DNA of 64,000 nt from Evansella cellulosilytica DSM 2522 (GTDB lineage: Bacteria; Bacillota; Bacilli; Bacillales; Salisediminibacteriaceae): NCBI RefSeq assembly GCF_000177235.2, contig NC_014829.1, forward strand, positions 4,526,001-4,590,000. Reading direction: 5' to 3'. Below, piece by piece: positions 1-64,000 of the stretch (the first letter of the stretch is position 1; the number at the start of each line of letters is the position of its first letter). The notes below the pieces were generated by a model. That model saw nothing but the letters and a program-made list of their open reading frames with translations, did no database searches and was not told the DNA's origin. The translations under genes and the position numbers were made by a program.

Positions 1-199
1 AGGATCTCGGTTTATCATAAAACTCCCACCAATGACGCTTACGTCCATACAGATGATTAATCATTTCAAAAATGCCAACAATACCGCTTGCTAAGGAATA
101 TCGCTTCATACTACGCTTACCAATAAATATTAATGTAAGCCAAGGAATAATGATTAATGCTACATTGAATAGCGTGTGCCGCTTTGAGGTCATAGTCAT
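1..199 (-). CDS. Membrane protein, 3' end cut off by the window edge
   Basis: The minus strand is open from an ATG at 199 to the window edge, with AAGGAG about 8 nt upstream. The visible 66 residues begin MTMTSKRHTLFN and contain one clear membrane segment (VALIIIPWLTLIFIG), followed by a basic stretch and the motif HLYGRKRHWWEFY. Only the N-terminus is present, so family assignment is not possible; a small integral membrane protein is the most that can be said. The strong ribosome binding site and continuous reading frame support a real gene. Confidence 0.6.
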   Translation of the reverse strand, partial: MTMTSKRHTLFNVALIIIPWLTLIFIGKRSMKRYSLASGIVGIFEMINHLYGRKRHWWEFYDKPRS

Positions 200-363
200 A
201 GTGAATTCTCCTTACCTATTTGATACTTATAAATTGTCCATTGAGAATTTTAAAAATTCGTTTATTTTCTGACTATTTACTCTATATTAATACCAGTATT
301 TCCAGCTTTCTCCTTCAAAATCGACCATCCCTATTAACAAACAGATCGTACATCAAAATAAAA

Positions 364-413
364 AGAGGTAGTCTCAATAGGTATGGAAAAATCACCCATT
401 TGAGTCCACCTCT
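364..413 (-). terminator. Intrinsic terminator of the histidine kinase gene
   Basis: Imperfect inverted repeat AGAGGT...CCACCTCT. On the minus strand it is followed by TTTTTATTTT, and it touches the kinase stop codon. It shares sequence with five other hairpins in the window (GAGGTTGACTCAAAAGGT type). Confidence 0.65.
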
Positions 414-1633
414 TACTCTGTCGGTAATAATACCGTAATTGTTGTTCCAACGTTTAATTTGCTATTGATGTACATTTCCCCGTCATGCTCACCGATGATA
501 TTCATACTAATCATTAAGCCTAATCCGGTGCCATCTTCTTTCGTTGTATAAAAACGTTTACCTAAATTTTCGATCTTTTCCTCAGGTATTCCTTTCCCCT
601 GATCAATAAACGATATTTCCACTTTATCAAGCTTCTTTCTTACAGCTATTGTGATAACACCATTATGATCTTCCATTGCTTCTATTGCGTTTTTAATTAA
701 ATTTAGAAAAACTTGTTTTAGTTTATTTTGTTCACAGTCAATCAACATTTCTTCGTTGTCTTCTATTTTTAATGATATTTCTATGTTATGTAAGATTGCT
801 TGTGTATTGGCAATCGTTATCACAGTTCGAAGGAGGTGTACAATGTTTGTCGTTTCATACTCGTATTCTTTTGGTTTTGATAAAAGTAGAAGCTCATTTA
901 CAATGAGATTTATTCGTTCTAATTCAGATGCCATGATCTCTTTATACGGCTCCGCATTTTTATCTCGAGCACCTAACAATTGTAAAAATCCCATCAAGCT
1001 CGTTAACGGATTACGAATTTCGTGAGCAATACCGGCAGCTAGCTCTCCTATTACTGACAATTGTTCAGAATGACGGAGTTTTTTTTCATTTTCCTTTACA
1101 TTTGTTAAATCTTTAATAACGATGCCATAAACAGGCTCATTTTCGAATTCCATTTGCCTATGATGGAGTTTTACATCAATCCATTCGCCATCTACCCGAA
1201 GTAGCTTACCATTCATATTTCCATAAAGCTTTTTATTCAGTGATTGCCACCACTCATCATTTTTAAAAAAATCTTCAAATGGCTTTCCGACAACCATTTC
1301 TTTGCACGGAGCTGCTAATAATGCAAGACAATAATGATTTGCGTGGATTATTTTAGTTTTGTTAAATATCAGCATCGGCACGGGTATATGCTCATACAAA
1401 TTTTGATACTGATGCATGACGTTTTCCATTTCATTCATGTCACGAGCTTTATTTTTATTAGCTTTATTTAATCTATATAACTCGTACGCTATAAGTGCAA
1501 AAGCGATAAGTATTAGTATTATTGCAAATGTATTTCCTTCGAATAAAATAATACTTCCTATACTAAAAATCGCTATTGTACATATAACAAAGTAGTATAG
1601 CTCTTTCCTATACTTTTTTAATAGTTCGTACAT
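413..1633 (-). CDS. PAS-domain sensor histidine kinase (sporulation-kinase type)
   Basis: A membrane-bound sensor kinase of 406 aa. Two membrane segments lie in the first 60 residues, followed by a PAS domain (about 80-185). The phosphoacceptor box GIAHEIRNPLTSLMGF has its histidine near residue 204. The C-terminal HATPase has the N box (NLIKNAIEA) and G boxes (DQGKGIP, GTGLGL). This architecture is shared by the Bacillus Spo0A phosphorelay kinases such as KinB-E; the signal is unknown. I chose the ATG at 1633 because AAGGGG lies about 10 nt upstream; the ATG at 1654 has no Shine-Dalgarno. No response regulator lies nearby, which fits an orphan phosphorelay kinase. Feeding of Spo0F is inferred from family, not seen. 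Confidence 0.88.
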   Translation of the reverse strand: MYELLKKYRKELYYFVICTIAIFSIGSIILFEGNTFAIILILIAFALIAYELYRLNKANKNKARDMNEMENVMHQYQNLYEHIPVPMLIFNKTKIIHANHYCLALLAAPCKEMVVGKPFEDFFKNDEWWQSLNKKLYGNMNGKLLRVDGEWIDVKLHHRQMEFENEPVYGIVIKDLTNVKENEKKLRHSEQLSVIGELAAGIAHEIRNPLTSLMGFLQLLGARDKNAEPYKEIMASELERINLIVNELLLLSKPKEYEYETTNIVHLLRTVITIANTQAILHNIEISLKIEDNEEMLIDCEQNKLKQVFLNLIKNAIEAMEDHNGVITIAVRKKLDKVEISFIDQGKGIPEEKIENLGKRFYTTKEDGTGLGLMISMNIIGEHDGEMYINSKLNVGTTITVLLPTE

Positions 1634-1688
1634 ACATGAAAAACCCCTTATCATTGTAAAAGTTACTGATTGGCGACATCAACGATAC

Positions 1689-1741
1689 AAAAAAATAAAA
1701 ATGGCCTAACTTCATAATTAAAAAAATTAAGAAGTTAGGCC
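1689..1741 (-). terminator. Intrinsic terminator downstream of the DUF2294 gene
   Basis: Perfect 11-bp stem GGCCTAACTTC/GAAGTTAGGCC (1703-1741). On the minus strand it is followed by ATTTTTATTTTTTT. It separates the DUF2294 gene from the kinase. A near-identical hairpin lies at 3697-3728. Confidence 0.85.
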
Positions 1742-1795
1742 ACGCTAGGCATATACCAATTAAATGATACTTCCTCACATTTACCTATGTAATCA

Positions 1796-2476
1796 TTATC
1801 TAATAATGAAACACATGATTGACTTATCTTCTTTAAAATCCCAGTCAATAAATAAATCTAGTACGTGTGTTCCGAAAATATTAGTAAAGTTAGCATCTCG
1901 ATGGAAATAGCTTTTTTCTAAGTTATCTTTCGTTATTTTTAGTTCCTCCTGATAGCCTTTTTGAATTAATGCCTTTTCTATAAGGATTAAAATACCGATT
2001 CGCTCGACAATAATTATATTCTCAGAAAGCGGAACCGTCATTATTTTATCAGGTGTTTTTTGAACGATTGCTGTTATACGGGAAATTTCATCTTCAAGCA
2101 TTTTTAAATTAAATGATGGTTTATGTTGATGTTTCTCGACAGATTTATCCAATATTAAAGTCATCATTCCAGAGTTGTTAGAAAAGTTCCAGTCGTGAAA
2201 CATCTCTAAAACTTCGACGTCTAAACTGACTTGAACGACACCTTTAAGCTCTTCCAGAATATGACCAATAATGACTTGTCTTGTATGATCAACAAATTTG
2301 TCTTGTCCCTTTTCAAGAAGAACTTCCTCCATTGGTGAGATAAACCCTCTAATAAAAAGCACGAGATAGTTGCTGCTAATGGTAGCGTGACAAGATTCTG
2401 GTCCTCGTCCAAATTTTTGTCGCAGTATCTTACTAGTATAACTACTAATTTTCGTTGCCTTTTCTTGTATATTCAC
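1796..2476 (-). CDS. DUF2294 domain protein (two tandem domains), copy B
   Basis: A soluble protein of about 226 aa with two tandem DUF2294-like halves. The first carries the hallmark GRGPESC, then SPMEEVLLEKG; the second is more diverged (VQKTPDKI...IEKALIQKGY). Each half ends in a W-D/N-F strand motif (DWNFSNNSG, DWDFKEDKS). DUF2294 proteins are common in Bacillaceae and have no agreed function. The frame stays open to 2551, but that start would add a hydrophobic leader with no ribosome binding site. The GTG at 2476, preceded by AGAAAGAAG, gives a length matching its neighbour, so I prefer it with modest certainty; an ATG at 2521 is the alternative. It is a paralogue of the gene at 2674-3369 on the same strand. 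Confidence 0.75.
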   Translation of the reverse strand: MNIQEKATKISSYTSKILRQKFGRGPESCHATISSNYLVLFIRGFISPMEEVLLEKGQDKFVDHTRQVIIGHILEELKGVVQVSLDVEVLEMFHDWNFSNNSGMMTLILDKSVEKHQHKPSFNLKMLEDEISRITAIVQKTPDKIMTVPLSENIIIVERIGILILIEKALIQKGYQEELKITKDNLEKSYFHRDANFTNIFGTHVLDLFIDWDFKEDKSIMCFIIR

Positions 2477-2673
2477 CTTAACACTTCTTTCTGAAGGGAA
2501 AACATAAAGAATTACTGCCATGAAAAACAATAATCCATTTAAGCATACCATATGTTATAGTACGTATGGAGATTATTTAAATATTTTCCAAAAAATAAAC
2601 TTATTTTCCCATTTTATTGATACACATAGTATAGTCAATAAATTGAGATTTATTTCACATTCAAAATTATTTT

Positions 2674-3369
2674 TTACTCTTTCAATAAAAAGATATATTT
2701 TTTATTTATTGAGTAATCCCAAATCGTATACACTTCATTAATGAATATAGGAAATTCTTCGTGCAATTTACCCTTTAATGAATCGAAATTTTTACTAGCT
2801 TCTATGGAATAAGAGCGGAGAAGATCACAATGTCCTTTATTATACAAGTGCCTTTCAATTGGTAGCATGACATTTTTGCATTCGATAATATAAACGTTCT
2901 CATTGTACTTATAAAACTTCATTTCAGAAGGTGCTTTACAAATATTTGTATAAATCTCTTTCATCTTAACCATTACATATTCCTTCATACCATTTTCCAT
3001 TACGTTAAGCTTTATTAGCGGTAACTGATTATTGTAAAACAATATAATACCAGTGTTTGTTTCATAATCCCATTCATGTACGAAACTATTAATATCTAAG
3101 TTTACTGCCTTTTTAATCTCATGTTTAAATTGCTCAAAAATAGCCTCTAAAATGACTGAACGGTATTTATAGGCTAAAGTCACCTCATTTCTTTGTATTA
3201 AAACTTCTTCTGCAGGCGTTTTAAAATGACGAACGTGAGCAAGCATCATCCCTTTTTCCATTGTAATGACACAGGAATCTGGACCTTTACCATACTTTTG
3301 TTTAATTAGTTTACTCATTTGACTACTTAGGAACGTCAACTGTTCCTGTCTTCCATTTTGCCTTATCAT
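2674..3369 (-). CDS. DUF2294 domain protein (two tandem domains), copy A
   Basis: Paralogue of the downstream gene, 231 aa, with the same double-domain layout. GKGPDSC is followed by TPAEEVLIQRN in the first half; CKAPSEMKF is followed by MLPIERHLYNKG in the second. Each half ends in a WDY motif (HEWDYETNTG, TIWDYSINK). No membrane segment or signal peptide is seen. AGGAGG lies 2 nt from the ATG at 3378 but about 11 nt from the ATG at 3369, so the latter is chosen. The two paralogues probably arose by gene duplication and lie about 200 nt apart in the same orientation, so they could be co-transcribed. The function is unknown. Confidence 0.78.
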   Translation of the reverse strand: MIRQNGRQEQLTFLSSQMSKLIKQKYGKGPDSCVITMEKGMMLAHVRHFKTPAEEVLIQRNEVTLAYKYRSVILEAIFEQFKHEIKKAVNLDINSFVHEWDYETNTGIILFYNNQLPLIKLNVMENGMKEYVMVKMKEIYTNICKAPSEMKFYKYNENVYIIECKNVMLPIERHLYNKGHCDLLRSYSIEASKNFDSLKGKLHEEFPIFINEVYTIWDYSINKKYIFLLKE

Positions 3370-3378
3370 AACTCCCAT

Positions 3379-3696
3379 TTCCTCCTGAACAATTCCTTCC
3401 TACCTATAAAAAACTGAAGTACAAACACTATTTATTAAAATAAAAGCTATTGTTGATTTTAGCTTAATGATACTCGCTATTCTCGAGCGGTTGGTGAGTC
3501 CTCAAAGCTATGAAGCTAGTCGTTTCAATCTTTTGAAAGACTACTATAAATCGGTTTCTCATAATAGTCGCGCAACGAATAGTCTAAAGGCACTTTTAAA
3601 ATTGTTTTGTACTAGTGGCCTCATCTCCACTCCCGTAAGGGTATCTCGCCTTTCGCAAAAATCAACATTGTCCTTTAACAGAGCCAAAATAAAAAA
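3379..3696. other. Gene-less stretch with a possible decayed mobile palindromic element
   Basis: No credible gene is present. A segment from about 3448 to 3685 is bounded by an inverted TGTTGATTTT / AAAATCAACA. It contains GC-rich blocks (CTCGAGCGGTTGGTGAG; CTCCACTCCCGTAAGGG) unlike the AT-rich flanks. This resembles the small palindromic intergenic elements of Bacillaceae, but no transposase or target duplication is visible. Confidence 0.3.
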
Positions 3697-3728
3697 TGGC
3701 CTAACCTCATAATAATGAAGTTAGGCCA
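3686..3728 (-). terminator. Terminator-like hairpin, twin of the one at 1703
   Basis: TGGCCTAAC(C)TC pairs with GAAGTTAGGCCA and is followed on the minus strand by a T-rich run. It has no obvious gene upstream of it, so it may be a relic of a lost gene copy or a mobile terminator. Confidence 0.6.
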
Positions 3729-4238
3729 TGGTTAAGACGCAACTGATCGATTACCAACTGTTCTTCCATTTACCGTCATTTTGTTTTATATGTATAGTGC
3801 TTCATTTGTATGTATATGAAGAATAGTGATTAATATGATCAATGACTGCTAGACATCAATCTTTTTTATTTTAACATATATTGCGTAGTCAAACAATAAT
3901 TAACCTATGGCCACATCTCATCAACTAGTAACATTTATAATGCATACTCGCCCTAGAAAATGAAATGATGATCACTTCTTATAGTCTATTTAATTTTTTC
4001 ATTTATTAATTATACAAGTACCACCTTAAAAATAGTTTAAAACCACAAATTTATCAAATTATAAAAATATTTTTTAGAGGTTTTTCCTTCTGAGTCAACC
4101 TCTCTTTCATCAAGGATCCAAATATAAGGAAAACCTTTCATCATGTCAATGAAAGGTTTCCTTGTCATTATATTCTTGGTGTCTTTTAACACTTTCAGTT
4201 TTAAGAACAGACAGCCACGAACGCGATTTTTTTCACTC
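3729..4238. other. Gene-less AT-rich interval downstream of argH
   Basis: No open frame with a ribosome binding site is seen. It holds a decayed copy of the GAGGTTGACTC hairpin family (4076-4103) and a long hairpin, AAGGAAAACCTTTCAT paired with ATGAAAGGTTTCCTT (4127-4163). The latter lies about 75 nt past the argH stop and is its likely terminator, although the following T-run is weak. Confidence 0.55.
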
Positions 4239-5624
4239 TTATCCTTTAACGTTGTTCAATGCTTCTTTGGCTAATATGATTTGTTGCTTTACTTGTTTTG
4301 GCGCTGTTCCACCGTAGCTATTTCTTGCCCCTACAACATGCTCTGGTGTAAGTACCTCGTATATATCATCTTCAAATAATTCATGAAACTGCTTATATTC
4401 TTCTAGCGATAGCTCCAGTAAAAACTTTTTCTTTTCGATTGCATATAAAACCGTTTTACCAATAACTTCATGAGCATCTCTAAAAGGCAATCCTTTTGTA
4501 ACGAGGTAATCTGCTATATCTGTTGCGTTTGAATAATCATGATTAACGGCACTTCTCATTTTTTCAACATTTACGACCATCGTTTCAATCATCGGTGCTA
4601 AAAGCTGCAGGGAGCCTTCAAGTGTTTCAACAGTATCAAACATTCCCTCCTTATCTTCTTGCATATCTTTGTTGTATGCCAACGGGAGCCCTTTTAATAC
4701 TGTTAATAATCCCATTAAGTTACCATATACACGCCCTGTTTTTGCGCGTAACAGCTCTGGAACGTCCGGGTTTTTCTTTTGTGGCATGATGCTTGAGCCA
4801 GTGCAGAACGAGTCATCAAGCTCAACAAACTGAAACTCTTGGCTACTCCAAATGACGAGCTCTTCTGAAAGTCTTGAAATGTGCATCATTAAAATCGAAG
4901 CAGTGGATAAAAATTCAAGAATAAAGTCTCGATCACTCACTGCATCCATACTATTTGGATATACATGTGCAAAGCCTAATAGCTCAGCCACACGCTCTCT
5001 ATCAATTGGAAAAGTAGTACCTGCTAGAGCACCTGCTCCTAATGGCAGCCAATTTACTCTTTCTAAACTATCGAGTAGTCTCCCTTTATCTCGTTCTAGC
5101 ATCCAAAAATAGGCGAGTAAGTGGTGGGCAAATGAAATTGGCTGCGCACGCTGAAGATGTGTATACCCTGGAATAATAGTGTCTACATTTTTTTCAGCTT
5201 GTTCTATGATAGCAGCTTGAACCGCTTCTACTAAACTAATGATTTCAACAGTATGGTTTTTTAAATATAAATGCATATCTGTTGCGACTTGGTCATTCCT
5301 ACTTCTCCCAGTATGCAACTTTCCTCCGACTGGTCCAATTTCATCAATTAGAAACTTCTCAATATTCATATGAATATCTTCGTTTGCAACAGAGTATGTA
5401 AGCTCTCCATTTTCTAGCTTTTCCTTCACCTTTTGTAAGCCTTGTTTAATTTTATCGGCATCCTCTTTGGAGATAATATTGCATTCTCCTAGCATTTGCA
5501 CGTGTGCTATGCTTCCTTCTATATCTTCGTGTGCAAGCTTTTGGTCAAATGATATTGATGCTGTAAGCTCTTCTACTAATTTATTCGTTTCCTTCGTGAA
5601 TCTTCCGCCCCAAAGTTTAGACAT
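4239..5624 (-). CDS. argH: Argininosuccinate lyase
   Basis: Cleaves argininosuccinate to arginine and fumarate, the last step of arginine synthesis; cytosolic homotetramer. At 461 aa it is the usual family length. It has the fumarase/aspartase superfamily signature [15 protein letters not shown] (about residues 278-292), the N-terminal LWGGRF and the [13 protein letters not shown] block that binds substrate. AAGGAG sits 9 nt before the ATG. It is the last gene of the arginine cluster, 96 nt after argG, with a terminator-like hairpin in between that may lower its expression. Identification is secure. Confidence 0.97.
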
Positions 5625-5664
5625 GAGTTGATTCTCCTTTTCTATTTCATTGTTTCGTTATAGT

Positions 5665-5695
5665 AAAAACAGTAGGAAGTGAATTCTCCCTACTG
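5665..5695 (-). terminator. Hairpin with U-run between argG and argH (partial terminator?)
   Basis: CAGTAGG pairs with CCTACTG, and on the minus strand this is followed by TTTTT. A 7-bp stem suggests partial read-through into argH. Confidence 0.5.
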
Positions 5696-5720
5696 TCTTA
5701 TACGAGACGAGACGCTTATG

Positions 5721-6986
5721 CTAACCTAAAATCTTTGAGCTTTTCTCTGCCTTGTGGGATATATATTCTTCTTTTAACGTATTTGCTGTCTTCGTTTCGT
5801 TTACTTCGGAGTAAACCTTTGTCGTTAAACCCCATAGCTTAATGAAGCCTACTGCCGCGTTATGATCGAAAGCGTCGCCTTTAGAGTATGTTGCAAGCTC
5901 TTCGTTGTATAAGCTGTTATCGGATTTTCTTGCAACAACATCAAAGTTTCCTTTATGAAGCTTCACTTTAATTGTACCAGAAACGACCTTTTGTGTTTCA
6001 TTTACAAATGCATCTAGCGCTTGCTTTAACGGTGAATACCAAAGACCATCGTAAATCATTTGTGTCATTTGCTGATCAACTTGTGTTTTAAATTGTGTTA
6101 CTTCACGAGGTAAAGTTAAAAATTCAAGCTCTTTATGCGCTTTAATTAAAATAAGTGCTGCTGGTGTTTCATACACTTCACGCGATTTAATCCCTACTAA
6201 TCGGTTTTCAATGTGATCGATTCTTCCTACGCCATGCTTTCCACCAATTTCATTCAACGTTTCAATAAGCTCTACTAATGGAAGCTCTTTTCCGTTTAAA
6301 GCAACTGGCTCGCCGTTTTTAAATTCAATGTCAACATATTCTGCATCATCAGGTGTCATAGAAATTGGTGCAGTCCAATCAAAAGCTCCTTCTGGCGCTT
6401 CTACCCAAGGATCCTCTAGTACACCAGCTTCACATGCTCTTCCCCAAATATTCGCATCAATTGAATATGGATTTTCTAACGTTGCAGGAACTGGAATTCC
6501 TTTTTCTTCTGCATAAGCAATCTCTTCATCACGCGTCATTCCCCATTCACGGACAGGTGCAATCACCTCTAAATTCGGGTTTAACGCTTGAATAGATACT
6601 TCAAAGCGCACTTGGTCATTCCCTTTTCCTGTACAACCGTGTGCGACAGCAACTGCTCCCTCTTGTTCTGCAACTTCCACTAATAGTTTAGAAATGAGAG
6701 GACGAGAAAGAGCAGAAGACAATGGATATTTCCCTTCATATAAGCAGTTCGCTTTCAATGCAGGTAACACGTATTCCTTCGCTAATAGTTCCTTTGCATC
6801 GACCATAATTGCTTTTACAGCACCAACATCGAGCGCTTTATTTTTAATTGCTTCAAAATCCTTTTTCTCTCCAACGTCGAGCCCTAGTGCGATTACATCA
6901 TAGCCGTACTGCTCTTGGATCCATTTAATTGAAACTGAAGTATCTAAACCACCGGAATACGCTAATACTACTTTTCCCTTACTCAT
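5721..6986 (-). CDS. argG: Argininosuccinate synthase
   Basis: Joins citrulline and aspartate using ATP to give argininosuccinate. The N-terminal PP-loop [13 protein letters not shown] binds ATP; the [13 protein letters not shown] block and the [16 protein letters not shown] region are typical of the family. Its 421 aa match the type with a C-terminal extension, as in Bacillus. The frame opens at 6992, but GGGGAG is only 2 nt from that ATG and 8 nt from the ATG at 6986 (MSKGKVV), so the latter is preferred. It follows argF by about 70 nt and likely belongs to the same transcript, with a possible extra ArgR site in the gap. Confidence 0.96.
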
Positions 6987-7026
6987 GTTCATTTCTCCCC
7001 TTTGAACGAATTAATATCTAGCTTGT

Positions 7027-7040
7027 CGTATTTTTATGCA
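7027..7040 (-). promoter_or_regulatory. Possible secondary ARG box upstream of argG
   Basis: On the minus strand TGCATAAAAATACG matches the Bacillus ARG box TGAATAAAAATTCA at 11 of 14 positions. No convincing -35/-10 pair accompanies it, so a separate argGH promoter is uncertain. Confidence 0.3.
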
Positions 7041-7056
7041 TTTACATTTAAAAAAA

Positions 7057-8034
7057 TTAGTCCTTCATCAAGACTTTTAAAAGTGCCTTTTGTGCATGTA
7101 GTCTATTTTCTGCTTCATCAAAAACTACGGAGTGTGTTCCATCAATGATTTCTGCTGTTACTTCTTCTTCACGATGTGCTGGTAAGCAATGTAAAAAAAT
7201 GAAATCATCCTTCGCATGCTTACAAAGGTTACTATTTACTTGAAACGGCTTAAAAGCATTGATTCTTTCTTCCTGTTCGTCTTCCTGCCCCATACTCGCC
7301 CACACGTCTGTCACAACAACATCTGCGTCCTTCACTGCTTCAATTGGGTCGTTTGTAAAAGAGATCGAACTATTTTGCTTTTCTGCGTCAGCGTTAGCCC
7401 CTTTAAGTATGTCTGCATTCGGTTCATATGCATTTGGACTTGCAATAGCGATATTCATACCGACCTTTGCAGCACCTTCAATTAAGGAGTGTGCGACATT
7501 ATTATTTCCGTCTCCAATATAGCAAAGTTTAAGTCCTTTTAGTTTACCTTTATGTTCTAAAATCGTCAAGAGATCTGCCAAAACTTGTGCAGGATGATGT
7601 AAGTCTGTTAAGCCATTGATGACAGGGATTGTCGCGTGCTCTGCAAGCTCCTCTACCTTTTCATGTTCAAATGTTCTTATCATGATGCCATTCACGTATC
7701 TCGACAGTACTTTTGCTGTGTCATGGATGCTTTCCCCTCGACCTAATTGAATGTCTTTACTACTCAAAAATATCGCGTGCCCTCCAAGCTGAAGCATCCC
7801 TACTTCAAAAGATACTCTCGTTCTTGTTGACGATTTTTCAAAGATCATCCCTAGCGTTTTTCCTTGTAGGTCTGTTTGGGGAATTCCTTGCTTCTGCTTT
7901 TGCTTTAAATCAATCGCTTCCTCTAGTAAAAAAAGAATATCTTCTGTTTCAAGCTCCGCGAGGGTTAAGAAATCTTTCCCTCGCAGCTTTTGTTCTATCA
8001 TTGCTTTATCCTCTAATTTTTTTGTAGTTGGCAT
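7057..8034 (-). CDS. argF: Ornithine carbamoyltransferase
   Basis: Transfers the carbamoyl group to ornithine to form citrulline. Carbamoyl-phosphate binding motif [10 protein letters not shown], substrate motifs HPAQVLADL and FLHCLPAHR (the HCLP cysteine that binds ornithine) are all present. It has 325 aa with a short N-terminal extension before [19 protein letters not shown] precedes the ATG at 8034, so the extension is probably translated. It overlaps the carB 3' end by 22 nt, consistent with translational coupling and with use of the carbamoyl phosphate made by CarAB. Confidence 0.96.
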
Positions 8035-11000
8035 AACGGCACCTCTTCATTCCCATTTTTTATATATGCAAGATAGTCACCTAACGTTCTTGGTATTTCG
8101 ATCGTTTCTTTTTGTTCAAATGCATCAATCCACGGCTTCAATGTATCGTTACTCGTAAAATACGGCACTTGATAACGAACCGCTAGCTCCCTAATGTAAA
8201 AACCGATTTTTTCCCCGTCACGGCCTTCATTTGGTATATTTAACACGATTGTAGGTGTCGTTTTTTTCCAGAAGTCATGTAAAAGCACTTTCTCTTTATT
8301 AATAGCTTCTGCATGTATCCCTTTCTCCTGTAAAAACGTCACTGTCCCCTCTGTCCCAATAATAGCATAACCATTTTTCACAAATGATTGAATATACGCT
8401 ACACTTTCGTCTTTTGCTCGATCAGAAATTGAACAAAAAAGCACTTTATTATCTTCGTTTTTGTTTACGTTGTTTAAGGCTAAAGCCTTAGAAAATGCTT
8501 CTTCTATCGTTAGTCCTAACCCTAACGTTTCACCTGTTGATTTCATTTCTGGGCCAAGAACGTGATCAACACCCTTTAGCTTACTCGCAGAAAATATAGG
8601 TGCCTTAACAGAATAATATTGAGGTTCTTGGAGTAACCCTAGCACTTCGCTTAAGTCTGTTAACGAATCGCCTAATTGAACGTTTGTTGCCCACTCAATC
8701 ATTGGAACGCCTGTAACTTTACTCATGATCGGAACTGTTCGGGAAGACCTAGGATTTACCTCTAATACATAAACTGTCTCGTCATGAACAACGTATTGAA
8801 TATTCATCATACCAACGATCGGCAGTGCCTTCGCTATTCTTTCCCCGTATTTAATCACCATTTCCTTCGTATGCTCACCGATAGTGATTGGTGGGAATAA
8901 GGCGACACTATCTCCTGAATGGACACCTGCTTTTTCTAAGTGTTCAAAGATCCCTGGGACGACGATAGATTCCCCATCACTAATGACGTCTATTTCACAT
9001 TCAAGACCTGGTAAGTATTTATCTACAAGTAACGGCCAGCTTCGCTCACTACCATCTTCGATAATTCGGTGCAAATATTTGTTCAGCTCATAATCGTTAT
9101 AACAAATAAACATTGATTGTCCGCCAATGACATAAGAAGGTCGAATTAATACGGGATACTCTAACTCATTCGCTGACTTCAAAAGTTGATCCGGATTCGA
9201 AATCGTTTTTCCTGCTATATGCGGGATGTCTAGGTCGTTTAAAAGTGCATAAAATTGTTCTCTATCTTCTAGCTTATCTATCACTTCATTTGATGTACCT
9301 AGAACTTTAACACCTTCAGCCTCTAGCTCATTCGCTAAATTAATCGCAGTTTGCCCACCAAATTGCACGAGTACTCCTTCTACTTTTTCCTTTTCTACGA
9401 CAGCTAATATATCCTCCAACGCTAGTGGCTCGAAATATAATCTATCTGCAATAGAATAGTCGGTACTCACTGTTTCTGGGTTATTATTCATGACGATTGC
9501 TTCATAGCCTTTTTTCTTCACAGCCTTGGCTGCATGCACAGAGCAATAGTCGAACTCGATCCCTTGACCGATACGAATCGGACCAGAGCCAATGACCAAT
9601 ACTTTCTTTTTATTCGTTGAAGTCTCTACTTCATCGGCCCCACGGTAAGTAGAATAATAGTATGGCGTAATCGCATCAAATTCAGCTGCGCAAGTATCCA
9701 CAAGCTTGTAGCCTCGTTTTACGTGAAGCTGCTTCAGCTTTTGCCTCACTTCTTTTTCCGTGATGGAAAAAATTTCAGCAATTCGTTTATCCCCTACGTT
9801 AAGGTGCTTTGCTTTTTTGATTAACTCATCAGGTACAATTTCCCATTGGTACGTAGCTAGCTCACTTTCACAAGTGACGATATTTTTTACTTTCGTTAAG
9901 AACCAGCGATCGATCTCTGTTAGCATCGCTATTTGTTCAATCGTGTATCCTCTACGGAAAGCTTCCGCAATGGCAAATAGCCTTAAATCCGTTGGCTTTA
10001 TTAATAATGCCTCGATTTCTTCTGATGTTTTATTTCGTACAGCCGGCAAATATAAACTATGCGCCTTCATTTCCATCGATCGAAGAGCTTTATTTAGCGC
10101 ACCTTCAAAGGAACGATCTATTGCCATTACTTCCCCAGTAGCCTTCATTTGTGTACCTAGTGATCGATCACCCTCCGAAAATTTATCAAATGGAAAACGA
10201 GGTAGCTTTGCAACGATATAGTCAATCGCAGGCTCAAATGAAGCATACGTGTTTCCTGTTATCGGATTTAATATTTCATCTAAATGGTATCCTATCGCGC
10301 ACTTTGTTGCTATTCTTGCAATCGGATAGCCAGTTGCTTTCGATGCTAATGCCGAAGAACGACTCACTCTTGGATTTACTTCAATAATGTAATACTGATT
10401 CGATTGCGGCTCTAATGCAAACTGAATATTACATCCACCAACGACATTTAATGCCCTTATTACCTTCAATGAGGAGTCTCGGAGCATTTGATATTGAACG
10501 TCAGATAACGTTTGTGATGGTGCTACAACGATAGAATCGCCTGTATGGACACCGACAGGGTCCATGTTTTCCATATTACAAACGATTGTGCACGTATCAT
10601 TTTCATCGCGCATCACTTCATATTCTACTTCTTTCCAGCCTTTAATACTTTTTTCAATTAAAACTTGATGAATAGGGCTTAACGTTAACCCTTGCTTCAA
10701 AATCGCCTCAAGCTCTTCATCATTTGTTGCAAACCCTCCGCCAGCACCACCTAACGTATATGCCGGGCGAATAATGACTGGATAACCTATTTCTTTTACA
10801 AAATGAAAACCAGATTCCATATCTTCAATAATAGAAGACTCTGGAATTGGTTCACCAATTTCTAGCATAAGGTTTCTAAATTTTTCTCTGTCTTCCCCTT
10901 TTTGAATAGATTGTACCGATGTTCCGAGTAATGTAACATCATATTTATCTAAAATGCCACTTTCATATAGTTCGACCGTTAAGTTTAAGCCAGTTTGCCC

Positions 11001-11273
11001 ACCGAGCGTACCAATCATGCCATCTGGATTTTCTATTTTTATTATTTTTTCAATCGTTTCGATGTTTAATGGTTCGATATATACTTGGTCTGCCACCGAT
11101 TGGTCTGTCATGATCGTTGCTGGATTGTTATTTACGAGGACAACTTCTATGCCTTCCTCTTTTAACGCTAAACACGCTTGTGTTCCAGCATAGTCAAATT
11201 CCGCTGCCTGCCCAATGACAATTGGTCCAGAACCGATGACAAGTACTTTGCTTAAATTGTTATGCTTTGGCAT
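8013..11273 (-). CDS. carB: Carbamoyl-phosphate synthase large subunit (arginine-specific)
   Basis: Makes carbamoyl phosphate from bicarbonate, ammonia delivered by CarA and two ATP. Two homologous ATP-grasp halves are visible: each has the nucleotide fold [11 protein letters not shown] / [11 protein letters not shown] and the metal-binding EVNPR(V/S)SR. The C-terminal MGS-like allosteric domain follows. Its roughly 1086 aa are typical of the family. The ATG at 11273 (MPKHNNLSK) has GGAGG at 8 nt; the upstream in-frame start at 11294 lacks support. Its position inside the arg operon marks it as the arginine-regulated isozyme; a pyrimidine copy would be expected elsewhere. Confidence 0.96.
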
Positions 11274-12348
11274 ACGTTCTCCCTCCAGAAGCAATCACTT
11301 GTTGTAAAAATTGATTAAAAATGTATTCTGTATCACTTGGTCCTGGATGTGCTTCAGGATGAAACTGAACAGATTGTATTGGTAAGTGGTTATGCTTTAA
11401 TCCTTCTACTGTCTTATCATTTACATTTTTAAATAGCACTTGAAAGTCGTCATAGTTGATACTATCTTCAATGACCACATAACCATGGTTTTGAGCTGTC
11501 ATGCTTACTTTTCCAGTAGTTAATTCTTTGACAGGATGATTTCCGCCACGATGCCCAAATGCGAGCTTTTTCGTTTTAGCTCCATGCGCTAGTGCAATTA
11601 ATTGATGTCCTAAACAAATACCTAATGTCGGAAAGCTTTCTGTGATTCTTTTAATTTCTTTAAACCACGGCTCGAGCTTCATAGGATTTCCAGGGCCGTT
11701 ACTTAATAACACTCCGTCTGGCTCTAATGCTGCTATTTGTTCATAGCTATAGTAATAAGGAACAACCGTTACGGCACAATTTTGTTTTAACAGTGCATGT
11801 AAAATTGATTTTTTATACCCATAGTCGATTAAGACGACATGTTCGCCGTCATTTTCATAAACAACTGGCTCCTTCGTCGACACATGGTCGACCCAAAAAT
11901 CCGTTGAAACGTCTTTCCCATTCTTTTTTAACATATCGGTTGATGGCTCTGTTGTAATCATGCCTTTAACCGTATGATGCTTTCGAATTACTTTCACTAA
12001 CGCTCTTGTATCGACCTCTGTTAAGCCTGGTATACTCGCTTCCTTAAGCTCATCTGAAAACTTTTTCGTCGCTTGGTAGTGACTAGGGTCATCGCACATA
12101 TCACCAGTAATCACTCCTGCTACTACCGTTTTTAAGCTTTCGTCATCGAATTTGTTCAACCCATAATTTCCGATTAGCGGATAACAAAAAGTGAGAATTT
12201 GGCCTGCATAAGAAGGATCTGTTAGGATTTCTTGATACCCTGTCATACTTGTATTAAAAACAACCTCACCGACCATATCATTTAGCTCTCCGATGAGCTT
12301 GCCTTCAAAAACTTCCCCTGTTTCAAGTACTAAGTATGCTGGCTTCAC
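11260..12348 (-). CDS. carA: Carbamoyl-phosphate synthase small subunit (glutaminase)
   Basis: Class I glutamine amidotransferase subunit that hydrolyses glutamine and channels ammonia to CarB. The catalytic cysteine lies in LGICLGHQL and the His-Glu pair in QFHPEAHPGP. The N-terminal half has the small-subunit motifs VVFNTSMTGYQEILTDPSYAGQ and GLTEVDTRALV. Length 362 aa. It starts at a GTG overlapping the argD stop (GTGA) and overlaps carB by 14 nt, so translation of argD, carA and carB is probably coupled. Confidence 0.95.
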   Translation of the reverse strand: MKPAYLVLETGEVFEGKLIGELNDMVGEVVFNTSMTGYQEILTDPSYAGQILTFCYPLIGNYGLNKFDDESLKTVVAGVITGDMCDDPSHYQATKKFSDELKEASIPGLTEVDTRALVKVIRKHHTVKGMITTEPSTDMLKKNGKDVSTDFWVDHVSTKEPVVYENDGEHVVLIDYGYKKSILHALLKQNCAVTVVPYYYSYEQIAALEPDGVLLSNGPGNPMKLEPWFKEIKRITESFPTLGICLGHQLIALAHGAKTKKLAFGHRGGNHPVKELTTGKVSMTAQNHGYVVIEDSINYDDFQVLFKNVNDKTVEGLKHNHLPIQSVQFHPEAHPGPSDTEYIFNQFLQQVIASGGRTYAKA

Positions 12349-13541
12349 AAGGATCCCTCACTTTCTAATTCCATCGCTTTAAAAATATCAATCAATGAAT
12401 CTATTACTTCGTCAACTTCTTCTTTCGTAGTCGTTAACGGAGGTAAAAGTCTAATCACATTTGGACCTGCTAATAAAACTAAAATATTTTTATCCCGTGC
12501 TTTTGCAATGATGTCATTGGCTGGCCCTTTTAAAACGATTCCTTGCATCAGTCCTATTCCGCGAACCGCTTCTATTTCGACAAATTGATTTTTCAACTCA
12601 TTCAGCTTCTCCGTTAAATATGCCCCAATATTAGTAGCATGTGGTAACCACTTCGTTACTTCACGCATTGTAGCGACGCCTGCTGTTGTTACAATCGGAT
12701 TACCACCAAATGTCGTACCGTGTGTGCCTGCTTCCAGCGCTTTAGCTGCTTCCTCCGTTGCTACTATCGCACCTATCGGTAGACCTGAGCCTAGTCCTTT
12801 TGCTAACGTCATCACATCAGGTGTAATTCCGTACTGTTCATAAGCAAATAACGAACCTGTTCGCCCGATACCCGTTTGCACTTCATCAAATATGAGAAGA
12901 ATGTCATGCTCCTTACAAATTTTTGAAAGCTCCTCGAGCCATTCTTTGTTTGCAGGAATCACACCACCTTCTCCTTGAATGACTTCTAAAAGTACTGCAC
13001 ATGTCGTTGACTTAGCGACTTCTTTTAATGACTCAATATCGTTATAAGGTAAATAGCGAAAGCCTGGTGCTAGCGGAGCAAAGCCATCTTGTATTTTAGA
13101 TTGCCCTGTTGCAGTTAATGTCGCGAGAGTTCGGCCGTGAAAGGATTGTTTAAATGTGACTACTTCAAAGGCGTCATTTCCTTTCACTTTTTGCGCATAT
13201 CGACGTGCAAGCTTTATTGCACCTTCATTTGCTTCCGCACCACTGTTACAAAAAAATACTTTGTCACCGAAGCTATTATCTGTTAGCAAATCAGCTAATT
13301 CCTGTTGAGATGGGATATGAAACAAGTTAGAACAGTGCCAAAGTGCTTGCAGCTGCGCTTCTACTTTATTTTTCACCTCGTCATTGACGTGTCCTAAGTT
13401 ACACGTTCCGATGCCAGAAGTGAAGTCTAAATATTTATTTCCTTTATCATCCCATACGTAGCTCCCTTTCCCTTTGACGATCGTAAGTGGAAATCTAGCG
13501 TACGTTGGCATTATCGTTTCAGTTTTTATCGCCTCAGACAT
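12345..13541 (-). CDS. argD: Acetylornithine aminotransferase
   Basis: PLP-dependent class III aminotransferase converting N-acetylglutamate semialdehyde to N-acetylornithine. Family marks are FCNSGAEANEGAIKLAR, the LIFDEVQTGIGRTG region with the PLP-binding aspartate, and the Schiff-base lysine in TLAKGLGSGLPIGA. At 398 aa it is full length. Its start overlaps the argB stop by 8 nt and its stop overlaps carA by 4 nt, as in the B. subtilis argCJBD-carAB-argF operon. Confidence 0.95.
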   Translation of the reverse strand: MSEAIKTETIMPTYARFPLTIVKGKGSYVWDDKGNKYLDFTSGIGTCNLGHVNDEVKNKVEAQLQALWHCSNLFHIPSQQELADLLTDNSFGDKVFFCNSGAEANEGAIKLARRYAQKVKGNDAFEVVTFKQSFHGRTLATLTATGQSKIQDGFAPLAPGFRYLPYNDIESLKEVAKSTTCAVLLEVIQGEGGVIPANKEWLEELSKICKEHDILLIFDEVQTGIGRTGSLFAYEQYGITPDVMTLAKGLGSGLPIGAIVATEEAAKALEAGTHGTTFGGNPIVTTAGVATMREVTKWLPHATNIGAYLTEKLNELKNQFVEIEAVRGIGLMQGIVLKGPANDIIAKARDKNILVLLAGPNVIRLLPPLTTTKEEVDEVIDSLIDIFKAMELESEGSL

Positions 13542-14337
13542 GGTACATCTCCCTATCTGCTATCATTTTTGTGCCGATTTTTTTTCCTTCTAAAAAATGG
13601 GTAATACTATTCGTTTCCATCCCATTTAAGATGACTACTTGATCAACATTATGTGTTAAGCCATCAATTGCCGCTCTCACCTTCGGAATCATGCCACCAG
13701 TGATGACCTCTTGCTCAATGAGTGACTCCGCTTCTGACTGGGAAAGTTCATGAAAGGTTTTTGTTACGCCGTTCTTTTCCGCGTATATACCTGGGATGTC
13801 ACTAATAAAGCAAAGCTTCGCGCCTAACGCTTGCGCAACAGCGGATGCTGCAACATCACCATTTATGTTGTATTTCTGTCCTTCACGATCAATACCGACT
13901 GGTGATATAACAGGGATGAAGTCTTGGTCTAATATTTGATCAATTAATTTTGTCTTCACTTGAACAACTTCGCCAACAAAGCCTAGCTTTTCTGCACTTG
14001 TCGTAGGTGCTGCTTGTAGTAAAGCCCCATCGACACCACTAATACCGTAAGCATTTCCGCCAACCTTTTGTAAGCTTTCTACAATTTGTTTATTTACAGA
14101 GCCGCTTAACACCATCTCCACGACGTTAAGCACTTCCTTCGTTGTTACCCTTAAGCCATCTTCAAACGTTGTATTTACACCGAGCTTCGTTAAGAGCGAG
14201 GAAATGAGTGGACCACCACCGTGAACGATGACAGGTTTACATATTCCCTTTTGATGGAGCTCAGCTATATTTTTATAAAATGATTGTGGTAATCTTTCTA
14301 GCACACTACCGCCACATTTGATGACAAGATAATTCAT
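13534..14337 (-). CDS. argB: Acetylglutamate kinase
   Basis: Phosphorylates N-acetylglutamate. Amino-acid kinase fold: KCGGSVL at the N-terminus, substrate/nucleotide glycine loop VIVHGGGPLIS, and NINGDVAASAVAQALGA near the middle. Length is 267 aa. The C-terminal ITGGMIPKVRAAIDGL segment is conserved. No long N-terminal helix typical of arginine-inhibited hexameric forms is present, which fits organisms where ArgJ recycles acetyl groups. AGGAGG precedes the ATG. It lies 11 nt after argJ. Confidence 0.95.
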   Translation of the reverse strand: MNYLVIKCGGSVLERLPQSFYKNIAELHQKGICKPVIVHGGGPLISSLLTKLGVNTTFEDGLRVTTKEVLNVVEMVLSGSVNKQIVESLQKVGGNAYGISGVDGALLQAAPTTSAEKLGFVGEVVQVKTKLIDQILDQDFIPVISPVGIDREGQKYNINGDVAASAVAQALGAKLCFISDIPGIYAEKNGVTKTFHELSQSEAESLIEQEVITGGMIPKVRAAIDGLTHNVDQVVILNGMETNSITHFLEGKKIGTKMIADREMYHV

Positions 14338-14348
14338 CGGACTCCTCC

Positions 14349-15575
14349 TTATGTTCGATAGGAAGCGTTGATTTTGACATAGTCATACGTTAAATCGCAT
14401 CCCCAAGCAGTCGCACTCGCTTCTCCTTGCTGAAGATCTACAACGATGGATACTGTCTCTTGTTGGAGGTAATCCTTCGCTACTTCTTCGTCAAAATAAA
14501 GTGGTAGGCCATTTTCAACGACAGGAATTGGACCTAAAGCAACACTCACTTTTTCAGGCAAAATCGGTTGCTCGCTATACCCTATTGCACAAACAATTCG
14601 CCCCCAGTTCGGATCAGCACCATAAATCGCTGTTTTTACTAAGTTAGAAGATATAATCGTTTTACTTATCTTTCTAGCAGCTTCCTCCGATTGTGCTCCT
14701 TTTACTTCTACCTCAACGAGCTTCGTAGCCCCTTCTCCGTCTCGTGCAATCTTTTTCGCAAGTATTTGACTCACTTGTTCAAGCGCATCTAAAAATTTCT
14801 CCCACTCCGGGTGGTTTTCATTTAATGGTGCATTGTTTGCTTTTCCGTTCGCCATAACGAGCACCATGTCATTTGTACTTGAGTCTCCGTCAACAGTAAT
14901 CATGTTGTATGTTTTATTTGTTACTTGCTTTAATGCATTCGATAAGCTTTCTTGCTCAACATTTGCATCCGTTGTAACGAAAGCAAGCATTGTTGCCATA
15001 TTAGGGTGAATCATCCCTGACCCTTTTGCAGCACCGCCGATACTCACTTTTTTTCCATCAATTTCAAACTGCACTGCGATATGCTTCACACATGTATCTG
15101 TCGTTAAAATCGCTTTTTCAAATCGATCGGTGTCAATATGCTCGCTTTTATCTGACTCAGAAACACCTGCCTTAATTTTTTCCATCGGTAAGTGTGTTCC
15201 GATAAGCCCTGTAGAAGTAACGGCTACAAGGTGATCTTCAATTCCGAGCTTACTGGCAAAAAGATGACGCATTTCGTAAGCATCTTCAAGCCCTTTATCT
15301 CCTGTACACGCATTTGCTACGCCGGAGTTAACTAATATTGCTTGAATTTTATTTTCAACTGCAATACTTTCTTTCGTAACATGTAATGGCGCTGCTTGAA
15401 ATTGGTTTGTAGTATATACTCCTGCAGTGTTTGCTGGCACGTCAGATTGAATCCAACCAAGATCTAGCTTATATTTTTTTATTCCACAATGAAGTCCGCC
15501 GGCTTTATACCCTTCAGGTGTTGTTACATTTCCGTTCGTTAACACATGAAGTTTTTTCTTTATCGTCGTTTGCAT
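14349..15575 (-). CDS. argJ: Bifunctional ornithine acetyltransferase / N-acetylglutamate synthase
   Basis: Recycles the acetyl group from N-acetylornithine to glutamate. Self-cleavage into alpha and beta chains is expected at the MATMLAFVTTD site, where the threonine becomes the nucleophile. Other family blocks are NSGVANACTG and NMITVDGDSSTNDM. The ATG at 15575 (MQTTIKKK) has AAGGATGG about 9 nt upstream; the in-frame ATG at 15596 has no proper spacing, giving about 408 aa rather than 415. Bifunctionality is inferred from the absence of argA or argE in the cluster. Confidence 0.94.
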   Translation of the reverse strand: MQTTIKKKLHVLTNGNVTTPEGYKAGGLHCGIKKYKLDLGWIQSDVPANTAGVYTTNQFQAAPLHVTKESIAVENKIQAILVNSGVANACTGDKGLEDAYEMRHLFASKLGIEDHLVAVTSTGLIGTHLPMEKIKAGVSESDKSEHIDTDRFEKAILTTDTCVKHIAVQFEIDGKKVSIGGAAKGSGMIHPNMATMLAFVTTDANVEQESLSNALKQVTNKTYNMITVDGDSSTNDMVLVMANGKANNAPLNENHPEWEKFLDALEQVSQILAKKIARDGEGATKLVEVEVKGAQSEEAARKISKTIISSNLVKTAIYGADPNWGRIVCAIGYSEQPILPEKVSVALGPIPVVENGLPLYFDEEVAKDYLQQETVSIVVDLQQGEASATAWGCDLTYDYVKINASYRT

Positions 15576-15602
15576 ATGATCAGTCCATCCTTTCATTTCT
15601 CT

Positions 15603-16643
15603 TTACGGGTACATCGGTATTTCTTTTAATCCTAGCGTCACGTCCCAACCGTTCATGACATTCAAGTTTTGAATGGCCTGACCTGCTGCTCCTTTGACTA
15701 AATTGTCGATCACCGATACGATCGTTACTTTTCCAGTTCGTGCATCTGCGTGTATACCAATATCACAGTAGTTACTGCCACTTACCTCTTTCGTCGCTGG
15801 GTAAATACCCTCTTGCCGAACACGGACAAATGGATGCTGACTGTATACGTCTGTATAAAAATTAATGAGCTCTTCTGTCGTCTTTTCTTCGTTTAAATCT
15901 ACATAAATGGTGCACATGAGTCCTCTTGTCATTGGAATTAAGTGTGTTGTAAAGGTGACCTGCGTCTCCTGACCCGATTCCTTTTGAATAAACTGTTCAA
16001 TTTCTGGTATGTGTTGATGCTCTCCTAGTTTATAAGCTTTTAAATTTTCATTAATTTCAGAATAAAGTGTTCCTAGCCCTACTTTTCTACCTGCTCCTGA
16101 TACGCCTGATTTGCCATCAATGATGATCGACTCAACATTTACCCAACCTTTTTTTACAATTGGTAATAACGCAAGTAGCGTTGCAGTCGGGTAACAACCC
16201 GGATTAGAAATAAGTTTGCTATTCATAATTTCTTGTTCATACAACTCTGTTAAGCCGTATGTAGCTTCCTGCAAATAATCTTCCGAAGCAGCCGACGTAC
16301 CATACCAAGTTTCATAGACTTCTTGAGACGTTAGCCTAAAATCACCTGATAAGTCTATGCAAGCTATATTATTTTTGCGACATTCTGGTACTAATTTTTG
16401 ACTAACTCCAGGTGGTGTTGCAAAAAATACAACATCAACATCTGATGATAGTCCTTGTATATTCCATTCATTCATCTGAACATTAATAATATTCGTTAAG
16501 TGAGGATAAACTTCTTTTATTTCTGTTCCGCTCTGAGAATGAGAGATAATTGATTTTAAATGGACATGTGGATGCTTATTTAACAAGCGAATTAGCTCAA
16601 CAGCCCCATATCCTGTTCCCCCAACAACAGCTACATTTACCAC
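15603..16643 (-). CDS. argC: N-acetyl-gamma-glutamyl-phosphate reductase
   Basis: NADPH-dependent reduction of N-acetylglutamyl phosphate; first gene of the operon. Rossmann motif VVGGTGYGAVELIRLL is N-terminal, the catalytic cysteine lies in SNPGCYPTATLLAL, and the dimer/substrate loop is SGVSGAGRK. Length 346 aa. It starts at a GTG with GGGAGG 9 nt upstream and sits about 30 nt from the predicted transcription start. Confidence 0.96.
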   Translation of the reverse strand: MVNVAVVGGTGYGAVELIRLLNKHPHVHLKSIISHSQSGTEIKEVYPHLTNIINVQMNEWNIQGLSSDVDVVFFATPPGVSQKLVPECRKNNIACIDLSGDFRLTSQEVYETWYGTSAASEDYLQEATYGLTELYEQEIMNSKLISNPGCYPTATLLALLPIVKKGWVNVESIIIDGKSGVSGAGRKVGLGTLYSEINENLKAYKLGEHQHIPEIEQFIQKESGQETQVTFTTHLIPMTRGLMCTIYVDLNEEKTTEELINFYTDVYSQHPFVRVRQEGIYPATKEVSGSNYCDIGIHADARTGKVTIVSVIDNLVKGAAGQAIQNLNVMNGWDVTLGLKEIPMYP

Positions 16644-16678
16644 GTTAACAAACCTCCCATTCCCTTGATTAGTTCATT

Positions 16679-16707
16679 ATTATACTCCTTGATGAATTTA
16701 TATGCAA
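16679..16707 (-). promoter_or_regulatory. arg operon promoter with ARG-box operator
   Basis: On the minus strand, TTGCAT (16702-16707), a 17-bp spacer and TATAAT (16679-16684) form a near-consensus sigma-A promoter. The -35 and spacer are overlapped by TGCATATAAATTCA (16693-16706), which matches the Bacillus ArgR/AhrC box TGAATAWWWWTTCA at 13 of 14 positions. This supports arginine-dependent repression by steric blocking. Confidence 0.8.
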
Positions 16708-16744
16708 TAGAATTAAAAAAATTATTGTATTGTTTTTATAAGAT

Positions 16745-16837
16745 AAGGTTGACTAAAAGGAGGTTTTTTACGAGGGCACTGAAAAAGTTGTTTTGTACTT
16801 TTTCAGTGCCCTCGTTTTTTACCTCTTAGTCAACCTT
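16745..16837 (-). terminator. Long compound hairpin between argC and the GNAT gene
   Basis: The outer stem AAGGTTGACTAAAAGG / TTAGTCAACCTT encloses a perfect inner stem, ACGAGGGCACTGAAAAAGT / ACTTTTTCAGTGCCCTCG. It lies downstream of the GNAT gene and upstream of the arg promoter. T-runs follow the inner stem on both strands, so it can terminate either direction. Confidence 0.7.
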
Positions 16838-16897
16838 TACGCATCATATGTAAGTTGGTTTCTTATAGCGAGCTTGTCGGAGTTTTGCCATTAGTCT

Positions 16898-17494
16898 TTA
16901 GGTCGTAGTTCGCTTCTCGCTATTAAACGCATGATAATACTCGTCTCTTAATAAAGAGTATACGACTGTATCGTGATACTTTTCTCCGTCAAAGTCCGTT
17001 TGCCTTAATACGCCATCCTTATGGAAACCGTACTTTTCTAGTAGTTTTTTAGATCCTTTATTTTCAGCAAATATATCGCCAACGATTCGATTCAGTTTCA
17101 TCACTTCAAAACCGAATTGTAAAATATACGATAAAATCTCTGTCATCACTCCTGTTTGTTGATATTCTTTTCTAATGACCACTCCCATCTCTGTTTTCTT
17201 ATGCCAAAGGTTTAGCTTATGAAAACGAAACGTACCTACTATTTCCTCATTCATTTTATTGACGATGACCCATGGGACTTCCTTTGTTTTTTCGAATTGC
17301 TGCAAACTTCCTATTATGTTTTCTTTTACTTCTTCTATCGTTTTAACGGGGTGAGGTGTAATATATTTCATTGTGTTCTTTTCTTTTAAAAAAGAATATA
17401 GGCTGCTTGCATCCTCTACCATAATCTCCCGTAGCAAATAGTTTTTTGTTTCTATTAATGGAATACTCTCTAATCTCTTGATTTGTTTCTCCAT
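16898..17494 (-). CDS. GNAT family N-acetyltransferase (RimJ/RimL-like)
   Basis: Acetyl-CoA-dependent acetyltransferase, 198 aa. Features are the N-terminal substrate strand NYLLREIMVEDA, the central TFRFHKLNLWHKKTEMGVVIRKEYQQTGVMTEIL region covering the acetyl-CoA loop, and the C-terminal NKGSKKLLEKYGFHKDGVLR block, all typical of ribosomal-protein-alanine acetyltransferase-like proteins. AGGAGAG precedes the ATG. The substrate cannot be told from sequence; members act on proteins, antibiotics or small amines. Confidence 0.85.
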   Translation of the reverse strand: MEKQIKRLESIPLIETKNYLLREIMVEDASSLYSFLKEKNTMKYITPHPVKTIEEVKENIIGSLQQFEKTKEVPWVIVNKMNEEIVGTFRFHKLNLWHKKTEMGVVIRKEYQQTGVMTEILSYILQFGFEVMKLNRIVGDIFAENKGSKKLLEKYGFHKDGVLRQTDFDGEKYHDTVVYSLLRDEYYHAFNSEKRTTT

Positions 17495-17548
17495 ATATTC
17501 TCTCCTAGCTCTTTTCGCATAGATTGTTGTTTTTAAATATATTTATAT

Positions 17549-17672
17549 GCTTGGCTGCACTACTGGTGGACGCTTTCCGCGGGCAAGGCTTCAGCTAATC
17601 GGGAAAACCCACCCGATGGATCTTCAGCCCTTGCTATTCCCGCTGGAGTCGCCACCTTTCGTTTCACCAAGC
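17549..17672. repeat. REP-like palindromic intergenic element
   Basis: A 124-bp imperfect palindrome closed by GCTTGG / CCAAGC. It has GC-rich arms (GGACGCTTTCCGCGGGCAAGGC against CCCTTGCTATTCCCGCTGGAGTCGCC, partly paired) and a perfect inner hairpin ATCGGG...CCCGAT. It is GC-rich against AT-rich flanks. The CGCTTTCCGCGGG/CCCGCTGGAGTCG signature recurs in many Bacillaceae intergenic regions, and a partial relative begins at the right edge of this window. Confidence 0.7.
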
Positions 17673-17757
17673 TGAAAAAAGCAACAAATTTTAAGAAAAC
17701 AACCTCTCTCCTTTTTATCGGTTCATCTTTGTATACTTTCTTTCTAGTTAATCTAAA

Positions 17758-17786
17758 GAATATTATTACTTATTCATCGCAAAATA
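17758..17786 (+). promoter_or_regulatory. Candidate sigma-G promoter of sspH
   Basis: GAATA, 17 bp, CAAAATA compares with the forespore sigma-G pattern gnATR-N17/18-cATnnTA with one -10 mismatch. sspH is a sigma-G-dependent gene in Bacillus. Confidence 0.4.
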
Positions 17787-17816
17787 ACAAAGAATGACTA
17801 ATAGGAGGTTTTATAC

Positions 17817-17996
17817 ATGCATACACAACGAGCGAAGGAAATAGCGCAATCACCTGATATGAAGAATGTTACATATAATGGCGAACAAATTTATATTCAA
17901 CACGTGAACGATGAAAATGATACTGCTCGCATTTTCCCAATAAACGATTCACAAAATGAGAAAGAAGTTTTAGTCGCAAACTTAAAAGAAGAGTAA
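17817..17996 (+). CDS. sspH: H-type small acid-soluble spore protein (SspH)
   Basis: A 59-aa protein beginning MHTQRAKEIAQSP, followed by NVTYNGEQIYIQHV and TARIFPI. This is the pattern of the SspH family of minor spore-core proteins made in the forespore. AGGAGG lies about 8 nt before the ATG. A hairpin terminator follows at 18008. A second, diverged copy occurs at 37764-37943. Identification rests on the conserved QRAxEIxxSP and Y(N/H)GxxxYIxxV blocks. Confidence 0.9.
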   Translation: MHTQRAKEIAQSPDMKNVTYNGEQIYIQHVNDENDTARIFPINDSQNEKEVLVANLKEE

Positions 17997-18007
17997 AGAA
18001 TGGATGT

Positions 18008-18052
18008 GCAAAAGCTACTTTTAAGTAGAACCTCTTGAAAGTAACTTTTTGC
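18008..18052 (+). terminator. Hairpin terminator after sspH
   Basis: GCAAAAGCTACTTTT pairs imperfectly with GAAAGTAACTTTTTGC. The T-run is built into the distal arm. Confidence 0.5.
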
Positions 18053-18085
18053 CCCGTCTCATACTAAACTTCGGAGGTGACATTC

Positions 18086-21000
18086 ATGATAGAACGTTAT
18101 GAGTTAAAGCAAATAAAAAATGAAATGGTTTTAGTCGTTCATTTAGATCCTCAGTTAACGGAGTTTTCAAGTGAATTAGGTCATTCACCAAAGAAAAAGG
18201 AAGACCTTCACGTTTATATACGTTCCTTTGTTAAAAGGAAGTTCCCAAACCTTAAAGTGAACGCGATTAAAGTCATGTCAGGCTCGATATTAATATCTTC
18301 TATTTATTTACACGCTACACCAAGTGATGCTCATGCAACTACTCCTTCTCAAATAAGCACTGAGGAAAAATATGACGTATATACCGTAAAGCGAGGAGAT
18401 AGTCTATCTGTCATTGCGAGGGATCATGACATTACTGTTCAAGCGCTAAAGGATGCGAATGGTTTAAAATCAGACATCATTTTTATCGGGCAGCAATTGA
18501 AGCTCCCTTTTTATACGTACACAGTGTTGCAAGGGGATAGTCTGTTTACAATTGCTAGACATTTTCAAGTTACTGTCGATGATATTATTGCCACGAACCG
18601 TTTAACTAGTGACCGTATATTCCCTGGGCAAAAGCTTCGTTTGCCTACTACTTCCAAAGGTGTAAAGGTGGATGAGCCTCAACCAATAAAAGCTACCGTT
18701 GAACCGACATTTACTTATGTTGTTGTGCCTGGCGATTCCTTATCCGTGATTGCGAAAAGGTTTCATACTACTATAGATGCTTTGAGAACACTGAATCATT
18801 TATCTTCTGATATTATCCGCGTTGGACAAACTCTCGTGATCCCACAAAAGGGTGAGGAAGCTGTCACTGAGCCAAAGGGAGACACTACGCCCATAAATGA
18901 AACGAATGAACCTGTTCGTGAGCAAGAAACGATTCGTTATACAGTAGTTTCCGGTGACTCGTTATCTGTTATTGCAAAGCGATTTAACACAACGGTAACT
19001 GCGATAAAACAGGAAAACAATTTGTCTTCTGACATTATCCGTATCGGGCAATCGTTAAAAATACCCGTTATTAAACAAGAGGACAATATAACAGAAAATC
19101 CACCAACTGACGGTGAAAATATAGAACGTGGAGATGAGACGCAAAATACTATTTCATATACCGTTGTTTCTGGTGATTCACTTTCTGTCATTGCTAAAAG
19201 ATACGGTACATCTGTTGACGCAATTAGAACGTTGAACAATTTAACCTCGGATTTGATTCGAGTTGGACAAGTGTTGCATATTCCACATATACCGGATACT
19301 GTCGTTGAAGCTCCAGTGGTCGATGTTCCTACCTCTATAAATGGCGCTTCACAACATCAATTCAAAGTAAGTGGTAGTGGAAAGCCAGGTGCATCTATCT
19401 TTATTAGCATTACCGATACACATGAAAACACGATTGAAAATACAGCAACAGTAGATGCTGATGGTAACTTCTTTACAGCGTTAGATGTAAGTGCATTGTC
19501 AGACTCTACACTGACAGTTCGTGTCAAACAAACGAACTCTTTAGGTAATAGTAGTCAAGCTAGTCTTTATATTGTTGAAAAAGATACGGTAGCTCCTGAA
19601 GAGCCTCGTTTAGTGAATACTGAGAACATTATTAACAACCAAAACGAACGCGAATTTCTCTTTGCAGGAACTGCTGAACCGGAGGCAGCTATATTCTTTA
19701 CGATTTCGAGTGAGAACGAGCAAGTGGAAGCAACTGCACACGCAAATAGTGAAGGCGAGTTTACATTACCTATTGATCTATCTCAGTTAGCAAATGGGAC
19801 GGTTGTCGTACAAATGTATCAAAAAAATAAGACAGGAAACAAAAGTGAGTTGATAGAGCACTCCTTCGTAAAGAATGCTGTGACACCTGCGCTTAGTTTG
19901 CATGCCCTTACTCCTGTTTTTAGTGGTAATGTAGATAGCTATATCGTTTCAGGAGTTACTTCCGCAGACAGCTCTATTACCATCTCGATTACCGATGGGG
20001 AAAAAATAATGACTGAAATGGTCTCTTCAGATTTAGATGGAAATTTTACGCTACCTGTCGACCTTCGTTTTCTTAAAGACGGTGAAATAACAATGATGGT
20101 TAGTACAGAAGACGTTCATGGGAATGTCAGTAAAGAACACCATACTCATTTAATGAAGGCTACAGAAGCCCCTCGTGGATTAAATGTGTCTGACTTAGGT
20201 TTTATTAATAATACAAACGATACAGATTATGTCATTCAAGGTGTCAGTGATGAGAATGGCGCTGTCGTTACAGTTACGGTTTCAGACGGGGATGCGACAT
20301 TAACGGAAACTGGCATTGTTGAAAATGGAGAGTTCGCTATTCGTCTAGACTTGAGTAGATTACACGATGGGCCAATTACGATAGTCCTATTTCAAGCCGA
20401 TGAGTTTGGTAATGAAAGTGAATCAACGACGCTCAACGTTGAAAAGGATACACATATTACAGCACCAACTTTAACGAGAAGTGGCTTTGCTTTCGTTGGT
20501 AGCAATGTCGTTTATCACTTTTCTGGAATTGCCGAGCCGATGTCTACCATTCATTTTTCAGTAGCGGAGGCTAATGGAAATAACGATAGAAGTCTTACCT
20601 ATACTGTCGGTGAAAATGGATTTTTCAACATTGACCTTCCCCTTAGTGACATCAACTATAGTGAAGGCGTCATTGTATCTATAACACAAGAGGATAAAGC
20701 AGGGAATTTGAGTGAGGTTCTCTCTCCAGATGCAATCATATATACTGTTCAATCTGGAGATACATTGTCTCATATTGCAAAAAGATTCAACACAACTGTA
20801 CAAGCTATTACGAGATTAAATCATTTAACTAGCGATCGCATTCATATTGGACAATCACTACTTTTACCTGTAACCGCTACAGAGACGCTCAATTTAGGAT
20901 ACATGTTTTTTGGCGATCCTAAGCATTTTACAAATGCGGTTCTAGCAACGGAACGCTCCTTTAATGTCGTGTCTCCTAGTTATTTTGATATTAATCGTGA

Positions 21001-22072
21001 CGGAACATTAAAGGTAACACACCAGTTTGATCCCGTTTTTATTCAAGCAATGCATAACGAAGGAATACGCGTTGTCCCCTTTTTAAGTAACCATTGGGAC
21101 CGCGATATTGGTAGAGCAATGCTAGAAAACCGTGAAGCTGCTGCTCAAGAAATAGCAGACTTTATTGTTAGAAATAATTTAGATGGCGTAAACGTTGATA
21201 TAGAGAATATTAATCATGAGGATCGGGATAACTTCACCGATTTCGTTAGACTACTTCGTGAGAAAGTGCCCTCCTCTAAAGAGGTTTCTGTTGCAGTAGC
21301 TGCCAACCCTAATGGATGGACGCAAGGCTGGCATGGTGCATATGATTATCGCTCACTTGCAAAGTATGCAGATTACTTAATGCTCATGACGTACGACGAA
21401 AGTTATCCTGGTGGTAGCCCTGGTCCTGTGGCAAGCCTTCCATGGGTGGAAAGGTCTATACAATATGCAATCAATGAAGGCGTACCAAGAGATAAAATTG
21501 TTATTGGACTTGCCCACTATGGCCGCTTCTGGTTAGAAGGTGCAGCAGTTGGTGGAAACGGTATCTCCAATACACAAATCGAAGAAATGCTAAAGAAGTA
21601 TGAGCATACAATCACTTTCGATGAGGCAACAGCTTCCGTGAAGGCGCTTGTCACGATAAAGGAAACGGATCCTAAAACGTATATTATGGGGAATGCATTA
21701 GCTCCAGGAACATACACAATTTGGTTTGAAAACGATCAGTCCTATGAAGCAAAAGCAGCACTCGTACAACAATACCAAATTCGCGGTGTAGGTCATTGGA
21801 GTATAGGTCAAGAAAATCGCACTGTATGGAATCGTTATCACAGCTGGTTTACCCCACGCGACGAAGCCTTTGTAAGTAGCGATAATCATGAGAGTAGTGG
21901 AAATGACGCTACTGAAACAGAAAAGGCGATGACAACAACATATACTGTTGTTGCAGGCGATAGCTTATACCGCATTGCCCTTCGCTATAATACAACAATC
22001 AATGAGTTAAAAGCAGCAAATAACCTAACTGGCGATATGATTTTCGTAGGCCAAACACTTGTCATACCATAA
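18086..22072 (+). CDS. Large LysM / Ig-like / glycoside hydrolase family 18 cell-wall protein
   Basis: A modular exported protein of about 1328 aa. Residues 1-85 form a short conserved-looking domain ending in a hydrophobic segment (VMSGSILISSIYLHA) that is not a standard signal peptide. Five LysM repeats fill about 97-400 (GDSLSVIAKR...SDIIRVGQTL pattern). Then come four or five Ig-like/big repeats of about 100 aa (SDGEKIMTE..., DLDGNFTLPVDL), a sixth LysM near 884-930, a GH18 domain (about 934-1255) and a C-terminal seventh LysM. The GH18 active-site strand reads LDGVNVDIENI: the DxE pair including the catalytic glutamate is kept. This is the layout of spore N-acetylglucosaminidases (SleL/YaaH type), much enlarged. 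GGAGGTGA supports the ATG at 18086 over the GTG at 18077. A role in spore or cell wall peptidoglycan hydrolysis is inferred. Confidence 0.88.
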   Translation: MIERYELKQIKNEMVLVVHLDPQLTEFSSELGHSPKKKEDLHVYIRSFVKRKFPNLKVNAIKVMSGSILISSIYLHATPSDAHATTPSQISTEEKYDVYTVKRGDSLSVIARDHDITVQALKDANGLKSDIIFIGQQLKLPFYTYTVLQGDSLFTIARHFQVTVDDIIATNRLTSDRIFPGQKLRLPTTSKGVKVDEPQPIKATVEPTFTYVVVPGDSLSVIAKRFHTTIDALRTLNHLSSDIIRVGQTLVIPQKGEEAVTEPKGDTTPINETNEPVREQETIRYTVVSGDSLSVIAKRFNTTVTAIKQENNLSSDIIRIGQSLKIPVIKQEDNITENPPTDGENIERGDETQNTISYTVVSGDSLSVIAKRYGTSVDAIRTLNNLTSDLIRVGQVLHIPHIPDTVVEAPVVDVPTSINGASQHQFKVSGSGKPGASIFISITDTHENTIENTATVDADGNFFTALDVSALSDSTLTVRVKQTNSLGNSSQASLYIVEKDTVAPEEPRLVNTENIINNQNEREFLFAGTAEPEAAIFFTISSENEQVEATAHANSEGEFTLPIDLSQLANGTVVVQMYQKNKTGNKSELIEHSFVKNAVTPALSLHALTPVFSGNVDSYIVSGVTSADSSITISITDGEKIMTEMVSSDLDGNFTLPVDLRFLKDGEITMMVSTEDVHGNVSKEHHTHLMKATEAPRGLNVSDLGFINNTNDTDYVIQGVSDENGAVVTVTVSDGDATLTETGIVENGEFAIRLDLSRLHDGPITIVLFQADEFGNESESTTLNVEKDTHITAPTLTRSGFAFVGSNVVYHFSGIAEPMSTIHFSVAEANGNNDRSLTYTVGENGFFNIDLPLSDINYSEGVIVSITQEDKAGNLSEVLSPDAIIYTVQSGDTLSHIAKRFNTTVQAITRLNHLTSDRIHIGQSLLLPVTATETLNLGYMFFGDPKHFTNAVLATERSFNVVSPSYFDINRDGTLKVTHQFDPVFIQAMHNEGIRVVPFLSNHWDRDIGRAMLENREAAAQEIADFIVRNNLDGVNVDIENINHEDRDNFTDFVRLLREKVPSSKEVSVAVAANPNGWTQGWHGAYDYRSLAKYADYLMLMTYDESYPGGSPGPVASLPWVERSIQYAINEGVPRDKIVIGLAHYGRFWLEGAAVGGNGISNTQIEEMLKKYEHTITFDEATASVKALVTIKETDPKTYIMGNALAPGTYTIWFENDQSYEAKAALVQQYQIRGVGHWSIGQENRTVWNRYHSWFTPRDEAFVSSDNHESSGNDATETEKAMTTTYTVVAGDSLYRIALRYNTTINELKAANNLTGDMIFVGQTLVIP

Positions 22073-22073
22073 G

Positions 22074-22112
22074 AAAAACTAAAACCGAGCTTGAAGCTCG
22101 GTTTTAGTTTTT
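22074..22112 (+). terminator. Strong intrinsic terminator of the LysM/GH18 gene
   Basis: AAAACTAAAACCGAGCT is mirrored by AGCTCGGTTTTAGTTTTT with a TGA loop, directly after the stop codon. The symmetric A and T runs make it potentially bidirectional. Confidence 0.9.
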
Positions 22113-22119
22113 CTTAGAA

Positions 22120-22199
22120 GCAGTGGAATTTCGCCGTATCTCTTAAAGTACTAGTGAGTGCTTTTCTCACTAGTACGCACGGCGATAAAATTCCACTGC
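22120..22199. repeat. Structured dispersed repeat (GTGAGTGCT family), copy 1
   Basis: An 80-bp nested palindrome: outer GCAGTGGAATTT / AAATTCCACTGC, middle CGCCGT/ACGGCG, inner GTACTAGTGAG / CTCACTAGTAC around a GTGAGTGCTTTTCT core. It shares the core with copies at 37956 and 42057. It lies between convergent genes. Confidence 0.75.
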
Positions 22200-22224
22200 C
22201 ATGTTTTAAAAAACATCTCTTTTA

Positions 22225-23181
22225 CTAAACTGTCGTTTTTACAGCTTCCTTATTTTTCATAAATGAAATCGTTTCATGCAGCCCATCTTTATAAGAAGTT
22301 CTCGGAATTTCGCCAATTTCACGCTCATACTTTTCCCCACTTAACACTACTGGCGTTTCTGTAAGATAAAGCATTTCTACTACTTCACGCATTTGCGCAT
22401 TAAATATCCCTATAAATTGAATCATCCGTTTCGTCACAGTTCCTACCTTTTTGTTATAGCCGGTTATACCTCGCAAGATTTTAACGAGCTCATGTCCTGA
22501 AATAATATCTGCACCTGGAATATTCCAGTTTTGACCGTATGCATCGTCACGACTAGCTAATTCAACAATTGCCTTCGCTCCATCTGGTGTGAAAATATAT
22601 TCTCTTTTCACAGACTGATTCCCAACAAAGCTAGCTTTTTTCCCTTTTACAACTGCATCTAGCGTATATTGTAAAATGGCACTTTCTGCGTTTGGACCAT
22701 AAAAATCTGGAAAATGAGCAATCAACACGGGCACATTGGAATCCTTAGCTTGCTTCTCTACTTTTAATCTTATCTTCCCTTTTTTCGTATGTGGGTTCTT
22801 TTCTGTTTCTTCCGTTACTTTAGCTACCCCTTCCGCTCTACCGTATGCATATATATTGTCAGCAATAGCGACTTTCGCTAATTGCTTTTCTGCTACGTAA
22901 AGTATATTCCCCATCACTTTAGATAGCTTTTCCTCCCAATCAGCGTAAGGAATGTTTAATGCGTGAAAAATAACGTCGACATCCTCCGCGGCATCCAATA
23001 AAGCTTGCCTATTAAAAACATCTCCCGAAAAAATGGTGACTTTTTCATTATCACCGAATAGTGCTGTTAATTTCTTCTCTGTTCGTGAAAATGCAATCAC
23101 TTCGATGTCCCTACTCACTAGCTCTTTAACAATGGAATAGCCTATACCACCTGTTGCTCCTAATACTAAAGCTTTTTTCAC
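22225..23181 (-). CDS. NAD(P)-dependent epimerase/dehydratase-like protein
   Basis: Extended SDR fold of 318 aa with the N-terminal nucleotide motif GATGGIGYSIVKEL, then VIAFSRTEKKL, an Asp-containing strand (GDVFNRQAL) and a VIFHALNIPYADW segment. The usual YxxxK catalytic pair is not clear; NIYAYGRA occupies the equivalent region and NIPGAD...GHELVKIL the C-terminal part. Members act on nucleotide sugars or as quinone-linked reductases, so no substrate is assigned. It is a monocistronic gene on the minus strand with the structured repeat just past its end. Confidence 0.8.
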   Translation of the reverse strand: MKKALVLGATGGIGYSIVKELVSRDIEVIAFSRTEKKLTALFGDNEKVTIFSGDVFNRQALLDAAEDVDVIFHALNIPYADWEEKLSKVMGNILYVAEKQLAKVAIADNIYAYGRAEGVAKVTEETEKNPHTKKGKIRLKVEKQAKDSNVPVLIAHFPDFYGPNAESAILQYTLDAVVKGKKASFVGNQSVKREYIFTPDGAKAIVELASRDDAYGQNWNIPGADIISGHELVKILRGITGYNKKVGTVTKRMIQFIGIFNAQMREVVEMLYLTETPVVLSGEKYEREIGEIPRTSYKDGLHETISFMKNKEAVKTTV

Positions 23182-23340
23182 CGTTTTTACCTTCTTTCTT
23201 CATATAATATAGACTTCTATTGTTTTAGGGTTCATCTAGTAGAAGAAGTCGCCGCTGTCCAAAACATATGTATCAGCAATGCTACACTTCTACACATGAA
23301 AGTGAATACCTTCTTTTTCCATTTATATTTTTTGGTCATT

Positions 23341-24129
23341 TTATAGTTTATATAAATCTGTTCTACGGTCGGAGTAAATAGGTATCGTTTCCCTTACTTT
23401 ATCTACTTCTAAAAGATCAACTTCACCATATATGATCGTCTCTTTATCACCAGCTTCTGAAACTACCTCTCCCCACGGTCCAATAATCATTGAATTTCCA
23501 CCAAATTCATTGTTGGGGTCAGCACCAACACGGTTACAAGCAATGACATAACATTGATTTTCAATTGCTCTACTCATTAATAATGCCCGCCAATGATCAA
23601 TACGGGCTTTCGGCCATTCCGCGACAACAAAAAGCACTTTTGCTTGGTCAATCATATGTGTTCGAATCCATTCTGGAAATCGTATATCGTAGCAAATGAC
23701 GCCTGCACAATCTATATTATTGAGGGAAAAAAGCCCGTCTTTATTCCCCTGAACTAAATATTTTTCTTCATCCATTAATCGAAATAAGTGCGCTTTACTA
23801 TATTCCTTCACAAGCTCTCCTTTATTGTTAAAAATGAGCATTATATTTGTTATTCCAGCATCTGTTGCTTGTGCGATCGATCCCGCTAAGATGTGTACTT
23901 TATTTCCCTTTGCTAGCTTACTTAAAAACTCTGAAATATTAATGGTACTATGCTCCAACAACGACTTTAAACGGGCTAAATCATATCCAGTCGTCCAAAG
24001 CTCTGGTAAAACAATCACATCTGGGGCTTCCTTCATCGCTTCCTTCACCTTTTGTTTTACAATATCTATATTCTTTTCTATATCCCCAAAAGCGATATCC
24101 ATTTGTATCATAGCTACTTTCCACTGCAT
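23341..24129 (-). CDS. Carbon-nitrogen hydrolase (nitrilase superfamily, omega-amidase-like)
   Basis: A cytosolic amidase of 262 aa with the Glu-Lys-Cys triad: glutamate in LPELWTTGYDL, lysine in YSKAHLFRLMDE, cysteine in GVICYDIRFPEW. The GGNSMIIGPWGEV block near the C-terminus is typical of the branch holding Nit2/omega-amidases and the Bacillus MtnU type, which hydrolyses 2-oxo-acid amides. GGAGGG sits 6 nt before the ATG at 24129, so the upstream start at 24150 is rejected. There are no methionine-salvage genes nearby, so the substrate is not settled. Confidence 0.85.
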   Translation of the reverse strand: MQWKVAMIQMDIAFGDIEKNIDIVKQKVKEAMKEAPDVIVLPELWTTGYDLARLKSLLEHSTINISEFLSKLAKGNKVHILAGSIAQATDAGITNIMLIFNNKGELVKEYSKAHLFRLMDEEKYLVQGNKDGLFSLNNIDCAGVICYDIRFPEWIRTHMIDQAKVLFVVAEWPKARIDHWRALLMSRAIENQCYVIACNRVGADPNNEFGGNSMIIGPWGEVVSEAGDKETIIYGEVDLLEVDKVRETIPIYSDRRTDLYKL

Positions 24130-24150
24130 TGCTATCCCTCCAATCATCAT

Positions 24151-24487
24151 TTATTACATTCTACTATACCAACATTTTACTTCATCATGAGATTAGCATT
24201 CTACTCGACTTCTTTTCACTTATTTACAAATATAATACAAGTTTTTGGTCCATTTAATTCCAATTTTGTGCAATTAATTCCCATTCCGACGTTGTACTTA
24301 AACTTAATAAAGATTATATATCAGTTTTTCGACTAACTAGAAAAATAACCTTAAACCAAAAAGCCCTAATATGCACTTACATACTGGAGCTTCTTTTAAC
24401 ATAAGTGTTTTATTTACACTAGTAAATATCAGGCTCTAAAATAGAATTCGAACGTTTGCTAGCCTTGAGACTATATACAAAGAAGTA
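24151..24487. other. Gene-less interval
   Basis: AT-rich, with no open frame supported by a ribosome binding site and no clear hairpin. Confidence 0.5.
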
Positions 24488-24676
24488 TTACTCGAATAGC
24501 GTATCGTTTCCTCCTTCACGTGGGTATCCCTCCACCAATTCTTCCTCTAAGTCCGCCCTTGATACAGTAAATAATAGAATCGATCCTAATACAAATAAAA
24601 TTGCACCGATAACAAACACACCTGTCGCAGTATAGGTCATCTTTTTTTTATCCAGGCTTGAGAGTTTCAGTTTCAT
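24488..24676 (-). CDS. Small single-pass membrane protein, unknown
   Basis: A 62-aa protein with a basic N-terminus (MKLKLSSLDKKK), one membrane helix (TATGVFVIGAILFVLGSILLFTV) and an acidic tail (ADLEEELVEGYPREGGND). AGGAGGGAG lies 5-7 nt before the ATG, which supports translation. It is divergent from the germinant receptor operon and separated by about 100 nt from its promoter. I do not recognise the family. Confidence 0.7.
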   Translation of the reverse strand: MKLKLSSLDKKKMTYTATGVFVIGAILFVLGSILLFTVSRADLEEELVEGYPREGGNDTLFE

Positions 24677-24779
24677 GCAGCTCCCTCCTCTTTTTCTTTC
24701 TCCCTTGTTTACAAGCTATGCAACCTTTCTACAATAAGTTTAGGTTTTTCAGAAAAATATATTTTTTAAGACAACTAGC

Positions 24780-24809
24780 GCATGAGTTAGTCCCAATAAG
24801 TGCATATTA
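24780..24809 (+). promoter_or_regulatory. Sigma-G-type promoter of the germinant receptor operon
   Basis: GCATG (24780-24784), an 18-bp spacer and CATATTA (24803-24809) fit the forespore sigma-G pattern gnATR-N18-cATnnTA exactly. It lies about 35 nt before the gerA-type start, as expected for a receptor operon expressed in the forespore. Confidence 0.7.
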
Positions 24810-24844
24810 AAGAACATCTTGACATCATTCCTAGGAGTTTAACG

Positions 24845-26350
24845 ATGACAAAAATATCTAACATCCTCAATGTTCGAATCAATTGGTTTCAATCAAAGTT
24901 CCAGAAATCCGAAGATGTAGTGTATTATACTTTTTCGTTACCTAATGAGAAACATGGGGCATTCATATATATTCAAGGATTAGTGGATCTAAATTTATTA
25001 CAGAATAATCTCATAGACCCATTATTGGACGATAAAAATTTTAAAACTAATACTGGATTTCTTCAACCATTTGAAGATGTTTCATCAAAGTTGCCCATAG
25101 CGGGTTATTCTACGACACTAGATTTAACTGAAGCAAATCTTGAATTAATGGATGGAAATATATTGCTACTATTTGATGAAGAAGACGTTATTAACGTTTT
25201 TTCATTAAGTAATTTTAAAACCCGTTCTATCACTGAATCTCAAAATGAAAATGTGGTACGAGGACCAAGGGAGTCTTTTGTGGAGGATATTGATACAAAT
25301 ATCACTATGATAAGACGCAAAATTAAAAGTGAGAAGTTGTCTTTTGTGCACTATCGTTTTGGGAGGCTAACGAAGACAAAAACTTCCGTTCTTTATATTG
25401 ATGGTGTTTGTGAACAAAAGCTTATTGACGAAATAGATGAGCGGATCTCAAGGATTGATATAGACGGTATTTTTGATACAAGTTACATTGAAGCTTACTT
25501 AGAAGATCAACCTTATTCCCTGTTTCCTCAATTTGAATTTACAGAAAAACCTGATGTTGCTGCAGCTGCTCTATTGGATGGTAGAGCTGCGGTGTTGGTA
25601 GATGGGGCACCTAATTGTATCATTGCACCCGTTACATTCTTTATGCTAATGCAAACATCAGAGGATTTTTATAATCGTCCTTTTATTAGTACCTGGACAA
25701 GATGGATTCGTTTTATGTCTTTCATAATAGCATTAGTTTTACCATCGTTTTATATCGCCGTTACAACGTTTCATTCAGAAATGATTCCGAACAATTTACT
25801 TCTTTCCATCGCTTCAGCTAGGGAAGTAGTTCCGTTCCCTGGACTATTAGAAGCGTTGATATTGGAGTTAACGTTTGAGGTTTTACGAGAAGCTAGTATT
25901 CGTATCCCAAAAATCCTAGGTCAAACTGTCTCTATTCTAGGAGCTCTTGTCATCGGCACCGCTGCTGTTCAAGCTGGTATCGTCTCTGCTCCTCTAGTAA
26001 TTATTGTTTCTTTGACTGGAATCACTTCTTATGTGATTCCACAACATAATTTGATCGTGCCAATTCGGCTTTTACGTTTTCCATTACTACTTATGGCAGG
26101 GTTCTTTGGGTTATACGGTATCATGATTTCGTTAATATTAATCATGATTCACCTGTCTTCGTTACGTTCCTTTGGAACCCCTTATCTTACACCTGTTGCG
26201 CCTTATCATTTATCAGACTGGAAAGATATGTTTATTCGAGTACCACTGTGGATGATGAACAAACGGCCACATTTGGCAACGTCACATAATTCAACGAGAA
26301 GTCGCCGTATCATCCGTCCTCAGCTTCCAAAAGAGGAGGAAAGAGATTAA
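24845..26350 (+). CDS. GerA-family germinant receptor subunit A
   Basis: Inner-membrane subunit of a nutrient germinant receptor in the spore, 501 aa. The N-terminal half is soluble (VRGPRESFVEDIDTNITMIRRKIK, a family hallmark, followed by the DG(V/R) repeats of the second N-terminal subdomain). The C-terminal half has about five membrane helices, including VVPFPGLLEALILELTFEVLREASIRIP, the most conserved block of GerA proteins. AGGAG lies 7 nt before the ATG at 24845; the in-frame ATG at 24800 falls inside the promoter and is rejected. First gene of an A-C-x-B operon. The nutrient recognised cannot be read from sequence. Confidence 0.93.
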   Translation: MTKISNILNVRINWFQSKFQKSEDVVYYTFSLPNEKHGAFIYIQGLVDLNLLQNNLIDPLLDDKNFKTNTGFLQPFEDVSSKLPIAGYSTTLDLTEANLELMDGNILLLFDEEDVINVFSLSNFKTRSITESQNENVVRGPRESFVEDIDTNITMIRRKIKSEKLSFVHYRFGRLTKTKTSVLYIDGVCEQKLIDEIDERISRIDIDGIFDTSYIEAYLEDQPYSLFPQFEFTEKPDVAAAALLDGRAAVLVDGAPNCIIAPVTFFMLMQTSEDFYNRPFISTWTRWIRFMSFIIALVLPSFYIAVTTFHSEMIPNNLLLSIASAREVVPFPGLLEALILELTFEVLREASIRIPKILGQTVSILGALVIGTAAVQAGIVSAPLVIIVSLTGITSYVIPQHNLIVPIRLLRFPLLLMAGFFGLYGIMISLILIMIHLSSLRSFGTPYLTPVAPYHLSDWKDMFIRVPLWMMNKRPHLATSHNSTRSRRIIRPQLPKEEERD

Positions 26351-27519
26351 TGAATAAATTATACCGAGGCATTATTGTCTTTACATATCTCATCCTATTA
26401 AGCGGTTGCTGGTCCATGACGGAAATAAATGATAATGCTATGGTGACCATTATATTTCTTGATAAAGGCGACGACGGACAAATCGAACTTACACTTGGGT
26501 TTCCCTTGACGAATCGTATGGTTCCAGGAGAAATGGGTGCAAGTATTGAAGGGAGGTTTTACACAACTGTCACAAAACAAGAGGAGAATATTGCCGCAGC
26601 ATATCGGCTAATCCAATCAGATTTGCCACGAAAAATCACATGGGGTCAAACGAAAAATGTTATTATAGGCAAAGAATTTGGTGAAATAGGTCTACATGAT
26701 TGTATAGACTTTTTAGCAAGACAGCCATCATTTCCACTTGGAGCTAAAGTTTTCGTTGCTCCTGGGAAAGCCACTGATATTACCAAATTGACGCCAGCCT
26801 TTGAACGCTTTCCGTCCGAAGTATTAGATGAATTCATGGATCAAGATCTTACTATTTCTATAACTTTTTTAGATTTTTTAAAGGCATACGAATACGGTGG
26901 AAATGTCATTGTACCGATGCTTACAATCGGAGAGGAGCCGATGGTTAGTGAAGATTGGAAAGTGAGCACTTGGGTTGGAACTGGTGGCGCCGCCCTGTTT
27001 CATGACTGGAAAATTGTTGGCACCCTTAATCAATCAGAAATGAGAGGGGCACTTTGGTTTCATAAGGTTGCGAGAGAAGCTGTTATTACTATCGATTCTC
27101 CTACCGATGGGAAGCCGATTAGTATCATTGTACTTGACTCCAAAATTCAAAAACGTCCTTCTATTGATGAAACAGGTCAATTATCGTTTGAAATAACTAT
27201 TGAGGCTGTAGACGATTTGCTTTCAGTTGGTTCAAAGATAGATATCAATGATCCTGAAATAATAGATGAATTAGAAATGCTTTTTGCCGAGGCTATTAAA
27301 AAAAGGCTAGAAAGAACATTTACTATCACACAGGAAGTGGGAGCTGACGTATTTTTAGTTGGACAATACTTCGAGTGGCACCACCCGAAGGAATGGGAAA
27401 AGTTACGCAGTGATTGGGACAATAAATATAAAGAAGTTACGTTAGATGCTCACGTAACAATGAAAATTAAACGACATGGTGCGATCAGTAATCCGCCTTG
27501 GGTTGATGAAGATGAATAA
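26350..27519 (+). CDS. GerC-family germinant receptor lipoprotein subunit C
   Basis: A lipoprotein of 389 aa with signal peptide and lipobox LLSGC (Cys near residue 20). It is followed by the GerC N-terminal pattern CWSMTEINDNAMVTIIFLDK and a C-terminal domain ending GQYFEWHHPKEWEKLRSDWDNKYK. It overlaps the subunit A stop codon (TAATG), showing translational coupling. The lipoprotein is diacylglycerylated in spores and completes the A-B-C receptor at the inner spore membrane. Confidence 0.92.
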   Translation: MNKLYRGIIVFTYLILLSGCWSMTEINDNAMVTIIFLDKGDDGQIELTLGFPLTNRMVPGEMGASIEGRFYTTVTKQEENIAAAYRLIQSDLPRKITWGQTKNVIIGKEFGEIGLHDCIDFLARQPSFPLGAKVFVAPGKATDITKLTPAFERFPSEVLDEFMDQDLTISITFLDFLKAYEYGGNVIVPMLTIGEEPMVSEDWKVSTWVGTGGAALFHDWKIVGTLNQSEMRGALWFHKVAREAVITIDSPTDGKPISIIVLDSKIQKRPSIDETGQLSFEITIEAVDDLLSVGSKIDINDPEIIDELEMLFAEAIKKRLERTFTITQEVGADVFLVGQYFEWHHPKEWEKLRSDWDNKYKEVTLDAHVTMKIKRHGAISNPPWVDEDE

Positions 27520-27604
27520 CCTTTAGAAAGGGAGAGAGACCAGGGCTTCCCTTACGTATGATATTAATTCCTAAGCTTTTTAGAGTATTCAGGTGGTGAG
27601 AAGA

Positions 27605-27838
27605 ATGATGCTATTCTTTATTTTCCTTTGCCTTATATTATATTGGTTCACTTGGTATGACTTGAAGCGTAAAAAAAGTAGGATTCGTACATATGTGGTC
27701 GTATTCAGTGCATTAACAGTGATCAGCATTTTTTCAGGAATCGTATTGATTGTAGATACTACATTAATGCCATCTCCCAATGAAGTTTTGTACAACGTTT
27801 ATGGAAAATTATACAGACTATTATCTTTAACGTGGTGA
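27605..27838 (+). CDS. Small membrane protein inside the germinant receptor operon
   Basis: A 77-aa protein with two membrane helices (MMLFFIFLCLILYWFTW and VVVFSALTVISIFSGIVLIV), a basic link (DLKRKKSRIRTY) and a short C-terminal tail. AGGTGG sits 9 nt before ATG 27605; the GTG at 27593 overlaps this site and is rejected. It ends 6 nt before the permease-type subunit. Small extra two-helix proteins encoded in gerA-type operons (called D subunits in some Bacillus species) modulate receptor response; that role here is inferred from position and topology. Confidence 0.78.
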   Translation: MMLFFIFLCLILYWFTWYDLKRKKSRIRTYVVVFSALTVISIFSGIVLIVDTTLMPSPNEVLYNVYGKLYRLLSLTW

Positions 27839-27844
27839 ATATTT

Positions 27845-28969
27845 ATGAAAACGTATCAAGTATCTCAATCCCAAATTGTCACGATTACCTTTATGTTTGG
27901 TTTTGCTTCCAACACCTTTCTTTTTAGTTCCCTCATCAAGATCGGGGACTATTCGTCTTGGTATATATATATTCTTTCTTATGGCCCCGCTTTATTTTTT
28001 CTTTTATTGATGACAAAGGTGGGACAAAAAGTTAAGAATTATTCCTTTCTCGATTATGGAAATGAAATCGTAGGAAAGTGGATTCATAAGTTGGTCTTAG
28101 TGTATCTATTTTTCTTCACCCTTCACATCACTGCATTTCATATAAAACTGTTTATTGATTTCACAGCTGGAACTTATTATCCAGATACTCCTGAAGAGGT
28201 ACTCATCTTTTTATTTTGTTTCGTTTGTTTCATGGGAGCTTACGCTGGTGTTGAACCGATTGGAAGGGTTGCACAATATTTCACTTTTCTATCGCTCTTC
28301 CTTGGCATTAGCATTCCTCTTTTACTAATGAATCAGGTAGATTACGATATGACAATTGCTTTCATCAACCGTTTTGATATGGCACAGGTATGGGAAGGTA
28401 CAATATTCACTACTCCATGGTTAATGGATATTATCATCATCCTAGTCATCTTTCATATGATTGCTAATCCAGAGAAAACAGGAAAGAGCTTAGCAATAGG
28501 TATGGGACTCCATATTATCACCTATATCCCCATATTAATAATGGTACTATTGGTACTTGGACCTTATTTCCCCACCTATAGTACTGTAGCTGAACTCGAA
28601 ATGCTTCGTCAAATTCAAATTGCAAACTTTTTGCAAAATGTTGATCCTTTCATTTTTTCCGTCTGGATCATCTCTATTTTTGTAAGAGTTAGTTTTTGTC
28701 TATTCGTCTTTACGATTCTCTTTAGTAAACTCGTCAAAATAAATGATTATAAAAAAATTGCTCCAATCATGGGCTTATTACTGTTTATCTATACAATAAA
28801 CATCAGTGACAACTCCTCAGAAATGGAGTTATTTGCAAACGAAGGCTTTCCCGGTTTTGTATGGTCTGTAACTGCTATCCCAATTCTCTATCTCCTGGTA
28901 GCGAAAATACGCGGAATAAAATCTGTGACTAAGGGGAGTGAAAAAACTGCTAGTAGTGATGAAACTTGA
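27845..28969 (+). CDS. GerB-family germinant receptor subunit B (spore germination permease)
   Basis: A polytopic protein of 374 aa with about ten membrane helices, related to the APC amino-acid permeases and thought to hold the germinant pocket. Characteristic parts are the N-terminal VSQSQIVTITFMFGFAS helix, the conserved AGTYYPDTPEEVLI loop between helices 3 and 4, and the EPIGRVAQYF segment. It is the last gene of the operon and is directly preceded by the small membrane protein. Confidence 0.92.
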   Translation: MKTYQVSQSQIVTITFMFGFASNTFLFSSLIKIGDYSSWYIYILSYGPALFFLLLMTKVGQKVKNYSFLDYGNEIVGKWIHKLVLVYLFFFTLHITAFHIKLFIDFTAGTYYPDTPEEVLIFLFCFVCFMGAYAGVEPIGRVAQYFTFLSLFLGISIPLLLMNQVDYDMTIAFINRFDMAQVWEGTIFTTPWLMDIIIILVIFHMIANPEKTGKSLAIGMGLHIITYIPILIMVLLVLGPYFPTYSTVAELEMLRQIQIANFLQNVDPFIFSVWIISIFVRVSFCLFVFTILFSKLVKINDYKKIAPIMGLLLFIYTINISDNSSEMELFANEGFPGFVWSVTAIPILYLLVAKIRGIKSVTKGSEKTASSDET

Positions 28970-29048
28970 GAATATATATTTCTTTTAGTATTGAAAAGCT
29001 TACTTCATAATTTTACTATTTACCCCTTATTCACAATACCGTTCATTA

Positions 29049-29105
29049 TTGACAAAATGAAAAGAGTAGTAAATAATCACCAATAATAAAAAGTAATAAT
29101 TACGA
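29049..29105 (+). promoter_or_regulatory. Sigma-A promoter with Zur-like operator (plus strand)
   Basis: TTGACA (29049-29054), a 17-bp spacer and AATAAT (29072-29077) form a good promoter. About 13 nt further on, AAGTAATAATTACGA (29091-29105) matches the Bacillus Zur box TCGTAATNATTACGA at 13 of 15 positions. A 44-aa reading frame begins 25 nt later. Confidence 0.6.
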
Positions 29106-29129
29106 TTTTCAATAAAGGATGGTGGTATT

Positions 29130-29264
29130 ATGAATAATATTGATCATTATGACTTTATCATTGTTGGAGCATTATCTGCTGGAGTAGGGGTAGGATCCCT
29201 ACTGGTGTTCAGGTACTTTAATTTAAATCTTACACACCAAGACAACTCGCTGCATATTCATTGA
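29130..29264 (+). CDS. 44-aa single-helix membrane peptide, putatively Zur-regulated
   Basis: A short frame with GGTGG 5-7 nt before the ATG. It has an acidic/His start (NNIDHYD), one membrane helix (FIIVGALSAGVGVGSLLVFRYF) and a polar tail ending HQDNSLHIH. It follows a consensus promoter and a Zur-like box, and the transcript would end at the hairpin at 29491. It resembles no family I know. The regulatory context rather than the sequence itself is the case for a real gene; a leader peptide or part of a regulatory RNA is the alternative. Confidence 0.5.
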   Translation: MNNIDHYDFIIVGALSAGVGVGSLLVFRYFNLNLTHQDNSLHIH

Positions 29265-29727
29265 TTTAAACGCTTGTTCCTGTAGGAGAATAGGTGAATT
29301 TAGTTTATTTGCTTTTTTACCAGTAATAATAGCCTAGTCCCCTTTATTTATTCCGAGGAACTAGACTTCATTCTACAACAACCACCTAAATTATGGTAGT
29401 TATTTTTTTCTGGATAGTATCATTGTACTACGTATCAACCGGCTTTCTTTTGTTAGTAATTATTCTTCAAAATATACTTACTTTTGACGTAACGTTTCCG
29501 CCTCTAACATGATTAACGGAACGTTTTTTTAAGTTAATATTGAACAAATAAGAACTTTAGTGTTAGCTGAATTATTACTAAATGGCATTAGACAAGACTA
29601 TGAATTACATTACAAAACGTTTGAATATAAACTCTTTTCCGTCGGTGATCGTAACTTTGATAGCATTATCCTCTATTAACAATAAATAAATTAATATGAA
29701 ATTTAAGAATAGATATAGGAATGTATA
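29265..29727. other. Interval between convergent Zur-linked units, with an orphan open frame
   Basis: It contains a plus-strand hairpin (29329-29368, AGCCTAGTCCC against GAGGAACTAGACT) and an intrinsic terminator at 29491. A 48-codon open stretch runs from 29533 to 29679 (VNIEQIRTLVLAELLLNGIRQ at its start, reading to SIILY) without an ATG or ribosome binding site. The last looks like a remnant of a longer gene. Confidence 0.4.
29491..29530 (+). terminator. Intrinsic terminator of the 44-aa peptide transcript
   Basis: AACGTTTCCG pairs with CGGAACGTT (one bulged T) and is followed by TTTTTT on the plus strand. Confidence 0.65.
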
Positions 29728-31266
29728 CTATTTAATTGAATAATTACTATTCATATATTCTTTTATTGCTCCATTGTTCATTATAGCCACTCGATCACAG
29801 AAGGACTCAAGTATTTTCTTGTTATGTGAAATCATGATAATGGAGATATCCAATTGATAATGAAGATGATGAAGCAATTCTAATATTTGCACTTGAATAT
29901 GTGTGTCTAGGGCAGATACCGCCTCATCACAAATAAGGATCTCAGGCTCCAATACTAAAGCTCTTGCTAGTGCAATTCGCTGGCATTGCCCTGTACTTAG
30001 CTGTGGAGGTCTTCTCAATTGAGTATCATCCCTTATTCCCACATGTTCAAGATATATTTTCGCTTTAATAGAACACTCCCTTTTCAAACCAATATTCAAA
30101 TAATGAAGTGGTTCTTGAACGAGCTGTAAAGCAGTTCGTGCTGGGTGAAGGCATGCTCTTGCATCTTGAAAAACCAGCTGAATGTGCTTACATATCTCTC
30201 GTTTTTGCTTTCCTTTTAATCCTGTTATTTCCTTCCCTCGATACAGGATGTTTCCTCCATGAGGTGTTTCTAATCCTGTGATGCATTTCGCCAGTGTGGA
30301 TTTGCCACATCCGCTTGGCCCTGTTATTCCAACTATTTCTTTTCTGTACACAGATAGGTTTACATCTTTTATGACAGGCTGGCTTTTGCTATAGCTTTTC
30401 TCAAGCTTAATAATGTCTAAAATCGGCTCAGTAGAAGGCTCTAGCTTAGTGCTTTTGTGCCTAGATTTAACAAACCGAGAAGAAAGCAATCGGTTCGTGT
30501 AAGATGACTTTGGTGTAGAGAGGACTGTTCGAGCAGGTCCCTCTTCCTCAATGGCTCCCTTATGTAAGACAACAACTCTGTCAGCTAGAGCATGAGCCAC
30601 TTCTATATCATGAGTAATTAGTAAAACTGTCAAGCCTAGTTCCTGATTCATCTGTTTAATCACATCTAGAACCTCTTTCTGACAGTCATCATCTAATGCA
30701 GATGTAGGCTCATCAGCAATGAGGAGATGAGGCTCAAGACATAGAGCAAGAGCCAGACAAACTCTTTGACACATGCCACCACTAATCTGAAATGGATACG
30801 ATTCTAGAACACGCACTGGATCAGAGAAATGGAGCTTACTTAGCAGTTTACTGCTAAAAGTAAAAATGTCTTGCTCTGGTACTAGTCCATGATAGAGCAG
30901 TAATTCCTTAAAGTTATCCTTGATTTTTAGCACAGGATTTAATGCAAGCTGCGCATCCTGAAAAAGCATAGCAATCTTTCTTCCTCTAATAAACTTCCAA
31001 TCCTCTTTTTTACTAGAAAGCTGAAATGAAAGACCTGGATATAAATTTAGAGTACCACTTCCAACCTGTGCTGAAGGTGGTAGCAAACCAGTTAAAGCCT
31101 TACCAATAGTAGATTTTCCTGCCCCACTTTCTCCAAGAAGGGCTACCACCTCTCCTTTTTTAAGTTCAATTGAAAAATCCTTGATAACAGGCACAAAATT
31201 TTCATTTTGATTATAGACTACCTTTAAATTTTGAAGATGTAGGATGTGTTTGCTCATATTTTTCAC
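29728..31266 (-). CDS. ABC importer ATPase, fused double-domain (DppD-DppF / NikD-NikE type)
   Basis: Energises the adjacent Opp/Nik-type importer; cytosolic face. At 512 aa it contains two complete nucleotide-binding domains in one chain: Walker A GESGAGKST and GPSGCGKST, signatures SGGMCQRV and STGQCQRI, and Walker B regions LLIADEPTSALD and ILICDEAVSALD. Most relatives encode the two domains as separate genes, so this is a fusion. It starts at a GTG with AGGAGAG 7 nt upstream, 12 nt after the second permease. It is the last gene of the predicted Zur operon. Confidence 0.9.
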   Translation of the reverse strand: MKNMSKHILHLQNLKVVYNQNENFVPVIKDFSIELKKGEVVALLGESGAGKSTIGKALTGLLPPSAQVGSGTLNLYPGLSFQLSSKKEDWKFIRGRKIAMLFQDAQLALNPVLKIKDNFKELLLYHGLVPEQDIFTFSSKLLSKLHFSDPVRVLESYPFQISGGMCQRVCLALALCLEPHLLIADEPTSALDDDCQKEVLDVIKQMNQELGLTVLLITHDIEVAHALADRVVVLHKGAIEEEGPARTVLSTPKSSYTNRLLSSRFVKSRHKSTKLEPSTEPILDIIKLEKSYSKSQPVIKDVNLSVYRKEIVGITGPSGCGKSTLAKCITGLETPHGGNILYRGKEITGLKGKQKREICKHIQLVFQDARACLHPARTALQLVQEPLHYLNIGLKRECSIKAKIYLEHVGIRDDTQLRRPPQLSTGQCQRIALARALVLEPEILICDEAVSALDTHIQVQILELLHHLHYQLDISIIMISHNKKILESFCDRVAIMNNGAIKEYMNSNYSIK

Positions 31267-31278
31267 TTAACATCTCTC

Positions 31279-32106
31279 CTATAGTTCGGATCTTTCATAT
31301 GGGTCTAGTCTATCTCGTAATCCTTCTCCAATCAGATTAAAGGATAATACGGTTAGGAAAATAAATGTTGCTGGACCTAAAAGAATATATGGAGCTTGGA
31401 AAAAATGATCTCGCCCATCTGCCAACATACTCCCCCATTCAGCCACGGGTGGTTGTGCACCTAACCCAAGAAAAGAAAGTGCGGAGATAGCTAAGATAAG
31501 ACTACCAAGCTCAAAGGTAGCCAGGATCAACACCGGACTCATTACTTTCGGAAGCAACTCTTTACAGATTAGTACACTATCTTTAGCACCTAGTATTTTT
31601 GCTGCTGCATAAGAAGTGCTAGTTTTCGCTTGTAATACAACACTTCTCGTTAAACGGGCAAACGTAACCCACCATACAGAAATGACCGCTATCATTAGAT
31701 GGAAAAAACTTGTGCCAAATAACCCGGCAATAACGATAGCAAGTACCATAAAGGGAAAAGCTAGCAAAACATCCATGATCCGCATGAAAAAGATATCAAT
31801 TATCGTACCTTTATATATCCCTGCTAATAATCCGACGATTATTCCAATCATAATCGCAGAACTAAGGGCTATTAGCGTTGAAAGAAGTGTAGTTTGTCCC
31901 CCATGGAGAGTCCTTGATAGAACATCTCTTCCAAAACGATCTGTTCCAAAGGGATAGGTCAGACTTGGCTTCTCTAGTCGCTCTGAAGGATTTTGCTGTA
32001 AAGGATCATGTGGAGCAATCCATGGTGCCCCTATAATAAGAATGGTTAGAATAGCTAGCAGAAATATACCAGAAATAAGACTAATAGAGTGCTTTGCATT
32101 AGGCAC
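31279..32106 (-). CDS. ABC importer permease (DppC/NikC type)
   Basis: Integral membrane permease of 275 aa with about six helices. The EAA-type coupling loop is AAKILGAKDSVLICKELLPKV, and the C-terminal LSFLGLGAQPPVAEWGSML is the standard DppC/OppC/NikC signature. The N-terminal PHDPLQQNPSERLEKPS...FGTDRFGRDVLSR is also typical. It overlaps the upstream permease gene by 8 nt and forms a heterodimeric channel with it. Confidence 0.92.
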   Translation of the reverse strand: MPNAKHSISLISGIFLLAILTILIIGAPWIAPHDPLQQNPSERLEKPSLTYPFGTDRFGRDVLSRTLHGGQTTLLSTLIALSSAIMIGIIVGLLAGIYKGTIIDIFFMRIMDVLLAFPFMVLAIVIAGLFGTSFFHLMIAVISVWWVTFARLTRSVVLQAKTSTSYAAAKILGAKDSVLICKELLPKVMSPVLILATFELGSLILAISALSFLGLGAQPPVAEWGSMLADGRDHFFQAPYILLGPATFIFLTVLSFNLIGEGLRDRLDPYERSEL

Positions 32107-33070
32107 AGGATTCTACACCTTCCTTCCCTCTATTGCGTATACGAGGATCGATGATTACATAGGCTACATCAACTAGTAAATTGATAAGAATCACCAGCGA
32201 TACCATGATAAAAGCATAGCCTTGAATGACGGGATAATCCTTCAACAGGATGCTGTCTAGCGCATATTTTCCGATGCCCGGCCAAGAGAAAATGCTCTCA
32301 ATTACGACAGCTCCGCTAATTAAAGATATAAATGAGAGGCCCGCAATCGTAATAATAGGTAGTAAGACATTGCGGAGGGCATGCCTTACCACTCTTTTTT
32401 TATCTAACCCTCTTGAGATAACAGATAGGACATATGTCTGACCAAATTCAGAAAGAAGGTTCGCTCTTATTAATCGAACTAATTGTGGAGACCCTATTAG
32501 TCCCAATGTAATCGCAGGAAGCCAAAGCCTTTGTAAGCTGACTGAACTGTTTATATCAAATACCCTGAAGGAAACAGCAAAGACATAAAGGAGGAGCAAC
32601 CCTACTACAAAGACAGGAATGGAAGCAAAGAAGACACAAAATATCCTCACTATATTATCTGTTGCTGTTCCCGCTTTTCGTGCAGAAATAATTCCAAAGT
32701 ATAGACCTATCATTACTTGAATGGTGATGGCAGCGATGGCAAGAAGAATCGTAGCAGGCAGCCGTTCAGCAATTTCAATACTGACAGGTCTTCCAGTATG
32801 AATCGAGTTTCCAAGGTCCAAGGTTAGTACCCTTTTTATCCAGCTTACGTACTGTAGCATTACAGGCTGATCAAGACCAAGCTCTTTTTGCAGCTCAGCT
32901 ACTCGTTCCTCATAGGCCTCTGTGTTTTTCATGGCAAGCTCTGGCTGATGACCAAGATATATTTTTATTGGGTCACCTGGAGATAACTGTATTAAAACAA
33001 AAATAAGTAATGTAGAACAGAACAAGGTGAGTAGTGCTTCGCAGCCTCTTCGTAAAATTATTTTAAGCAT
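32099..33070 (-). CDS. ABC importer permease (DppB/NikB type)
   Basis: Integral membrane permease of 323 aa with about six helices. The N-terminal LIQLSPGDPIKIYLG and LDLGNSIHTGRPV, the coupling loop SRGLDKKRVVRHALRNVLLPI and the C-terminal IESIFSWPGIGKYALDSILLKDYPVIQG are all DppB/OppB/NikB hallmarks. It begins 12 nt after the binding protein and overlaps its partner permease. Confidence 0.92.
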   Translation of the reverse strand: MLKIILRRGCEALLTLFCSTLLIFVLIQLSPGDPIKIYLGHQPELAMKNTEAYEERVAELQKELGLDQPVMLQYVSWIKRVLTLDLGNSIHTGRPVSIEIAERLPATILLAIAAITIQVMIGLYFGIISARKAGTATDNIVRIFCVFFASIPVFVVGLLLLYVFAVSFRVFDINSSVSLQRLWLPAITLGLIGSPQLVRLIRANLLSEFGQTYVLSVISRGLDKKRVVRHALRNVLLPIITIAGLSFISLISGAVVIESIFSWPGIGKYALDSILLKDYPVIQGYAFIMVSLVILINLLVDVAYVIIDPRIRNRGKEGVESCA

Positions 33071-33082
33071 GTATCACACACC

Positions 33083-34621
33083 CTACTCCTTTGATACTCC
33101 ATCTAAGGACATATTAGGATTAACGATGTTTTCAAATTGTCTAAAATGAAGTTCAAACCCTGACAGCTCATTGCTTATAGCCGTAATTTCTGGTCGTGGA
33201 AATAAATAGATTCCTGGAGCTTGGCTAGCCACACGTTCATTTATTTTAAGGGCAAGCTGATAGCGTGCTTCATCGTCTGTTGCTTCTGACAATTGAGCGA
33301 GTAATTCGTTTGTTTCCTTATCGTTATAACCTCCATAATTGGCACTTCCATCAGGTGAAAATTGGCCAAGCATCAATGCGTAAATATCCCCAAAGGTACT
33401 CCATGCTTCTATGGAAGCATCCCAATCACCTGTCTCGCGGGCTGCTTGGATTAGACTATAATCCCCGTGCTGGACATCTGCCTTAACGCCAATTTGGGTC
33501 CATTGATTTTGTATTGCTTCTCCTAACGCTTTATCTCCTCCCCATGTCATTAAACGTAGTGTTAACAGATTACCATCCTTGTAGCGGAGACCGTCTGATT
33601 CAAGCTCCCACCCCGCTTCGTCTAAAAGTGTAGCAGCTTTATTTATATCGAATTGTTCATATACAGCACTTTTTGCTTCTGAGAAAACTGGATTCGAACT
33701 TAACCAGGTTGTTACTGGAATACTTTGTCCTTCAGCAGCAAGTGTAACGAGTTCTTCCCGATTTAAAGCCCACGCTAGTGCCTGCCTTACGCGTACATCT
33801 TGGAATTGAGGTTTATTTAAATTCAAGTATATGGTTTGCGTGTTCGCTACAGGAGTAGCTAATGTTCTAACATCACTGTTATTCTCAAACTGACTAAGGC
33901 TCGTTACGCCAACGTTTAAAGCGATATGACTTTGCCCACTTAAGGCTGAAAGTACCCTTGTTTGTTCGTCACTAATTTCCTCAAATGTGACACGCTGAAT
34001 TGTCGGCTTCTTCCCCCAATAATCTTCGTTAACCTCCAACACCATTTTTTGATTAGGACTAAATTCAACCACTTTATACATTCCTGTAAAATCCATCGTA
34101 TCTATGGAATCAAATGCTGCTTCTGCATTATGAATAACCGTTTGATAGTAAGATAGATTTAAAGGCACAGACATATGCTTTCGGTTCGTTGTTACCTGAA
34201 TGGTGTACTCATCTAATTGACTAAAAGATAACTCCTCCAAAAAAGGTAGGGCTTGCAAATCTTTTTCTCTCGAACGTTCTAGAGATGCAATGACAGCAGT
34301 CGCATCTACCTTTTTACCACTCCAAAAATAAATGTCCTGTCGTAATTTAATTTCCCAAGTGGTTGGGTTTACTTCTACTGCGGATTCCGCTAAATATGGC
34401 TCTACTTCTCCATCGGCATTCACATAAAAAAGAGCTTCTGCAGCACCGATGCCTCTTAAATAGCTTGAGGTGAGTGGCTCTACAGGATCAAAACTTGCAG
34501 CGATTTCACGTGCTGCAATGACCAATTCAGCACTATCCTCTTTTGAAGTCGTACTATTGCATGCTGAAACGATACTAACAATAACTATGAATGCAATAAC
34601 TAAATATATTTTTTTCAACAT
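33083..34621 (-). CDS. Substrate-binding lipoprotein of Opp/Nik-type importer (SBP family 5)
   Basis: Extracytoplasmic binding lipoprotein of 512 aa. Signal peptide with lipobox IVSAC (cysteine near residue 21). SBP_bac_5 features include EPYLAESAVEVNPTTWEIKLRQDIYFWSG and DVRVRQALAWALNREELV. GAGGAG lies 11 nt before ATG 34621; the GTG at 34633 overlaps the Shine-Dalgarno and is less likely. In this family NikA-like and CntA-like members bind nickel or metal-opine complexes, while others bind peptides. The Zur box ahead of the operon points to a zinc or zinc-chelate ligand; this is inference. Confidence 0.88.
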   Translation of the reverse strand: MLKKIYLVIAFIVIVSIVSACNSTTSKEDSAELVIAAREIAASFDPVEPLTSSYLRGIGAAEALFYVNADGEVEPYLAESAVEVNPTTWEIKLRQDIYFWSGKKVDATAVIASLERSREKDLQALPFLEELSFSQLDEYTIQVTTNRKHMSVPLNLSYYQTVIHNAEAAFDSIDTMDFTGMYKVVEFSPNQKMVLEVNEDYWGKKPTIQRVTFEEISDEQTRVLSALSGQSHIALNVGVTSLSQFENNSDVRTLATPVANTQTIYLNLNKPQFQDVRVRQALAWALNREELVTLAAEGQSIPVTTWLSSNPVFSEAKSAVYEQFDINKAATLLDEAGWELESDGLRYKDGNLLTLRLMTWGGDKALGEAIQNQWTQIGVKADVQHGDYSLIQAARETGDWDASIEAWSTFGDIYALMLGQFSPDGSANYGGYNDKETNELLAQLSEATDDEARYQLALKINERVASQAPGIYLFPRPEITAISNELSGFELHFRQFENIVNPNMSLDGVSKE

Positions 34622-34641
34622 GTTTCTATTCACTCCTCATA

Positions 34642-35157
34642 TTATTCATAAATTCTTTTACACATATGGACGATTTGATCGTCTTCCCAAACATTTTCCT
34701 CATACCCTCTGGACTTCCAAAAATGATAACCTCCAGGTAAATACTTCGAGGTATGTAAATAAGATGTCTTATACCCTGTGGCAAAAGCGTAATTTTCCGT
34801 TAAAGCATAAAGTTCTTTCCCAATTCCTATTCCCCTATAAGAAGCCTCCACATAAAACCTTGTCATTTCACAAACAGGGTGAACCAATTTCAAATCTCCT
34901 AAAAAGGAAAACCGATCATCGTAGGGGCGTATAGCTGCAGTACCTACTATTTGCCTAGAGTGGTTTAGGGCTATATAGAAACTAGCAATGGGACGATTTA
35001 AATAGATAGTATTAAACTTTACTAGATCAGTTGGATTAGGATTGAAAGCACCAGTTGGATATAATTCCTCTAACATCGTTATTACAAAATTTGATATCTC
35101 TTCTCGTTTATCTTCAGTTGCTAGCTGGATGGTATAGTCTTTCATTCTTGTTTTCAC
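34642..35157 (-). CDS. GNAT N-acetyltransferase in the Zur-linked importer operon
   Basis: Acetyltransferase of 171 aa. The acetyl-CoA loop is RFYVEASYRGIGIGKELYALTENYA, the preceding strand is QIVGTAAIRPYDDRFSFLGDLKLVHPVCEM, and the C-terminal part reads GGYHFWKSRGYEENVW. It starts at a GTG with AGGA 8 nt upstream, or at the ATG at 35145. It precedes the binding protein by 20 nt, so it is probably the second gene of the operon. A role in modifying an imported or exported chelator is possible but not shown. Confidence 0.82.
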   Translation of the reverse strand: MKTRMKDYTIQLATEDKREEISNFVITMLEELYPTGAFNPNPTDLVKFNTIYLNRPIASFYIALNHSRQIVGTAAIRPYDDRFSFLGDLKLVHPVCEMTRFYVEASYRGIGIGKELYALTENYAFATGYKTSYLHTSKYLPGGYHFWKSRGYEENVWEDDQIVHMCKRIYE

Positions 35158-35285
35158 CAGTCTTTCCTAACAAATCTTATTTTCACCTTCAGTTATTAAG
35201 ATTAATTTCCTACTATTTATAAGTACAAATAGAATCGTAATTAGCCGTAGGTTTTACATGCATACATTGCAGTTTTGCCAGATAG

Positions 35286-35435
35286 TTATCCCATAATAAT
35301 AGCTTCCAAGGAAAATAGTGCTATTACTAGTAGGATACGAAGAACATTGACACCAACATATCTTTTTTGGAAATAACCTGACCACCATGGGCGGAATAGC
35401 ATATTAGTAAGTTCTAGTATATTTATTTTTTTCAA
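35286..35435 (-). CDS. 49-aa membrane peptide, first gene of the Zur-linked operon
   Basis: A TTG-started frame with GGAGG 6 nt upstream. The protein starts MKKINILELTNMLFRPWWSG, continues with a basic patch (YFQKRYVG) and ends in one membrane helix (VNVLRILLVIALFSLEAIIMG). It lies about 60 nt downstream of a perfect Zur box and 128 nt before the acetyltransferase. No family is recognised. The strong ribosome binding site and its position make translation plausible; a non-coding leader is the alternative. Confidence 0.55.
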   Translation of the reverse strand: MKKINILELTNMLFRPWWSGYFQKRYVGVNVLRILLVIALFSLEAIIMG

Positions 35436-35496
35436 CCATCACCTCCGTACTCTAACAACTGAAAATTGTCTATCAACATATTAATATAGATTGATC

Positions 35497-35517
35497 AAAT
35501 CGTAATAATTACGATTT
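35497..35517 (-). promoter_or_regulatory. Zur box (perfect palindrome) of the importer operon
   Basis: The core TCGTAATAATTACGA (35500-35514) is identical to the B. subtilis Zur consensus TCGTAATNATTACGA. It is extended by AAA/TTT to a 21-bp perfect palindrome. It differs from Fur (TGATAATNATTATCA) and PerR (TTATAATNATTATAA) boxes at the specificity positions. It lies just downstream of the candidate promoter, near the expected transcription start. Confidence 0.85.
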
Positions 35518-35530
35518 AAACTTCACTTTA

Positions 35531-35552
35531 TATTATATTATTTATTTGTCAA
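35531..35552 (-). promoter_or_regulatory. Candidate promoter of the Zur-linked operon
   Basis: On the minus strand TTGACA (35547-35552) is followed by an AT-rich stretch with TATAAT-like hexamers at sub-optimal spacing, so the -10 is not certain (TAAAGT at 16 bp is one choice). Confidence 0.5.
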
Positions 35553-35934
35553 GCGTAAAGAGTAAAAATTCTAAATATTAAAAGCAATCAGTAAATATTT
35601 ACTTTTAGATACAATAAAGATTGTGAAATATTACACAATTAAGAACGCGCCAATGTAGTGACTAAGGATTACCTAATCACCAAAAAGACCATCTAAGTAT
35701 GAACAATTTTTTTCTTGAATATCAGCCTTTAAATAGGAAAGAGACAATTACTTTTAAAGTAATTATCTCTTAATGGATGTGTATTACGAGTAAGGTTGTA
35801 CTGTGCAGCATAAAGTCATTTAAATGATTGTCTTTGTTCAACTAAAGGCTAGTTTATATGTTGTTAACGCAACCCGTATGTTTAAGTACGCCACTTCAGT
35901 TTCCCATCACTTCCTGATGTAGATTTATAACTTT
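35553..35934. other. Gene-less AT-rich interval
   Basis: No frame with a ribosome binding site is present. It contains an imperfect hairpin around 35742-35772 (GACAATTACTTTTAAAGTAATTATCTC), a possible transcription stop between the VanZ gene and the Zur operon. Confidence 0.45.
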
Positions 35935-37326
35935 CTACATTGCTGGAATTAGGATTATATGCTCTATTCCATTTACTGTACTATAAAATGCATAAACAGG
36001 CTGATAATATCCTTTGGAATCTAAACGATAGGTTAACTCTACTCTGTGGATATGGATGCTTTCTATCATTTTATTTTCAGAGTAATGTTGAAAATTACCT
36101 TCTAAAATTTCTTTGTATGCTTCTTGTTCACTTTTTATTTGTACATCCCTTACTTTTTCATATGTTATTAATTGGTTATCAATTACTTTGACTGTATCAT
36201 CGTTGTAATAACTAACCCCTAAATTACCATCTATTAGTTGATTTTCTATTAGCTTTTTATCTACAATCCACTCATAGCTTCCAGTATCATTTTTTTGAAA
36301 AGATGCGTCTTGAGGTATATGTATGCCAAGTTGTATTAAGTTTTCCAACAGGATTTCTTCATCTACATCTTTGAGCTCTATATCTTCATCAAAATATGAA
36401 AAATCTGAATAACTGTAACTTCCATCTAAGAAATTGAACCATATATTATGAGAACTTCCCTCTCTTATCCAATAAACTCCTTCATGCTGATAGTAAATAA
36501 CATCCATGTTAGATGAATCCACATTCTTTTTTTCAAAAAAATCTACCACAAACTCATCAGCAGCTGTCTTTGTATAAGAAGGTGCTTTATAAATTGACAC
36601 TTCTGTTCCATTATCGTTCAGATCCTTATCAACAGTGATTTTCGCTTCCGACATATTAGCCTTATAAAGAGGTACAATGGATAAATTTCCAAATTCCTTG
36701 AAATGATAGTATGTAAAAATACTTACAAATGAAATTACTACTAGAAATAAAGGGGTAAAATACTTCACTGAATGTATTATTCCCTTTGATTTTAAGGTGA
36801 TGAGTCCTATAATGATGCCATATCCAATGATTGCCCCTAGTAGATTGTTAAATAAATCATCAAGGACAAAATTACCGTATGCCGTCACTAACTGGATACT
36901 TTCAATGGATATGGTAAATAACAATGCAGCTCCAATTGCCCAAATTGCTCGTTGAAATCGTGAATGTAATAGTGGAAAAAGGATGCCAAACGGCACAAAC
37001 ATAATGATGTTTAATATGACGAACTGCCAATGCCTTATACTAAAGTTATGCCAAGCTTCTTTATATGTACTGAAAAGAGATAAATTCATCCCACCTTGAA
37101 AACTAGGACCTCTATTCAAGAATGTTACTCCTATAACCATGATGATATAACCAATAAATAATCCTCCAAAAAATAATTTATTTATTGGAATACCTTTCTT
37201 TCCCTTAAAAAGTTTCCGATATACAATGAAATACCCTATAAAGATAATAATACCTAAAACAATTAATGCTAGTAATGCTAGTAAAAAATACTCTCTCAAA
37301 ATACCCATAATTTCTTGTATTCTCAT
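35935..37326 (-). CDS. VanZ-family membrane protein with a large C-terminal extracellular domain
   Basis: 463 aa. The N-terminal ~210 residues hold five or six membrane helices with VanZ marks: NIIMFVPFGILFPLL and FTISIESIQLVTAYGNFVLDDLFNNLLGAIIGY. The remaining ~260 residues look like a soluble domain outside the membrane, with repeated aromatic-rich strands (EGVYWIREGSSHNIWFNF, AFYSTVNGIEHIILIPAM). VanZ proteins are linked to teicoplanin tolerance and wall-lipid functions; the C-terminal domain is not one I recognise, although it has the feel of YycH/YycI-type sensory domains. AGGGAG sits 6 nt before the ATG. Confidence 0.82.
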   Translation of the reverse strand: MRIQEIMGILREYFLLALLALIVLGIIIFIGYFIVYRKLFKGKKGIPINKLFFGGLFIGYIIMVIGVTFLNRGPSFQGGMNLSLFSTYKEAWHNFSIRHWQFVILNIIMFVPFGILFPLLHSRFQRAIWAIGAALLFTISIESIQLVTAYGNFVLDDLFNNLLGAIIGYGIIIGLITLKSKGIIHSVKYFTPLFLVVISFVSIFTYYHFKEFGNLSIVPLYKANMSEAKITVDKDLNDNGTEVSIYKAPSYTKTAADEFVVDFFEKKNVDSSNMDVIYYQHEGVYWIREGSSHNIWFNFLDGSYSYSDFSYFDEDIELKDVDEEILLENLIQLGIHIPQDASFQKNDTGSYEWIVDKKLIENQLIDGNLGVSYYNDDTVKVIDNQLITYEKVRDVQIKSEQEAYKEILEGNFQHYSENKMIESIHIHRVELTYRLDSKGYYQPVYAFYSTVNGIEHIILIPAM

Positions 37327-37763
37327 TACCTTCTCCCTCTGACAACAAAATAGATATGCTTCGATTATTTCGATTAATAAATCTCTGCTTGTTTTGCACG
37401 ATTCTTTTTTGAATTAAATTCCTATATCAACCGGTATTTTTTCAAATCCTTCCCTTTATATAGACGAAACCAAAGTTTAAATAGTTTGTTTTTTCCTAAA
37501 ATAATTGATTTCTTAATCAATTAAATTGAAACCTCCATTATTATTTAATCCTACATAAACCTGAGGAACCCTCATTCTGTTATTTTCTTCTACAAAAATG
37601 CTCAATATTGGACTTTTAATAGAGATGCAGAGGGACGTTCCCTAATAAATTCAATGGAAGCAACGAACCGTCCCGTGCTTTATATTTATAAATCTTTACT
37701 GTATAGATAATAAACCTTCTTCAAAAAATATATTGACGTAACTTTATATGAGGAGGGACTAAT
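37327..37763. other. Gene-less interval upstream of the second sspH
   Basis: AT-rich. A hairpin GGGACGTTC...GAACCGTCCC spans about 37632-37675. No credible small gene is seen. Confidence 0.45.
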
Positions 37764-37943
37764 ATGGACACACAAAGAGCACAAGAAATCATCGAATCAC
37801 CTGCTATGATTAATGTTTCTTATCATGGGATTCCAGTTTATATTAAGGAAGTAGATGCTAATAGTGGCAAAGCCCGCATTTTTCCTTTAGATGAAATGGA
37901 AAATGAACAAGATGTAGATGTACAAGGACTTACAGAAGGATAA
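37764..37943 (+). CDS. sspH: H-type small acid-soluble spore protein, second copy
   Basis: A 59-aa protein beginning MDTQRAQEIIESPAMINVSYHG, with IPVYIKEV and KARIFPLDE. It is the same length and pattern as the product of 17817-17996, with differences throughout, so it is an old paralogue rather than a recent duplicate. AGGAGGG precedes the ATG by 6-8 nt. It is expected in the forespore core. The structured repeat copy 2 follows directly and may end transcription. Confidence 0.9.
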   Translation: MDTQRAQEIIESPAMINVSYHGIPVYIKEVDANSGKARIFPLDEMENEQDVDVQGLTEG

Positions 37944-37955
37944 GAAAAACTAAAA

Positions 37956-38037
37956 GCGGCGAATAAATGATGCCACATGTCTTTAAAATAATAGTGAGTG
38001 CTCTTCTTGCTACTACACGTGGCATCATTTCCACCGC
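37956..38037. repeat. Structured dispersed repeat (GTGAGTGCT family), copy 2
   Basis: An 82-bp nested palindrome closed by GCGG(C/T)G pairing, with GATGCCAC/GTGGCATC and TAGTGAG...CTACTA arms around GTGAGTGCTCTTCT. It is nearly identical in its core to copy 3 read in reverse. Confidence 0.75.
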
Positions 38038-38076
38038 AAAGGTACACTTTCTTGGAGAAGTTTCATGCATCTTTCT

Positions 38077-38247
38077 TTACATAGTTAAAATAATCATAAT
38101 CGTATAAATAAGTATTGAAAAATTAATTCCACTAAGAAATACAAAAACATAGAACAATTTGGTCATTTGTTTTATTCTTGGATCCATGCTCAATATTAAA
38201 AAAACGATAAATAAAAAGGAACTAAACAATAAAACGAATTGTATCAT
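38077..38247 (-). CDS. Small two-helix membrane protein, unknown
   Basis: 56 aa starting MIQFVLLFSSF, with two membrane helices (FVLLFSSFLFIVFLILS and LFYVFVFLSGINFSILIYTIMIIL) joined by DPRIKQMTK. GGGAGG lies about 5 nt before the ATG at 38247. The frame is open to 38328, but that longer start has no ribosome binding site. No family is recognised. Confidence 0.6.
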   Translation of the reverse strand: MIQFVLLFSSFLFIVFLILSMDPRIKQMTKLFYVFVFLSGINFSILIYTIMIILTM

Positions 38248-38548
38248 TTTCCCCTCCCTACGTTGTTCATTTTTCAGAAGTCGTTTCTTCAACATGATAT
38301 TTATTGTTGATTCGAGTATCGCACACATTTTGCTTATTGAAAATACTTATTAAAACAAAGAAATTTTAGCAAAACAAATGATAATTGCATTTTATTCTCC
38401 ATAAACATTACCACAATCGATTTCCCAGTATGATGATATAAGACTATAGAAGGAACTCTAAATAAATAGTTTTGGTTGAAGTCCTTATAGTTATATGATA
38501 CAACTATTAACGAGTTATAAAATATTTCAGAATAAACTTCATATTTTC

Positions 38549-38636
38549 ACTACTAGGGGTGCTACATAGCTGAGAGAGACAAATAAGTCTTAACCCTTAT
38601 AACCTGATCTAGTTCGAACTAGCGTAGGGAAGAAGT
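38549..38636 (+). ncRNA. TPP (thiamine pyrophosphate) riboswitch
   Basis: THI-element conserved parts occur in order: ACTAGGGGTGC, GCTGAGAGAG, AACCCTTATAACCTGATCTAG and CTAGCGTAGGGAA. It is followed by a terminator at 38697, giving TPP-dependent premature termination ahead of tenA-thiZXY. Confidence 0.95.
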
Positions 38637-38693
38637 GTTTTTCAATGATTAATATACGACTGCAGCCATCGTATATGTCTCTTACATTGTTAG

Positions 38694-38732
38694 CAAAGCC
38701 GCTTCTTCTAATAGAAGTGGCTTTTTTATTTC
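38694..38732 (+). terminator. Terminator of the TPP riboswitch expression platform
   Basis: AAGCCGCTTCT pairs with AGAAGTGGCTT and is followed by TTTTTATTTC. It lies about 60 nt after the aptamer and 70 nt before tenA. Confidence 0.85.
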
Positions 38733-38799
38733 TTCTCTTAGTTTTCAAAGTGGTATGAATATGACAGTAACACTTATTAAAAATGAGGAGTGGTACGAG

Positions 38800-39474
38800 A
38801 TGAAATTTAGCGAACGTTTACACAAAAAGCTTCAGCCTATTTGGCGTAAAAACCATGCACATCCTTTCGTTCAAGGAATTGGTGACGGCACGCTTGATAA
38901 AGAAAAGTTTCGTTTTTTTATGATTCAAGATTATCTTTACCTCATTGACTATGCAAAGCTTTTCGCGATTGGTGCTGTTAAAGCGAAGGATGTAGAAACA
39001 ATGGGCAAATTTGCTAACTTGTTAGATTCAACATTAAATGAAGAAATGTCACTACACAGAGAGTACGGGAAAAAGTTTGGAATTACGCCTGAGGAATTTG
39101 AGCAAGCTGCTCCAGCACCGACAACTTTAGCATACACGCATTACATGCTACATGTTGGACAAAACGGTACACTTGCAGACCTCGTAACAGCCTTGCTTCC
39201 TTGTATGTGGAGCTACTGGGAAATTGGTAAAGAATTAAATGAAATTCCTGGTGCAAGTGAGCATGAGTTTTATGGCGAGTGGATCCAAATGTATAGCTCC
39301 GAGGAATTCGGTCAGTTAGCCGAATGGACTATCAATTTACTTGATGAACTAACGGAAGGAAAAACAGAGGACGAGTTAGCAAAGCTTGAAGAAATCTTTT
39401 TAAATACAACTCGTTTTGAATATATGTTCTGGGATATGTCCTGGAATAAGCAAATGTGGCCGACAGATGAGTAA
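38800..39474 (+). CDS. tenA: Aminopyrimidine aminohydrolase (thiaminase II)
   Basis: Hydrolyses aminopyrimidine breakdown products of thiamine so the HMP moiety can be salvaged. 224 aa, all-helical TenA fold. The catalytic cysteine lies in LLPCMWSYWEIGKEL (near residue 132) and the conserved C-terminal FEYMFWDMSWNK carries an active-site glutamate. GAGGAG lies 9 nt before ATG 38800; the frame start at 38755 lacks a Shine-Dalgarno. It is the first gene behind the TPP riboswitch and overlaps thiZ by 8 nt. Confidence 0.94.
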   Translation: MKFSERLHKKLQPIWRKNHAHPFVQGIGDGTLDKEKFRFFMIQDYLYLIDYAKLFAIGAVKAKDVETMGKFANLLDSTLNEEMSLHREYGKKFGITPEEFEQAAPAPTTLAYTHYMLHVGQNGTLADLVTALLPCMWSYWEIGKELNEIPGASEHEFYGEWIQMYSSEEFGQLAEWTINLLDELTEGKTEDELAKLEEIFLNTTRFEYMFWDMSWNKQMWPTDE

Positions 39475-40228
39475 GAAGACGCTTCAGTTCCACGATGTTT
39501 CATTTTACTACAACTCGGAGCAAAGCATATTAGAGAACTTGCATTTCACTGTCAATGATGGTGAATTCGTAAGTATTATTGGTCCAAGTGGTTCTGGAAA
39601 AAGTACATTATTCAAGATAATTACCGGGCTTGAACAACCATCAAATGGTGAGGTATTGATCAATGAGCGAGTTGTAGAAAATAGGCTCGGTCAAGTTGGT
39701 TATATGCCGCAACAAGACTTGCTCATGCCATGGCGTACTATTTTAGAGAACGCAGCACTTCCACTAGAAATTAAAGGGTTAAAAAAGCATGAAGCTCACG
39801 AACAAGCTAGAAAACTGCTAGTTGAGTTCGGTCTAAAAGAAGTTGAAAATAAATTTCCTAGTGAATTATCTGGCGGTATGAGACAAAGAGTATCTTTTTT
39901 ACGAAGCGTGCTTTCTGGCTCAAACATTCTTTTATTAGATGAGCCGTTTAGTTCTCTTGATGCAATTACAAAATTATCGATGCAGGAATGGTTGTTAGAG
40001 AAATGGGAAAAGGCAAAATCTACCGTATTATTTATTACTCATGACGTAGATGAAGCGTTATTTTTATCTGATAGAATCTACGTTTTTACCGAAACGCCGG
40101 TTACTCGCTTACAAGAAGTGACTGTCCCGCTCTCCCGTCCTAGAGACATTCGGGATATTCATCAACCACAAGTGATTGAACTAAAAGAAGCATTAATTGA
40201 TCAGCTTCGTTCGAGGGTAAAGCTATGA
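39467..40228 (+). CDS. thiZ: ABC transporter ATPase for thiamine pyrimidine precursor
   Basis: ATPase of the ThiXYZ importer, which takes up formylaminopyrimidine, the substrate of TenA-linked salvage. 253 aa. Walker A GPSGSGKST, Q-loop MPQQDLLMPWR, signature LSGGMRQRVSFLR, Walker B ILLLDEPFSSLD and switch LFITHDVDEALFLSDR are of the nitrate/taurine/thiamine-precursor subfamily. Its ATG lies within the tenA 3' end; the longer in-frame start at 39416 is inside tenA and unlikely. Confidence 0.93.
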   Translation: MSKKTLQFHDVSFYYNSEQSILENLHFTVNDGEFVSIIGPSGSGKSTLFKIITGLEQPSNGEVLINERVVENRLGQVGYMPQQDLLMPWRTILENAALPLEIKGLKKHEAHEQARKLLVEFGLKEVENKFPSELSGGMRQRVSFLRSVLSGSNILLLDEPFSSLDAITKLSMQEWLLEKWEKAKSTVLFITHDVDEALFLSDRIYVFTETPVTRLQEVTVPLSRPRDIRDIHQPQVIELKEALIDQLRSRVKL

Positions 40229-40974
40229 AAAATTGGAAGGATTTTATTGCACCGACAGTGATTGTTTTGATTGTACTCATTGCCTGGGAGATTAGCGCAA
40301 AGGCGATAGGCATGGCTTTTATTTTACCTTCTCCTACACAAATTATTGTTCGTCTCTGGGAGTTAAGAGGTAGTTTATTACTCGTCCATATGCCAGCTAC
40401 GCTCACTGTTATTTTAACAGGTTTATCTTTATCCATTTTTCTTGGAGTAGGATTAGCGGTATTGATGAATGTGAGTAAAACGTTAGAGAAGGCACTTTAT
40501 CCTATTATTATCTCTTCTCAAACGATACCTGTTATTGCACTTGCCCCAATATTCGTGCTTTGGTTCGGCTATTCGATTTGGAGTAAAGTTGCTGTCACGT
40601 TATTAATTACGTTTTTTCCTATTACGGTAAATACGTACGATGGACTCAAATCTAGTAATAAAGATTTAAAAGATTTGCTCCTTACGATGGGGGCACGAAA
40701 AAGGGATATTTTTTTCAAGCTTGATATTCCATCAGCATTACCTCATTTTTACTCTGGCTTAAAGGTGGCGGTGACGTTAAGCGTTATTGGGGCTGCTATC
40801 GGAGAATGGTTAGGTGCACAAGCAGGCTTAGGCTACTTTAGTCGGAGGATGATGACGCAATTTGACGGGGCTGGTGTATTTGCACCGATTTTATTATTAT
40901 CATTAATCGGTATTACACTCGTTTTACTCGTCGTACTACTAGAAAAAGTAACATTAAAATGGAGGAAAAAATAA
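40225..40974 (+). CDS. thiX: ABC transporter permease for thiamine pyrimidine precursor
   Basis: Membrane permease of 249 aa with about six helices. The coupling loop LLLTMGARKRDIFFKLDIPSALPHFYSGLKVAVT and the segment IGAAIGEWLGAQAGLGYF are typical of the SsuC/TauC/ThiX family. It overlaps the thiZ stop by 4 nt. Function is assigned from the TPP riboswitch and tenA partner. Confidence 0.92.
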   Translation: MKNWKDFIAPTVIVLIVLIAWEISAKAIGMAFILPSPTQIIVRLWELRGSLLLVHMPATLTVILTGLSLSIFLGVGLAVLMNVSKTLEKALYPIIISSQTIPVIALAPIFVLWFGYSIWSKVAVTLLITFFPITVNTYDGLKSSNKDLKDLLLTMGARKRDIFFKLDIPSALPHFYSGLKVAVTLSVIGAAIGEWLGAQAGLGYFSRRMMTQFDGAGVFAPILLLSLIGITLVLLVVLLEKVTLKWRKK

Positions 40975-40975
40975 A

Positions 40976-41959
40976 ATGAAAAAGCTTTTAATCGCACTAT
41001 TTTGTTCTGTATGTATTTTTACTATCACTGCATGTGGCAGCGACAATGACGAATTAACGGAAATTGACATCATGCTTGACTGGTATCCAAATGCCGTACA
41101 CAGTTATTTATATGTAGCCCAGGAAAACGGCTATTTTGAAGAGGAAGGGTTAAATGTCAACATCCAATTCCCGGCAAATCCAACTGACCCTATTAATCTC
41201 GCTGCTGCAGGGCAAATTACGCTCGGTATTACTTATCAGCCTGACGTTGTAACTGCTCGTGCTAATCAGGACGTTCCTGTAAAAGCGATTAGCGCTATTG
41301 TCCGTTCACCTTTAAATCATACGATCTTTTTAGAGGATAGTGATATTCAAACACCTAGAGACCTTGAAGGTAAGCAAGTTGGTTATCCTGGTATTCCATT
41401 AAATGAAGCGTTAATTAAAACGATGGTCGAAAACGACGGTGGAAGTTATGAAAATGTTCAGTTAGTTGATGTTGGCTTCGAGCTTGGATCCTCTGTTGTA
41501 TCTGGGCAAGTCGATGCGGTCACTGGCGCTTACATTAACCATGAAGTTCCCGTTTTACGTTACCAAGGAAATGAAACACGCTATTTTAATCCCGTTGATT
41601 ACGGCGTACCAAGCTTTTATGAGCTCGTTTTCGTTACAAATGATCAAACGTGGGAAGAGGAGCAAGAAACAATTAAAGCGTTTTGGCGTGCGGCAACAAA
41701 AGGCTATGAATTTACTGTAACTAACCCCGACGAGGCTTTAGCTGTTTTGTTTAGTAACGAGGATGAAGCAAACTTCCCATTAATTGAAGAAGTAGAAGAG
41801 GAAAGCTTGCATATATTACTACCAAAAATGCAATCTTCAAACGGTTTCGGAAGTCAAGATAGTGCTTCTTGGCAAGAAACGATCGATTGGATGCTCGAAT
41901 TTGGTTTAATTGATGAGGCACCTTCTATTGATGATATTTTTGTTAATATTGTAGAGTAA
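40976..41959 (+). CDS. thiY: Thiamine pyrimidine precursor-binding lipoprotein (NMT1/THI5-like)
   Basis: Binding lipoprotein of 327 aa with signal peptide and lipobox ITAC (cysteine near residue 21). The N-terminal MLDWYPNAVHSYLYVAQENGYFEEEGL is the ThiY/NMT1 signature, with IQFPANPTDP and VTGAYINHEVPV further on. It captures formylaminopyrimidine outside the membrane for ThiX/ThiZ. It starts 1 nt after thiX and is the last gene of the operon. Confidence 0.93.
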   Translation: MKKLLIALFCSVCIFTITACGSDNDELTEIDIMLDWYPNAVHSYLYVAQENGYFEEEGLNVNIQFPANPTDPINLAAAGQITLGITYQPDVVTARANQDVPVKAISAIVRSPLNHTIFLEDSDIQTPRDLEGKQVGYPGIPLNEALIKTMVENDGGSYENVQLVDVGFELGSSVVSGQVDAVTGAYINHEVPVLRYQGNETRYFNPVDYGVPSFYELVFVTNDQTWEEEQETIKAFWRAATKGYEFTVTNPDEALAVLFSNEDEANFPLIEEVEEESLHILLPKMQSSNGFGSQDSASWQETIDWMLEFGLIDEAPSIDDIFVNIVE

Positions 41960-42056
41960 GGACGAAGGTCGTTCTTTACCGCTTTAAAGAAAAAACGTTA
42001 ATAACTGCTTCGTGAAGGTGTTTTTACGTTTTATTAAAAGATAATGTATAAATTTG

Positions 42057-42130
42057 GCGGTGGAAAAGATGCCACGCGTAGTAGCGAGAAGAGCACTCAC
42101 TACTACTTTAAAGACATGTGGCATCTTTTC
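42057..42130. repeat. Structured dispersed repeat (GTGAGTGCT family), copy 3, inverted
   Basis: A 74-bp palindrome: AAAAGATGCCACGCGTAGTAG pairs partly with CTACTACTTTAAAGACATGTGGCATCTTTT around GAGAAGAGCACTCAC. Its reverse complement matches copy 2 almost base for base. It sits between the convergent thiY and SDR genes. Confidence 0.75.
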
Positions 42131-42164
42131 TTTACTGTTTCTAAGAGGGTGTCCCAAAAGGTAT

Positions 42165-42207
42165 GGTTGACTCCAAAGGTAAAATCGACCTTTTGAGTCA
42201 ACCTCTT
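42165..42207. terminator. Bidirectional terminator hairpin (GTTGACTC family)
   Basis: GGTTGACTCCAAAGGT pairs with ACCTTTTGAGTCAACC and is followed by TCTTTT on the plus strand. It lies immediately past the SDR stop codon and is convergent with thiY. Confidence 0.7.
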
Positions 42208-43107
42208 TTACGATCCTACACTTTCTCCTCCATTTACATGTAACACCTGACCTGTTACATAACTAGAATCATCTGATGCTAAGTAGACAAATGTCGGTGC
42301 TAATTCGAATGGCTGGCCTGCACGTTTCATCGGTGTATTAGTGCCAAACTTTTTCACGTCATCTGCAGAAAAGGATGATGGGATGAGTGGCGTCCAAATA
42401 GGACCAGGTGCAACACCGTTGACCCGAATACCATCCTTTACTAACGATTTAGCTAATGATCGGGTAAAGGTAACGACTGCTCCTTGTGTACTAGCGTAAT
42501 CGATGAGCTTTTCGTGTCCTTTATATGCGGTCACTGATGCATTGTTTATAATGGATGCTCCGTTTTTCAAATACGGTAGTGCCGCTTTTGTTACGTAAAA
42601 AAAGGAGAAAATGTTTGTTTTAAAAGTATGTTCTAGTTGTTCACTCGTAATATCTAATAAAGACTCCTGTACATACTGAACTGCTATGTTGTTGACAACA
42701 ATATCGATTTTGTTAAAATAGTGGAGCGTCTGAGATACAAACGCAATTGCTGCCTGTTCACTCGTCAAATCACACGGTATCGCTAAACATTCACTTCCTA
42801 GCTCTTCGACTCTCGCTTTCGTTTCATGTGCGTCTTCATGCTCATTGAAATAAGCAAAAGCAATATTAGCCCCTTCTTTTGCAAAGGCAATCGCTGTGGC
42901 TCTCCCAATACCGCTATCTCCACCAGTTATAATCGCAACTTTATTTTTCAACTTATTTGCTGGCATATAGTAAGGATTTTCTGAAATTGGCCTTGGTATC
43001 ATTGGAAACTCTTTACCTGGATGCTCATTTTGATGCTGTGGTGGAAAGGAGATAGGCTGTTCTTCACATTCTACTTCTTTATCGTAATAAGGGTATTGTG
43101 GATACAA
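42208..43107 (-). CDS. SDR-family oxidoreductase (general-stress type)
   Basis: Classical short-chain dehydrogenase of 299 aa. Cofactor motif ITGGDSGIGRATAIAFAKEGANIAF, NNIAVQY strand, catalytic serine in IINNASVTAYKG, and VNGVAPGPIWTPL. The usual catalytic tyrosine is in LIDYASTQGAVVTFTR, where YxxxK is altered to YASTQ. The N-terminal FPPQHQNEHPGKEFPMIPRPISENPYYM extension is typical of the Bacillus YdaD/YhxC group. A TTG at 43107 has AGGAGG 9 nt upstream; the frame's upstream GTG overlaps that site. The substrate is unknown. Confidence 0.85.
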   Translation of the reverse strand: MYPQYPYYDKEVECEEQPISFPPQHQNEHPGKEFPMIPRPISENPYYMPANKLKNKVAIITGGDSGIGRATAIAFAKEGANIAFAYFNEHEDAHETKARVEELGSECLAIPCDLTSEQAAIAFVSQTLHYFNKIDIVVNNIAVQYVQESLLDITSEQLEHTFKTNIFSFFYVTKAALPYLKNGASIINNASVTAYKGHEKLIDYASTQGAVVTFTRSLAKSLVKDGIRVNGVAPGPIWTPLIPSSFSADDVKKFGTNTPMKRAGQPFELAPTFVYLASDDSSYVTGQVLHVNGGESVGS

Positions 43108-43170
43108 GTGTCGTAACCTCCTCACGCTTTTTACGATATAGCCTATTCCTAGCGCTTGCCCAAAGTGTTT

Positions 43171-44367
43171 CTAATCTCTCTTTTTTATAAAAAGTACCTT
43201 TAAATAGTTCCCTTCCTTATATGCTGGAATTGTTTTAAAATCAGCAGGTAATGTAAACTCCTCCAAAATGTGATAGGCCTTATTCGATTCTTTAAAAGCC
43301 TTTTCTATAAACCCTTTAAACTTTTTCATATCAAAGTTACTCGCATTTGTTGAGGCGACAATGACACCGTTTTTTTCTGTAACCGAAATGGCATCCTTTA
43401 ATAAATCTTTATAATCTTTAGCAGCACTAAAGGTGTGCTTTTTTGACCTCGCGAAGCTAGGCGGATCTAATATGACTAAATCATACTTCAACTCTTTTTT
43501 CACCGCGAATTTAAAGAAGTTGAATACATCTTGCACGATGATGTGTTGCGCTTCATAATCAATTCCGTTACAACTGAATTGCTCGATCGTTTTCGGCTTA
43601 CTACGGTTTGCTAGGTCAACGCTCGTTGTTGATAATGCGCCTCCTAATGCTGCAAACACAGAGAATACCCCAGTATACGAGAACGTATTTAAAACCGTTT
43701 TTCCAGATGCATATGTATCTCTTATTCGCTTTCTCACTTCACGTTGGTCTAGGAAAACCCCTACCATTGCCCCATCATTTAAATGGACAGCGATATTGAC
43801 GTCGTTTTCCTTTACAAATATCGGAAACGCTCCTCGTTCTCCTGTAATAAAATCATCATCCTCTATATACTGGCCTTTTTTATCAAACCGTTTCTTTTGA
43901 TAAATCCCTTTGTACGTCACGAGCTCCGTTAAAGCAGAAATATTCTGATCCTTAAAGGAATAAATTCCTTCGTTATACCATTGAATTAAATAAAAGCCAT
44001 CAAAGTAATCGATCGTTAATCCTCCGAGTCCATCACCTTCACCATTAAACACTCGAAATGCTGTCGTACTTGTATCTTTAAAAAACAATTTTCTATGATT
44101 GAATGCACTACTCATTTTGTTTTTAAAGAATGCCTCATCAATTTTTTCGTTTTCGTTATCACTGATCATCCAACCGACGCCTTTATTTTGTAGCCCGTAA
44201 TATGCTTTACCTATAAACTGATTTCCTTCATCAAATACCCGCAGCAAAGCACCTTCTTCAAGTTGAGCGTTATCATGCTGAAGCACGTCTTTCGTTAATA
44301 GTGGATAGCCACGTTTATATTTGTTTGTAAACTTACTTTTTAAAGTTACTCTTAATTCAGTCATCAT
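43171..44367 (-). CDS. Class I SAM-dependent rRNA (cytosine-5) methyltransferase, RlmI-like
   Basis: 398 aa. An N-terminal PUA-like domain (LTKDVLQHDNAQLEEGALLRVFDEGNQFIGKAYY) is followed by the FNGEGDGLGGLTIDYF motif and a Rossmann methyltransferase domain with SAM motif LNTFSYTGVFSVFAALGGA and catalytic-loop motif LVILDPPSFARSK. This is the RlmI/YwbD arrangement that methylates 23S rRNA. The ATG pair at 44367/44364 has AAGGTGG upstream; the longer frame from 44433 adds an unsupported hydrophobic leader. It lies 45 nt from the following SDR gene. Confidence 0.9.
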   Translation of the reverse strand: MMTELRVTLKSKFTNKYKRGYPLLTKDVLQHDNAQLEEGALLRVFDEGNQFIGKAYYGLQNKGVGWMISDNENEKIDEAFFKNKMSSAFNHRKLFFKDTSTTAFRVFNGEGDGLGGLTIDYFDGFYLIQWYNEGIYSFKDQNISALTELVTYKGIYQKKRFDKKGQYIEDDDFITGERGAFPIFVKENDVNIAVHLNDGAMVGVFLDQREVRKRIRDTYASGKTVLNTFSYTGVFSVFAALGGALSTTSVDLANRSKPKTIEQFSCNGIDYEAQHIIVQDVFNFFKFAVKKELKYDLVILDPPSFARSKKHTFSAAKDYKDLLKDAISVTEKNGVIVASTNASNFDMKKFKGFIEKAFKESNKAYHILEEFTLPADFKTIPAYKEGNYLKVLFIKKRD

Positions 44368-44436
44368 TGTTCCACCTTTGCTCGTTGCTAGTCCCATTAT
44401 ACGCATAACACATAGATAAAAAAACATTGTCAACTC

Positions 44437-44477
44437 AAAAAAACTTTCATTAGCTCTTCTGACACTAATGAAAGTTT
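44437..44477 (-). terminator. Intrinsic terminator of the GGDEF-EAL / SBP operon
   Basis: AAACTTTCATTAG is mirrored by CTAATGAAAGTTT with an 11-nt loop. T-runs lie on both sides, and it lies just past the SBP stop at 44496. Confidence 0.85.
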
Positions 44478-44495
44478 TTATGCATAGCGTATTTA

Positions 44496-45812
44496 TTATT
44501 TTGTTACGCTTCCCCTTAATATTTCCATATCTTCTGCTAATTCGTATTCAATATTCTCAGTTAAAGCATCTAATATTTGACGCGGACGTAGCCCTAATTC
44601 TAACGCATCATAAATCGTGTTATCCCAAATGTGTTGAGTTTTAAAATCTAGCGGCGTTAAAAAGCTTTCCTCCGTTTTGGACATCATATCCTCGTATAAC
44701 TGCTGTGTTAATTGGCCTCCGAAAAATGGGTTTTCAAATGAAAGTACCTCTTCATTACCTCTAGCAGGAATATAAGCTGGTACAGAGTCTATTAAGCCAC
44801 CCATCATTCGCTCTGTCGTATAGTATTCAACAAAATCCCAAGCAGCTAGTTTATTCGTGCTTGCTTCTGGAATAGCTAAGTTCACACTGTTTGTCCAGCC
44901 ATAAAGGTTGAAAGGCAGCCTCGTTACTCGCCATTTCCCTTCTTGTTCAGGTGCAATTTGTTTAATATAGTCAGCTCCCCATGTCCCTAAGTAGATCATG
45001 ACATATTCATCATTTCTTATCGCTTCACGCCCATTCCATCCGTAAATATCTAACCCAGGAAACATACCATTATCCTTTACGTGTTGTGCATGATTAACAG
45101 CTTGAATAAATTCACCATCATCTCTAACAAGTTTCATCTCATTATTATAAAATCCTCGAGTCGATTCATACAATCTAATTACTTCTATCGGCCATTGTAG
45201 TATCCATTTATCATCTCTTCGTAGCGTCTCACCTATTAAAAACCAATTTTCTGGTTCCTCCATGTACTCGGCTAGTTCATCAGGTTCAGACGGAAAACCA
45301 TAATCCTCCATAATATCAGCGCGATAATAAGTTACTAAAGGCGACGTGTTAAATGGCATCGCAAGTAGGGACTCACCATCTAGTGATAAAGACACCTCCC
45401 AGAGTGCTTCTGGGAAATTGTGCTTATGCTGACCTGCAAGATATGGTTCATCCAGTAAATTTTCAAATCCATCCATTGATTTAAAAGAAGCTAAATAAGG
45501 AGAATCAATGACCATGATGTCTGGTACATCCCCAGTTGCTATTGCGTTAAAATAGGCCTCATAATAATCATCGTATTCAAAGGTAGTGATTGAAAATTCT
45601 ATGTTAGGATGCTCCTCTTGATAATCTTGAAAAGTCTCTTCCCATCCATCATGATAGTAGGACCAAACTTCTAATTGTATACGCTCATCATTATTTACTT
45701 CCGTTTGCTCATATCCTTCATCAGCATGTATAGGAATTTCCATTTCGATTGGTTGACCGTGACAGGCAGCTAAAAATATAAATATAACAAAAAATAAATA
45801 GTGTGCTTTCAC
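44496..45812 (-). CDS. Orphan extracellular solute-binding lipoprotein (family 1, sugar type)
   Basis: A lipoprotein of 438 aa with signal peptide and lipobox FLAAC (cysteine at residue 17). The SBP family 1 fold is shown by the LEVWSYYHDGWEETFQDYQEEHPNIEF start and the IATGDVPDIMVIDSPYLASFK, MIYLGTWGADYIKQ and AAWDFVEYYTTERMM segments. No permease or ATPase gene is near. It begins 30 nt after the GGDEF-EAL stop with no terminator between, so both genes share the riboswitch-controlled transcript. It may act as an extracellular sensor partner of the enzyme rather than as a transport protein; this is inferred from context. Confidence 0.85.
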   Translation of the reverse strand: MKAHYLFFVIFIFLAACHGQPIEMEIPIHADEGYEQTEVNNDERIQLEVWSYYHDGWEETFQDYQEEHPNIEFSITTFEYDDYYEAYFNAIATGDVPDIMVIDSPYLASFKSMDGFENLLDEPYLAGQHKHNFPEALWEVSLSLDGESLLAMPFNTSPLVTYYRADIMEDYGFPSEPDELAEYMEEPENWFLIGETLRRDDKWILQWPIEVIRLYESTRGFYNNEMKLVRDDGEFIQAVNHAQHVKDNGMFPGLDIYGWNGREAIRNDEYVMIYLGTWGADYIKQIAPEQEGKWRVTRLPFNLYGWTNSVNLAIPEASTNKLAAWDFVEYYTTERMMGGLIDSVPAYIPARGNEEVLSFENPFFGGQLTQQLYEDMMSKTEESFLTPLDFKTQHIWDNTIYDALELGLRPRQILDALTENIEYELAEDMEILRGSVTK

Positions 45813-45842
45813 TCCATGTCCTCCTTCCTATTTGGAAATCCC

Positions 45843-48506
45843 TTAACGTTGTAATAATTGTTTTAATTCACTCGCCTGCACTGGCTTACTAAATAAGAAG
45901 CCTTGCAGCTCATCACAATGGTACTGCTGTAAAAGTGCTAGCTCATCTTCTGTTTCGACCCCTTCACCAACGACATTTAACTGGAGACTATGCGCTAGTT
46001 CAATGATCACTTTTACCATCGATGCTTGTTTTTCATTTTCTCCTATGTTCCTTATAAACTCTCTATCTAGTTTCACCTCAGAAATCGGCAATTTTAACAA
46101 CTGATTTAATGAAGAGAAGCCATTACCAAAATCATCAATGGATACTTTTACACCCATTTCTTGCAATCCATTAAGTGTATGAATAACATCATCCATTTTT
46201 TTAATAAATACGCTTTCCGTTATTTCTATTTGTAAATACTGCGCTTCTAGTCCCGATATTGTTAATGCTCTTTTTACCATTTCACTTAAATAGCCATGAT
46301 AAAAATGCTTTGCCGAGATGTTTACCGCTACTGGTACTTTTTTCAAGCCTGCATCTTGCCATTGTTTATTCTGTTTACAAGCTTGCAATAAGCCCCATTC
46401 ATCTATTTTTAAAATAAGGCCAGATTCTTCTGCAATTGGAATAAACTTTCCAGGGCTAACATTCCCTAACTCTGGATGGTGCCAACGCATTAAAGCTTCC
46501 ATTCCAGACATTTCATCCGTTTTTGCATTTACCTTCGGCTGGTAATGAAGCTCAAATTGATTCCGCTCTAATGCTTCTCGTAATCCATTGTTAATCATCA
46601 TTCTTTCTGAGAAGTCAGCCTTCATCGATTGATCGAAAAATTGTATATAATTTCTTCCTTTTTCTTTCGCATTGTACATGGCCATGTCAGCAAACCTAAC
46701 AAGTCTATCCAAAGTATCCCCATCTTTCGGGTACATACTAACACCGAAACTTGCTGTTACATAAAGGGACATGTTATTAAGAATGATTGGTTCAGCAAAC
46801 AATCTTTGCAATTTCCCACCGAATCTTTTTACCTCTTTCTTATCAGCCTCAGTTAACACAATGACAAATTCGTCTCCGCCTAGCCTAAACACTTTTATCT
46901 TCTCTTTCTCTAATTTCATCAACTTGTTGGATACAAGCTTCAATAGTTCATCACCAACTTTATGGCCTAACGTGTCGTTGATTTGTTTAAACTGATTTAA
47001 ATCAACAAACATGACAGCGATTGTTGGTGCTTTTTTGTTTGCCTCAGACTGTAGTAAGCTTTCTAAATACTTTTGAAAATGCTGTCTATTTGGGAGGCCT
47101 GTTAACATATCGTAGTACGCTAATTTTTGTAGCTTTTCCTCTGATTTTTGCAGCATCCCCGCTTGCTCTTCTAGCTCCTTATTCATATTGTTTGTTCTTT
47201 GAAACATTTGTTTCAGCTTCGTTGACGTATATTTAAAGTTTTCTATTAATAAATCAATTTCCTTCACGTTACTTTGTGGCCAATCAATCGTTTCATTGTC
47301 ACCAATTTTATTAGGTAATCCTGTCGTTGTTAATGTAAGTTGGTTTAAAGTACTAACCAAATTCCTATTGATCACCCTTGACATTAATAATGCAACTAAG
47401 GCAAATATAAGTAAGAATCTAAATTGATCCAAAAAGTCGGTAAAAATTCGCTCTTGCTGATAAGACAATGGCATTTCTACATATATTGTTAGTGGAAGCC
47501 CTTCAATAGGCCTTTCGTAAATAAAGCTACCTTTATTCCAATTCATAATGCTTGGCTGCTCATTTTGATTAGCTGGTAGTTTCTGATAATAGCGTTCTGA
47601 TAAATAGTAAACATCATATTCTGAAAACCAATCAAAATAGTCTCTCATATGAAATTGTTCATTCGTTGACGATAATATGATATTTTTTTCATTTGTTACC
47701 ACGACATTATATATTTCATCCTGTATGTTTCGTTCTAGCAAGCTACTTAATTGACTTTGCTTCACGGTATCAAATAAAGACAATTTCATCATGTCTTTCG
47801 TATTCCATTGCTTAATTTCACTCTCAATACTTCGAGCATTGTTACTCAATAAATGAGAAGTGCTTCTAATAGATGACTCATACGCACTAATGCTATTTAT
47901 TGCAAAATTAATTAAAAATGGAAAGGTGATAGCAACAATGATGATGTGTAGTATTAAATGCTGTGAGCTAATGTATTGTTTTTTACTGCCCTTTATCCAT
48001 CTTTCTAATGGTGTATAAGCGAGTATCATATCAGCTATTAATGCATTACAAACACCGCTTAAGATAAGAATTGCCAAATGCACATACAGTAATGTACCAG
48101 TAAATTCAGGATAGTAGCTGCTGTACATCATCGCCGTTAATGGCACTCCAATTATAAGCCAAAAGAGACCAACCATTAAAACCATACTGCTTTTTCGTCT
48201 AAATAATAAAATAACCCCAATGAAAAAGACTTCTAGTATCATCGTAATCTCAGTTATATGTAACTCATAAAAGAGGAATCCTATAATAAATATGACGATA
48301 GCGATTGCTGTCGCTTTAACAAGGCTGAACAACCTGACAATTAATAATAAAAATAAACTAGCAAAGCTCACCGTCATGCCAAAAACTAAGGGAAGATCGA
48401 ATAATTTAGTTATGAGTGCGCTGAAAGAGAGAAGGAGAAATACAATTACATACTTAAACGACTTACTGAACACTAGATTTTTTGCCTTTTCTTGCTTCAA
48501 CATCAT
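45843..48506 (-). CDS. Membrane GGDEF-EAL cyclic-di-GMP enzyme
   Basis: 887 aa. The N-terminus has about six membrane helices (to ~200), then an extracellular region (about 210-360, with SLLSNNARSIESEIKQW), a further helix, and a short HAMP/coiled-coil part. The GGDEF domain keeps its active-site motif RLGGDEFVIVL near residue 543. The EAL domain keeps MEALMRW, VNISAKHF, ITESVF, DDFGNGFSSL, KLDREF and GEGVETEDEL, so both cyclase and phosphodiesterase activities are possible. No RxxD inhibitory site is seen just before GGDEF. GGAGGAGG supports the ATG pair at 48506/48503. The leader carries a c-di-GMP riboswitch, implying product feedback. Confidence 0.93.
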   Translation of the reverse strand: MMLKQEKAKNLVFSKSFKYVIVFLLLSFSALITKLFDLPLVFGMTVSFASLFLLLIVRLFSLVKATAIAIVIFIIGFLFYELHITEITMILEVFFIGVILLFRRKSSMVLMVGLFWLIIGVPLTAMMYSSYYPEFTGTLLYVHLAILILSGVCNALIADMILAYTPLERWIKGSKKQYISSQHLILHIIIVAITFPFLINFAINSISAYESSIRSTSHLLSNNARSIESEIKQWNTKDMMKLSLFDTVKQSQLSSLLERNIQDEIYNVVVTNEKNIILSSTNEQFHMRDYFDWFSEYDVYYLSERYYQKLPANQNEQPSIMNWNKGSFIYERPIEGLPLTIYVEMPLSYQQERIFTDFLDQFRFLLIFALVALLMSRVINRNLVSTLNQLTLTTTGLPNKIGDNETIDWPQSNVKEIDLLIENFKYTSTKLKQMFQRTNNMNKELEEQAGMLQKSEEKLQKLAYYDMLTGLPNRQHFQKYLESLLQSEANKKAPTIAVMFVDLNQFKQINDTLGHKVGDELLKLVSNKLMKLEKEKIKVFRLGGDEFVIVLTEADKKEVKRFGGKLQRLFAEPIILNNMSLYVTASFGVSMYPKDGDTLDRLVRFADMAMYNAKEKGRNYIQFFDQSMKADFSERMMINNGLREALERNQFELHYQPKVNAKTDEMSGMEALMRWHHPELGNVSPGKFIPIAEESGLILKIDEWGLLQACKQNKQWQDAGLKKVPVAVNISAKHFYHGYLSEMVKRALTISGLEAQYLQIEITESVFIKKMDDVIHTLNGLQEMGVKVSIDDFGNGFSSLNQLLKLPISEVKLDREFIRNIGENEKQASMVKVIIELAHSLQLNVVGEGVETEDELALLQQYHCDELQGFLFSKPVQASELKQLLQR

Positions 48507-48540
48507 TCCTCCTCCACTTGTGAATATATTACTCTTGTTC

Positions 48541-48556
48541 ACGAAAACGTTTTCGT
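48541..48556. promoter_or_regulatory. Perfect 16-bp palindrome, LacI-family-like operator
   Basis: ACGAAAACGTTTTCGT has the central-CG symmetry of LacI/GalR-type operators and lies between the riboswitch terminator and the GGDEF-EAL start. Confidence 0.45.
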
Positions 48557-48560
48557 TAAT

Positions 48561-48598
48561 AAAAATAGAAAAAACTGCATATAACGTTATAGCAGTTT
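48561..48598 (-). terminator. Terminator of the c-di-GMP riboswitch
   Basis: On the minus strand AAACTGCTATAAC pairs with GTTATATGCAGTTT (one bulged base) and is followed by TTTT and a T-rich run. It directly follows the aptamer. Confidence 0.85.
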
Positions 48599-48602
48599 AC
48601 TC

Positions 48603-48690
48603 TAGAATATACTAGGTAACCCGGCTATCATACTATGCTTAGACCCGTGGCTTTGCGTCCTGCACTTTCGCACAGTTTGCCCCAATATTA
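48603..48690 (-). ncRNA. Cyclic-di-GMP-I (GEMM-I) riboswitch
   Basis: The minus strand carries the GEMM-I consensus in order: GGCAAACTGTGCGAAAGTGC, then AGGACGCAAAGCC, then GGGTCTAAGCATAGTATGAT, then AGCCGGGTTACC. The GAAA tetraloop, its receptor CTAAG region and the conserved GGACGCAAAGCC are all present. It precedes an intrinsic terminator and a GGDEF-EAL gene. Confidence 0.93.
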
Positions 48691-48735
48691 AATTTATTTT
48701 AAAAATTTCCAATTATCGACATAACTCTTCATTTT

Positions 48736-48764
48736 ATTATAGTATGTATTGCCCTCGTTGAAAA
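48736..48764 (-). promoter_or_regulatory. Sigma-A promoter of the riboswitch operon
   Basis: TTTTCA (48759-48764), a 17-bp spacer and a perfect TATAAT (48736-48741) on the minus strand. Transcription would start about 40 nt before the aptamer. Confidence 0.7.
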
Positions 48765-48815
48765 GTATTTTCGTTAAAATAGTCTTAGTGCTAAAGTAGG
48801 TGTTTCTATTCCTTG

Positions 48816-49961
48816 CTACTCTTCATCTAAATAAAGCAATGTATGCGCAATCGTTTCTTTAAAAGTCGAACCTGTTATTGGAGAGCCATCTGTAGACTCT
48901 AATGGCTTTACACGATAAAGGTCATTCTCTTGTACTACTAACGTAGGAATAATTTCAGGATTTTTTATGCTAACTTCTACATCCTCTCCGTTAGTTATTT
49001 TCGTTATCTCCACTGTGCCTATCCCTCCGATATCAGTAAAGTCAAAGTACTGACCTGATAGGAAATTTCCTAAAGAATAAAAAACGATTGTCTCGTTGTC
49101 ATTTACATCGTTTTCTACAATTTCAATTGGTTGTAGTACGTGTGGGTGGTGACCATAAATAATATCGACTCCAGCTTCTGATAATGTTTGTGCTAGTTGC
49201 CTTTGCTCCTGGTTAGGCTCTCTTTTATATTCATCACCCCAATGCATGTGTACAACGACGACGTCTGTTTTTTCTTTCAAATTAGCTACGTCAGATACGA
49301 TTCTGTTTGGCTCAATTAAAGCAACTACGTCCGGGTGATTTTGCGGGATAGGAATCCCGTTTGTACCATATGTATAGGCAAGTACACCTACCGATATCCC
49401 ATCCATTTCTACTATGCGGTCCGTTTCTCTATCTTCCGTATTTCGATAAACACCAACATAATCCATCTCAATCTCATCGTAAAAGTTCAGTGCACTATTT
49501 ACCGCCTTCATTCCCCGATCTAACGTATGGTTATTCGCACCGATCACCATGTCGACTCCCACGTCTTGTAAGTTTTCTACTATTTCTTGCGGGCTATTAA
49601 AGGCTGGGTAAGAGGATAAACCGATTTCCACTCCTCCTGGCATCGATTCTTGGTTTGCCATTAAAAAATCCGGTTTCTCTAAAAGGTGGGCAACCTCTTC
49701 AAGCATTGGGGAAAAATCGTATTTGCCTTCATCCGTTTCGGCAAGCTCATAAACACGATTATGCAGCAATACATCTCCTATTGCTCCAATTGTCATTTTC
49801 TCCTCAACAACGACAGCTCTTTCTATGTTGTCATTTGCAGCGTTTAATAAAGATAGCTCATTTTTTCTTTCTTCAAAATGTTGACCTTCGTATTTTCCTT
49901 GTTCTTGACAGCCAAAAAGAATTGCCATCAAAACAAAACTCGCTATTATCCTTTTAGTCAT
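48816..49961 (-). CDS. CapA-family lipoprotein (poly-gamma-glutamate CapA/YwtB type)
   Basis: 381 aa with signal peptide and lipobox LFGC (cysteine near residue 18). The metallophosphatase-like CapA fold shows in IGAIGDVLLHNRVYE, MANQESMPGG, VIGANNHTLDRGMKA, VVVHMHWGDEYKREPN and DIIYGHHPHVLQPIEI. These carry the conserved Asp, Asn-His and His residues. CapA proteins attach or release poly-gamma-glutamate at the cell surface. No capBC genes are nearby, so a stand-alone surface hydrolase is as likely as capsule synthesis. AAAGGAG precedes the ATG. Confidence 0.88.
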   Translation of the reverse strand: MTKRIIASFVLMAILFGCQEQGKYEGQHFEERKNELSLLNAANDNIERAVVVEEKMTIGAIGDVLLHNRVYELAETDEGKYDFSPMLEEVAHLLEKPDFLMANQESMPGGVEIGLSSYPAFNSPQEIVENLQDVGVDMVIGANNHTLDRGMKAVNSALNFYDEIEMDYVGVYRNTEDRETDRIVEMDGISVGVLAYTYGTNGIPIPQNHPDVVALIEPNRIVSDVANLKEKTDVVVVHMHWGDEYKREPNQEQRQLAQTLSEAGVDIIYGHHPHVLQPIEIVENDVNDNETIVFYSLGNFLSGQYFDFTDIGGIGTVEITKITNGEDVEVSIKNPEIIPTLVVQENDLYRVKPLESTDGSPITGSTFKETIAHTLLYLDEE

Positions 49962-49979
49962 TTTTCCACTCCTTTCTTA

Positions 49980-50870
49980 TCACTTCTTATCACTCAGCTT
50001 TCGCTTCACTTTATCAGGATAATTTGTAATAATCCCCGATACCCCCCAATTTAATGCCGTTTCAATTTCGAATTCATCATTTAATGTATAGGGATGAATA
50101 TATAACTGAAAACTTTTTGCCTTTCGTACATAGTCTTCATTTATTCGTTTAAAATTCGGTCCTACGCCTACCGCATACTTTTTAATCAATTTTAACTGTT
50201 GCTCGTCTGTATTTGGTCGTTTTAATAACTGGAATAATGGAATATTGGCGTTTTGTTTGTGGATGTTAACTAAACACTTTTCATCAAACGATTGTATGAT
50301 GATGTGATCGTCTTCAATTTGATATTTTTCAAGGAGGTTTAATAGTTCCATCTCCATCTTTGGGTAAAGATGGGGAGATTTTAATTCTATGATGTATTGA
50401 ATACTATTGCCAAAGGTCTCAAATACTTGCTCTAACGTAGGTACCTTTGCTCCAACGTACTCTTTTTTTGCGTATTTCGGGTATTTTTCGTTAAACCATG
50501 ATCCAGCATCTAGTTGTTGTATGTCATGTAATGAAAGATCCTTTACTTTTCCCTCACCATTTGTCGTTCGATCAACTAATTTGTCATGTAATACTATTAG
50601 TGTACCATCTTTTGTACGTTGAATGTCCAACTCGATAAAATCAGCTTCCATTTTCTTAGCTAATGCAAACGCTTCTAACGTATTTTCTGGCGCATAGCCA
50701 GAGGCTCCACGGTGCGCAACAACATAAGTATCTTCTATAGGAAGCTTTGCTTTGTTTACGCTATACGCTAATTCATGTATCTGTGTATTTACTGCTGTGC
50801 TTGCTTGAGATAATGGTATCAACATCATCAATAACAATGCGATTTTTATACTCATGTAAGCTTTGTGCAA
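49980..50870 (-). CDS. Secreted glycerophosphodiester phosphodiesterase
   Basis: Hydrolyses glycerophosphodiesters to glycerol-3-phosphate. 296 aa with an N-terminal signal peptide (IALLLMMLIPLSQASTA). The GDPD active-site motifs are VVAHRGASGYAPENTLEAF (catalytic His), FIELDIQRTKDGTLIVLHDKLVDRTTNG (second His and metal ligands) and YIIELKSP. Likely start is TTG at 50870, with AAAGGG about 10 nt upstream; ATG at 50855 has no Shine-Dalgarno. It lies 18 nt downstream of the stop-to-start gap with the CapA gene on the same strand, so the two could be co-transcribed. The 52-bp repeat array begins about 130 nt upstream. Confidence 0.9.
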   Translation of the reverse strand: MHKAYMSIKIALLLMMLIPLSQASTAVNTQIHELAYSVNKAKLPIEDTYVVAHRGASGYAPENTLEAFALAKKMEADFIELDIQRTKDGTLIVLHDKLVDRTTNGEGKVKDLSLHDIQQLDAGSWFNEKYPKYAKKEYVGAKVPTLEQVFETFGNSIQYIIELKSPHLYPKMEMELLNLLEKYQIEDDHIIIQSFDEKCLVNIHKQNANIPLFQLLKRPNTDEQQLKLIKKYAVGVGPNFKRINEDYVRKAKSFQLYIHPYTLNDEFEIETALNWGVSGIITNYPDKVKRKLSDKK

Positions 50871-50996
50871 CTTGTATCTACCCTTTCTTATTTCGTAAGT
50901 AATATTATTCGATATTAGTAGAGTTTCTATACTTGCTTAATGGAAAATATTGCTGGTTCCGAGGGGAGATTGCGTGTTTTTTATTGCATAGTTTGG

Positions 50997-52452
50997 GAGA
51001 ATTTCAGATGGGGTGTTGCTAACTTACCTTCAGGTGCTTTTTCTTTTGCTCAAGGGCTGATGGGGCGCCGCCATCTTTCCTTCACACTTTTTTTTATTCG
51101 CTCAAGGGCAGTTGGGGCAACGCCATCTTACCTTCACGACACTTTTTATTTGCTCAAGGGCTGATGGCAACGCGCCATCTTAACTTCACGCTATTTTTTA
51201 TTTGCTCAAGGGCTGATGGCAACGCGCCATCTTACCTTCACAACACTTTTTATTTGCTCAAGGGCTGATGGCAACGCGCCATCTTACCTTCACACTATTT
51301 TTTATTCGCTCAAGGGCAGATGGGGCGCCGCCATCTTACTTTCACACTATTTTTTATTTGCTCAAGGGCAGATGGGACAGCGCCATCTTACCTTCACGCT
51401 ATTTTTTATTCGCTCAAGGGCTGATGGCAACGCGCCATCTTACCTTCACGCTATTTTTTATTCGCTCAAGGGCTGATGGCAACGCGCCTTCTTTCCTTCA
51501 CAACACTTTTTATTTGCTCAAGGGCTGATGGCAACGCGCCATCTTACCTTCACACTATTTTTTATTCGCTCAAGGGCAGTTGGGGCGGCTCCATCTTACC
51601 TTCACAACACTTTTTATTTGCTCAAGGGCTGATGGCAACGCGCCATCTTACCTTCACGCTATTTTTTATTCGCTCAAGGGCAGATGGGGCGGCTCCATCT
51701 TACCTTCACGCTATTTTTTATTCGCTCAAGGGCAGTTGGGGCAACGCCATCTTACCTTCACGCTATTTTTTATTTGCTCAAGGGCAGATGGCAACGCACC
51801 ATCTTACCTTCACGCTATTTTTTATTTGCTCAAGGGCTGATGGCAACGCGCCATCTTACTTTCACACTATTTTTTATTTGCTCAAGGGCAGATGGGACAG
51901 CGCCATCTTACCTTCACGCTATTTTTTATTCGCTCAAGGGCAGATGGCAACGCGCCATCTTACCTTCACGCTATTTTTTATTCGCTCAAGGGCAGTTGAG
52001 GCGGCTCCATCTTACCTTCACACTTTTTTTTATTCGCTCAAGGGCAGATGGGGCGGCTCCATCTTACCTTCACGCTATTTTTTATTCGCTCAAGGGCTGA
52101 TGGCAACGCGCCATCTTACCTTCACAACACTTTTTATTTGCTCAAGGGCAGATGGGACGGCTCCATCTTACCTTCACGCTATTTTTTATTTGCTCAAGGG
52201 CAGATGGCAACGCGCCATCTTACCTTCACACTTTTTTTTATTCGCTCAAGGGCAGTTGGGGCAACGCCATCTTACCTTCACAACACTTTTTATTTGCTCA
52301 AGGGCAGTTGGGGCGGCGCCTTCTTTCCTTCACACTTCTTTTTCTACGCTCAAGGGCAGATAACACACCGCCATCTTCCCTCCACACACTTTCCCCACCG
52401 CTCAAAGGCAGATGGCAACGCTCTCGCTCGCTCCCTTTCCCTAAAACGTAGA
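50997..52452. repeat. 52-bp tandem repeat array, about 28 units
   Basis: The landmark CTCAAGGG occurs at 51049, 51101, 51153 and so on to 52297 and 52349. It then appears once as CTCAAAGG at 52401, always exactly 52 bp apart. A diverged unit precedes at 50997. Each unit has a small hairpin GATGG-N6-CCATC (for example GATGGCAACGCGCCATC), then TTACCTTCAC and a T-rich block TATTTTTTATT. Variation is confined to a few positions (loop of the hairpin; CGC versus ACA versus ACGC before the T-run), and outer units are more degenerate. The plus strand is open in all three frames because 52 is not a multiple of 3, but none has a ribosome binding site or plausible protein. Confidence 0.95.
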
Positions 52453-52490
52453 AATGAGGCTGTCCCAAAAGCTATTAAATTTTTGGCAAT

Positions 52491-52560
52491 GGCTCCACTC
52501 ACCGCGCGACCACTATAAAAAACCACTTATAGTGGTCTTTAAGGGATTGCGGTGGCTACG
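52491..52560. repeat. Nested palindrome with terminator-like core
   Basis: The outer CTCACCGC / GCGGTGG encloses a perfect hairpin GACCACTATAA / TTATAGTGGTC (52509-52537) followed by TTTAAGGG. Its closing GCGGTGG pairing resembles that of the GTGAGTGCT repeat family. Confidence 0.5.
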
Positions 52561-52571
52561 CACATTGCTTA

Positions 52572-52615
52572 GAGGCTGACTCAAAAGGTAAAAATCGACC
52601 TTTTGAGTCAGCCTC
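52572..52615 (-). terminator. Terminator of the agu operon (GTTGACTC hairpin family)
   Basis: GAGGCTGACTCAAAAGGT is perfectly mirrored by ACCTTTTGAGTCAGCCTC with an 8-nt loop. It lies 10 nt past the aguB stop. It is the best-preserved member of the family. Confidence 0.75.
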
Positions 52616-52625
52616 CTACTAAACA

Positions 52626-53507
52626 TTATTCAACGATTAATTCTCCATCGTAGGAAGTAATGATTTTATATAGATCTGGTCTACGATCTCTAAAAATTCC
52701 CCACTCTATTCTTTGTGTGTCTAGTTCATCTAAATCAAATTCTGCGACTAATACTGTTTCTTCTGTTCGGTCTGCCTCTTCAATTTTATTGCCTTGCGGT
52801 CCTGCAATGAAGGAAGAACCGTAAAACGTAATTTTAGAATCATCGTCTTCCTCCACTCCGACACGATTTGAGGCAATAACGGGAACGAGGTTTGCCGCAG
52901 CATGACCAAGCATCACGGTTTGCCAATGATCTTTAGAGTCGATCGTATCATCATGTGGCTCTGAGCCGATTGCAGTTGGATAAAAGAGAAGCTCCGCTCC
53001 CATTAATGCCATACATCTAGCCGCTTCTGGATACCATTGATCCCAGCATATCCCTACGCCAATTTTTCCATACTTTGTATTCCATACTTTAAATCCTGTA
53101 TCACCAGGATTAAAATAAAATTTTTCTTCGTAGCCAGGTCCATCTGGAATATGACTTTTTCGGTATGTGCCAAGAAGCGAACCATCTGCATCGATAACGA
53201 CTAATGAATTGTATCTCGCATTGTTTTTCTTTTCGTAAAAGCTAATTGGCAATACGACTTGAAGCTCTTTTGCTACCTTTTTAAAATGGTTGATCGCTCT
53301 ATTACTTTCTATTTCAGTTGCATATGCGTAATACTCTGCTTTTTCCTTTTGACAAAAATAAGGCGTTTCAAAAAGCTCTTGAATTAAAATAATGTTGGCT
53401 CCCTTGTCTGAAGCCTCTCTCACAAGCTTATCGGCCTTACTGATGTTTTCATTAACATCACATGAACAGCTCATTTGTGTTGCTGCTACCTTTACTTTTC
53501 TCATCAT
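52626..53507 (-). CDS. aguB: N-carbamoylputrescine amidase
   Basis: Converts N-carbamoylputrescine to putrescine, CO2 and ammonia. 293 aa nitrilase-superfamily enzyme. Triad: glutamate in IQELFETPYFC, lysine in YRKSHIPDGPGYEEKFYF, cysteine in GVGICWDQWYPEAARCMAL. The last motif and SHIPDGPGY are specific for the AguB branch. The start is the ATG at 53507 or the adjacent ATG at 53504, which is better spaced from GAGGTG. It lies 13 nt after aguA and acts on its product. Confidence 0.95.
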   Translation of the reverse strand: MMRKVKVAATQMSCSCDVNENISKADKLVREASDKGANIILIQELFETPYFCQKEKAEYYAYATEIESNRAINHFKKVAKELQVVLPISFYEKKNNARYNSLVVIDADGSLLGTYRKSHIPDGPGYEEKFYFNPGDTGFKVWNTKYGKIGVGICWDQWYPEAARCMALMGAELLFYPTAIGSEPHDDTIDSKDHWQTVMLGHAAANLVPVIASNRVGVEEDDDSKITFYGSSFIAGPQGNKIEEADRTEETVLVAEFDLDELDTQRIEWGIFRDRRPDLYKIITSYDGELIVE

Positions 53508-53520
53508 TTCACCTCATTGA

Positions 53521-54540
53521 TTAAATCATTTGCTGAGTAGTACAGTGGACATTTCCACCTTCTTTAATGATTGCCATTCCATCAATCGTTCGTATCTTTC
53601 GATTTGGAAACACTTGCTGCAGCACATCGATTGCTTGGTTATCTGTCTCTTCTGCAGTACCTCCGAAAACAGGTAAAATAATTCCATCATTCACAAAGTA
53701 AAAATTTAAGTAGCTCAAAGTAAGTCTTTGTGATTGTTGCATTACTTTTGGTGGTTGATTAATTTGAATTACTTCTAAACGTCTACCTTTAGCATCTGTC
53801 GTATTCTCTAAAATAGTTATATTTTCTTGCGTGATTTCATAGTTTTCGTCATGTTTATCTTCGCACACTTGCATAATTACTTTCCCCGGTGCAGCATAGC
53901 AGGCGATATTATCTACATGACCATCTGTTTCATCCCCACTTAATCCGCGCTTTAACCAAATTATTTTTTCAACACCTAAATATGTTTTCAAATGCTGTTC
54001 TATTTCCGTCTTACTAAGAGAAGGGTTTCTATTAGGATGCAGTAAGCATTCTTCCGTTGTAATTAACGTGCCTTCTCCATCAACATGAAAGGAGCCACCC
54101 TCCATTACAATTGGTGCATCTATTTGTTTTATGTTAAAATGCTTCAATATTTTGGGCGCGACATTGTCATCTAAATCCCAAGGGGCATATTTTTCTCCCC
54201 AAGCATTAAAAATCCAATTTATTCCTGCTTTTTCACCAGCTTCGTTGATCACAAAGGTTGGACCATTATCACGTAACCACGCATCGTTATGCTCAATGGA
54301 TAACACCTCAACGTTATTGTTAAGAGAAAATAATTCATTTACTTTCGCGACATCTGCTTCGTTTACGATTACAGTAACTGGCTCAAACTCTGAAATAGCT
54401 GTAACTAATTCTTGATAGCCGTTCGTGACAACGTCATAGTCGTCAGGAAAAACCATTGATTCTTTTACTGGCCATGAAATTAATGTTCTTTTATGTGGCA
54501 CCCATTCTGGGGGCATATACATATTTGATATTTTTCCCAT
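53521..54540 (-). CDS. aguA: Agmatine deiminase
   Basis: Hydrolyses agmatine to N-carbamoylputrescine and ammonia. 339 aa of the guanidino-group-modifying (PPAD) fold. MPPEWVPHKRTLISWP is the family start; DAWLRDNGPTFVI, MEGGSFHVDGEGTL and LKRGLSGDETDGHVDN hold substrate and catalytic Asp/His residues, and the nucleophilic cysteine is in GGNVHCTTQQ at the C-terminus. With aguB it forms a two-gene operon for putrescine production. Agmatine could come from arginine; no arginine decarboxylase gene is in the window. Confidence 0.96.
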   Translation of the reverse strand: MGKISNMYMPPEWVPHKRTLISWPVKESMVFPDDYDVVTNGYQELVTAISEFEPVTVIVNEADVAKVNELFSLNNNVEVLSIEHNDAWLRDNGPTFVINEAGEKAGINWIFNAWGEKYAPWDLDDNVAPKILKHFNIKQIDAPIVMEGGSFHVDGEGTLITTEECLLHPNRNPSLSKTEIEQHLKTYLGVEKIIWLKRGLSGDETDGHVDNIACYAAPGKVIMQVCEDKHDENYEITQENITILENTTDAKGRRLEVIQINQPPKVMQQSQRLTLSYLNFYFVNDGIILPVFGGTAEETDNQAIDVLQQVFPNRKIRTIDGMAIIKEGGNVHCTTQQMI

Positions 54541-54718
54541 ACATTCATCACTCTTTTTTACGTTAAATTTTTGTCAAGACTATTTTGTCCTATCGCTCAT
54601 CATATAATAATTATTGTTTTGCTACAATAAAATTTTTCCTACTCTTTCATGCACGTATGTTTTATCGATGTAAGGAAAAATTAAAATAGAGTTCGACATT
54701 GAAGGAGTGATATTAAAG

Positions 54719-54850
54719 ATGGAAAATACACATGAATTTGTGGAAAATTTACATGATAAACAAAGTAAAGCAGAAAGAAATAAAAAACGCCAAGGAACAG
54801 GCAATCCTAGCCACAAGTTACCGAATAAGCAGCATAGCACAAACAAGTAG
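54719..54850 (+). CDS. DUF4023-like small protein
   Basis: 43 aa, very hydrophilic. MENTHEFVENLHDKQSKAER is followed by NKKRQGTGNPSHKLPNKQH. I recognise this HEFVexLhdkQxKaexNKxRQGxGNPsxKLPNkqH pattern as that of the short Bacillus DUF4023 family, function unknown. AAGGAG precedes the ATG by about 9 nt. It is antisense to a spurious minus-strand frame at 54622-54921. A hairpin terminator follows at 54881. Basic and Asn/Gln-rich composition is reminiscent of minor spore proteins, but this is only a guess. Confidence 0.75.
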   Translation: MENTHEFVENLHDKQSKAERNKKRQGTGNPSHKLPNKQHSTNK

Positions 54851-54880
54851 GAAAAGGTAATTTTTCTTAAACGATTAAAA

Positions 54881-54926
54881 AGAGGTTGATCGAAAAGGTG
54901 TATTTTCACCTTTTCTGTCAACCTCT
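54881..54926. terminator. Bidirectional terminator between the DUF4023-like and RDD genes
   Basis: AGAGGTTGATCGAAAAGGTG pairs with CACCTTTTCTGTCAACCTCT. A member of the GTTGACTC hairpin family between convergent genes. Confidence 0.7.
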
Positions 54927-54962
54927 ACTTCCCAAATCCCTCTCCGGTGCAAGTTGCGAGCG

Positions 54963-55763
54963 CTACAACTCAAACTCCCACTCTTCTTTCAGCTTTAAAT
55001 AAAGAACAAACAGGATGCTTTCTAACTCCCGATTTGATTTACCAGTTCCTTCTATTCCGACCTTTGTTAATAAAGCATTGGCAACCTTGCGAGTTAATGG
55101 GTCACGTTCATTCATCGGTAAATGTAATAGTCGCTCACTATACGTTTTGACTAGCTTCCAATCTTCTGCACTAATAGACTTCAATGCCCATACGTCAATC
55201 GCCAAATCGTCTTTCGTTAAGCTTCTTCTTTCTATTTCCTTCTCTAACGCTGTTTTCTTATTCGATTTTTTTGCTCTTCTTTCATGAACGACAATCGTTC
55301 CACCTACTACATCACCTAAACGCTTGTGCTTTGAATGAAAAAAGATCATTAAGATTCCTACTAAGTACGCCATCGGTAATGAATCAATAAGACGTAAAAA
55401 ATTTCTAATAAAGCTCGATAATAATGTAATACTATGGCCACTCTCTTGAATCACTCTAATTCCGATCATTTTTTTACCTATCGTTCTTCCACCAGTAAAG
55501 TACTCTAACACGAAAAAGTAACCCGTATTAACGATAAAAATAAGGACGATGGTAACTGCCATAGCCACGTTCGGTGAATTCATTCCTATTAAAAAACTTT
55601 GACCGCTTATAAATAATACCGTCAAAATAACGATACCTATATTGACCAACAATATAATGAGTTGATCGAGCATAAAGGCGAGTGCTCTACTCCCTAACCC
55701 TGCAGGCTGAAATTGAAGTGATACAAATTCAGGCGTTTTTATCGAGACTTGTTCATCATTCAT
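54963..55763 (-). CDS. RDD-family membrane protein
   Basis: 266 aa with an N-terminal RDD domain of about 140 residues: AGLGSRALAFMLDQLIILL, FFVLEYFTGGRTIGKKMIGIRVI and RLGDVVGGTIVVHERR. It holds four membrane helices, followed by a soluble C-terminal part (SLTKDDLAIDVWALKSISAEDWKLVKTY). GAGGTG lies 6 nt before ATG 55763, so the longer frame to 55811 is rejected. It is divergent with the SpoIIM-like gene; the pair heads the MoxR/DUF58 cluster seen in many Bacillaceae. Confidence 0.88.
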   Translation of the reverse strand: MNDEQVSIKTPEFVSLQFQPAGLGSRALAFMLDQLIILLVNIGIVILTVLFISGQSFLIGMNSPNVAMAVTIVLIFIVNTGYFFVLEYFTGGRTIGKKMIGIRVIQESGHSITLLSSFIRNFLRLIDSLPMAYLVGILMIFFHSKHKRLGDVVGGTIVVHERRAKKSNKKTALEKEIERRSLTKDDLAIDVWALKSISAEDWKLVKTYSERLLHLPMNERDPLTRKVANALLTKVGIEGTGKSNRELESILFVLYLKLKEEWEFEL

Positions 55764-55864
55764 CCGCTTCACCTCTTCGGTTAATTTTCTATATGTATTT
55801 CTATATTTCATTCATGTTACTATAATAGAATGGAAGGATATAGTATTTAAAGGCAGGTGGTTTC

Positions 55865-56827
55865 ATGAATGTAAAGCAATTTGTTCAGCAGCATCGCGAA
55901 GACTGGAAAGAGCTAGAACAAATGATCACAACATTACATAAAAAAAGGAAACGTGTTACTGGAGATCATATTGAGCGTTTCCATCAGCTTTATCAAAAGA
56001 CAACACAACACCTATCCTATAGTCAAACGTACTTTAAAGATGAAGAAGTCACAGAGTACTTAAACGGCCTCGTTTCAAAGTCTCATAACTTACTTTATAA
56101 AGATCAATTAACAAGCGTAAAGCAAATTCATTACTTTTTTACCCAAAAATTTATTCGTTTACTAACGGAACAATGGAAGTTTGTTATCGCAGCGATGATT
56201 TTGTTTACATTAGGTGGTTTAGGAAGCTTTTTTGCCGTTTTAAGCGATCCACTACATTTATATACGGTGCTTCCTGCTGAAATTGCTCAAGGGGTCGACC
56301 CTGAACAATTAGGTGCTAATCATGATACGATAGATCCTTCTCTTATGTCAGCAAGTATTATGACAAACAATATTCAAGTGGCGATATTAGCCTTTGCAGG
56401 TGGTATTACTTTCGGATTATTAACCGTTTATATCCTTATTTATAATGGTATTATAGTTGGCGCACTTGCTGCCCTGTTTTGGCATTACGGTATGACATAC
56501 GAGTTTTGGGCTTATATCGTTCCGCACGGTATGATTGAGCTTGCTGCGATATTCATTGCGGGTGGCGCTGGTCTTCTTATGGGATATAAGCTGTTCGTTC
56601 CAGGGAATTATTCAAGGAGCTACCAATTGAAGGTGCAAGCAAAAAGGTCCGTGCAGCTTCTTATCGGTACGATCCCAATTTTTATTATCGCTGGACTAAT
56701 AGAAGGCTTTATTACTCCTGCCTCCATTTCTCTTGAGGCAAAGTATCTCGTTGCAATATTAACTGTGATTGGCCTCTTACTTTATGTAGCAATCGGTAAC
56801 TTATTATTAAAAAATAAGACGTCATAA
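55865..56827 (+). CDS. SpoIIM-like membrane protein (stage II sporulation protein M family)
   Basis: 320 aa. The cytosolic N-terminus (about 120 residues, Lys/Glu/His rich) is followed by five or six membrane helices containing the family blocks ASIMTNNIQVAILAFAGGITFG and HGMIELAAIFIAGGAGLLMGYKLFVPG. SpoIIM proper is shorter and lacks this N-terminus; this longer form is the one usually coupled to RDD, MoxR and DUF58 genes. It is divergently transcribed from the RDD gene across a 100-bp promoter region. Confidence 0.88.
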   Translation: MNVKQFVQQHREDWKELEQMITTLHKKRKRVTGDHIERFHQLYQKTTQHLSYSQTYFKDEEVTEYLNGLVSKSHNLLYKDQLTSVKQIHYFFTQKFIRLLTEQWKFVIAAMILFTLGGLGSFFAVLSDPLHLYTVLPAEIAQGVDPEQLGANHDTIDPSLMSASIMTNNIQVAILAFAGGITFGLLTVYILIYNGIIVGALAALFWHYGMTYEFWAYIVPHGMIELAAIFIAGGAGLLMGYKLFVPGNYSRSYQLKVQAKRSVQLLIGTIPIFIIAGLIEGFITPASISLEAKYLVAILTVIGLLLYVAIGNLLLKNKTS

Positions 56828-56838
56828 ATGATTTTCTT

Positions 56839-56879
56839 AACTCCCCAAACTGTCGCGCTGTATGGTTTGGGGAGTTTTT
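56839..56879 (+). terminator. Terminator of the SpoIIM-like gene
   Basis: AACTCCCCAAAC is mirrored by GTTTGGGGAGTT followed by TTT. Confidence 0.9.
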
Positions 56880-56952
56880 AGGCTGTGATAAGCTTTGTTG
56901 GTGATTTTCACTTCATAACGCTCGCCTGCCAAGGTAATGCTTTACAAGGGAA

Positions 56953-58296
56953 TTATAATAACCCACGGTTGATAATATCAATATAGTTTGAAATTGCTGT
57001 AACAGCTAAGTTTTCCTCTTTTGCTTCGATCATTTGTAGACCTTGCTTTTCCCATCTATTTTTCTCTCGCTTTTTAAATACCATTTGCTGCTGTGCAATA
57101 CTTTTCACCATTGTTGACTGCATATCGCTCGGCTGTTTCTTTATTTGCTTTCTAAGTTCTTCATCTTCTATTCCAATCATTAAAAACACATGACGCTGTC
57201 TTAAACGTCTTAAATAAGCTAATGCACTTTCTTCATGTAAAAACGTTTTTACATCACTAAACAGTAACAACAAGCTCCGTTTTTTTTGTACGGTTTGCAA
57301 GTAGTTCAAAACGACGCCGTAGTTCGATTCCGCTGCATCAGCTTTAAGGTTATAGACCGCTTTTAAAATCGTTTGAAGGTGCTCCATCCCTTTGCCCGGT
57401 GGCACATATACTTTCGTGCCCTTGGAGAAAGCGAGAACAGCCACGTAATCGCCCTTTTTCAACGCCGCCGCAGCCACTGCGATAGCCGCTTCTAAAGACT
57501 TATCCAACCGATTTCCTCGCTTTAGCTCTACACCCATCATTCTGCCACAATCGATTAGTAATGTAATATGTTTACCATGCTCCGGTTCATATTCATTCGT
57601 CATCACTTCTTGTAGCTTAGCCGTTTGCCGCCAATTAATCTTTCTTGGATCGTCTCCAACGACATAGTTTCTTACTTTAGCGAATTCACCGACACTACTA
57701 TTTTGTTTTTTTATTTTTACGCCTTCGTGTAGTAAAAACTTTTGTGCATTCTCTAAATACTCTTTCGTTTCCGTTAAATCTGGAATAACTTTAACGGTTT
57801 TCTCCATATTGACAGTCTTTTGTTTTTCCCATAAGCCTAACGTACTTCGATAGCGAAAATACAGCTGGTTGATTGTATATTCGCCTCTTACAGGTGCTGC
57901 TGTTTCGTATGTAACTATTGTCGCACGATCTTTTTCTGCAGTGCCATAGTACGGAAACGGTCTTTTAAACGATTGTGGTAAATCATCTTTGAAGCGAAAT
58001 TTAATCGCCTTATCTGAATGATTTTCTATTTTTAATTCCACTTCATACGTAATATCTCTCTCCATTTCCTGCGGTAATACTCGTTCAAAAGAAAGCTGTC
58101 TTTTATTTGGAGAAAGGAAAAGATCTAAAAAGGTTGCAAATAACACTACTGCATTACAAAGTATAATAAAGGTCCAGGTGATTCCGAAAAAGCTTGCTAC
58201 GAAGAGGCTGAGCGAAACAACTAACATGAGAAGAATCAGCTTCTTCGTAGGCAATATCCCTCTATCTCGGAACAGGAATCGCCCCCACCAGTTCAT
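56953..58296 (-). CDS. DUF58 domain protein (VWA-like)
   Basis: 447 aa. Two N-terminal membrane helices (LILLMLVVSLSLFVASFFGITW...) precede a beta-rich region. The DUF58 core reads VRNYVVGDDPRKINWRQTAKLQEVMTNEYEPEHGKHITLLIDCGRMMG, the diagnostic motif. The remaining part has a vWA-like fold (VLAFSKGTKVYV, SLLLLFSDVKTF). DUF58 proteins act with MoxR ATPases, probably in assembly or metal insertion of surface complexes. The gene overlaps the MoxR 3' end, with M6 of the open frame preferred over the start at 58311. Confidence 0.9.
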   Translation of the reverse strand: MNWWGRFLFRDRGILPTKKLILLMLVVSLSLFVASFFGITWTFIILCNAVVLFATFLDLFLSPNKRQLSFERVLPQEMERDITYEVELKIENHSDKAIKFRFKDDLPQSFKRPFPYYGTAEKDRATIVTYETAAPVRGEYTINQLYFRYRSTLGLWEKQKTVNMEKTVKVIPDLTETKEYLENAQKFLLHEGVKIKKQNSSVGEFAKVRNYVVGDDPRKINWRQTAKLQEVMTNEYEPEHGKHITLLIDCGRMMGVELKRGNRLDKSLEAAIAVAAAALKKGDYVAVLAFSKGTKVYVPPGKGMEHLQTILKAVYNLKADAAESNYGVVLNYLQTVQKKRSLLLLFSDVKTFLHEESALAYLRRLRQRHVFLMIGIEDEELRKQIKKQPSDMQSTMVKSIAQQQMVFKKREKNRWEKQGLQMIEAKEENLAVTAISNYIDIINRGLL

Positions 58297-59191
58297 TGAT
58301 GATTTGGTCAACAGTCGCCCCCTCCAATTCTATATGTGGAGATAATTGTACACGATGTCTTAACGCTGGACGCGCCACCATTTTCACATCATCTGGTGTG
58401 ACATAGTCGCGACCAGCCATGTATGCCCATGATTGTGCTGCCTTACCAATTGCAATTGCTGCACGGGTACTTGCTCCGAAGCGTAGCGAATCTACTTCCC
58501 TCGTTTTTCTTACAATTTGCATAATGTAATAAAGTACACTTTCGCTAAGCGTCACTTGTTCAATTTCTTTTCGAATGAGTAAAAATTCGTCCATATCGAT
58601 AAATGCATTTACTTCACTCACATCATAGCTGTTTTCAATGACTTGCTTTAAAACGTTTTGTTCTTCTTCTAAAGTAGGAAAATCTATGAGTAGCTTAAAT
58701 AAAAAGCGATCCTGTTGTGCCTCCGGTAGTGGATATGTCCCTTCAAACTCTATCGGGTTTTGCGTAGCTACAACAAAGAATACGTCATCTAGTTGATACG
58801 TCTCTCCTTGTATTGTTACTTGCTTTTCTTCCATTGCTTCTAAAAGCGCTGCTTGCGTTTTAGCTGGTGTACGGTTTATTTCATCCGCTAGCAATACGTT
58901 CGTGAAAATTGGCCCTTTTAACGTTTCAAATGAACTGTCTTTCATGTTATAAATCGTACTACCCGTAATATCACTAGGAAGAAGATCTGGTGTAAATTGA
59001 ATACGATTAAAGTCACCGCCTAAAAGGTTTGCGAGCGTCCTTACCATTTGTGTTTTTCCTGTTCCTGGAACACCTTCAATAAGTACGTGACCACCGGCTA
59101 ATACGGCAGATAATAATAGTCTTAAATTTGTGCTTTGACCTAAAATGCGTTTTTCATAGCTGTCCAATAAGGATGTTAGCTTCTCTCTCAT
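58262..59191 (-). CDS. MoxR-family AAA+ ATPase
   Basis: Cytosolic chaperone-like ATPase of 309 aa. Walker A EGVPGTGKTQ, Walker B VLLADEINRTPAKTQAALLEAMEEKQVT (MoxR signature), sensor 1 FVVATQNPIEFEGTYPLPEAQQDRF and the C-terminal DYVTPDDVKMVARPALRHR. It overlaps DUF4350 by 4 nt at its start (ATGA) and the DUF58 gene at its end, so expression of the trio is coupled. Confidence 0.94.
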   Translation of the reverse strand: MREKLTSLLDSYEKRILGQSTNLRLLLSAVLAGGHVLIEGVPGTGKTQMVRTLANLLGGDFNRIQFTPDLLPSDITGSTIYNMKDSSFETLKGPIFTNVLLADEINRTPAKTQAALLEAMEEKQVTIQGETYQLDDVFFVVATQNPIEFEGTYPLPEAQQDRFLFKLLIDFPTLEEEQNVLKQVIENSYDVSEVNAFIDMDEFLLIRKEIEQVTLSESVLYYIMQIVRKTREVDSLRFGASTRAAIAIGKAAQSWAYMAGRDYVTPDDVKMVARPALRHRVQLSPHIELEGATVDQIINELVGAIPVPR

Positions 59192-60327
59192 CCTTCTTCC
59201 ACCCCTTTTCTAAGTTCCTCTAAGCGTTTCGACCAGAGTAAAAACTCTTGCTTACTGACCTTTTGTTTCCCTAATACAATGTGTAACCCTTCTAAAAATG
59301 CTTTTATTTCTTGATGTGATTTTCTAGCCCATTTTCTATCTAGTTCCTCTGAGATATCCTTCCATTCTCTGTTATACGAGATCATCCATTTTTCCTGCAA
59401 GAGGAGCTTGAGATAATCGGCTTGCATAGCTAGCGCATCGGCATACCTACTTCCTCTTAAATACCAAGCAGCTAATGCACGGGTGCCTTCATCGCTAAAA
59501 CGTACCGCTTCATCACGAACTTGATATATTGGGCCAAAACGTTTTCCTTGATACAGTAGTAATAAAATTGCGAGTAATGCACCTTGAATCATAAATAGGA
59601 TAAACCATTTTGGATAAACAGTGATAAACGTTGCTGCATTCCCTTGATGATGTATATACTCATCGAAAATAATCGCTTCATGGTCTTCATAGCCTTCCTC
59701 AATCATCTGCAGCACAAGAGGAATATGATCATAGTCAAGTAAGTATGTGTTCATCGTCCAATGTGGTGTATTCACGATCATTAAATGCCCTTCACCGATA
59801 GGGCGACGAATGGCTATCGCACCTAAATCATCCGTAATGAGTACCTCATCATTCTCTTCCGTTTGTATTCGTATGTTTGAAAGAAACATCGATTGATAGC
59901 TTTGCTCATTCATTTGAACAGAATGGTATTCTTCTTCCAGTGGTTCAGTCAGGTAGCCATACTCGACCTTTATATCAAACATCCCTACAGGATTTTCACT
60001 GAAAAGTAAAATCGTATTTCCTTCTTCCATAAAACGTACGTATTCATTCATTTCCTCTTCCATAGGTACGAAAAAAGGTTCAATCATTAATAATAAGCTT
60101 TGCTCAGATTGCAATACATCGGGAGAGTTATACCATCTCGTCACATCGTCATATTCATTCTCCATATAAGTGTAAAGTGCTTTTACACCAGTAGGTGATG
60201 GAGAGGAAGATATGTATGCTGGATATTCTCTCGGTTGATTGGAAAAGCCAAAGTAACTAACGACTAAAAATATTGCCAAAATAGAAATCCATACAATCAT
60301 TCGCCTTACATTCTTCATTTTCTCCAA
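59188..60327 (-). CDS. DUF4350 domain membrane protein
   Basis: 379 aa. One N-terminal helix (IVWISILAIFLVVSYFGF), then an extracellular DUF4350 domain (PTGVKALYTYMEN...LLMIEPFFVPMEEEMNEYVRFMEEGNTILLFSENP), then a second helix (WFILFMIQGALLAILLLLYQGKRFGP) and a cytosolic tail. The start is TTG 60327 with GAGGG close by, or ATG 60318. It is a standard companion of MoxR and DUF58 in Gram-positive clusters; molecular role unknown. Confidence 0.85.
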   Translation of the reverse strand: MEKMKNVRRMIVWISILAIFLVVSYFGFSNQPREYPAYISSSPSPTGVKALYTYMENEYDDVTRWYNSPDVLQSEQSLLLMIEPFFVPMEEEMNEYVRFMEEGNTILLFSENPVGMFDIKVEYGYLTEPLEEEYHSVQMNEQSYQSMFLSNIRIQTEENDEVLITDDLGAIAIRRPIGEGHLMIVNTPHWTMNTYLLDYDHIPLVLQMIEEGYEDHEAIIFDEYIHHQGNAATFITVYPKWFILFMIQGALLAILLLLYQGKRFGPIYQVRDEAVRFSDEGTRALAAWYLRGSRYADALAMQADYLKLLLQEKWMISYNREWKDISEELDRKWARKSHQEIKAFLEGLHIVLGKQKVSKQEFLLWSKRLEELRKGVEEG

Positions 60328-60343
60328 ACGGCCCTCTCACCTC

Positions 60344-60976
60344 CTAGTTGTGATCTTCTTGCTTCCCTTTTAAAATGTTTGCTACTTCGTCACGGAAAGG
60401 AATATACTCTTCTTTTTCTATTAATCTTTCTCCATAAGTCACTTCATCAAATAAGATGGCAAACTTAAAGAATAATTCAGCATCAGATTTCTTTACTTTC
60501 CTTAACTCATCGTAATACTCCCAGTTTGTTTTCCAAATTTTTGCCTCGAGCCAGTTTATGTCATGATAGTAAAGGAGTAGCCCTAAAAACATGTGTCGTG
60601 TTGCTAAAGAGTATTCACCTTTTCCTTCATGCTTTTCGGCTTCTAATAAATGCTTTTCATACGACCAGCTCATTTCATTCATTGCTTGTAGCGGCTGATT
60701 GTCACGGAATGTTCTTCTTCTTTTTATAGTTCTAGCGACAAGAAGAAAGATGACAACTAATAGCGCTAAGCCAAGGATAACGATAAAAACAAAAACTGCT
60801 CCAGATACTCCCGAACCAATGGCTATGTTCGGAAATAACCGTGAGAGTAGTTCTCCTATCCAATGTAAAACGAAATCGATTATTCTTTCAATTAAGCCTC
60901 GATTATCCTCATAATATACTTGATATTCTGGCGTGTCTAAAATCTTTTCTAGCTGCTCTCTAGCATGATCAGCCAT
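60344..60976 (-). CDS. DUF4129 domain membrane protein
   Basis: 210 aa. An amphipathic N-terminal part (QLEKILDTPEYQVYYEDNRGLIERIIDFVLHWIGELLSRLFPN), one membrane helix (VFVFIVILGLALLVVIFLLVA) and a cytosolic helical domain containing GEYSLATRHMFLGLLLYYHD, the DUF4129 core. This domain recurs in transglutaminase-like and MoxR-linked proteins. It is 16 nt upstream of DUF4350 and the second gene of the operon. Confidence 0.85.
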   Translation of the reverse strand: MADHAREQLEKILDTPEYQVYYEDNRGLIERIIDFVLHWIGELLSRLFPNIAIGSGVSGAVFVFIVILGLALLVVIFLLVARTIKRRRTFRDNQPLQAMNEMSWSYEKHLLEAEKHEGKGEYSLATRHMFLGLLLYYHDINWLEAKIWKTNWEYYDELRKVKKSDAELFFKFAILFDEVTYGERLIEKEEYIPFRDEVANILKGKQEDHN

Positions 60977-61008
60977 TTTTATTCACCTAGCTTTCACATG
61001 GAAATAGG

Positions 61009-61926
61009 TTATTCCTGTATCGAACCGTTATAATTTTCAAGTAAATCTTTAATATCTTCTGCATCATGTCGCGTTTTTAAGTCTGTATACACGACTGAGT
61101 ATGCAACAGCAGTGATCATCTGTGTCACGAGCATGATCAAGTTCATCACAGTAAAAAATAATACACTGTGACCTAATAGTGCCATGAATGAAAATTCGAA
61201 GGCGAGACCAACCAACGATATAATTAAAGTAAATACGATAATCAAACCAAATGATGCCCACATGCGACCTCTCGTTAATTGCCAGCTTCTTGATAATCCA
61301 GGGCTCTCCTCTTTTAATACGACAGATCCTAAGAAAAAGGCCCAACGAGTTAATAGTAGTCCGAGCCCGATAAATGCAGCTAAACCAAAAATGAATACTA
61401 AAATTACACCAATTACAGGGTGTATGAGGATACCAATAACACCGATAAACAGAAGCGCGATATTAGGTACGATAATCATCCCAAACAAAATAAGAAAGAA
61501 AAGAATAGAGCTTCCAATTATTGGCCAAAAGCGTGAGAATGCTTGCTTAATGACTCCCCCAACCGTATACTCTTCACCCTTTCGTATACGGTTAACTGCA
61601 AGGATGATCGCAGCATATGCAATTGGATATAGAAACAAAGAAATAAAGCTGACTAACGCAATCCATAAATCGGCTATTATTTCTGAGGTTGCATACGGCT
61701 CTGGATCATCGAAAACGGATGTAAACTGCTCAAGAAATGTTCCCCCAGCTACATCACGTATTAAGCTAGTACCGAACGCTGCCCTTATTAGAGCTTCTAT
61801 TAAAATAACAGGACCGATCAAAAATAAAAATATTTTAAAGAAGTTAATAAAATGTTTCTTACTTAAGGAAAATGTTACATCGAGAATTTCCCCAAAACCT
61901 TTAGGTTTATTTAACCTATCTTTCAT
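61009..61926 (-). CDS. Polytopic membrane protein heading the MoxR/DUF58 operon
   Basis: 305 aa with about six membrane helices (FFKIFLFLIGPVILIEALI, ALVSFISLFLYPIAYAAIIL, IGSSILFFLILFGMIIVPNIALLFIGVIG, IIVFTLIISLVGLAFEF and others). The N-terminus KPKGFGEILDVTFSLSKKHFINFF and the SRSWQLTRGRMW motif resemble the glycerophosphodiesterase-membrane-domain family commonly adjacent to DUF4129. It is the first gene of a 5-gene minus-strand operon (gaps 16-32 nt or overlaps). Confidence 0.85.
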   Translation of the reverse strand: MKDRLNKPKGFGEILDVTFSLSKKHFINFFKIFLFLIGPVILIEALIRAAFGTSLIRDVAGGTFLEQFTSVFDDPEPYATSEIIADLWIALVSFISLFLYPIAYAAIILAVNRIRKGEEYTVGGVIKQAFSRFWPIIGSSILFFLILFGMIIVPNIALLFIGVIGILIHPVIGVILVFIFGLAAFIGLGLLLTRWAFFLGSVVLKEESPGLSRSWQLTRGRMWASFGLIIVFTLIISLVGLAFEFSFMALLGHSVLFFTVMNLIMLVTQMITAVAYSVVYTDLKTRHDAEDIKDLLENYNGSIQE

Positions 61927-62203
61927 GCAGATTTCCCCCTTCTATGTATTTTTTCAATATCACCATAATGATCATTTTAACATTTTTTTGTAGTGTTTTT
62001 GTAAATATATGCAAACTATATAAATAGTCTTACTTCATCTAATTTGATAACCTAAATATAGCTATGCTCCTGTTTATTTTTTAATTGACTGTTTCCGTAT
62101 AATTTTTTAGTTTTTTCAGACTTGGGTAAACGAAAGGTGAACTGTCCATTAAACATGTATGTAAAAGACCCTTTTCATTTTATATTTTTATTGGAGGTAA
62201 AAC

Positions 62204-63118
62204 ATGAAGGTTACGTTTTTAGGAACTGGTGCGGGTATTCCTGCAAAAGAGAGAAATGTCTCTTCTATCGCACTACACTTACATAATGATAGCTTGTTTT
62301 GGTTGTTTGATTGTGGAGAAGCAACGCAGCACCAAATATTACATACACCTATAAAGCTAAGAAAAATAAATAGCATTTTTATTAGTCATTTGCATGGCGA
62401 TCATATCTTTGGCCTCCCAGGATTATTAGGAAGTCGCTCATTTCAAGGCGCTGAAACACCTTTAACGGTATATGGACCTGTTGGAATACAACATTTTATT
62501 GAAACATCTTTAAAGGTGAGCACCACTTATTTAAAGTATCCTATTCATTTTAAAGAGCTCGAGAATGATGGCGTCATATATGAAGATAATGAGTACATTG
62601 TTACTACTCAACTACTGGAGCATGGGATTGACTCCTATGGCTTTAGGGTTGATCAAAAGGAACAGGCTGGTTCTTTACTCATGGATAAAGTGGTTGCTGC
62701 CGGTATTCCTCCCGGGCCAATATTAAAGGATTTAAAAGTTGGTCGTTCTGTAACGTTACAGGACGGGAGAGTGTTTCATGGCGAAGACTTTATCGGTCCG
62801 CCGAAAAAGGGTAAATCTGTAGCGGTTTTAGGAGACACGAGATTTTCTTCTCGTTCGATAGCGCTTTGTAAAGGCGTTCATACGTTAGTACACGAAGCGA
62901 CTTTTGCACATAAAGACGAGCAGATCGCACACGAGTACTTTCACGCGACTACAGAAGAAGCTGCTAAAGTAGCAAAGCTATCTCGTGTCGAGCAGCTTAT
63001 CCTTACTCATATTAGCTCTCGATATCAAAAGGATGATATGAAACAGCTATTGTTAGAAGCAAAGGAAGTCTTTCCTCAGACTTATATAGCTGAAGATTTA
63101 AAAACCTTTCAAATTTAA
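62204..63118 (+). CDS. rnz: Ribonuclease Z (tRNA 3' endonuclease)
   Basis: Removes the 3' trailer of tRNA precursors that lack an encoded CCA. Metallo-beta-lactamase fold with zinc motif FISHLHGDHIFGLPGLLGSR (HxHxDH), VAVLGDTRFS and the C-terminal HATTEEAAKVAKLSRVEQLILTHISSRY (last His ligands). 304 aa matches Bacillus Rnz; the exosite arm is GIPPGPILKDLKVGRSVTLQDG. GGAGG lies 6-8 nt before the ATG. A bidirectional terminator follows. Confidence 0.96.
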   Translation: MKVTFLGTGAGIPAKERNVSSIALHLHNDSLFWLFDCGEATQHQILHTPIKLRKINSIFISHLHGDHIFGLPGLLGSRSFQGAETPLTVYGPVGIQHFIETSLKVSTTYLKYPIHFKELENDGVIYEDNEYIVTTQLLEHGIDSYGFRVDQKEQAGSLLMDKVVAAGIPPGPILKDLKVGRSVTLQDGRVFHGEDFIGPPKKGKSVAVLGDTRFSSRSIALCKGVHTLVHEATFAHKDEQIAHEYFHATTEEAAKVAKLSRVEQLILTHISSRYQKDDMKQLLLEAKEVFPQTYIAEDLKTFQI

Positions 63119-63195
63119 AAATTTTACTGGAGGATAGTAAAGATTGTAGCTGACTGAGATCCAATTGGTGGCGTTATTTCCATTTTTGATATAGA

Positions 63196-63228
63196 AAAAA
63201 AACTATTCCAGTTTTGGAATAGTTTTTT
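63196..63228. terminator. Bidirectional terminator between rnz and the small membrane gene
   Basis: AAACTATTCCA GTT TTGGAATAGTTT with A-run and T-run on either side. Confidence 0.9.
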
Positions 63229-63238
63229 GTTCATTTTA

Positions 63239-63556
63239 TTATGCAGCGCTTGGCTTGTTAGCTGAAGCGTTGTCTGGTTGAGATGCATTGATCATTAAGA
63301 AGATCGCTGTAAGAACGTGCATCACCCATCCAACGAAAGGAATCCAACCAACACAAGAAGTAACGATACCTAAAATACTTCCAGTTGTTTTTCCACCATC
63401 TTTTTTAGTCAAGATAAGTGTAATGATGTGCAACACTAACATAACAAATAAAGGAATCCATAAAAGTCCGATAATGATAGAAGCACCTAAAACTGGAATT
63501 GCTAGAATCGCTTCAAGTCCGCCTGTAACCCACTTCAAAATTCTTGAAGGTGACAT
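63239..63556 (-). CDS. Small membrane protein, three helices, unknown
   Basis: 105 aa: MSPSRILKWVTGGLEAILAIPVLG, then IIIGLLWIPLFVMLVLHIITLIL, a basic link (TKKDGGKTT) and IVTSCVGWIPFVGWVMHVLTAIFLMI, ending in an Asn/Ala-rich tail. AAGGGGG lies 7 nt before ATG 63556; the frame continues to 63619 without support. No family is recognised, but the closely spaced GWIPFVGW motif looks like a conserved turn between helices. Confidence 0.75.
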   Translation of the reverse strand: MSPSRILKWVTGGLEAILAIPVLGASIIIGLLWIPLFVMLVLHIITLILTKKDGGKTTGSILGIVTSCVGWIPFVGWVMHVLTAIFLMINASQPDNASANKPSAA

Positions 63557-63619
63557 GTGAAAACCCCCTTTTAAATAAGTAAATAATCTTATAAAAACTA
63601 ACCTTTTACATTGTAGCAC

Positions 63620-63955
63620 TAATTACCTAATTTGTCTCCACTAAATTTAGCTTTGCTAAAGATTCTCTCATTTTAATAATAATTACCTATATAACCCGTT
63701 AATTCCTTAAGAAAATTAGGTTCAATTTTCTACAAATGTAAGGCTAACTTTTTCACAAGATGATATGATCATATTCCAAATAGAAGTTCGATAGAAGTGT
63801 CTTTTTTGTTTATTGGAAATCATCTGAATGAATTTCATCATTTTCGTCCCTTACAGGCCAAGGGTCTCAAAACATGAAAAAAGGAGTACCTACATGAATG
63901 TCGAATTTAGTATTCAGTAGCAAGTATAATTACCCGGTTTTGTACAAAGTATTGT
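63620..63955. other. Gene-less interval with a strong RBS before an 8-codon frame
   Basis: The sequence AAAGGAG, 7 nt, ATG (63894) opens only eight codons before TAG at 63918. It could be the remnant of a gene 5' end interrupted by the adjacent repeat, or a leader peptide. Nothing else is seen. Confidence 0.4.
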
Positions 63956-64000
63956 TGATTGAAACGAAGGGTACGAGACGCCTGCGGGAAAAGCAAGAGC
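63956..64000. repeat. Start of a REP-like palindromic element, cut by the window edge
   Basis: GAAACGAAGG...CGAGACGCCTGCGGGAAAAGCAAGAGC resembles the GC-rich arm (GAAAGGTGGCGACTCC-GCGGG type) of the element at 17549-17672, read on the other strand. Confidence 0.4.

What the first reader, a model, noticed from the sequence alone, without database searches (positions are those of the whole stretch)
50997..52452. Strictly phased 52-bp tandem array of hairpin units
Landmarks recur at exactly 52 bp for about 28 units with no insertion or deletion, while bases inside the GATGG-N6-CCATC hairpin loop vary. The outermost units decay. Fifty-two bp is close to five helical turns, so every hairpin faces the same side of the DNA. 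The compensating variants in the stem (GGCGCC, GACAGC, GGCGGCT, GCAACGCG) suggest recombination among a few unit types. It is not a CRISPR (no spacers) and is unlikely to be coding. It could be a protein-binding array, a structural RNA or a nucleoid site.
Basis: seen in the sequence. Interest (0 to 1): 0.75.

Follow-up and report, generated by a model that had tools for sequence, protein, structure and literature searches.

The report
Replication-oriented 52-base-pair tandem hairpin arrays
The repeat block in this window belongs to a group of non-coding tandem arrays that have unrelated sequences but mostly the same 52-base-pair repeat length, and whose copies point in the direction set by chromosome replication, which suggests that shape and replication direction matter more than sequence.

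Summary
The array is real: 25 clean units at exactly 52 bp plus decayed ends, apparently non-coding. It is not a one-off. A covariance model finds the unit at 24 loci of the 4.68-Mb genome, and all 24 point one way relative to replication (11 of 11 minus on the right arm, 13 of 13 plus on the left). A 91-bp family (9 of 9) and a long-palindrome family (27 of 28) do likewise; a control dispersed repeat does not (13 of 20). Orientation follows the fork rather than genes: 15 of 15 arrays between convergent ORFs and 2 of 2 between lagging-strand ORFs obey. In 2.26 Mb sampled from 11 genomes, 28 of 62 arrays have period exactly 52, in three species of one genus; 30 arrays of 51-52 bp fall into 19 sequence groups. 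A second species' unrelated 52-bp family is polarised 11 of 11. Favoured mechanism (0.40): REP/RAYT-like hairpin repeats made on the single-stranded lagging-strand template and kept at five turns. RAYT-like genes adjoin 89-103-bp arrays at 7 of 25 loci, but no 52-bp array was seen beside one. The pattern is strong; the mechanism is unsettled.

The parts
51015..52415 (+). Tandem array of the 52-bp unit: X arm (CCATCTTACCTTCAC), 14-nt pyrimidine-rich linker, Y arm (GCTCAAGGGCAGATGG), about 7-nt GC-rich spacer; decayed at both ends. The plus strand is the leading-strand template on this arm.
   Evidence: TRF 51048-52387; units listed; spacing 26 of 26 at 52; X-first, Y-last phase read from other loci
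52572..52615 (.). 18-bp perfect inverted repeat, probable terminator of the minus-strand hydrolase gene, between that gene and the array
   Evidence: arms 52572-52589 and 52598-52615; terminator role by inspection
49980..50870 (-). Flanking GDPD (glycerophosphodiester phosphodiesterase) gene, leading strand
   Evidence: ORF, Pfam PF03009
52626..53507 (-). Flanking carbon-nitrogen hydrolase gene, leading strand; its 3' end faces the array
   Evidence: ORF, Pfam PF00795
22170..22192 (+). Core of a copy of family B, another repeat oriented by replication arm
   Evidence: genome position 4548170-4548192 plus
52541..52571 (+). Copy of family A, the dispersed repeat used as unpolarised control
   Evidence: genome position 4578541-4578571 plus

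Best explanation
The array is one member of a class of intergenic tandem hairpin repeats of this genus. SHOWN: (1) copies of the unit are dispersed and point the same way relative to the fork, with the pyrimidine-rich linker on the leading-strand template and the purine-rich strand on the lagging-strand template; (2) orientation follows replication where gene orientation allows the two to be told apart; (3) unrelated sequences share a period of almost exactly 52 bp and, mostly, inverted-repeat arms with a purine/pyrimidine-skewed linker; (4) arrays of similar build with 89-103-bp units lie beside some RAYT-like Y1 (HUH) genes. INFERRED: an enzyme acting on hairpins in the single-stranded lagging-strand template, as IS200/IS605 and TnpA-REP enzymes do, makes and spreads them, so a copy enters in only one orientation; tandem growth follows by slippage or unequal exchange; the 52-bp register (about five turns of B-DNA) is kept because the units act as duplex DNA on one face of the helix. 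The cellular role is not shown.
For: Polarity: 24 of 24 loci (origin; GC-skew switch), 9 of 9 for the 91-bp family, 27 of 28 for family B, 11 of 11 for an unrelated 52-bp family in G002, against 13 of 20 in control family A. Fork, not gene: 15 of 15 convergent sites, 2 of 2 sites between lagging-strand ORFs. RAYT link for 89-103-bp arrays: 7 of 25 fetched loci against none of period 85-105 in 2.26 Mb of samples. Lagging-strand preference of IS200/IS605 enzymes: PMC6006769 (passages). Period: 28 of 62 arrays exactly 52.
Against: No 52-bp array was seen beside a RAYT-like gene in the 25 loci or in 13 kb around each of the other two own Y1 genes. The REP tag GTAG/GTGG is absent at the hairpin foot of the window unit (GTAA in 20 of 22). 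The three own Y1 proteins score below the NCBIfam cut-off. A Y1 enzyme does not by itself explain an exact 52-bp period. No covariation. Polarity of the RAYT-adjacent arrays in relatives could not be resolved. The composition proxy agrees in only 24 of 30 arrays.
Confidence: 0.4

Rival explanations
1. Functional polarised chromosome element: duplex arrays phased on five helical turns bind a protein and are read by a directional machine (replisome, DNA translocase, SMC or segregation complex), so selection removes the wrong orientation.
For: Period 52 kept across unrelated sequences; strict polarity; in the G002 family the arms are invariant and the linker keeps length 25 and pyrimidine bias while its sequence drifts, at the level of 11 locus consensuses.
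Against: At least 7 sequence groups in one genome are hard to serve with one sequence-specific protein; the window's family is absent from the 8 other genomes of the genus; the site in G008 has a 123-bp gap without array.
Confidence: 0.28
2. Neutral satellite-like repeats: slippage at hairpins amplifies units, one orientation survives better because hairpins on one template are deleted faster, and an ancestral 52-bp register is inherited while sequence drifts.
For: Decayed outer units; copy number varies from 1 to about 26 between loci; orientation-dependent deletion of hairpins is established in general (recalled).
Against: Does not explain dispersal to 24 loci in one lineage, or how indels stay excluded while sequence is wholly replaced; other families of 89-103 and 91 bp exist.
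Confidence: 0.2
3. RNA element: arrays are transcribed from the leading-strand gene as 3' hairpins or small RNAs, and polarity only reflects gene direction.
For: By ORF calls the 24 own-genome loci lie 3' of a leading-strand gene (two need small uncertain ORFs to be disregarded), and 78% of sampled coding is leading-strand (ten stretches around the terminus).
Against: 15 of 15 convergent and 2 of 2 lagging-pair sites follow the fork; two G002 arrays lie between divergent ORFs; no Rfam family; no covariation; probable terminators lie between gene and array at three loci read (by inspection).
Confidence: 0.08

Closest known systems
REP/BIME/REPIN elements with RAYT (TnpA-REP) transposases
   Same: Short intergenic palindromes, dispersed, often 3' of genes; RAYT-like genes in the genome, one beside a 91-bp array; three RAYT-adjacent arrays of relatives carry GGTAGGTG at the hairpin foot
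   Different: Window unit lacks GTAG/GTGG at the foot, is tandem in one orientation with a pyrimidine linker at fixed 52 bp, and follows the fork strictly; BIMEs alternate orientation (abstract of PMC2817692)
STAR elements of staphylococci
   Same: Intergenic, Firmicutes, tandem repeats of about 50 nt in variable number (PMC3532100, passages)
   Different: Defined by the motif TNTGTTGNGGCCCN, absent here; the passages seen mention no fork orientation
Pneumococcal BOX, RUP and SPRITE
   Same: Dispersed intergenic repeats, enriched between convergent genes; boxB is tandem (PMC3049150, passages)
   Different: Only 60.8-63.3% on the leading strand, mirroring genes, against 24 of 24 here
Fork-polarised motifs (Chi, KOPS, SpoIIIE recognition sequences)
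   Same: Orientation set by the replication arm (recalled, no call)
   Different: Those are short scattered motifs, not tandem hairpin arrays with a fixed period (recalled)
IS200/IS605 elements
   Same: Hairpin-recognising Y1 enzymes that work on the lagging-strand template (PMC6006769, passages)
   Different: No transposase inside the 52-bp units, no element ends identified here

Membership tests
REP / RAYT system | GTAG or GTGG tetranucleotide 0-2 nt 5' of the hairpin foot (definition seen in PMC6006769) | tested here: not met
   Window array, purine strand: GTAA before the GATGG stem in 20 of 22; CGTG or TGTG before the AAGG foot in 20 of 20
REP / RAYT system | A RAYT (REP-associated Y1 transposase) in the genome | tested here: inconclusive
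   Three Y1_Tnp genes over the Pfam cut-off; best NCBIfam match is REP_Tyr_transpos at 49-76 bits, cut-off 80
REP / RAYT system | RAYT gene flanked by its own repeat | tested here: not met
   52-bp unit not found beside the three own Y1 genes; a 91-bp array of another sequence is beside one
STAR elements | Motif TNTGTTGNGGCCCN | tested here: not met
   TNTGTTGNGGCCC has 0 matches in the array and the window, both strands
CRISPR | Near-identical repeats separated by unique spacers | tested here: not met
   Variable positions take a few recurring states, no unique spacers
CRISPR | cas genes nearby | not tested
   No cas search was run
Protein-coding repeat | Period a multiple of 3 and a recognisable domain | tested here: not met
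   Period 52; the 295-aa ORF has no Pfam family
Known structured RNA | Rfam match above gathering score | tested here: not met
   None in the array; only two far-below-threshold eukaryotic families at E up to 1
Replication-polarised element | Homologous copies on both arms in mirror orientation | tested here: met
   24 of 24 loci; 11 of 11 in G002 for another family

The most novel reading that the evidence does not exclude
A previously undescribed class of bacterial chromosome element: tandem hairpin arrays whose sequence is free but whose period (52 bp, five helical turns) and orientation to the replication fork are fixed, that is, a geometry-defined, fork-polarised DNA structure rather than a sequence family.
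Probability: 0.4. Interest if true: 0.88.

Novelty: new variant of a known kind. Interest (0 to 1): 0.74.

Why it matters
The dispersed bacterial repeats read about here are sequence families with mild or no strand bias. In this genus one period and one orientation rule recur across unrelated sequences, so what seems constrained is geometry relative to the helix and the fork. If a single-strand mechanism on the lagging template makes them, they are a genome-wide record of fork direction and a Gram-positive counterpart of REP/RAYT. If selection keeps them, they point to an unknown polarised chromosome function. Both readings can be tested in a culturable bacillus.

Tried and rejected
Paper searches for this class or a 52-bp repeat; nothing in the listings describes it (listings show 12-25 papers at most, open-licence papers only).

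Rejected: compensating stems; protein; Rfam RNA; CRISPR; polarity as a mere reflection of gene direction. A perfect hairpin in L003 that looked like a compensated family member is probably the upstream gene's terminator. The own Y1 genes as owners of the 52-bp unit: no direct support. Tandem rows beside Y1 genes in L132 (15 bp) and L135 (51 bp) look coding and were not counted.

Rows dropped: of 12 further weak loci that I read, 8 look like degraded family members and obey the rule (32 of 32 if added; the one at 839760 is very weak). Four lack the X arm and look coding, so I treated them as chance; three of those four break the rule. The backwards-pattern control gave 3 hits. Two weak reverse-strand hits lie inside loci scored on the other strand and were not counted as loci. 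Family B: one exception (1003188 plus); one copy near the terminus (2434934) left out. Family A: one copy near the terminus (2434852) left out. The minus hit 3835180 is at the palindromic end of a plus array. In one search arrays with fewer than 2 copies were left out (this removed two tRNA duplications of 89 and 93 bp seen). One search also shows one 54-bp row (L249) outside the sample. Notebook entries 1 and 5 contain slips (wording on strand counts; '28/29' for family B, x15 for one array); the numbers here are recounted from the calls.

Full report
WHAT WAS CHECKED. The window is bases 4,526,001-4,590,000 of a single 4,681,672-bp contig. From memory that size fits Evansella (Bacillus) cellulosilytica DSM 2522; no call names the organism. 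The array is as described: TRF 51048-52387, 52 bp x 25.8, anchors exactly 52 apart in 26 of 26 steps, decayed units at both ends. It lies between a GDPD gene and a carbon-nitrogen hydrolase gene, both on the minus strand, which is the leading strand on this arm. No protein family or Rfam family above threshold covers it.

ANATOMY. At several other loci the array begins with CCATCTTACCTTCAC (X) and ends with GCTCAAGGGCAGATGG (Y). The natural unit is then X, a pyrimidine-rich linker of usually 14 nt, Y, and about 7 nt of GC-rich spacer. X and Y are imperfect inverted repeats with a 2x2 mismatch (GC/TA). A neighbouring Y-X or X-Y pair can form a hairpin, but there is no covariation, and window units fold only mildly better than shuffles. 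A few hairpins at array ends are fully paired (L004, L050, L055, L056, L071), too few to matter in the test.

DISPERSAL AND POLARITY. A covariance model from 18 units (R1) gives 76 matches at E up to 1 in the own genome, at 24 loci (only 150 of 2,634 first-look candidates were scored). dnaA starts at base 139 and GC skew changes sign between 2.35 and 2.45 Mb. The 11 loci on the right arm are on the minus strand and the 13 on the left arm on the plus strand (p 6e-8 against 0.5; 0.0026 against the 78% leading-strand coding share of ten stretches around the terminus). Eight degraded copies agree; four coding-like pattern hits were set aside as chance, three of which disagree. Other repeats of the same genome: family B (long palindrome plus pyrimidine tract) obeys in 27 of 28 unambiguous loci; a 91-bp tandem family in 9 of 9; family A, a copy of which lies at window 52541-52571, does not (13 of 20). 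Two further 52-bp families, their orientation read by eye, agree at 5 of 5 and 3 of 3 loci. Against a 0.78 baseline the small families are not significant alone (0.11 for the 91-bp family, 0.29 and 0.47 for the last two).

REPLICATION, NOT TRANSCRIPTION. By ORF calls, 11 loci of the window's family lie between convergent genes, as do 2 of the 91-bp family and 2 of the G002 family; the 15 follow the fork. Two arrays have both flanking ORFs on the lagging strand: L257 of the own genome (GDSL lipase and short-chain dehydrogenase) and L249 of G002 (right flank a response regulator; left ORF without Pfam match and partly over another array, so uncertain). Both follow the fork. Two G002 arrays lie between divergent ORFs (L250, L253) and follow it too. 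Genes were called only as long ORFs; eight flanks were checked with Pfam, six matched.

PERIOD 52 WITHOUT SEQUENCE. TRF on 20-kb samples of eleven genomes plus the window (2.264 Mb) lists 62 arrays of period 30-200 with at least 2 copies: 28 at exactly 52, 2 at 51, none at 50, 53 or 54. One of the 28 is the window array itself, which is not a random draw. They come from G000 (13), G004 (5) and G002 (10), one genus; the 51-bp ones from G002 and from G017 of another genus. Seven other genomes (80-200 kb each) had none, among them G003 of the same genus. Unit spacings: 203 of 264 are 52; 45 are 51, of which 39 in the two 51-bp arrays. The 30 arrays of 51-52 bp fall into 19 groups without detectable similarity, 7 of them in the own genome. 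Many have clear inverted-repeat arms, but in 10 of 30 the best stem scores only 2-4. The purine-rich linker strand equals the leading strand (sign of local GC skew) in 24 of 30; exceptions include L157 of the own genome, L199 of G002 and the G017 array, and skew itself may favour this.

REPLICATE IN A SECOND SPECIES. A 52-bp family of G002 with arms TGTCCGC/GCGGACA is on the minus strand at 3 loci of the positive-skew arm and on the plus strand at 8 loci of the negative-skew arm: 11 of 11 (the origin of G002 was not located, and skew is weak, +0.017, at the sample nearest two of the minus loci). Across the 11 locus consensuses the arms are invariant, and the 25-nt linker keeps length and pyrimidine bias (60-88%) while its sequence drifts.

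LINK TO Y1 ENZYMES. The own genome has three Y1_Tnp genes, each matching NCBIfam's REP-associated transposase below its cut-off. One lies beside the 91-bp x 16.5 array next to what reads, by eye, as the atp operon. A search for its relatives hit 37 of 60 genomes. Of the 25 loci fetched, 7 (own plus six relatives) have an adjacent array of 89-103-bp units with hairpins and purine-skewed linkers, against none of period 85-105 in the 2.26 Mb of samples. Three of these carry GGTAGGTG at the hairpin foot, as canonical REPs carry GTAG or GTGG (PMC6006769, passages). No 52-bp array was seen beside such a gene. The window unit has GTAA there (20 of 22). Polarity of these arrays in relatives was not resolved.

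AGE. The window's family was not found in the 8 other genomes of the genus. Beside the orthologous hydrolase, G008 has a GDPD-like gene after 123 bp and G007 after about 400 bp, without array, against 1,755 bp here. This fits gain in this lineage but cannot exclude loss there.

COMPARISON. Pneumococcal BOX, RUP and SPRITE lie on the leading strand in 60.8-63.3% of cases, mirroring genes (PMC3049150, passages). Bordetella BRE repeats are not co-oriented with the fork (PMC3110155, passages). The E. coli triplex motif has no strand bias (PMC4666352, outline and passages). STAR elements are tandem at about 50 nt with a motif absent here (PMC3532100, passages). GTAG and CGTC REPs lie between tandem or convergent genes and lack a described Gram-positive tandem form in the passages seen (PMC3733652).

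JUDGEMENT. The pattern is strong; the mechanism is not settled. I favour hairpin repeats made on the single-stranded lagging-strand template by RAYT-like or similar enzymes, with the 52-bp register kept by duplex geometry (0.40), over a selected polarised function (0.28), neutral slippage (0.20) and an RNA role (0.08).

Noticed in passing
window 22170-22192; own genome, 35 hits: Family B, a palindrome of roughly 100 bp plus pyrimidine tract, follows the replication arm at 27 of 28 unambiguous loci and is itself tandem at 1.56 Mb (151 bp x 3.8) and 3.09 Mb (135 bp x 3).
   Followed up: partly
own genome 4525130-4525701, just left of the window; L117 4649-6152: A 91-bp tandem family with AACCCGGGTT hairpins, 9 loci, polarised 9 of 9; the largest array (16.5 copies) lies between a RAYT-like gene and the atp operon.
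   Followed up: partly
L123, L124, L125, L126, L130, L131: RAYT-like genes of six relatives have tandem hairpin arrays of 89-103 bp beside them, of unrelated sequences, always purine-rich on one strand.
   Followed up: partly
L079 5891-6544, L145 12809-13859, L146 99-588: Two different 52-bp families lie side by side as a composite array at three far-apart loci, in mirrored orientation on the two arms.
   Followed up: no
L217 6018-7701 (G017): A 51-bp x 33 hairpin array in another genus of the family, opposite to the composition rule.
   Followed up: no
own genome 1.77-2.80 Mb: The window's family has no model-supported copy in about 1 Mb around the terminus, where other 52-bp families occur.
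   Followed up: no
window 48612-48691 minus and 38545-38647 plus: A c-di-GMP-I riboswitch lies just upstream of a large ORF that reads as a diguanylate cyclase/phosphodiesterase, and a TPP riboswitch elsewhere.
   Followed up: no
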